Of a DNA stretch of 26,298 nt, positions 1 through 26,298 are shown piece by piece. A program made the position numbers and the translations under genes. The first letter of the stretch is position 1, and every line of letters begins with the position of its first letter. Location of the stretch: positions 1 through 26,298 of IMG/VR virus record IMGVR_UViG_3300025603_000066. One strand, given 5' to 3'. The notes under the pieces are model-generated. The model was given only the letters and a program-made list of their open reading frames with translations. It was not told the origin of the DNA and made no database searches. Source of the stretch: a virus.

Positions 1-1344
1 AAAACTTTTTCTTCTTGCTGGATCACTCTTTTTAATACTCATTGTTTTTTGGCCGGCACGTTTAGCACTTGTACCGCCGTGTCCAAAGTTGACTTTTTTT
101 ACGTTGCCTGTCTTTGGATCTTTAACATATACCTTAGACTTTTTAACATCACCACGTGTTGGCTTGTTAAGTGTAACTTCACGACCTTGGTATTCTGCTT
201 CGTCTAGCTCATTATCAAAAACTGGAACCCAACCATGCTGTGGATCTTTTTTAATTTTAGTTACATTAGGAAATGTTTTCTTAAAATGTTGTAGTATAGA
301 AGCCTTATCAGCTTTTACTCTAGCACCACCAATATTGATGTACCCTTTATCAGCATCTGCTTCATCAATTTGTTCTTTGTACATGTTCAATTCGTACGAG
401 TTACCTGTGTTGTAAACCTGTACTTGAATAGCCTTCTTTCCATCTTTTCCTAATAGGCGGTAAGAGTTTGTTTTACCAGTGGCTGGTTTTGGGGGACCCA
501 TTGCAACTTCGTTATCAATCTCATTTGGATCAATCTCAATACCAAGATTTTCCATTGCGTATGCATAAGCATGTTGCATAGCATCAGAGAATGTTTTGTG
601 GTACAAGTCATATGGTTTGTTGCTTTTCTTTTTCTTTTTCTTTTCGTCTGAGCTGTGTCCAAATGTTTTATGTACAAGATCATCTAGTTCAGTATGGAAA
701 TCATCTTCCTCTTCTGCACTAGCATCACTTGCTTCGTTGAACCTTTCACCTGCTTCTGCCTTTGACATTTTATGCTTGGCTTCAAATTCTTCATCAGTAA
801 GGTCTATTAGATCAACTTGTATTCTGCGTTCGTCATGACCGGGAATACGTGTATTCTTAATGTTTTCTTTGTCTTGCATCATACCGGCCAATCGACGCAT
901 GGCTGACATTTCATCAAGTTCTTCTTCATCTTTGATGTCAAACTTTTCTCTTGCTTCGTCTTTGGACATGTTGTACTTGCCGCTGAACTCATCGTGTGTG
1001 AGTTCGTTAATATCGCCAAGTAATTCTTTCATCTTGCCTTCTGCCAACTCGCCTGGCTTAGACTGCTGGGTGTTTGCTTTTTTATAAGCACTGCCCATGG
1101 CACTCTTACTACCACCGCTTGGTGCTGGCATGCCAGTATTGTACTCTTGCAAGTATCCAGCGTCTTCAAACATTTTCATAACAGCGTCATCTGCGTTGAT
1201 TACAATACCATCTTCTAAAACTTCTACTACAGTGGTTTCAATTAAAGTCTCGTCACGAGCCATTTCAATTTCAAAAACATCACCAACGCTAGGGGTTTCG
1301 TTGGCGTGTTCTTCTGCTATTAGATAATCGTTAAATGTTTTCAT
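1..1344 (-). CDS. Putative virion structural/prohead-type protein, C-terminus cut by window edge
   Basis: This frame is open from an ATG at 1344 to the left edge, giving 448 residues with no stop in the window. The protein is acidic and modular. Residues 102-145 and 175-204 hold two copies of a short module built on LT(x)DEF...K(x)MSK(x)EA; the same module occurs in the gene at 4046-5149. A lysine run lies at about 235-242. Residues 244-325 (PYDLYHKTFSDAMQHA..., GPPKPATGKT, YELNMY) resemble a domain I recall from structural proteins of marine T4-like phages. The last visible residues (KTGNVKKVNFG ... PARRKSF) look like the start of a basic C-terminal tail common in those phages, so little is probably missing. 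The exact role is not recognised; a prohead core or virion role is an inference from its neighbours. Confidence 0.8.
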   Translation of the reverse strand, partial: MKTFNDYLIAEEHANETPSVGDVFEIEMARDETLIETTVVEVLEDGIVINADDAVMKMFEDAGYLQEYNTGMPAPSGGSKSAMGSAYKKANTQQSKPGELAEGKMKELLGDINELTHDEFSGKYNMSKDEAREKFDIKDEEELDEMSAMRRLAGMMQDKENIKNTRIPGHDERRIQVDLIDLTDEEFEAKHKMSKAEAGERFNEASDASAEEEDDFHTELDDLVHKTFGHSSDEKKKKKKSNKPYDLYHKTFSDAMQHAYAYAMENLGIEIDPNEIDNEVAMGPPKPATGKTNSYRLLGKDGKKAIQVQVYNTGNSYELNMYKEQIDEADADKGYINIGGARVKADKASILQHFKKTFPNVTKIKKDPQHGWVPVFDNELDEAEYQGREVTLNKPTRGDVKKSKVYVKDPKTGNVKKVNFGHGGTSAKRAGQKTMSIKKSDPARRKSF

Positions 1345-1349
1345 TGTGT

Positions 1350-2111
1350 TTACTTGTCTCTGTGCTGGTAAAATTTAGCTGTTACTGGATCGTTTTCTTG
1401 TCCTTTAACTGGAGATGGGACTGTTATGCTCACTGGTTCAAAACCTGCATGTGCACCGCCATCAGCCCTATTTTCCATGTCAGCAACTGTCTTTTCTAGT
1501 TTGTTACTAACATAACCTCTGGTAGGTCTGCTGTTGACTTCTTCATCAGATTCTTCACCAATTAAGATTTCAGCCAACATTGCTTCTAAATCTTCTTCAG
1601 CTTCATCCATCTTGTTGCCAGCTTTTAGCTCTTCCATCCAGTTGTCAGCCATCTCTTTAGCGGCTGCTCTACGCACAGCAGGACTAAACATTTTTAGACC
1701 GTTGCCTGTGCCATGTTCTTGTCCATACTTCTTAGCACCGTTAACTGCTAGGTAGTACCATAGCTTTTGTGCTAGGTCATGATCATAAATGCCTTTGTCC
1801 CACTTGCGTGAAAGGTTACGCATGATAGGCTCGCCTTGTTGTTGGTATAGTTGACTATCGTTGTCAATAAAAAGCACAAGTTCACGTACTTCATCTTCAT
1901 CGCTTTCTTCTTCAGCAAGCGGATTGTCACCTGTAAACCCAGCAACTGGGTGCTGTCGCTTTTCTCTGTTTAGGTCTGTACCTTGACGTATAATAGTGTC
2001 AACTGTTTGATACTCTTCATCTGGTTCGTTAGCGTATGCTTCCTCAACTTCAACACTTTCGTTGAGCTGGGTCATACCAGATAATTTTAATAAATCGTTT
2101 AAATCTTTCAT
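1350..2111 (-). CDS. Conserved marine-phage protein of unknown function
   Basis: The product is 253 residues and very acidic at the N-terminus. The core at about residues 75-160 (ELVLFIDNDSQLYQQQ, then NLSRKWDKGIYDHDLAQKLWYY, then NGAKKYGQEHG) resembles a small conserved protein of cyanophages and pelagiphages that I know only as hypothetical. Here it sits inside a longer protein with acidic flanks and a C-terminal tail ending in KFYQHRDK. The ATG at 2111 is preceded by a strong Shine-Dalgarno (GGGGAAACAA then ATG), and a CTAAATA late-promoter heptamer lies at 2132-2138. It follows the transglycosylase gene by 23 bases and precedes the next gene by 5. A virion or head-assembly role is likely from position only. 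Confidence 0.8.
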   Translation of the reverse strand: MKDLNDLLKLSGMTQLNESVEVEEAYANEPDEEYQTVDTIIRQGTDLNREKRQHPVAGFTGDNPLAEEESDEDEVRELVLFIDNDSQLYQQQGEPIMRNLSRKWDKGIYDHDLAQKLWYYLAVNGAKKYGQEHGTGNGLKMFSPAVRRAAAKEMADNWMEELKAGNKMDEAEEDLEAMLAEILIGEESDEEVNSRPTRGYVSNKLEKTVADMENRADGGAHAGFEPVSITVPSPVKGQENDPVTAKFYQHRDK

Positions 2112-2131
2112 TTGTTTCCCCTAGGATAGTG

Positions 2132-2138
2132 TATTTAG
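2132..2138 (-). promoter_or_regulatory. Late promoter heptamer CTAAATA
   Basis: CTAAATA on the minus strand, 21 bases before the ATG at 2111. The TAA stop of the transglycosylase gene (2135-2137) lies inside it. Confidence 0.58.
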
Positions 2139-4036
2139 CTCTTTTTGCCTTTACGCTTATTGTACAAATTCCATGCTGTAGCGTAGGCTATACCCCGTTC
2201 TGTGTCGGTTAACTTGCCGTCTTTGGTATAGCCTTTTTTAATATCTTTAACCATGCGCTCATACTTGTCGCCTGGTGGCGCAGATTCTTTTGCTTTATCC
2301 CTAATAGGACCACCCTGTGTTTGTGGTCGAGGCGCTGGTGAACGTGGTTCTATAACATCTGGCAACTCACCTGTATCGCCTGCTCCTGCAATAGTGGCTG
2401 TGTCTGTTCCGGCACTTGTTGCCATTGCGTCCGTTTTAAAGTCTTGCCATTTTTTATTCAAATAATCTGAAGTTTTTTTAAACACAGGCTCTATATCTTT
2501 TTTGTATACTTCTTTGCCAATGGTGCCAGCTGCCTTACCTAAATCTTTTGCTATAGGAGCAACATAATCATACCCTTTTTTAGCATAATCTTGTGCAGTC
2601 TGTGCTATTGTATCGAATCCTTGCGCGGCGCCAGTTGCCATTTGTTGCGGATCAAGTTTTCTTGTATCTAGCTGTGGAGCGAGTGTCTGTTTTTCTAGAT
2701 ATGATTGTGCATTTGTTCCTAAATAAGCATTGATCTGTTGGGTAAAATCATCGTTATAAGGAGCCCAACCTTTTTCTTCACTGCCGTAAATGTAATCACG
2801 TGTTTCTTGTGGTATATTCCCTTTGCCGCCTTTTGCTAGCCAGTTGGCTGTTGCTGTTGGTCCCCAATTATATGCCATAAGTGCATGCTGAGGATTCTCA
2901 CTAAACCTATTATAGTTCTTTGCAAGATACCTAACACCTGCTTCAATGTTTTTTACTGGGTTAGTAAGATCTCGCTTTTTAATACCAAAGTCTTTTGCGT
3001 ACCGGGGAAGTAGTTGCATGGGTCCTACTGCCCCCGCTCTGCTCTTAATCGTGGCCGCTTTGTTTGGGTCGTATATTCCTGTTTCTCGATTAAGGACATG
3101 TAGAGCTAATGATTCTGGCACACCATATTGTTTAGAGTATTTGCGCACGAGATCTGCATACTGTTCTTTGGTGTAACTTTGTTGTTCTTTAAGAGGCACT
3201 CCGGGTTTATCCCAATCATAATACGAACCTCGATTAGCCATCCATCCATAGAGATCAACTCCCGTATCCGTGTCACCAACTGGTGTTAGGACCGGGGTCA
3301 ATTTATTACGATTACGATTACGATTACGTATACTTGGTTCACCTGTTTTTGGTATTGGTACTGTTGGTGCTTTTATTGTTGTTGATTGTGAGGTCTTCGT
3401 CTGAGAACGCACCGGCGGTGCGTTAGTACCTGGGTCGATCTTTGTTTTTGATCTCTTTGGTAGCAGTCCTGGTTTAATAAGAGGCTGTGGTTCAACCTTA
3501 GGTATAACTGGCTCTGGAACGTCTATCTTACCAGGTGTTGGTGTTGGTGTTGTTTGCCTTTGTGGCAACGGAGTATCACCTGGTTCGATCTTTGTTTTTG
3601 ATCTCTTTGGTAGCAGTCCTGGTTTAATAAGAGGCTGTGGTTCAACCTTAGGTATAACTGGCTCTGGAACGTCTATCTTACCTGGCTTCGGCTCTGCTTG
3701 CCTTTGTGGCAACGGAGTATCACCTGGTTCGATCTTTGTTTTTGATCTCTTTGGTAGAGTTTTGGGAGCTACCTCTGTACCAAACGCATCTTCTAAATCT
3801 GCATAGCTCTTTGCCAAATCCTTTATTCTATCTAATTCTGCTTGCTCACCTTTGTTTAATTGGCCGGAACTAAATATTGTGGTGATAAGTTGCATAACCT
3901 TGTTAGGGTTAAGGATTTTTGCCACAGTGCCAGGCGTAATTTTTTTTAGTATATCTTTAAGAATTGGATTGTCTTTTATTATCCTGTCCCAATTTATACC
4001 CTTTTTCTCTGGTCCTTTAAACTCCCTTAGACGCAT
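2135..4036 (-). CDS. Virion-associated lytic transglycosylase (SLT-type domain) with proline-rich repeats
   Basis: The product is 633 residues. Residues about 290-400 form a lysozyme-like SLT domain: NRETG (catalytic glutamate about E318), GAVGPMQLLP (335-344), NPVKNIEAGVRYLAKNY (359-375) and HALMAYNWGP (384-393). These enzymes cut the glycan strands of peptidoglycan. Upstream, residues about 94-210 are two near-identical 48-50-residue repeats (LPKRSKTKIEPGDTPLPQRQ ... PLIKPG) plus a partial third, then an NRNRNRN tract. The C-terminal module at about 590-623 (YERMVKDIKKGYTKDGKLT, then IAYATAW) is a tag I recall at the ends of marine-phage structural proteins. There is no signal peptide or membrane segment, so it probably acts from the virion, or is released with a holin. 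Its place among structural genes favours a virion role. Confidence 0.88.
   Translation of the reverse strand: MRLREFKGPEKKGINWDRIIKDNPILKDILKKITPGTVAKILNPNKVMQLITTIFSSGQLNKGEQAELDRIKDLAKSYADLEDAFGTEVAPKTLPKRSKTKIEPGDTPLPQRQAEPKPGKIDVPEPVIPKVEPQPLIKPGLLPKRSKTKIEPGDTPLPQRQTTPTPTPGKIDVPEPVIPKVEPQPLIKPGLLPKRSKTKIDPGTNAPPVRSQTKTSQSTTIKAPTVPIPKTGEPSIRNRNRNRNKLTPVLTPVGDTDTGVDLYGWMANRGSYYDWDKPGVPLKEQQSYTKEQYADLVRKYSKQYGVPESLALHVLNRETGIYDPNKAATIKSRAGAVGPMQLLPRYAKDFGIKKRDLTNPVKNIEAGVRYLAKNYNRFSENPQHALMAYNWGPTATANWLAKGGKGNIPQETRDYIYGSEEKGWAPYNDDFTQQINAYLGTNAQSYLEKQTLAPQLDTRKLDPQQMATGAAQGFDTIAQTAQDYAKKGYDYVAPIAKDLGKAAGTIGKEVYKKDIEPVFKKTSDYLNKKWQDFKTDAMATSAGTDTATIAGAGDTGELPDVIEPRSPAPRPQTQGGPIRDKAKESAPPGDKYERMVKDIKKGYTKDGKLTDTERGIAYATAWNLYNKRKGKKS
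3305..3328 (-). repeat. Hexamer microsatellite (ATTACG)4
   Basis: Four perfect ATTACG units on the plus strand encode the NRNRNRN tract of the transglycosylase, just before its catalytic half. Confidence 0.9.
3436..3757 (-). repeat. Tandem in-frame repeats of 150 and 144 bases
   Basis: Positions 3436-3532 and 3586-3682 are identical over 97 bases (offset 150). Positions 3554-3613 and 3698-3757 are identical over 60 bases (offset 144). Both spacings are multiples of three and encode the proline-rich linker of the transglycosylase. Confidence 0.92.
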
Positions 4037-4045
4037 TCGACTAGC

Positions 4046-5149
4046 CTACTTGTTTTCTTTTGCTTTTTTGTCTTTGGCGGCTTTCTTCATTGGCTCTTTT
4101 TTGTCACCGTCACCATCTAAATCTAAATAATCTGGCTTTGCTTTTTGCTTGGCAGTTTCATCAAGTTTACGAACGCTTACTACTTTCCAACCTGGGTTAT
4201 CACGTTTTGCATTGCTTTTAACATCTGACTCTGAATCACCGTCGCTTGCAAGGATACGTTCTGCTTTTGTAACGTTGTCTTTTTCTAGCTTAACATGATA
4301 AAATGTCTGTGGGGCAGTATTATACTTGCCACGTTTGTCAGCACGTACACCACTGGCGGCAAACGCTTTTCCTTCTTTAAACTCTGTAAATTCTTTTAAC
4401 AGTTTTTCTTCAATTCTAGCAACACCTTCAGCAATAGCAGACTGTTTAGAGTCTTTCATTTCTTCCTTGCAAGTCTTGATTAAATCTTTTAGTTTATCTT
4501 TGTCTGCATCAGCATGCATTTCTAACATTTCTTTTTCAGACTTTCCATCTTTGCACATGTCCATGACATGCTTCTTTGATGGCATTTTGCCGTCAGCACC
4601 TTCAGCAATAGCAGACTCTTTCATCTTCTTGTCACGTGTTGATTTAGAGGCATGTGTGTGTCCTTCTGAAACGACATTGTGCATATTCTTAACTGCTACA
4701 TTGCGTACAATACGGGTTTTACCTTCTTTAATAAAAGTAGCATCATAGTGTGTTACAGTTCCATCTTCTAGTAGAGTATGCTCTCCCGGAAGTACTGTGC
4801 ATTCACCGTAAACTTTGTGTTCAAATTTTGTAGCGCAGTCGTGATAGATACCGTCGCCTTCGTTAACTTCTTCATCTCCAAAGTTGAACTTTGCTTTTGC
4901 TTCTGCTTTGGACATGCTGTACTTGTCACTGAACTCGTCGCTAGTTAGTTCGTCAATATCGCCGAGCAGTTCTTTCATCTTACCTTCGGTAACTGGCTGT
5001 GCGCTTTCGTTTAATTGTTGTAACTTTCCTAAGATATCAGCCATTGCTGTATCTGCGGTTACTGTGCGCTTGCCTTCTGTAAGTGGCTTTGATTCGTCTG
5101 TTGCTTGCGAAAAAGTTGATAGTATATCTAGCATTTGTCTGTCAGTCAT
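4046..5149 (-). CDS. Modular, highly charged phage protein of unknown function
   Basis: The product is 367 residues and rich in Lys, Glu and Asp. Residues 55-90 carry the LTSDEFSDKYSMSKAEA module also found in the gene at 1-1344. Residues about 95-160 (HDCATKFEHKVYGECTVLPG ... LLEDGTVTHYDATF) look like a small beta domain. Residues about 190-235 hold a helical module with spaced cysteines (VMDMCKDGKSEKEM ... LIKTCKEEM). The C-terminus has DYLDLDGDGDKKEPMKKAAK, an EF-hand-loop-like acidic stretch followed by a lysine tail, which I recall as a tag in marine-phage proteins. The start at 5149 has an AAGGATAAT Shine-Dalgarno. Nine bases separate it from the transglycosylase gene, suggesting co-transcription. 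The function is unknown; a structural or prohead role is an inference. Confidence 0.8.
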   Translation of the reverse strand: MTDRQMLDILSTFSQATDESKPLTEGKRTVTADTAMADILGKLQQLNESAQPVTEGKMKELLGDIDELTSDEFSDKYSMSKAEAKAKFNFGDEEVNEGDGIYHDCATKFEHKVYGECTVLPGEHTLLEDGTVTHYDATFIKEGKTRIVRNVAVKNMHNVVSEGHTHASKSTRDKKMKESAIAEGADGKMPSKKHVMDMCKDGKSEKEMLEMHADADKDKLKDLIKTCKEEMKDSKQSAIAEGVARIEEKLLKEFTEFKEGKAFAASGVRADKRGKYNTAPQTFYHVKLEKDNVTKAERILASDGDSESDVKSNAKRDNPGWKVVSVRKLDETAKQKAKPDYLDLDGDGDKKEPMKKAAKDKKAKENK

Positions 5150-5170
5150 TGTATTATCCTTAATATCTTT

Positions 5171-5716
5171 TTAACTGCCCATTGGGCTTGTTGTTCCTTG
5201 TGGTACATCATTGGTTGTTTTGCCTGCGGCTGTTTTTTCAGCTACTGGCACTGAGTGCTTCTGTAGATCTTTTAACATACTGTCGATGCGCTCTTGGCCC
5301 ACTAATTCTTGCGAACCTGGAGCATCTTTAAGTGTATCGTCTGTTAATAAAGCACCTTCATGGTCTTTTCCAGCTTCTTCTGCGGCTTGGGTCAACTCAG
5401 CAGTATCTTTGGTTTGTACACAAACATAGTCTGGGCTCATACCAGCACGTTCTCGTAGCATCTGTTCAATCTGCACAGTGGTTGTTGGGTAAGCAACTTC
5501 TACATCAAACTGCCAGCACTCACATGCACCCCATCTTGGAAATTCCTGATGCTCCATTACAGGCATGCTCTTTGGCTTGCTAACACTTACTAACTCGTAG
5601 GTGTCAAGAGCACTTTTAATCTGCTCCATCATTTTGCTTGGATCTTGTTTTGCCATCTTAACACGGAAAGTATATGTTGTGTTAAGAGAGGCTATATATT
5701 CGTTTAGACTTTTCAT
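5171..5716 (-). CDS. Conserved phage protein of unknown function, compact N-terminal domain
   Basis: The product is 181 residues. The first 105 or so look like a folded alpha/beta domain (LNTTYTFRVKMAKQDPSKMM, then LVSVSKPKSMPVMEH, WQFDVEVAYPTTTVQIEQML). I recall similar proteins (a TYxFR start and a KPK motif) in marine T4-like phages but know no role. The second half is low-complexity and acidic, with a helical TDDTLKDAPGSQELVG region, and is probably flexible. A late-promoter heptamer lies at 5740-5746, 24 bases before the ATG. It follows the small terminase gene and precedes the modular unknown, so a head-assembly role is plausible but unproven. Confidence 0.78.
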   Translation of the reverse strand: MKSLNEYIASLNTTYTFRVKMAKQDPSKMMEQIKSALDTYELVSVSKPKSMPVMEHQEFPRWGACECWQFDVEVAYPTTTVQIEQMLRERAGMSPDYVCVQTKDTAELTQAAEEAGKDHEGALLTDDTLKDAPGSQELVGQERIDSMLKDLQKHSVPVAEKTAAGKTTNDVPQGTTSPMGS

Positions 5717-5739
5717 TGGTATTCGTCCTGTTTATAGTA

Positions 5740-5746
5740 TATTTAT
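5740..5746 (-). promoter_or_regulatory. T4-type late promoter heptamer ATAAATA
   Basis: ATAAATA on the minus strand, 24 bases before the ATG at 5716. It directly follows the gp16 stop, which reads TAATAAATA. Confidence 0.62.
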
Positions 5747-6270
5747 TACTTCTTGCTGTTTTGCAAAATCTGATCTAGCAGTGCATTACGATCTAACACA
5801 ACGCCTTGGCCGTCTACTGCTGTGTCTTCTGGTGCATCTTTGCTGGTCTGATGATCCAGCTTTGCTTTTTGCAACTGCAACTGCACCATGCGCAACTTCT
5901 TATCCATCTTTGCAGTTTTAGCAGTGATAGCATGACCTAATAATGTGCCTGCTGTTTGAAACACTTGTCCACCAAAACGGGGATCCATGTTCATACCCAG
6001 TTCCATCAAATCCTCAAACTTGTCTTTGGCCAATGTAGCAAGATCGTCCATTTCTTGATCGCTGGCTTCTAGGTCTCTGACTGTGGGCAGTGCAATGTCA
6101 ATCTTGTCTATTGCATCATCTACTTGTGCAATAATGTTTCTCTGCTCTTGTATTTCTTGTTTGGCCTGCAGGCTTACTTCAGTGTCGTGCAGTATTTTAA
6201 AACTGCTGTCGCTGGATCCTGGTCCCAGGTCAGTGGGTAAATCAAATAGGTTTTCTAGTTTCTTAGTCAT
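5746..6270 (-). CDS. 16: Small terminase subunit, T4 gp16-like
   Basis: The product is 174 residues, close to T4 gp16 (164). It matches the marine gp16 pattern: a helical core with DAIDKIDIALPTVRDLEASD at about residues 51-70, then LATLAKDKFEDLMELGMNMD, RFGGQVFQTAGTLLGHAITA and KMDKKLRMVQLQLQKAKLD. gp16 forms a ring that recognises and threads phage DNA and stimulates the large terminase gp17; gp17 is not in this window. The gene starts 8 bases after the stop of head-completion gene 4. There is no clear Shine-Dalgarno; instead a 5-bp-stem hairpin (6271-6287) touches the start codon, so translation may depend on coupling to gene 4. Two TAA codons in tandem end the gene, the second lying in the next promoter. 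Confidence 0.88.
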   Translation of the reverse strand: MTKKLENLFDLPTDLGPGSSDSSFKILHDTEVSLQAKQEIQEQRNIIAQVDDAIDKIDIALPTVRDLEASDQEMDDLATLAKDKFEDLMELGMNMDPRFGGQVFQTAGTLLGHAITAKTAKMDKKLRMVQLQLQKAKLDHQTSKDAPEDTAVDGQGVVLDRNALLDQILQNSKK

Positions 6271-6287
6271 GCACGTATTTACCGTGC
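6271..6287 (-). other. Small hairpin around GTAAATA at the gp4/gp16 junction
   Basis: GCACG and CGTGC arms (5 bp) enclose a 7-base loop that reads GTAAATA on the minus strand and contains the gp4 stop codon. The hairpin touches the gp16 ATG. The heptamer is too close to that ATG to serve gp16 as a usual late promoter. Confidence 0.4.
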
Positions 6288-6716
6288 TTTGCCCTGGTGG
6301 AAGATATCATGTTCAGTTACTATACGGAACTTTAGGCCGTGTTGATCACACCATGCTTGAGCCGCTTGCCACTTGTGCATGTTTAGCACTGCCGCGGCTT
6401 GATCCCTTGGACTTTTTGCTTCATCCAACGAAGTTTCTTTGTTTGGCTTGACTTCAATTAGTTCTGCATGTTTCTCGCCATTCTTCTTTACATACACAAC
6501 CATGAAGTCAGGAACGTATACTGTGTTTTTGTTAGTAAAAGGATTTCTATAAGGAATACGTATCGATTCGCTTGCCCACTGTAGTATAGCAGGATTCTCA
6601 TCACAGAAGCGCATGAACACATGTTCCCATCCGCTTCTAAACTGTGGTGTTTTGTTTCCTACATATTTTGATGTATTCTTTACTTGATAAAATCCATTAT
6701 GGTACTTGGAGCTCAT
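6279..6716 (-). CDS. 4: Head completion protein, T4 gp4 (gp50)-like, nuclease fold
   Basis: The product is 145 residues, near the 150 of T4 gp4. It has a PD-(D/E)XK / TnsA-like set: FRSGWEHVFMRFCDENP (acid in the first helix), VPDFMVVYV (PD at about residues 68-69) and AELIEVKPNKE (ExK at about 87-89). In T4, gp4 is a late head-completion factor needed before tails attach. Its start overlaps the upstream stop as ATGA (6713-6716), so it is translationally coupled to the 132-residue gene. It is immediately followed by gp16, which pairs packaging with head completion. Whether it cuts DNA here cannot be told from sequence, but the candidate catalytic residues are present. Confidence 0.88.
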   Translation of the reverse strand: MSSKYHNGFYQVKNTSKYVGNKTPQFRSGWEHVFMRFCDENPAILQWASESIRIPYRNPFTNKNTVYVPDFMVVYVKKNGEKHAELIEVKPNKETSLDEAKSPRDQAAAVLNMHKWQAAQAWCDQHGLKFRIVTEHDIFHQGKAR

Positions 6717-7111
6717 GGCAATATTGATCGTTGTACGTATTTGTTAATGGTTGGTGCATTTTTTATTCCCAAGAAACTGGTTCCTACACGGTCGAAGTTT
6801 AAAAACATTGCAGTGTAGGCATCTAAGTCACCTATAGGGATTTTTTGGAATTCCTGCAATGTCTCCATTGGATTCAAACCTTGCTTTACACTTGTATAAA
6901 TTACAGCACTGGCTAAAGCCCTAGCAGATTGTTTGTCAGCAGTAACAGTTTCAAAGAAACCAACTATAGCAGAATCAACGTTACTGCTTACTTCTACAGG
7001 AATTTCTGTAAAATTATTAAAATACTTTTGTATGTCTTTTTGGACAATAGCATTCAGATTAACTGATCCTAGGTTTGTGGGATTATTTTTTGTCTTAACC
7101 AAATTTGGCAT
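6713..7111 (-). CDS. Small conserved marine-phage protein of unknown function
   Basis: The product is 132 residues and mostly helical. Features are FFETVTADKQSARALASAVI, then VKQGLNPMETLQEFQKIPIG and LNFDRVGTSFLGIKN, ending KYVQRSILP. I recall proteins of this type next to structural genes in cyanophages but cannot assign a T4 number. The start overlaps the upstream stop as TAATG at 7111 and has the AAGGATAAT-type Shine-Dalgarno. The end overlaps gene 4 as ATGA. This tight coupling to gp4 and to the tube-like gene suggests a virion-assembly role, perhaps baseplate or neck. Confidence 0.75.
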   Translation of the reverse strand: MPNLVKTKNNPTNLGSVNLNAIVQKDIQKYFNNFTEIPVEVSSNVDSAIVGFFETVTADKQSARALASAVIYTSVKQGLNPMETLQEFQKIPIGDLDAYTAMFLNFDRVGTSFLGIKNAPTINKYVQRSILP

Positions 7112-7299
7112 TAATTATCCTTTGCAACACGCTGATTACTCGGTACTGATGGAAGTTTGCTTTCAATCTTATAAGCAGTGCCTTGTGCAAAATAGTTCTC
7201 TTGCGTAGTTGTGTCTATAGAAGTTAACTCAGACGCAGTATTACTAGTACTTTCTCCAAAAATTGAAGAAGAAAATATGGCACTATTGGATATTGTCAT
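7111..7299 (-). CDS. Small protein of unknown function, coupled to its neighbours
   Basis: The product is 62 residues, rich in Ser, Thr and Asn, with no recognised domain, signal or membrane segment. It is called a gene because both ends interlock with real genes: its ATG overlaps the TGA of the 585-residue gene (7296-7299), and its TAA overlaps the next ATG (7111). The middle (TTQENYFAQGTAYKIE, then LPSVPSNQRVAK) looks like ordered or interaction-type sequence rather than chance translation. A small tail or assembly factor is possible. Confidence 0.65.
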   Translation of the reverse strand: MTISNSAIFSSSIFGESTSNTASELTSIDTTTQENYFAQGTAYKIESKLPSVPSNQRVAKDN

Positions 7300-9053
7300 T
7301 GTGTGGTTTTTCCTGGGTTGGTGTTTCTACCAAATCTAATTTCAGGTGGAACTAGATCATCAATATTACCTGTTTCAACAAATTTTTGTCCTTGCTCTCC
7401 TGCTAGTTCTATCATTGACTGCAAATCTCGTGTGGTGTTAGGTCCTGTTGATGCAATTAGTCTATCTCCAAAAGGAGTACGCTTGAGTGCATTAATGCCA
7501 TTTGTTACAGTGTTTGTGCCTGTAGTAAACGTTGTATCGTTTAGACTTTGGGGTCCTATCTTGGTCGTGCCGCTGGCGGCTCTACTTTGTTGGCTAAACA
7601 GTGCTTGCGCATCACTAGCTAAATTCTGTCCTATAGATGCTATTCTACCAAAGAATCCACTGTTAACTGGTGTAGTTGATTGGTCAGTTGCAGATACTGT
7701 GGATCCGCCTGCATCTTTTGCTAAATCTAAAACGTTATTAAGATTAGTTGTACCAGCAATGTCACCATTCAATGAAGAAAGACTTTCTATGAAGGGGAAA
7801 CTAGCACCAAATCCTGGAGTTCCTGTTATCGGTGAAGTCACTGACTGGAATATATCTGGAATTGCACCTAATGATATGCCGTTGCTTATTAAATTGTTAG
7901 ATCCAGGGTTGCTCTGTTTTGCCGTTGGATTGTCTAGTTTAATTTGTGTTTGTGCATCATTAAATTCTACAGAACTATTGTTTGGTACAAACACAGTATT
8001 CCTTGGGTCTTGACCACTTAATATGCTTTTAATTTGTTGTGTTAGCTCTGTTTCAGCAAGTCCTTTAAGATCTGTATTATTAGTTTCTAGATTTTGAAAA
8101 GTTCTAAACGCGGTAAACAATGCACTACCTACGCCAGCGGCATTTGTTCCCCTGGCCCCACCTATGCCACTTTCAGACAGTATTGTATCAATTGCGTTAA
8201 CAAAACCTCCTGGGCCTAATATACTTTCTACCCCGCCGCCTTGCGGTGTGAGTGGACTTGGCGACTTGTCATAATGTAACTCACCAAAGCCAATTACTGT
8301 TGAGGGATTGACGTCTCCTGTTGCGTACAAGACTGTTGTGAAGTCAACTGTCATCCTATGACTTAATGTAGCATTTTGACTAGCATCATGATTACCGTGT
8401 TCAAATTTTGTAATTATAGGGTTAATTAACGTGTATTCACTGAATCTTTTTTGATGTAAGCTATACACTCTGATGGCATTTAAGTATTGTGGTGTACCAA
8501 ATGACGTGCCTCTCGGGGCATAACCAAAGTCATTTAACCCTGTTGAGCCTTCTGATAAACCAGGCACAAAAACTTCTCCGCCCTCTACCCTCGGTCTATA
8601 CTTGGAGTTTCTATAATAGGTACTGTTTACTTCGCCCGATTCAGATCCCGAAGATGACTTGTAACCTAAATCTGTGTCGCGATAGTAATGTGTTAAGTAG
8701 TCAAACCAAAAGTGTCTAACTACATCTGCTGAATCGTCATGAAATTCAATATCAATTGAAGGATAACGTAATTTTGTTTGAACAATGTCTTTTCTATTGT
8801 AACTATTTAATTCTGTATTATCAACTGTGTATCGTGGCAAAGTAACTGCTTTAACCAACATCCCAGTTTCTAGTTGCTTGGTCCTAGCGTACGATGCTGT
8901 ACTAGCAAAGTCAAAAAATACATGATATAGCCATGTATACTTAGGAGACAACCTATAGTTGTCAGTGACCATTAGTCTACTGGCGTGTTTGTAGTCTTTT
9001 ACTGTATCGCCAGTACCTAGTTGTCTTAAAAATCCGTCAAAAATGTTTGCCAT
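7296..9053 (-). CDS. Putative tail-tube-like / baseplate tube-initiator protein
   Basis: The product is 585 residues. Residues about 20-130 (ASRLMVTDNYRLSPKYTWLY, FFDFASTASY, GMLVKAVTLPRYTVDN, LRYPSIDIEFHDDSADVVRH) and about 200-275 (LHQKRFSEYTLINPIITKFE, DFTTVLYATGDVNPST) have the pattern of tail-tube-fold proteins of marine T4-like phages. There, gp48/gp54-type or gp19-like proteins cap the baseplate and start the tube. The HYDKSPSPL stretch is typical of that group as I recall it. The last 300 residues are low-complexity (Gly, Ser, Asn, Thr). It lies directly after the tail-tube gene and a terminator, with its own late promoter at 9072-9078. The exact T4 equivalent is uncertain; any virion tail protein with this fold remains possible. 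Confidence 0.7.
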   Translation of the reverse strand: MANIFDGFLRQLGTGDTVKDYKHASRLMVTDNYRLSPKYTWLYHVFFDFASTASYARTKQLETGMLVKAVTLPRYTVDNTELNSYNRKDIVQTKLRYPSIDIEFHDDSADVVRHFWFDYLTHYYRDTDLGYKSSSGSESGEVNSTYYRNSKYRPRVEGGEVFVPGLSEGSTGLNDFGYAPRGTSFGTPQYLNAIRVYSLHQKRFSEYTLINPIITKFEHGNHDASQNATLSHRMTVDFTTVLYATGDVNPSTVIGFGELHYDKSPSPLTPQGGGVESILGPGGFVNAIDTILSESGIGGARGTNAAGVGSALFTAFRTFQNLETNNTDLKGLAETELTQQIKSILSGQDPRNTVFVPNNSSVEFNDAQTQIKLDNPTAKQSNPGSNNLISNGISLGAIPDIFQSVTSPITGTPGFGASFPFIESLSSLNGDIAGTTNLNNVLDLAKDAGGSTVSATDQSTTPVNSGFFGRIASIGQNLASDAQALFSQQSRAASGTTKIGPQSLNDTTFTTGTNTVTNGINALKRTPFGDRLIASTGPNTTRDLQSMIELAGEQGQKFVETGNIDDLVPPEIRFGRNTNPGKTTQ

Positions 9054-9071
9054 ATATAGAGCCTTATATGG

Positions 9072-9078
9072 TATTTAT
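9072..9078 (-). promoter_or_regulatory. T4-type late promoter heptamer ATAAATA
   Basis: ATAAATA on the minus strand, 19 bases before the start of the 585-residue tube-like gene and directly beyond the terminator of the tail tube gene. Confidence 0.65.
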
Positions 9079-9086
9079 CCCAAAAA

Positions 9087-9113
9087 AATACCCGGATTTT
9101 TTGTCCGGGTATT
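9087..9113 (-). terminator. Rho-independent terminator after tail tube gene
   Basis: A perfect 10-bp stem (AATACCCGGA with TCCGGGTATT) with a 7-base loop. Read on the minus strand it is followed by a run of T (seven A on the plus strand, 9082-9088, partly inside the stem). It lies 23 bases after the tail tube stop codon. Confidence 0.85.
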
Positions 9114-9135
9114 GTCTTAGTGCCTAATTTAAATA

Positions 9136-9759
9136 TTAACCACCACCTGTAACTAGTGTACCTAAAGTTCTTCCTACTGCTGATCCTACGCCTGTACCAG
9201 TTGGTGTCTGGACTGCGTTATCATACATAATTGTTAAATCAATTTGTGCAGGATCATTTGAACTGTAGTCCATGTCACCATAGTTTACTTGGCTTACCAA
9301 TGCACCATATAGTTCCCACGTTTCCAAAACATTAGCTTCATTGGCTCCGTTACCACCATCCAGCATTTCGAACTTAAGAACAAATTTGTAATCAATACCT
9401 GAACTTGCTGATGCTTGTTCTGCAAAGTCGAATTGTTTCTGAATTTGTTCTCCAACAAGTTTGCTAACATTCCCGCCAGCATCATCACGCAATGCAACTG
9501 TGATGTCCTGCCAGTTTGGTTTACCTATTAACTTAACTTTACTGTTATACACATCAAGTGTAATTGGGTCAAAGTTAAGATTTGGTCTGGCAATACTTAC
9601 TACTTGTTTTGTGAGCTCTACTTTTTCGCTACTAACACCAAAGTTTTCAAATATCGCCCGGAAGCGGTATTTCATCTTTGGCATTAACAAACCTTGAGTA
9701 CTTGCACTCTGGTCTGTACTCAAAGGTACTGTAAATCTGTTTAATGACGATATTGCCAT
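9136..9759 (-). CDS. 19: Tail tube protein, T4 gp19-like
   Basis: The product is 207 residues; T4 gp19 has 163 and marine homologues are somewhat longer. The fold pattern is clear: MPKMKYRFRAIFENFG near the N-terminus, TKQVVSIARPNLNFDPITLD, VYNSKVKLIGKPNWQDITVA, ALRDDAGGNVSKLV, KFVLKFEMLDGGNGANEANV, then WELYGALVSQVNYGDMDYSS and QIDLTIMYDNAVQ. gp19 polymerises into the inner tube through which DNA passes, inside the sheath. It follows the sheath gene directly, the usual 18-19 order. A good Shine-Dalgarno (GGAG) precedes the ATG, a late promoter lies at 9781-9787 and a strong terminator at 9087-9113. Together these suggest a separately controlled, abundant transcript. Confidence 0.95.
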   Translation of the reverse strand: MAISSLNRFTVPLSTDQSASTQGLLMPKMKYRFRAIFENFGVSSEKVELTKQVVSIARPNLNFDPITLDVYNSKVKLIGKPNWQDITVALRDDAGGNVSKLVGEQIQKQFDFAEQASASSGIDYKFVLKFEMLDGGNGANEANVLETWELYGALVSQVNYGDMDYSSNDPAQIDLTIMYDNAVQTPTGTGVGSAVGRTLGTLVTGGG

Positions 9760-9780
9760 ATTATGTTCTCCTGTTATAAG

Positions 9781-9787
9781 TATTTAT
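9781..9787 (-). promoter_or_regulatory. T4-type late promoter heptamer ATAAATA for tail tube gene
   Basis: ATAAATA on the minus strand, 22 bases before the gp19 ATG, with a GGAG Shine-Dalgarno between. Confidence 0.7.
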
Positions 9788-9804
9788 CGAAAATACCCAT
9801 TGTG

Positions 9805-9830
9805 TTAACGGAGCCCGGAGGCTCTATTAA
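9805..9830 (-). other. Weak hairpin between sheath and tube genes
   Basis: A 5-bp GC-rich stem (GAGCC/GGCTC, CGGA loop) extended by TTAA pairing across one wobble pair and one mismatch. It lies after the sheath stop and before the tube promoter. No T run follows on the minus strand, so termination is doubtful; it could be an attenuator or a 3' end stabiliser. Confidence 0.35.
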
Positions 9831-9839
9831 GTACTACTA

Positions 9840-12800
9840 TTATAAAGTTCCTGCGGCTATATCACCTGGATTTTTTAGTCTAATTGGAATGAAGATAAAT
9901 TCAACTGCCTTCATTGGTTCAATAGCAATATCAACATACAACTCGTTACGTGCAATACGTGTCGGAGTATTGTTTGAATTATCGCAAACTACCAAGTAGT
10001 CAAAAAGACCACGTTTAGAAACTAAATCATTTAGTGAGCCACTAATAATATTTGAGATTTGATCTCTTGTTATTTTATCGTTTGGTTCAAACAAGAATCC
10101 ATCTCCAACTCTTGCAAGTGATGTTCGTATAAAGTTAACTAAACGTGCTACGTTAATACGATCCAAACTACTTGCGGTTGGATTACGAGTCTTCTGTCCA
10201 AATACAACTAAGCCAATGCCTGGCAAATTAGTAATTGGGTTGATCTTGTTTTCGTACAGTGTATCGCGTAGTCCTACTCTAATACTGTTAGTTTCAAACT
10301 CTCCTGTTGTTGAGTTAATATAACCAACACTAGAAGCATTGTCTACTAGACCTCGTCTTGTACCTGCTGGTGCAAACCACTGATACGCAACATTATCGTT
10401 AAAGATCATTGTGCGCAGTGCCATATGACTTGATGGGACAACAATAGCGTTGCCTTGTAAGTCTGAAGTCAGACCTGCTGGATAATACACACCTAAGTAC
10501 GGATCACTAGTTGATAGTCCGTCTCCGTTAGTATTATTACTCCAGGCAGCAATGTCAGTAGCAGTTGGTGCTAGGCGTAACGGGGTATCACCAATAACAA
10601 ACGCTGTATTCTTGCGATCGTTATTAAGAGCTACCATTTCATCAATTACTTCTTCATACCCTGGTGCGGCAATAATATTAAAACTATATTGATCTTCACG
10701 CACTTCAGTATTTGCTGTTACTGCACTTTGCATTGCGGCTACAATTGATTGTCTTTGTGCTTTACGTCCTGCATTCATAGCACCACTAGTTTGTACTCCA
10801 CTTTGTGTTTGCCATGTGTTCTTTACAGTTGGTAAACTGCTACCCGCGCCTGGAACTGCTGGCAAAGTTGGGAATGCAGTTGCGTTAAACTTATCATTTA
10901 CGTACTGTTTAATGTTGTATCCACCTCTACGCATGTTCCACAAAAGTGTACCACGTGGGAAAAGTCTATAGTCCGGTGCGTCTTGGTCAATATAATCACT
11001 TGCTAACAAACTTGTAATTGATGGTAGAGCTCCTGTGATAATGTCTGTAGTACCATCTGTATCCCAACGTGCATCTGCAAACACGATACCATTCTGACTT
11101 GTTTGGTCTGTGTTGTCAATTAATACAAAAGCAGTACCACTGTAGCGATAAAGTTTTGGATAGTTTTCTAAATCACTGCTGTCTAACCACAAATCACCTG
11201 CTTTGAGTGAAGTTACACCATCGCTTTGGAATGTTGGCTCGGTTGCACTAACTTGCACACCGTTTGCATCTGTCAGACTTAAATTAAAACCACGTGCATC
11301 TGTTGTTGACCCGTCATAGTAACTGCTCTTGTAGCCTTTCCAGCCACCGATATCAGCAATCATAATATCAACTGCGGCAGCGTCACTATAGTACCAAAGT
11401 GTGCCGTCTGCTGGTGCTTGGTATGGAGCAGTAGTGCTGTATGTGTATGTTAGTGCTTCCCAGTTAGTCAATGCAAGAACACTGCCAGCGTACAATATAG
11501 TACCTGTTGTGCTACTTGAAAAACCTGCATCTGCTGTTGGTGTACCCGAAACATCTGTTAGGTAAATATCACCACCATAGATATGAGTGAAAGTAATAAC
11601 ATTTGTACTACTTACACTAATGTCTAACTCTGGAATGTTAAGTGCTAGTATGTCGCTTACAAAAAGTGCTGGTGATGTACCTGACAATACTACTGTGTAC
11701 TCTGTAATCACTGCTGAGCCAATACTGGTAACACCAATCTTTAGTTGCTCAGTGGCAGTAAATGGATTAGCGGCTGTTGCAGTACCACTAACTACTGTTT
11801 GTCCTGCTACTCTACGACTAAATGGCTTGTAACCACCTGTGCTTGTACGTAATGGATCATAAGCAACCCAAAGTGTACCAGCGGCAATACCATTACCGCC
11901 ACCAGCTGGATCTAAACCATAAAGTGCATTTTCTGCTCTGTTGTAGAAAGGAGCAGCCTGTGTAGTGAATATATCTGTGGTTGTGCTGTACTTTTTAATA
12001 GTCAAATCAGCACCTGAACCAGTTGCACCAAGTTTAGCAAATACTGAACCTGTCGGACGTGGTGTTGTGTCCGTGCTTCTCCAACTTGGATATGCGGCAA
12101 AGCTACCGTAAAGCAATAGTGGGTTAGCGTATGTTCCTGCTGTAATGCCCAATGTTGTTAATGGAGTTCCTGATCCGTTAGCAATTGCAATCTTTCCGTC
12201 TGCTGTTGCTCCGTCGCTTTCTGCTAGGCTTGAAGCATACAAGTACAACTTGTTGCCTACATTAGCGGCTGTAACACCAGTAACTGCGGCAGTGTTGATT
12301 GAGCTAACAACTTGGTCTAGTGTCCTACCAGCGCCAGTATTACCAATAGTAACGGTATCGCCGTTAATTGTAACTGTAGCGGCTGGAGTGCTTGCAGGAA
12401 TACTTGGTGAACTTGCTGTACCTTGGATTGTAGCAATACTAGTTGCCCAATCATCTGTTCCTATACGTACCCATGTGTTGTACTTTGCATCACCTGTTGG
12501 TAAATCTCCACCAGCTTTAAGGAACAAGTTAGCACTGCTTCCTGTGCCAAATGATACAGCATACTGACCAATTTGTCCAATGCTTGCTTTAGGTACATAG
12601 ATGCTACTAACTAGTGTTTGATCAGCTGTGCTTGTGATCAGCAACGGAGTATTATTTGTAAATGTATTTGTACTAGCATTCCATGAATAAATGCCCCATG
12701 CACTTACACTCAAATCTAACCAATGTGTGTTGTTTGCTACTGCGCCTGTTGGGCGAACTGCTGTTGGTGCTAGTTGATCTAAGTCAACATTTGCTCTAAT

Positions 12801-13124
12801 AGCAAAAATTTTGTTTACATTACCCAATGCGCTATAAGCTGCCATTAAGCCATATTCATTTCTCTCGTCACCATGCAATGGTGTGCCTGCGGCGCTTTGC
12901 TTAAAGCTGGGATATCCCATTGCGGCAATAAGTTCTCTTTGGCTATTATAAGTCAATAACTTATTTGCTCTAGCGGCTGTTGTGTCTGCGGCTGTTGTGC
13001 CTGAGGGATTTGTTTTGTCCTGGGCTGTGGCCATTATAATAAGTGGTACAGTTCCGACTGCACCTGGAACGTATTGACTTTCGTCTGTTACGGTAATTTC
13101 TACTCCTGGGGATACTAATGCCAT
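9840..13124 (-). CDS. 18: Tail sheath protein, T4 gp18-like, with large inserted domains
   Basis: The start is taken at ATG 13124 (MALVSPGVEITVTDESQY), which has an AAGGA Shine-Dalgarno; an in-frame upstream start at 13229 is not credible because it would read through the promoter. The product is 1094 residues, far longer than T4 gp18 (659). The N-terminal 130 residues or so are typical sheath, as is the C-terminus from about residue 800 (YSFNIIAAPGYEEVIDEMVA, NDNVAYQWFAPAGTRRGLVD, INVARLVNFIRTSLARVGDG, VEFIFIPIRL). The sheath contracts to drive the tube through the envelope. Between them is a long Ala/Thr/Gly/Ser-rich region with two modules resembling the flagellin hook IN motif (about 249-331 and 460-536) and ADGTLWYYS / GDLWLDSS elements. 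It sits upstream of gp19 under a full TATAAATA promoter. Confidence 0.93.
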   Translation of the reverse strand: MALVSPGVEITVTDESQYVPGAVGTVPLIIMATAQDKTNPSGTTAADTTAARANKLLTYNSQRELIAAMGYPSFKQSAAGTPLHGDERNEYGLMAAYSALGNVNKIFAIRANVDLDQLAPTAVRPTGAVANNTHWLDLSVSAWGIYSWNASTNTFTNNTPLLITSTADQTLVSSIYVPKASIGQIGQYAVSFGTGSSANLFLKAGGDLPTGDAKYNTWVRIGTDDWATSIATIQGTASSPSIPASTPAATVTINGDTVTIGNTGAGRTLDQVVSSINTAAVTGVTAANVGNKLYLYASSLAESDGATADGKIAIANGSGTPLTTLGITAGTYANPLLLYGSFAAYPSWRSTDTTPRPTGSVFAKLGATGSGADLTIKKYSTTTDIFTTQAAPFYNRAENALYGLDPAGGGNGIAAGTLWVAYDPLRTSTGGYKPFSRRVAGQTVVSGTATAANPFTATEQLKIGVTSIGSAVITEYTVVLSGTSPALFVSDILALNIPELDISVSSTNVITFTHIYGGDIYLTDVSGTPTADAGFSSSTTGTILYAGSVLALTNWEALTYTYSTTAPYQAPADGTLWYYSDAAAVDIMIADIGGWKGYKSSYYDGSTTDARGFNLSLTDANGVQVSATEPTFQSDGVTSLKAGDLWLDSSDLENYPKLYRYSGTAFVLIDNTDQTSQNGIVFADARWDTDGTTDIITGALPSITSLLASDYIDQDAPDYRLFPRGTLLWNMRRGGYNIKQYVNDKFNATAFPTLPAVPGAGSSLPTVKNTWQTQSGVQTSGAMNAGRKAQRQSIVAAMQSAVTANTEVREDQYSFNIIAAPGYEEVIDEMVALNNDRKNTAFVIGDTPLRLAPTATDIAAWSNNTNGDGLSTSDPYLGVYYPAGLTSDLQGNAIVVPSSHMALRTMIFNDNVAYQWFAPAGTRRGLVDNASSVGYINSTTGEFETNSIRVGLRDTLYENKINPITNLPGIGLVVFGQKTRNPTASSLDRINVARLVNFIRTSLARVGDGFLFEPNDKITRDQISNIISGSLNDLVSKRGLFDYLVVCDNSNNTPTRIARNELYVDIAIEPMKAVEFIFIPIRLKNPGDIAAGTL

Positions 13125-13153
13125 GTTCTTTTCCTTTTTAAGAAACTTTGTTA

Positions 13154-13161
13154 TATTTATA
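13154..13161 (-). promoter_or_regulatory. Late promoter TATAAATA for tail sheath gene
   Basis: A full T4-consensus TATAAATA on the minus strand, 30 bases before the sheath ATG. It is divergent from the plus-strand TATAAATA at 13211-13218. Confidence 0.75.
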
Positions 13162-13210
13162 ATAACACTATAGATTTTAGGTCGTTTAGATGCCTTTCGA
13201 AAGGTTTGCT

Positions 13211-13218
13211 TATAAATA
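13211..13218 (+). promoter_or_regulatory. Late promoter TATAAATA for plus-strand island
   Basis: A full TATAAATA on the plus strand ending 5 bases before the ATG at 13224. At usual late-promoter geometry, transcription would start at or next to that ATG. Confidence 0.65.
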
Positions 13219-13223
13219 CTAGC

Positions 13224-13568
13224 ATGCAACGTCCTTTATGTCCCACATGTCACGGTAATCCAGTGGCAATAAACTACTATTCTAAAGGCAAAGTCCGTTA
13301 TAGAAAACAGTGTTCCGGTTGTGCTCGACAGGGTAAAAGGGGAAAACAGGTTGCCGCCTGGCTACGTGCTGGCTATAAGAAAAAATTAACTTGCGAACGA
13401 TGCGGATTCAAAGCTAAACACAAACAACAGATGTTTGTTTTTTATGTAGATGGTAATTTAAAAAATAACAATTGGGTTAATCTAAGAAGCGTATGTGCTA
13501 ACTGTAGGATAGAACTACAACAGACTACAAACTCCTGGGTCGAAAGTTCCATCAAAGACGATATATGA
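13224..13568 (+). CDS. Zinc-ribbon, degenerate HNH-like DNA-binding protein
   Basis: The product is 114 residues from ATG 13224; a TTG at 13206 would extend the frame through the promoter and is rejected. Four CxxC pairs are visible: CPTC, CSGC, CERC and CANC. The second half follows the HNH pattern (FVFYVDGNLKNNNWVNL then CANC), as in phage HNH proteins that read H-x-DGN-x-x-NN, but the histidines expected before DGN are F and Y. Zinc would be held by the cysteine pairs, while nicking activity is doubtful. I recall close relatives in cyanophages, so it is a conserved protein, not a decayed one. It has no clear Shine-Dalgarno. It overlaps the next gene as ATGA. A regulator or DNA-binding accessory is the likeliest role. 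Confidence 0.82.
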   Translation: MQRPLCPTCHGNPVAINYYSKGKVRYRKQCSGCARQGKRGKQVAAWLRAGYKKKLTCERCGFKAKHKQQMFVFYVDGNLKNNNWVNLRSVCANCRIELQQTTNSWVESSIKDDI

Positions 13569-14347
13569 AATTCTTAATAAAATTTAAAAACTTCAACCAG
13601 CTGATCTGTAACATTGATGACAGCGATGTTGGTGCAAGGTATTACAGTTTAGTTAAGTCAAATTATCAACAGTCATTTCCTGTATATCGAGATCGACCTA
13701 AATTTACAAGACAGTACCTAAGTAGTTTGGCAGAACAAGCAAACAATCACTTCCGTTGGAACTGGGATGTTAACGAGCTTACCCTTGAAAACACAACACA
13801 ATTACACAAAGATATAGAACAACTGCTAGTAGATGGATTTGACAGTATCCCTGCAGATCTGGATCATGTTATACACGATTTGCATTACGGTTTACATATA
13901 TTACAGGATAATGTTACGCCTAGTAGGATAGGTTGGATGCAGATAGAATGGTACAACGACAGCGGCTTTGCACTAGAAGACTACAAGTTTAAGTCCAAAT
14001 TGGATATTGGAGATCTTAGACTACAAAACCCTTACGTTGGACATGGTCCTTTACAAGTATACACCGAGAAGGATTTTACCAACATAAGCCAGACTTGTAA
14101 GTTTCATGATGTTGCTAAACCTGGTATTAACTTAATTACAGTGTCTACTGATAAGTTCAATGAAGAAGATCAACTAATAGAAAAGTTTCAGCAACATGAT
14201 CCTAAATTTGTAGATCAACATGGTATTGAAAAAATTAAATCGTATATAGGATTCCCGGTTGTAGGGAAAGTTGAGAATATAGACTTGTTAGAACAAATAA
14301 TAAGTTACGATTCGATCTTAGAATTAGAAAGTATTAAGTTTGATTAA
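13565..14347 (+). CDS. Conserved marine-phage protein of unknown function
   Basis: The product is 260 residues, soluble, without signal or membrane segments. The N-terminus (MKFLIKFKNFNQLICNIDDS) is followed by a helical part (HKDIEQLLVDGF, DLDHVIHDLHYGLHILQDN) and a beta-rich part (RIGWMQIEWYNDSGFALEDY, NPYVGHGPLQVYTEKDF). This arrangement recalls a family of unassigned proteins in marine T4-like phages. It is coupled to the zinc protein by an ATGA overlap and shares its promoter. Its TAA and the stop of the convergent dNMP kinase gene share the palindrome TTAA at 14344-14347. No enzyme motif was recognised. Confidence 0.8.
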   Translation: MKFLIKFKNFNQLICNIDDSDVGARYYSLVKSNYQQSFPVYRDRPKFTRQYLSSLAEQANNHFRWNWDVNELTLENTTQLHKDIEQLLVDGFDSIPADLDHVIHDLHYGLHILQDNVTPSRIGWMQIEWYNDSGFALEDYKFKSKLDIGDLRLQNPYVGHGPLQVYTEKDFTNISQTCKFHDVAKPGINLITVSTDKFNEEDQLIEKFQQHDPKFVDQHGIEKIKSYIGFPVVGKVENIDLLEQIISYDSILELESIKFD

Positions 14348-14955
14348 AGTCGGCTACTGATCTTAGAGTAGAGATGATTTACAGTGCTGTTGTTGTTAAG
14401 CACTAGGTCAAACACAGTTTGTAGCCAAGCCCATTCACTTATGTGTACGTTTTGTTCTTCTAATTGTTTAACTGCATCCTCGTAGCCGTTACTGGCTAAC
14501 ATACCTTGCGGATACCATTCTGGCAGTGCTCCACGCTGGACCCACCACACTTTTCCGCCTGCTTTCTTTATCACTTCAACTTCGTTTGGGAAACGTACAT
14601 CGCTAATGACTATGTCGCTATCTTGCTGTAACAGCCTATGTTCTAAACTAGCAATCCATATATCATTGTGGAAACTTTTACGACAAACTTCTGTACCCCA
14701 GTATTGCAGTACCCAACGTGGAGTAAGTTCGGGCATGTTTAGTCTTTCTGCCCACCAAGCGTCTACTTGTTCTCGCCATTCACGTGCTTCAGGGGTTGCA
14801 CCTTCGAGCAGTTGTCTATCCCAACCAAAGATAGATGCTACAGCGTCGTTAAGTGCGCCAGCAAAACTGTCACGTTGATAATTGTGTTCATCTACTAGGT
14901 AGTTTGCTACTGTGTCTTTGCCGGATCCAATGAATCCACATATTCCTATAATCAT
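14344..14955 (-). CDS. 1: Deoxynucleoside monophosphate kinase, T4 gp1-like
   Basis: The product is 203 residues from ATG 14955; a TTG at 14973 would start inside the promoter. The N-terminus MIIGICGFIGSGKDTVANYL contains a P-loop (GFIGSGKDT, residues 7-15). Further family features are DSFAGALNDAVASIFGWDR, LTPRWVLQYWGTEVCRK, NDIWIASLE and IVISDVRFPNEVEVIKKAGG. T4 gp1 (241 residues) phosphorylates dNMPs, including modified ones, to dNDPs for the phage nucleotide pool. This is a metabolic gene within structural genes. It has no Shine-Dalgarno, but a sigma70-like promoter (TTGATT, 16 bases, TATAAT) ends 6 bases before the ATG, so expression may differ in time from its neighbours and the mRNA may lack a leader. 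Confidence 0.9.
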   Translation of the reverse strand: MIIGICGFIGSGKDTVANYLVDEHNYQRDSFAGALNDAVASIFGWDRQLLEGATPEAREWREQVDAWWAERLNMPELTPRWVLQYWGTEVCRKSFHNDIWIASLEHRLLQQDSDIVISDVRFPNEVEVIKKAGGKVWWVQRGALPEWYPQGMLASNGYEDAVKQLEEQNVHISEWAWLQTVFDLVLNNNSTVNHLYSKISSRL

Positions 14956-14961
14956 AGATAG

Positions 14962-14989
14962 ATTATAACACAATTAAGTTAAGAATCAA
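14962..14989 (-). promoter_or_regulatory. Sigma70-like promoter before dNMP kinase
   Basis: On the minus strand: TTGATT (14984-14989), a 16-base spacer, TATAAT (14962-14967), then 6 bases to the ATG. The -10 is perfect and the -35 is 4 of 6 matches to TTGACA. The predicted start coincides with the start codon. Confidence 0.6.
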
Positions 14990-15339
14990 ACGCCGTATTT
15001 GTTCTTTTTAGGTTTAGCTACAGGACTAAGTTTATTAACAATCGGATGCTCTCTACTGCCTTTAGGAACCATAGTCTTGCCTTTAATACCTTGCTGTTTC
15101 ATAGCAGTTTTGGCAATTAGTTCGTCTGCGTCAGAATACATCCATATATGTGCATTGTCTTTCGTGGGGCCAGCTTTGGGTGTTTTAATATCCGGGGCAC
15201 CAGCCATTGCTAATCCAATCCTATAATGATCGTAATAGTGTTCATTGCCAAGTTCGACTGCGTGTACTCCAGAGTATTTCAAGTTACTAGACACGTGCCC
15301 TTTATAATGATCTTCTTTAATAAATTCTTTTGCTCTCAT
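14986..15339 (-). CDS. Small conserved marine-phage protein (MRAKEF...KNKYGV)
   Basis: The start chosen is ATG 15339, which overlaps the gp13 stop as TAATG; an in-frame ATG at 15354 lies inside gp13 and would add five residues. The product is 117 residues. The start MRAKEFIKEDHYKGHVSSN, the middle YRIGLAMAGAPDIKTPKAGP and the end SPVAKPKKNKYGV are a combination I recall in small proteins, or C-terminal modules, of marine T4-like phages. Its function is not known to me. Coupling to gp13 suggests a neck or head role; a basic C-terminus is visible. Confidence 0.8.
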   Translation of the reverse strand: MRAKEFIKEDHYKGHVSSNLKYSGVHAVELGNEHYYDHYRIGLAMAGAPDIKTPKAGPTKDNAHIWMYSDADELIAKTAMKQQGIKGKTMVPKGSREHPIVNKLSPVAKPKKNKYGV

Positions 15340-16265
15340 TACCCAATTACCCAAGTTATCGGAATACTACCATCAATATAATCTCTAAGTTGTTGCTCTA
15401 AAGATGCCATTTCTTCATTTGCTTCTGCTTTAAGACTAGCACCGTTCAGAACGGTTCCGCCTTGTGGTCCTGCGATAGTAGCAAATTTTTCACGTGCTTC
15501 GCCGAGTATGCGTTTAGCAAAACTATATGCATACTCTTGTAACCACGGAAAAGCCTGGTAGTCATTTAACAACATGCTGTCTGGCTTATAGTTATATATG
15601 TGAAGTAAACAATCCTCCATGTCTTCTTCTCTAGGGATAGTACCTTGAAAAGGTATCTTACGAATAAGGGTTAACTTACGTGTAGTCCTGTTGTAAGTAA
15701 AATTCAGATACCCTCCAAACATTTTCATTGCTTGCTTTTGGTAGTCAACAAACAGTTCATAACTTAATAATCCCCCCACACGACCTGCTACTAGCATATA
15801 CGTGTTAAGATAACCACTAGCAAACGGTTCGAACTGACTTGCTGTTGTACCTGTAACACTACCTATACCTCGTCTGTATGCGGCTCGTACATCCATAACA
15901 GTACTAGGCAAAATATATTCTTGTGTTTCTGGCTTTAGTTTTAAGAACGCATACGATTCTTCTTGACTGTTGCCAGCTCGCTGGCGATATTTAATTACGG
16001 CTTGGTCAATAGCCAAATTGTAGTGTTCTGTATCAAGTTCGACATCAACAATACCATCTGCTAAACGCAATCTAATGTAATCTGTGATTTCACCACGTTT
16101 TAATTGTACTGTTCCGTCTACTGGTACTGTGGTTACATCACCGAAGTTCCCATCTGGGTCATACTTAACATGCCCGTGCCCGGTGCCCGTAGCAGGCACA
16201 TAGAGGCTATCGGTCCTTAGGTTTCCGTTAGCAAAAAATGTTGGTGATAGATCTTGTTCAGCCAT
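15339..16265 (-). CDS. 13: Neck protein, T4 gp13-like
   Basis: The product is 308 residues, essentially the length of T4 gp13 (309). It carries the marine gp13 pattern: REITDYIRLRLADGIVDVEL, HYNLAIDQAVIKYRQRAGNS, YILPSTVMDVRAAYRRGIGS, QFEPFASGYLNTYMLVAGRV, KMFGGYLNFTYNRTTRKLTL, EARE...FATIAGPQGG and LEQQLRDYIDGSIPITWVIG. gp13 seals the packaged head at the portal and, with gp14, forms the platform for tail joining. The first 55 residues or so (TGHGHVKYDPDGNFGD) are an added N-terminal segment. An AAGGATAAT Shine-Dalgarno and a late promoter at 16287-16293 precede it. Its partner gp14 lies on the other strand, beyond the 384-residue gene. Confidence 0.9.
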   Translation of the reverse strand: MAEQDLSPTFFANGNLRTDSLYVPATGTGHGHVKYDPDGNFGDVTTVPVDGTVQLKRGEITDYIRLRLADGIVDVELDTEHYNLAIDQAVIKYRQRAGNSQEESYAFLKLKPETQEYILPSTVMDVRAAYRRGIGSVTGTTASQFEPFASGYLNTYMLVAGRVGGLLSYELFVDYQKQAMKMFGGYLNFTYNRTTRKLTLIRKIPFQGTIPREEDMEDCLLHIYNYKPDSMLLNDYQAFPWLQEYAYSFAKRILGEAREKFATIAGPQGGTVLNGASLKAEANEEMASLEQQLRDYIDGSIPITWVIG

Positions 16266-16286
16266 ATTAGTATTATCCTTATAATG

Positions 16287-16293
16287 TATTTAT
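16287..16293 (-). promoter_or_regulatory. T4-type late promoter heptamer ATAAATA for gp13
   Basis: ATAAATA on the minus strand, 22 bases before the gp13 ATG. Confidence 0.68.
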
Positions 16294-16310
16294 CAGGTTA
16301 CTAATATTGG

Positions 16311-17465
16311 CTACAAAGCCTTTAGCAGGAGTATGTCTTTGTTAATGCGACCATTGGCAGGTATACTCACAGCTTTTATCTCATCTAAAAACTTACGTAA
16401 CTGTACTTTACCCGCTTTCATAAACTCTAGTAACTTTTGTTCAGGTTTGCGGACCGTTTTACCCTGACTTTTGACAGTATCGTAGCCTAAAATGCTGGTT
16501 CCTTTAACGCTTAGGGGTCCAAAGGTATCGTCTGCTACATACTTAAACATCTTACGTGTTTTAACATTATACACCCAAAGTTCTTGTGCGCCTATAATAT
16601 CAACAGGATTAATAGACACTAGTTTAAGTACGTTGTCCTCTTTTAGGTACTTCATCTTGCTAACTGATTTTTCCTTATTGGGGGCTCGTTTGACCTTTGC
16701 TTTTTTGGTTTGCTTCTTAACTTGTCTATACTGTTCTATTGCATCTTGGAACTTGTCAAAGAATCCAAATATGCGTCTGAAGTCTGCGGCCCTGTAATGA
16801 CTATATGCTTCTGTTAAATCTTCGTCAGTACCTAGTTGTGCTTCTTTAAGTTCGCCAACATACTGCTCGGCCCATTCTGTATACCGGCTCAATTGTGCTT
16901 GTGGTACATTGCTGGCTTTGAAATATTCAAATGCTTTGGGATCAATCTTCTTGCCTACAATCAAGTCGTCGACCAGCCCATCAAAGTGTGCAAGGTGCTC
17001 GTTAGTCTTTTCCTGCAACCTGTCTTGGATGGTTTTTACTTGGCTTGGTGCAGTTACCTTCTTACTGCCTTCTTCCTGAATTTCGATAGGGTCAACAAGT
17101 TTGGTCACGTGTTCGATAGTTTCCCTAAGATATTTAACATGTGGCTCTTTCAGCGGCATGCCTTGTTTGTGTGCCTTAACCAAACTGCATGCTGTCAATG
17201 ACAAGCTACGGTCTGAACTTCGTACAAAGTTGCTTACATCTTCTTTTTTGTAACCACTGTCCTGCATCCATGATACCAAATACTTTTTAAGATCCTTTGG
17301 CGAATAATGATAGTTGTAGTAATTAAAACTTTGTCGCATGTGGTGGTCAAATTCAGCTTCGTCCATTTTTAATGCACGTTCGGTATCCCACACTGGCTCG
17401 GGCCCAGTACCTTTTTCGTCTGCTAGTTTTTGCATTTTAGCTTTCGCTTTAGTATTAATTGCCAT
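16311..17465 (-). CDS. Conserved marine-phage protein of unknown function, probably virion
   Basis: The product is 384 residues, charged and mostly helical. The N-terminal third (VWDTERALKMDEAEFDHHMR, SFNYYNYHYSPKDLKKYLVS) resembles a hypothetical protein I recall from cyanophages. The middle is helical with a lysine-rich patch at about 255-275 (KKQTKKAKVKRAPNKEK). The last 110 residues look like a beta domain (LKLVSINPVDIIGAQELWVY, MFKYVADDTFGPLSVKGTSI). It starts at ATG 17465 with a clear GGAG Shine-Dalgarno and is driven by a perfect sigma70-consensus promoter (17499-17527), unlike the late promoters elsewhere. It lies beside the neck genes. An early or constitutive role, for example in DNA or host interaction, is possible and would differ from a purely structural one. 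Confidence 0.8.
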   Translation of the reverse strand: MAINTKAKAKMQKLADEKGTGPEPVWDTERALKMDEAEFDHHMRQSFNYYNYHYSPKDLKKYLVSWMQDSGYKKEDVSNFVRSSDRSLSLTACSLVKAHKQGMPLKEPHVKYLRETIEHVTKLVDPIEIQEEGSKKVTAPSQVKTIQDRLQEKTNEHLAHFDGLVDDLIVGKKIDPKAFEYFKASNVPQAQLSRYTEWAEQYVGELKEAQLGTDEDLTEAYSHYRAADFRRIFGFFDKFQDAIEQYRQVKKQTKKAKVKRAPNKEKSVSKMKYLKEDNVLKLVSINPVDIIGAQELWVYNVKTRKMFKYVADDTFGPLSVKGTSILGYDTVKSQGKTVRKPEQKLLEFMKAGKVQLRKFLDEIKAVSIPANGRINKDILLLKAL

Positions 17466-17509
17466 ATTATACGCTCCTTAATTATCTAACAAAGTACTAT
17501 TATACGCTC
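17466..17509. repeat. 11-base direct repeat ATTATACGCTC
   Basis: Identical copies at 17466-17476 and 17499-17509, 33 bases apart. The first touches the start and Shine-Dalgarno of the 384-residue gene and the second covers its -10 box. It could be chance, a duplication or a binding site. Confidence 0.4.
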
Positions 17510-17527
17510 ATTGAGTATATATGTCAA
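17499..17527 (-). promoter_or_regulatory. Consensus sigma70 promoter (TTGACA-17-TATAAT)
   Basis: On the minus strand: TTGACA (17522-17527), exactly 17 bases, TATAAT (17499-17504), then 33 bases to the ATG at 17465 with GGAG between. All 12 hexamer positions match the bacterial consensus. Confidence 0.8.
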
Positions 17528-17560
17528 GCACCTATTAGAATCAACAACTTACACCAGGTT

Positions 17561-17577
17561 CTAAATACCGCTAAATA
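17561..17577 (+). promoter_or_regulatory. Tandem CTAAATA late promoter motifs
   Basis: CTAAATA occurs at 17561-17567 and 17571-17577, 10 bases apart. The second ends 22 bases before the GTG at 17600. An AGGA Shine-Dalgarno lies at 17589-17592. The motif matches the minus-strand heptamer at 2132-2138. Confidence 0.62.
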
Positions 17578-17599
17578 CTAGATATTATAGGATTTTATT

Positions 17600-18985
17600 G
17601 TGCCACGGTTATCACTCTGGAAAGACGGAAGACACTCAAACGATTACAAGTTTATGGATCGTGTTATCGGCGAAGAATTCACTGTCGGTGGCACTGGGGT
17701 AAACGTACACAAATACCTTGGTACTCAGGAACAGAACACAGTAAAAGTAACTAATGCGACACAAGGTTCTGCAGGTGTTGTTCTTTCTTTTGCTAGTACA
17801 TCAAATATCGAATTAAATTATTATGTGTCTGGGACAGGCATTCCTGCAGATACCAAAGTTATTGCTAAAAATGCAACAACTGTTACACTAAACAACAGCA
17901 CAACTATAGCACTGCTTAGTGGCAGTACTATTAAATTTTACGACAACCCGAGCGAGCCGAGTTATACAACTCAAAGTGAAAAAAATATTCAGGACTTGTT
18001 CTTCTTAGAGAACAGAGACCGTAAGTACGACACTGACATTTATCCAATGCGTGGAATTTACACAGTACAGGATACTACGTTTGATCTGAGCCAATTTGGC
18101 ATGTTCTTACAAACAGGCACACTGTTTATGACGTTCCACATTAACGACATGGTACAATCACTAGGTCGTAAAATGATGAACGGTGATGTGCTAGAGCTAC
18201 AACATCTATTAGATTATTATCCACTAGATGACACACTGCCTGTTGCACTTAAAAGATTCTACGTAGTAAGTGATTGTCAAAATGCCGCTGACGGGTTTAG
18301 TCAAACTTGGTGGCCTCACTTATGGCGTGTGAAACTTAATCCGCTGACAGACAGTCAAGAATACAAAGACATACTTGATAATATTAAAGTTGATGCTCCT
18401 GATTGGGATCCAACCAATGGCAATGTTAGTCTCGGCAGTGTACAGAGTACTATTGAAACTTATCAGAATATAAACAATGCTATTATCAAAGAAGCAGAAA
18501 AAGAAGTTCCACTAAGTGGCTACGATATTAGTCATCTTTACATTAAGTCAACAACGCCAGACGGCAAGTATCCAGGTGACCCAGTTGGTGTAACTGCTGA
18601 CGGTAATGTTACTGCTGATAGCGATAGTGTAAGCACAGACTATGCTATCTTGAGTCCACAAGCAGTACCAGAAGGATATTTAACAGGGACAGGGCTAGGA
18701 CCAAATGGTATGCCAGTAACAGTTGGCATTGCTTTCCCGAATGGGCCATCAGTAGGTGACTATGCACTTAGATCAGACTACTTGCCAAACAGGCTGTTTA
18801 GATATGACGGGAGACGTTGGGTGAAAATTGAAGATAACGTAAGAACAACACTTACACCAGGATCAGAGAACACCACACAACGTAGTGGCTTTGTAAACAA
18901 CACAGAAACATACACAAACAATTCAGGCAATGTAACAGTAAGACAAAGTCTTAGTGATGCATTAAAGGCTAAGGCAGATAATTAA
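17600..18985 (+). CDS. 14: Neck protein, probably T4 gp14-like, with insert and C-terminal extension
   Basis: The product is 461 residues from a GTG start with AGGA seven bases upstream. Core features as I recall them in marine gp14: NDYKFMDRVIGEEFTVGGTG, then SEKNIQDLFFLENRDRKYDT, FDLSQFGMFLQTGTLFMTFH, LGRKMMNGDVLELQHLLDYY and QTWWPHLWRVKLNPLTDSQE. T4 gp14 (256 residues) joins head and tail. Residues about 48-115 are an inserted small beta module (YYVSGTGIPADTKV, TTVTLNNSTTIALLSGSTI) that splits the conserved N-terminus. The C-terminal 140 residues are low-complexity with a short NRLFRYDGRRWVKI element. The stop overlaps the gp15 start as TAATG. It is divergent from the gene cluster containing gp13. 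Confidence 0.78.
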   Translation: MPRLSLWKDGRHSNDYKFMDRVIGEEFTVGGTGVNVHKYLGTQEQNTVKVTNATQGSAGVVLSFASTSNIELNYYVSGTGIPADTKVIAKNATTVTLNNSTTIALLSGSTIKFYDNPSEPSYTTQSEKNIQDLFFLENRDRKYDTDIYPMRGIYTVQDTTFDLSQFGMFLQTGTLFMTFHINDMVQSLGRKMMNGDVLELQHLLDYYPLDDTLPVALKRFYVVSDCQNAADGFSQTWWPHLWRVKLNPLTDSQEYKDILDNIKVDAPDWDPTNGNVSLGSVQSTIETYQNINNAIIKEAEKEVPLSGYDISHLYIKSTTPDGKYPGDPVGVTADGNVTADSDSVSTDYAILSPQAVPEGYLTGTGLGPNGMPVTVGIAFPNGPSVGDYALRSDYLPNRLFRYDGRRWVKIEDNVRTTLTPGSENTTQRSGFVNNTETYTNNSGNVTVRQSLSDALKAKADN

Positions 18986-20343
18986 TGGCTCAACAATTTT
19001 TTTACGATGGACAAATACGCAGATTCCTAGTTCAATTTATGCGAATACTCAGCGGATTCCAAGTTGAATTTGGTAAAAACGCTGACGGTGTAAAAACGCT
19101 ACAGACTGTTCCCATATACTACGGGGACCAAAGCAGACAAGCCGCTACTATCCTACGCAATAATAGTGAGAATGCACTCAATGGCGTGCCTGCTATGAGT
19201 GCATATATTTCAGCACTGCAATATGATCAGTCCCGCATGCAGGATCCTACACATGTAGGAAAGATTAACTTACGTCAACGTCAGTACGATCCCGAGACTG
19301 GAACATATACTGATCAACAGGGAGATAGTTATACTGTTGAAAGACTAATGCCTGTTCCTTATAAGTTAACAATTATCTTGGATATTTGGTCGAGCAACAC
19401 TGAACAAAAAATGCAAATAGTAGAGCAAATTGCTACGTTATTCAATCCAAGTTTTGAAATTCAGTCAACAGATAATTATGTTGATTGGGCTAGTTTAACT
19501 TTTGTACAATTAACTGATATGTCATGGAGTTCAAGGACTGTGCCGATGGGAGCAGATGAAAGTATAGACATTGCTAGTCTTACTTTTGAAATGCCAATTT
19601 GGATCGCAAGTCCTGCTAAGGTTAAGCGTCTTGGTGTGATACAAAAGTTTATTGGTAGTGTTTATGACGAGCAGGGTGAATTCAATGAGGATACTGTATT
19701 AAGCAATCTTGTTGCCCGTGTAAAAGTCACACCGTTAGAGTATGGCATTTACTATACTGGAAATCAAATGAAGTTGGTTAAGCCAGAAGAAGTTGTTAGC
19801 GAGGCTGGTGTTATAACCAAAGTTGCTCCAACAAAAGAAACTTGGGAAGCACTGATTGGGGTATATGGCACACTGGTTACAGGTACCACAGAGATAAGAT
19901 TAGAGTTAGCAACTGGTAACGAACTGATAGGGCAAATTGCGTATCACCCAACAGATCCAACTATACTATTGTTTACCCCAACCGAAGATACAATGCCTCT
20001 CAACACACTAGAGGCAGTAGCTAAAATTATAAATCCAATCAACATTACTGTAGACAGTAGTTTAACAAGCCCTACTACAGGAACACGCTACTTGCTTACA
20101 GATCACATTGGTGCTGAAGATAACGAAAACTACAGTGTCTGGGGTGATATAGTTGCTAGTGGGAACGACATAATAGAATATAACGGATCAAGATGGATCG
20201 TTGTGTTCGATAGCGGTGAAATTACAGATACAGAATATGTAACCAATACAAATACTGGTGTTCAATATCGCTGGACCGGGTTAGAATGGGTCAAAAGCGT
20301 TGAAGGTTTATATCGAGGTGGTGAGTGGAGTCTGGCTATATAG
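18985..20343 (+). CDS. 15: Tail completion and sheath stabiliser protein, T4 gp15-like
   Basis: The product is 452 residues; T4 gp15 has 272. The N-terminal 220 residues follow gp15: QQFFYDGQIRRFLVQFMRIL, LQTVPIYYGDQSRQAATI, VPYKLTIILDIWSSNTEQKM, QIVEQIATLFNPSFEIQ, and IDIASLTFEMPIWIASPAKV. gp15 caps the tail after polymerisation and binds the neck. The 230 or so C-terminal residues are an extension. It has two elements of the form YNGSRW / YRWTGLEW, like those in gp14 and the sheath, and ends YRGGEWSLAI. It is coupled to gp14 by TAATG and overlaps the Nudix gene by 19 bases. Confidence 0.88.
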   Translation: MAQQFFYDGQIRRFLVQFMRILSGFQVEFGKNADGVKTLQTVPIYYGDQSRQAATILRNNSENALNGVPAMSAYISALQYDQSRMQDPTHVGKINLRQRQYDPETGTYTDQQGDSYTVERLMPVPYKLTIILDIWSSNTEQKMQIVEQIATLFNPSFEIQSTDNYVDWASLTFVQLTDMSWSSRTVPMGADESIDIASLTFEMPIWIASPAKVKRLGVIQKFIGSVYDEQGEFNEDTVLSNLVARVKVTPLEYGIYYTGNQMKLVKPEEVVSEAGVITKVAPTKETWEALIGVYGTLVTGTTEIRLELATGNELIGQIAYHPTDPTILLFTPTEDTMPLNTLEAVAKIINPINITVDSSLTSPTTGTRYLLTDHIGAEDNENYSVWGDIVASGNDIIEYNGSRWIVVFDSGEITDTEYVTNTNTGVQYRWTGLEWVKSVEGLYRGGEWSLAI

Positions 20344-20783
20344 GCTGTGGTGCATTAGTTTACAGCAAATCAACACACAGATACTTATTTTTGTTGCGCA
20401 ACCGCAAGCGACATGCAGGCACATGGGGTTTAGTTGGTGGCCGTGTTGAAGATGGGGAATCGCCATTACAAGCACTTGAGAGAGAACTAGTAGAAGAAAT
20501 TGGTACGGTAGTATCTTATAACAAAATAATCCCAATGGAAAAGTTTACAAACGAATCCAATAATTTCGAATATCACACATACTTAATACCAGTAGAAGAA
20601 GAGTTTGTGCCAATACTGAACGACGAACATAGAGGATATGCATGGACCAGCATAGCCGATCACCCGAAGCCTCTGCACCCGGGTGTTTGGCGTACTTTTA
20701 GTTTTAAGGTAATACTGGAAAAATTAAAGATAATGGAGGCAATCTTTACAGATCACACTCTGTTACCAATTGATGAAAACTGA
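20325..20783 (+). CDS. Nudix hydrolase
   Basis: The product is 152 residues from GTG 20325 with a GAGG-like Shine-Dalgarno inside gp15. The Nudix box is visible: GGRVEDGESP, then LERELVEEIG, matching GX5EX7REUXEEXG with both metal-binding glutamates. It is preceded by HAGTWGLVGG, typical of the family. Nudix enzymes cleave nucleoside diphosphates linked to another group: oxidised or non-canonical dNTPs, ADP-ribose, dinucleotides or mRNA caps. The substrate cannot be read from sequence. T4 also has a Nudix gene (nudE), but I do not claim orthology. Co-transcription with gp14-gp15 would place it in the late phase. Its 3' end overlaps the convergent gene by 38 bases. Confidence 0.92.
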   Translation: MESGYIGCGALVYSKSTHRYLFLLRNRKRHAGTWGLVGGRVEDGESPLQALERELVEEIGTVVSYNKIIPMEKFTNESNNFEYHTYLIPVEEEFVPILNDEHRGYAWTSIADHPKPLHPGVWRTFSFKVILEKLKIMEAIFTDHTLLPIDEN

Positions 20784-21471
20784 TCCTGCGGAAGTTAGAG
20801 CACTCTTTCCAAGCGCCAGGTATGTTGCCTTTACCAGTTTTGTTTACATGAATAAACTCTACTAACGGGTACGCTTGCATTAGTGTTTTAAGTGCAAGAC
20901 CATAGAAATCATCAGTAACCACTGTGTCTTCAATTTGATATGCATTAGTTCCTGTGTAGACATTATTATTGTTACCGTGTGTGTCTTGTCCATCAAACCC
21001 TACTAGATAGATTTTGCTGTGTCCATCAAATGCAGCCATGTAAGCTGCCATGGCACCTGCATTCCACTGCGGATCCTGTGGCATCATATAAAATACCCCT
21101 GGGTGATCAAAGATTTGATCCGAGTTTGCGTAAACAATTTTTCTCGTTGCTCCACCAGTTTCGACTAGTTCTTGTGCAATCTTATCGTTGTTAATTACCA
21201 AAAAGTCTACGTCATAGTGTGCATCTCGGTGTATGGCATTGCAACCATATGTTTGTAATTTTGGTTGCTTGAAGATATAGTTAATATCAAAATCACCGCG
21301 ACTCAGGCCGTTGCCAAGCACCACAGCTTGTTGTCCAGTTCTGTTGTTATCTAGTATTGATGGTTCAATTGTCTCTGTTTCGTATGTCCAGGAGCCGTTT
21401 TCGTATGTGGCTGTGGCGTTAATTTCTTCGCCAGTGTATGTGGTTCGCAGACGTTGGTAAAAGTTTTGCAT
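20746..21471 (-). CDS. Rossmann-like protein, possible glycosyltransferase (DUF115/sialyltransferase-like)
   Basis: The product is 241 residues. After an N-terminal 45-residue segment come QQAVVLGNGLSRGDF (nucleotide-binding-like loop), YGCNAIHRDAHYDVDFLVIN, GVFYMMPQDPQWNAGAMAAY and HSKIYLVGFDGQDTHGNNNN. This order (GNG-S, then CNAI, then D-hxx-N, then GFDG) is shared, as I recall, by DUF115/MAF-type and bacterial sialyltransferase-like proteins, which act on nucleotide sugars. It follows the fibre genes, so it could modify a fibre or the host surface; that is inference. The ATG has a GGAG Shine-Dalgarno and a late promoter at 21508-21514. It converges on the Nudix gene. Confidence 0.78.
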   Translation of the reverse strand: MQNFYQRLRTTYTGEEINATATYENGSWTYETETIEPSILDNNRTGQQAVVLGNGLSRGDFDINYIFKQPKLQTYGCNAIHRDAHYDVDFLVINNDKIAQELVETGGATRKIVYANSDQIFDHPGVFYMMPQDPQWNAGAMAAYMAAFDGHSKIYLVGFDGQDTHGNNNNVYTGTNAYQIEDTVVTDDFYGLALKTLMQAYPLVEFIHVNKTGKGNIPGAWKECSNFRRISFHQLVTECDL

Positions 21472-21507
21472 TTGTTAGCTCCATGTAGTTGTTATTGTTA
21501 GCTAGTA

Positions 21508-21514
21508 TATTTAT
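21508..21514 (-). promoter_or_regulatory. T4-type late promoter heptamer ATAAATA
   Basis: ATAAATA on the minus strand, 37 bases before the ATG at 21471. The TAA stop of the 63-residue gene (21511-21513) lies inside it. Confidence 0.58.
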
Positions 21515-21702
21515 TTTGGATTGTTATCTTTCACTGTCTTAATCGCATTATAAAAGTCTGCAAACTTTACTTTTAGATCTTCGTCTGCATCAATAGCATG
21601 CCACAACAGATCTAACTGTTCTGTGATAGATGGATACGAAAACGCACGATTTTTATCTACTTCTTTTTCTGCGTCTGTCATGTTTTCTATAAGTTTTGCC
21701 AT
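21511..21702 (-). CDS. Small phage protein with YPSI-EQLD motif
   Basis: The product is 63 residues. The motif AFSYPSITEQLDLLWHAID followed by FYNAIKTVKDNNPK is one I recall in small phage proteins, or protein ends, next to tail-fibre genes, usually of unknown role. The start overlaps the fibre gene stop as TAATG (21700-21704), so it is coupled to that gene. A fibre chaperone or assembly partner is a possible guess. Its stop codon sits inside the next late-promoter heptamer. Confidence 0.75.
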   Translation of the reverse strand: MAKLIENMTDAEKEVDKNRAFSYPSITEQLDLLWHAIDADEDLKVKFADFYNAIKTVKDNNPK

Positions 21703-23099
21703 TATGCTATTGCCTGTATCAGTAACATTGGTTTAATTGGAGCTAGGCGAGTGCCCGAAGCAGTAGTACCATCCCACCAGACATTTTGATGAAGCGTGTG
21801 AGAATAACCGCCACCATAATGCCGATGCAATCCTCTAATTGTTTTTGCACTTGTCCAACTGGTAAACTTTCCGTTTGCGGCGTCATCGCTTGCGGCGGCG
21901 CAATCAAAAACCCACTCTACACCAAGTTCTAAGTTCGCATGATGCCAGTTTGTTGATGCATAGTTGGATGAATAGTTTCTAGATGACGGGATAACATCTG
22001 TTCCATCTATTTGAACTTTAAAATGTGAAATGCCAGAATAGCCGGTACAATCCCACTTGAAATTGTATCTATATATGACTCTTTTTGTTCCTGCTGGTGG
22101 GGTATACGCTACAGAACTACCTGTCATTACTACATGTGAGGCTGTTGATGCCTGTCCGGCAGTAACATTTGTAATAGTATATGACCCAGATAGAACTGAT
22201 ACAGTTGAACCATCACACATACAAGCAATTGTTTCAATAATTTCGCCTGGCCTATATGTGCCTGGAGTAATTTTACCGCTGGTTGTGATATCACCACTAG
22301 GGTCAATTGTCATTGCGGAATTAGTTATACCACTACCATAACTGTTGCTAGTACCAAAAATCAGTTTAGAACCACCACCTGTGTACTGTGCTCCAATTCT
22401 TACATGCGGAGCGGCTTGACTTGCTAGATATTTTCCTTCAATTAAAGAAACGTAATTATCAGCAGTATAACTAGTTTGCGAAACTTCAACGCCCTCACCA
22501 GCAGTTGTTCCTGTAAATGTAGACCCTAATGTATTTGCGGCATTTATTTCTAAACTTGTAGTAGGACTAGTCGTACCAATACCGACTTTGCCAGCGCTGT
22601 TGATACGCATACGTTCTGTACCGTCAACACTAAAATTAAGTATTGAACCAGCACCTGCATTAGTTGGATCAGACGTTATACCTATAGATCTACTTGAATT
22701 ACTAAGATTAATTATTCCACCAGAATAACTAGTATCAGCAACACTTCCAACAAAGGCTTGACTAGTAGCCATTGATGTACCAACGGTTACTAAATTAGTA
22801 GTTGGACTAGTAGTACCGATACCGACTTTACCAGCACTGTCAATTGCCAATGAATCGTCTGGTGCTGATCCGTTAACATCAATAGCGGCAGGTAAGGATT
22901 CAATGCCTGTTAATGCACTGCCGTCACCTGCAAATGCCGTAGCAGTTACAGTACCAGCTACATGCAGTTTTGAGCTTGGCTCAGCAACCCCAACACCAAT
23001 GTTACCGTTGCTTTTAACTCTTAATGAATTGGCAGGGGCACTTTTATCAGCTTTGATTGATGTCCCAGAAGTTGCTACTCTATTTCCAATATATGCCAT
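21702..23099 (-). CDS. Tail fibre/spike-type protein with GIGT repeats
   Basis: The product is 465 residues. The N-terminus (MAYIGNRVATSGTSI) is typical of short fibre proteins of marine phages. Three repeats of the form S(A/N)GK(V/I)G(I/V)G follow, two of them GKVGIGTTSPTT and one GNIGVGVAEPSSKLHVAG. These beta repeats are known from trimeric fibres and spikes. The last 180 residues (from about GEIIETIACMCDG) form a separate domain with many aromatics (FKWDCTGYSGISHFKVQIDG, GLHRHYGGGYSHTLHQNVWW, IKPMLLIQAIA) and are the best candidate for receptor contact. It is followed by a coupled 63-residue gene and preceded at once by another fibre gene. The target is unknown. Confidence 0.83.
   Translation of the reverse strand: MAYIGNRVATSGTSIKADKSAPANSLRVKSNGNIGVGVAEPSSKLHVAGTVTATAFAGDGSALTGIESLPAAIDVNGSAPDDSLAIDSAGKVGIGTTSPTTNLVTVGTSMATSQAFVGSVADTSYSGGIINLSNSSRSIGITSDPTNAGAGSILNFSVDGTERMRINSAGKVGIGTTSPTTSLEINAANTLGSTFTGTTAGEGVEVSQTSYTADNYVSLIEGKYLASQAAPHVRIGAQYTGGGSKLIFGTSNSYGSGITNSAMTIDPSGDITTSGKITPGTYRPGEIIETIACMCDGSTVSVLSGSYTITNVTAGQASTASHVVMTGSSVAYTPPAGTKRVIYRYNFKWDCTGYSGISHFKVQIDGTDVIPSSRNYSSNYASTNWHHANLELGVEWVFDCAAASDDAANGKFTSWTSAKTIRGLHRHYGGGYSHTLHQNVWWDGTTASGTRLAPIKPMLLIQAIA
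22562..22842 (-). repeat. Coding repeat for GKVGIGTTSPTT in the fibre gene
   Basis: The stretches near 22562-22602 and 22804-22842 are close DNA copies encoding the same GIGT repeat. The two protein copies read SAGKVGIGTTSPTT and differ only in flanks. A third, diverged copy lies at about 22955-23010. Confidence 0.65.
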
Positions 23100-23777
23100 T
23101 TATAATCTTCCCGCAATCACTTCAATAGTGCCAACCGTTTCGGAGTCATAAGATTCAAGTGCTTTGCCTACCACTGTTCCAAAATTTGGTGCTGTGCAGG
23201 AAGTGCCTGCTCCTGCTATATTACCAGAAACAATCATGTCTCCACGTTGTATTTTTCCATGCACCTTACAAGGAACACGACCTGTTAGTGCCAGGTCAAC
23301 AACATTTTCTGCCACTAGGTCTTTGTTCATTAAAAATGCAGGATTGGTACTGACTATGCCCGCCACTGTGGGATCCATGTAACTGTTGCTGGATGTAACT
23401 TCTTTTGGACCGCCTATTGTCATAACAGTTCCTGGGTCATATTGGCTATCCGCTACGTATTTTTCAGCCAAGTCAGCATACAATGCTTGTGTTGCTGTAC
23501 CTGTAAAATATGTTGCTGTAACATTACCACTAAAGTTTCCGTGTACTGCTTGTACTGTTCCTGTTGCGTTAACATGTGAAGCACCTACGTTACCGGATGT
23601 AGTTAGCAAGTCAGTACTTGGGTTGTATGTTAAATTAGCATCAGTTTCTAACGCGGTTGTAGCCCCTTGTGTATCGCTGAATACCAAGAAAACAGTTTCG
23701 TTATTGCCATCATTAGCTGTATTAATAACTGTTTCAGCTGTTGTTATAACGTCGGGTTCGTTGCCTAAATATGCCAT
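23100..23777 (-). CDS. Fibre-type structural protein with C-terminal YADLAE domain
   Basis: The product is 225 residues. The N-terminus MAYLGNEPDVITTAETVIN matches fibre starts. A beta-repeat region (LTYNPSTDLLTTSGNVGASH, NATGTVQAVHGNFSGNVTAT) is followed by a compact domain: LYADLAEKYVADSQYDPGTV, VAGIVSTNPAFLMN, LTGRVPCKVHGKIQRGDMIV and GTVVGKALESYDSETVGTIE. The same domain ends the gene at 24939 and is frequent in marine-phage fibres. It resembles autoproteolytic Peptidase_G2-type fibre modules, but I see no secure catalytic set. The start at 23777 has an AGGATAAT Shine-Dalgarno. The next fibre ATG follows this gene's stop directly. It shares a 61-base identical segment with the gene at 24939. 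Confidence 0.83.
   Translation of the reverse strand: MAYLGNEPDVITTAETVINTANDGNNETVFLVFSDTQGATTALETDANLTYNPSTDLLTTSGNVGASHVNATGTVQAVHGNFSGNVTATYFTGTATQALYADLAEKYVADSQYDPGTVMTIGGPKEVTSSNSYMDPTVAGIVSTNPAFLMNKDLVAENVVDLALTGRVPCKVHGKIQRGDMIVSGNIAGAGTSCTAPNFGTVVGKALESYDSETVGTIEVIAGRL
23512..23572 (-). repeat. 61-base direct repeat, copy 1
   Basis: Identical base for base to 25345-25405. It encodes TGTVQAVHGNFSGNVTAT in both fibre genes, while flanking DNA differs. Confidence 0.9.
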
Positions 23778-23785
23778 TGATTATC

Positions 23786-24115
23786 CTAGGTCGACGATGA
23801 CAAGTAACTCATGATAGAATCTGTACTGGTGGTTGTGTCAGAAGAAACACTTATTGTGTCGCCCTGTTCAAGAACTACTTTTTGATCGCCACCAACGATT
23901 ACTATTGCACCACCACTTGCTATTGTTGCGCCTTTGATCATGTTTACTGTTGCCCCACCACTTTTGCTTAGTGTTGCTGTTACAGCTATATTATTTGCGT
24001 GTATATTTGATAAACTAAAACCAATAATGGTGTGTGTTGTACTTGACGAGACTGTGTCAGACACCTGTGCAGGGCTAGTCCCTATGTTCCCGGTTACTAC
24101 GCTTTTAAATGCCAT
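23786..24115 (-). CDS. Small virion-type protein, common beside marine phage fibres
   Basis: The product is 109 residues and all-beta in look: MAFKSVVTGNIGTSPAQVSD, THTIIGFSLSNIHANNIAVT, then GGAIVIVGGDQKVVLEQGDT and ISVSSDTTTSTDSIMSYLSS. The VVGGDQKVVLExGDTI signature is one I recall in small structural proteins located beside fibre genes in cyanophages and other marine phages, where it may decorate the tail or capsid. No enzymatic motif is visible. A TTAAATA late-type heptamer lies at 24136-24142, 21 bases before the ATG, with the TAA stop of the upstream gene inside it. Confidence 0.82.
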   Translation of the reverse strand: MAFKSVVTGNIGTSPAQVSDTVSSSTTHTIIGFSLSNIHANNIAVTATLSKSGGATVNMIKGATIASGGAIVIVGGDQKVVLEQGDTISVSSDTTTSTDSIMSYLSSST

Positions 24116-24135
24116 TTCTAATTCCTATCATACTG

Positions 24136-24142
24136 TATTTAA
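24136..24142 (-). promoter_or_regulatory. Late-type heptamer TTAAATA
   Basis: TTAAATA on the minus strand, 21 bases before the ATG at 24115. The upstream TAA stop (24139-24141) is in the same register as at the other nested sites. It differs from ATAAATA at the first base. Confidence 0.48.
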
Positions 24143-24846
24143 CCTAATGCTATTGCATACTCAATTGCTGTTGCTTCAGTAAGACCACCACCACTTGCGG
24201 TAGCAAAACTTAGTGTACCACTGCCGTTTGTAGTCAACACTTGATCGGCAGTACCGTCACTTGTAGGGAAAGTGTACGCACTGTTGATTGTAATACTGCC
24301 AGCGTGTAAACCTACTTGTGATACGGTCAAGTCACCTGTGCTTGCACCTGTTGCTGTGGTGGTACCTAGTACAAAAACATCTGCGCTTTCGTCCCATATG
24401 ATCGCGGCATTGTCGCCTGTGCTACCACGCTCAAATATAAATCCTAAATCGTTCGCATTACTACCGGCACCACTGTTTAATTCTATTAAACTATCTGATA
24501 TGGTACTGTTTGTTGTGTTTATTGTTGTGGTGAGTCCACTTACTGTTAAGTTACCTGTAACTACTGCATTGTTGGCATTTAGTGTGCCCACCGTTATTGG
24601 TGCGTAGCTTGTTGGTACTAGGTTGGCATCTCCCGCACCGCCTGAGTTAGTGAATGCTGTATAGAACGAGTTGTCTGTTTCGCTCCAGTATACAGCGACG
24701 TTTGAAACCAAACCGTTTGCTCTGTTGAAAACAAATCCAACATCACTGTCGTTGGATGTTGACCCTTGATGCAGGACCAACAGTGGGTCATTAAACACTG
24801 TGCTGTCTGAGTTTAAGAATGATAATGGCGGTCTAGTTAATGGCAT
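24139..24846 (-). CDS. Fibre-type structural protein with duplicated DxGFxFxR module
   Basis: The product is 235 residues. Two copies of one module are seen: DSDVGFVFNRANGLVSNVAV then YWSETDNSFYTAF near the N-terminus, and NDLGFIFERGSTGDNAAIIW then DESADVFVLGTT near the middle. Between them is a beta stretch (TGNLTVSGLTTTINTTNSTI) similar to one in the gene at 24939. The C-terminus (FPTSDGTADQVLTTNGSGTL, EATAIEYAIALG) is a pattern frequent in marine-phage fibres. It probably forms part of a trimeric fibre or its connector. It has its own late promoter (24875-24881), directly beyond the terminator of the previous gene. Confidence 0.82.
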   Translation of the reverse strand: MPLTRPPLSFLNSDSTVFNDPLLVLHQGSTSNDSDVGFVFNRANGLVSNVAVYWSETDNSFYTAFTNSGGAGDANLVPTSYAPITVGTLNANNAVVTGNLTVSGLTTTINTTNSTISDSLIELNSGAGSNANDLGFIFERGSTGDNAAIIWDESADVFVLGTTTATGASTGDLTVSQVGLHAGSITINSAYTFPTSDGTADQVLTTNGSGTLSFATASGGGLTEATAIEYAIALG

Positions 24847-24874
24847 AATATAAGTCTATAAAAATATGTGTATA

Positions 24875-24881
24875 TATTTAT
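24875..24881 (-). promoter_or_regulatory. T4-type late promoter heptamer ATAAATA
   Basis: ATAAATA on the minus strand, 29 bases before the ATG at 24846 and 5 bases beyond the terminator stem. Confidence 0.65.
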
Positions 24882-24886
24882 TCAAA

Positions 24887-24916
24887 AATAAAGGGACACC
24901 TAAATGTCCCTTTATT
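24887..24916 (-). terminator. Rho-independent terminator after fibre gene
   Basis: A perfect 12-bp stem (AATAAAGGGACA with TGTCCCTTTATT) with a 6-base loop. On the minus strand it runs into TTTATTTTTGAA. It begins 22 bases after the stop codon at 24939. Confidence 0.85.
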
Positions 24917-24938
24917 GTGTTGCTTAAGATATTGCAGG

Positions 24939-26298
24939 TTATACTTTACCTACAACTACCTCAATGGTTGCTTTTACACCATCTTCTAGTGTTTCTAGTG
25001 CTTTACCAATCACAGTACCTGTTGCTGGGTTGGCGTGTGCTTTCGCATAACCAAATCCTGCTGATACCATCATGTCACCTTTGACTACTGGACCAATTGC
25101 TAAACATGGAACACGGCCCATAAGTGCCAGTGCTACAACATTAGAACCTGTTAGTCCACCATTCATCAAGTGAGCTGGGTTGGTTGAAACAATACCTGCT
25201 ACACGTCTTGAATCTTCTGTAGCAGTTGTTACTTCTTGTGCTCCACCAAACTCAAGTACTGTGGCTGCTGAATAGTTAGCATCTGCTTGATAGTTCTCAG
25301 CCAAGTCAGCGTAAAGTGATTCAGTAGCAGTACCAACAAAGTAAGTTGCTGTAACATTACCACTAAAGTTTCCGTGTACTGCTTGTACTGTTCCTGTTGC
25401 GTTAAGACTTGCAACACGAACATTACCAGCTGAGCTGTAAATTACAGCCTTACTGTTAACCACTGTATCAGCAACTGAAGTATCAACTAAGTTTAGTTCA
25501 GCGGCTGTTGAACTAACAGCAGTACCGTTGATTAACAATGATGAAACATCGGTTGCTTTGTTAAGCACCCACTTGTCGCCTGAGTTGGCGTAAGTAATTG
25601 TAGCACTTGCGCCATCGACTGTAATACCAGCACCGTCTGCAGTTGCGGCATCTGCGGCACCTGAAGCAAGAACAATGTTTTTATCATCAACTGTTAACGT
25701 TGTTGAATTGATTGTTGTTGTAGTACCGTTAACAGTGAAGTCACCGCTAACAATCAAGTTGTCGTCAACTGTAACTGTTCCGCCTGCTGAATCAATTGTT
25801 AATCCACCGCTTGTTGTATCAATCTCGTTCGCACCTGTAACACCAACTTGGATGTTTTGTGCTGTGAGTTGACCAGTTACATCACCAGTTACAGCACCAG
25901 TTACAGCACCAGCAAATGCGGCTGATGTTACTGTACCTGTGCTTGGATTGTAATGTACACCGGTGTCATAGTTGACTGCTGTTAATGCACCACTAGTAGC
26001 TGAAGCAAAATACAAGTTAAAGTTTGTATTTGTTGCTTCGTCTTGAGCAATAGTAGCACCAGCGGCTGCCCAACTTAGTGTGCCTGAGGCATCACTAACA
26101 AGAGCGTAACCGCTTACACTTGCATCTTCTGCTGGCAGTGTCCAAGTAATGTTTGAACCCACTGTGGCTGGAGCTTGGAATGCAACAAAGTTACTGCTGT
26201 CTGCATCATTAAAGCGTAAATCACCTTGGTTACCTGTTACGAGATCAGTTACATATAATGTACCAAGCCTGTTGCTTGAGCTACCAATGTTTTGGGTA
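24939..26298 (-). CDS. Tail fibre protein, N-terminus cut by window edge
   Basis: The frame stays open from the right edge to the stop at 24939, so the GTG at 26162 is an internal codon, not the start; at least 452 residues are visible. The visible N-terminal part (QNIGSSSNRLGTLYVTDLVT, DLRFNDADSSNFVAFQAP) is followed by ITWTLPAEDASVSGYALVSD. A long beta-repeat region comes next (GAVTGAVTGDVTGQLTAQN, GDFTVNGTTTTINSTTLTVD). The C-terminal domain LYADLAENYQADANY ... VAGIVSTNPAHLMNGG ... VPCLAIGPVVKGDMMVSAG is the same as in the gene at 23100. It shares a 61-base identical segment with that gene. A strong terminator follows. It is likely a long or side fibre protein; the receptor is unknown. Confidence 0.85.
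   Translation of the reverse strand, partial: TQNIGSSSNRLGTLYVTDLVTGNQGDLRFNDADSSNFVAFQAPATVGSNITWTLPAEDASVSGYALVSDASGTLSWAAAGATIAQDEATNTNFNLYFASATSGALTAVNYDTGVHYNPSTGTVTSAAFAGAVTGAVTGDVTGQLTAQNIQVGVTGANEIDTTSGGLTIDSAGGTVTVDDNLIVSGDFTVNGTTTTINSTTLTVDDKNIVLASGAADAATADGAGITVDGASATITYANSGDKWVLNKATDVSSLLINGTAVSSTAAELNLVDTSVADTVVNSKAVIYSSAGNVRVASLNATGTVQAVHGNFSGNVTATYFVGTATESLYADLAENYQADANYSAATVLEFGGAQEVTTATEDSRRVAGIVSTNPAHLMNGGLTGSNVVALALMGRVPCLAIGPVVKGDMMVSAGFGYAKAHANPATGTVIGKALETLEDGVKATIEVVVGKV
25345..25405 (-). repeat. 61-base direct repeat, copy 2
   Basis: Identical to 23512-23572, at the same place relative to the YADLAE domain in the neighbouring fibre gene. Confidence 0.9.

Follow-up and report, generated by a model that had tools for sequence, protein, structure and literature searches.

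The distal tail fibres of T4-type phages recombine between conserved motifs (Tetart et al. 1998, cited in PMC3797505). As summarised in the citing paper, short conserved motifs in the fibre genes serve there as exchange points for host-range parts, in likeness to the locus described here; the segments concerned belong to the adhesins gp37 and gp38, whereas our junction lies between a fibre shaft and a chaperone-like C-terminal domain (C-domain), in paralogues of one genome. Domain mosaicism of phage receptor-binding proteins has also been widely surveyed (Smug et al. 2023, PMC10684548), and in that survey, as here, otherwise unrelated fibre proteins share fragments, including intramolecular chaperone domains. 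The survey was made at the level of proteins and domains, whereas here the junction is placed to within tens of bases and tied to an identity within the same genome. Fibre recombination at conserved motifs is already known, and the junction that we describe is a further example of it.

In gp12 of phage phi29, the C-terminal domain acts in trimer formation and then removes itself by cutting. The C-domain that begins at YADLAE has the fold of this autochaperone, and relatives match its Pfam family, Peptidase_G2 (PF11962). Unlike gp12, the proteins analysed here fall short of the Pfam model, and their self-cleavage is only putative.

Two fibre genes sharing 61 bases

The window, which is the whole stretch of DNA analysed, comprises 26,298 bases (26 kb) of one virus record, from a phage with T4-like tail and head-completion genes. 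Loci of relatives are given L-numbers (e.g. L005). Among annotated phage records, the matches to the short fibre gene g1 were all distant, with identities under 60%, and came from phages of Campylobacter, Pseudomonas, Agrobacterium, and Sinorhizobium; the comparison therefore rests on metagenome contigs. The features around the fibre genes are as follows.

21702..23099, minus strand: gene C, fibre-like, adjoining g1; shaft modules in common with L005 and L007 genes
23100..23777, minus strand: g1, a short mosaic fibre gene of 225 aa
23103..23480, minus strand: C-domain of g1, starting at YADLAE; predicted fold of the phi29 gp12 C-terminal fragment
23448..23599, minus strand: wider paralogous stretch in g1, 81% identical to 25281-25432 (family D1)
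23512..23572, minus strand: 61-base segment, g1 copy; exact, maximal match to 25345-25405
23514..23534, minus strand: FSGNVTA codons of g1, 54 to 34 bases before YADLAE; homology with L005_A1, L007_A1, and L191 restarts here
23592..23777, minus strand: N-terminal module of g1 (MAYLGNEPDVITT...), common to L087 and L191
23786..24115, minus strand: gene B (109 aa), lying between g1 and gene A; the L087 counterpart is 97% identical
24139..24846, minus strand: gene A (MPLTRPPLSFLNS...), a separate gene of 235 aa in the window
24939..26298, minus strand: g2, a long fibre gene continuing past the window end; C-domain at 24942-25313
25281..25432, minus strand: wider paralogous stretch in g2, counterpart of 23448-23599 (family D1)
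25345..25405, minus strand: 61-base segment, g2 copy; exact, maximal match to 23512-23572
25347..25367, minus strand: FSGNVTA codons of g2; homology with L005_g2 restarts here (-54)

Direct comparison within the window confirmed the claim of the initial annotation that the two copies agree at every base, synonymous sites included: the match runs over exactly 61 bases, cannot be extended either way, and includes 19 consecutive silent codons that are all identical (permutation p about 5e-5, the lowest value that 20,000 shuffles can give). Its placement of the segment just upstream of the YADLAE domain was also correct, with 31 bases between the segment end and the Y codon. Its statement that the flanks differ stood in part, as the match does stop at 61 bases, but the flanks are diverged paralogous sequence, the 152 nt round the segment being 81% identical between g1 and g2. 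The two copies have the same direction and codon phase, at a spacing of 1833 bases (3 x 611); each encodes NATGTVQAVHGNFSGNVTA and extends two bases into the following codon. In g1, the segment and its neighbours read as three 11-residue units (GNVGASHVNAT, GTVQAVHGNFS, and GNVTATYFTGT), which look like a repetitive fibre shaft.

Where g1 and g2 encode the same residue, the codons are identical at 21 of 27 positions upstream of YADLAE and at 24 of 61 in the C-domain (Fisher p = 8e-4). Because a silent-codon run of 19 stands against 24/61 in the adjoining C-domain, the identity is due neither to chance nor to codon constraint. As in gene conversion, the tract exceeds its flanks in silent-site likeness and conflicts with the tree of the flanks. 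A diversity-generating retroelement was considered as well and appears not to apply, as the repeat pair is identical and carries no adenine-specific mismatches.

The conflict with the flanks was seen in the C-domain tree, in which g1 clusters with L005_A1, L006_A1, L007_A1, and L191, while g2 clusters with the g2 genes of L005, L006, and L087. A single clade of g1 and g2 was rejected (p-AU 4.9e-5); the tree is small, most of its single branches are not strongly supported, and L112_b was flagged as a long branch. The nearest C-domain relatives are L005_A1 for g1 (88%) and L006_g2 for g2 (95%), and the two groups are far apart. Separate clades downstream of an identical segment therefore make the C-domains old paralogues and, on these comparisons, the 61 bases upstream of them a recent shared piece.

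Four other IMG/VR contigs hold both copies, with zero differences from the window over 8.3-11.4 kb. An assembly artefact was rejected because these contigs agree, although the samples are possibly not independent. The five near-identical contigs (the window and these four) show no variation, so the event can be neither dated nor caught in progress. Judging from the coordinates, with direct repeats 1833 bases apart in the same phase, recombination between the two copies would take out 1833 bases and leave the g2 shaft joined in frame to the end domain of g1. We looked for such a g1/g2 chimera in the window's population and found none.

Other repeats are present in the window. At 3401-3757, near-perfect repeats of 144-150 bases encode TLPKRSKTKIEPGDTPLPQRQ-like units inside a gene (2135-4036) that matches phage tail transglycosylase families, and a further direct-repeat pair (921-1041 and 4867-4987) is 121 bases long and 81% identical. 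In addition, a plus-strand ORF at 13206-13568, adjoining the tail sheath gene, has paired cysteines (CPTCHG..., CERCGF..., CANCRI...) and possibly encodes an HNH-type endonuclease.

Mosaic genes and chimeras in relatives

The short gene g1 is built of pieces. Its first 139 nt match an L087 gene at 138 positions, after which the homology weakens and stops at nt 186, 19 bases ahead of the segment start (base 206). Starting within the segment, at base 243, and continuing to the gene end, g1 corresponds to the differently built gene L005_A1 (84% at the DNA level). Both ends of g1 are found in L191 (77% for the N-terminal module and 79%), which has about 700 extra bases between them; this central module, about 90% common with L087 and L007 genes, is missing from g1. 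The long gene g2 is 85% identical to the L087 g2, with homology collapsing only at the segment. In the g1/g2 clade, the FSGNVTA codons, 54-56 bases ahead of YADLAE, are where homology repeatedly restarts. The module that forms gene A in the window is joined to a g1-type C-domain in a single gene in L005, L006, L007, and L089.

Clean chimeras at the same junction were found in relatives. L006_A1 and L087_g1, two distinct genes from separate phages, are about 98% or more identical from -111 to about +20 of YADLAE; ahead of this block their sequences are unrelated, and beyond it their C-domains have diverged (63%). In L007_A1 and L191, the C-domains are nearly identical while the shafts are unrelated. 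As in the T4-type system, a short conserved segment is thus present in the fibre genes (the 61-base identity in the window, the FSGNVTA and YADLAE stretch in relatives), and natural chimeras switch at it (L006/L087, L007/L191, and g1 itself). Such chimeras are what the initial annotation had proposed to look for, and both halves of its reading, recent gene conversion or a recombination seam, gained support from the separate C-domain clades, the identical segment, and the mosaic g1. The outcome that it had named as contrary, slow codon-constrained identity in relatives, was not seen, since the nearest relatives of both g1 and g2 differ at the segment.

Across 336 loci, we counted the internal homology boundaries of alignments with at least 80% identity that span the C-domain and end inside both genes. 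Between -110 and +10 lay 28 of 41 boundaries, against 7.2 expected if uniform, a count to which we give limited weight because some of these boundaries could arise where a fast-evolving shaft meets a conserved domain. We also compared the linker, taken as the 90 bases before YADLAE, between same-genome paralogues, with other-genome pairs matched for C-domain identity as the reference. The linker fell in the top 5% of similarity in 27 of 80 same-genome pairs (4 expected) and was ordinary in the other 53; the first set had given 16/54, and the pairs from loci fetched separately afterwards repeated this with 12/26. The pairs are partly dependent, as some genomes supply two pairs or near-duplicates and relatives have a common history, and the computed binomial p-values are therefore too small. 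In the silent-codon comparison, the L094 and L095 pairs had no upstream excess.

The end domain and its fold

In the AlphaFold2 model of g1, confidence is low up to about residue 100 and high thereafter. The best solved match of the C-domain was the C-terminal part of phi29 gp12 (PDB 3suc and 3gqh), with Z 14.7 over 110-118 residues; the alignment to 3gqh had an rmsd of 2.3 over 110 residues and was the top one among all chains compared. The start of the gp12 C-terminal fragment aligns near g1 residue 102, inside YADLAE. Capsid cement and decoration proteins match the same fold, with Z up to 12.3, and because cement proteins have it, the fold alone does not give the function. At the sequence level, the window proteins had no match to PF11962, and Pfam gave no informative family for them; a phmmer search of g1 against the PDB returned only weak, unrelated-looking chains. 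Among relatives, PF11962 was found in 33 of 65 at E up to 1, and it exceeded the 25-bit cut-off in the L034, L053, and L112 copies (3 of 10 tested).

We infer a chaperone role for the C-domain. If the behaviour of gp12 is valid here, the segment would end the mature shaft and the C-domain would be a removable chaperone.

Origin of the shared segment and its meaning for fibre genes

We consider it likely that homologous exchange copied the shaft end of g2 into g1 and removed the central module of g1, at a repeatedly used junction. The 61 bases would then be a recent copy across the place where the fibre genes of this phage group trade parts, namely the last part of the shaft, directly before the C-domain with its predicted autochaperone fold. 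The short conserved stretch (FSGNVTA in this clade, then YADLAE) would permit in-frame joining of unrelated shafts to different C-domains, and an exchange would require just this stretch before YADLAE. On this reading, g1 probably began as an L191-like gene that shed the central module of its shaft and gained the end of the g2 shaft. The exchange would have taken place inside a cell, either within one genome or between co-infecting phages, with homologous recombination (gene conversion or ectopic recombination) as the presumed mechanism and selection for new fibre combinations as the presumed force. Copying probably went from g2 to g1: weak evidence makes g2 the likelier donor, because its alignment to a related L112 gene crosses the segment unbroken, while that of g1 is only piecewise.

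The main rival, which we hold to be unlikely, is a one-off ectopic event that duplicated or converted the end of the shaft, the junction being merely a domain border where in-frame, functional chimeras survive. A single event does suffice for the window taken alone, and the same boundaries would arise if recombination took place anywhere and selection then favoured domain borders. However, the pattern recurs at the same place in separate phages, and long identical runs within one genome are also present in L091 (53), L241 (47), and L165 (36), the 61 bases of the window being the longest among the pairs examined.

That g1 and g2 each took the segment independently from a third phage, within larger modules and with no exchange between them, seems to us very unlikely. 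Modules do move between phages, and L112 and L113 carry a diverged version of the segment (45/61 identical), but a sequence search of IMG/VR found the exact segment in no contig besides the window and the four that match it, and identity in two contexts would need two recent imports from one source. Hardly credible is selection on the DNA or RNA itself (a structured RNA or regulatory site) or codon constraint: although folding of the 101 nt around the g2 copy beats that of shuffled sequences (z -2.75), the segment itself has no such advantage over shuffles on either strand (z +1.1 and +0.7), the g1 context has no folding signal (z +1.1), the sequence is missing from both genes of the nearest relatives, and a nucleic acid structure at the segment was rejected, as none is common to both copies.

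Exchange between g1 and g2 at a reused junction remains our preferred reading, and it offers a junction of defined position, open to testing, for the remodelling of fibres in abundant uncultured T4-like phages. What is possibly new is a putative within-genome homogenisation of a linker before a chaperone-like domain, across a large uncultured group. We raise tentatively, and think rather unlikely, a concerted evolution in this widespread phage group, in which the linker before a removable chaperone domain would be homogenised within each genome and kept because it leaves recombination possible, with shafts and chaperones remaining interchangeable in frame. The findings suggest a general exchange point where the shaft borders on the chaperone-like domain, and if linkers are homogenised within genomes, this would show how phages hold several fibre genes compatible for the swapping of parts.
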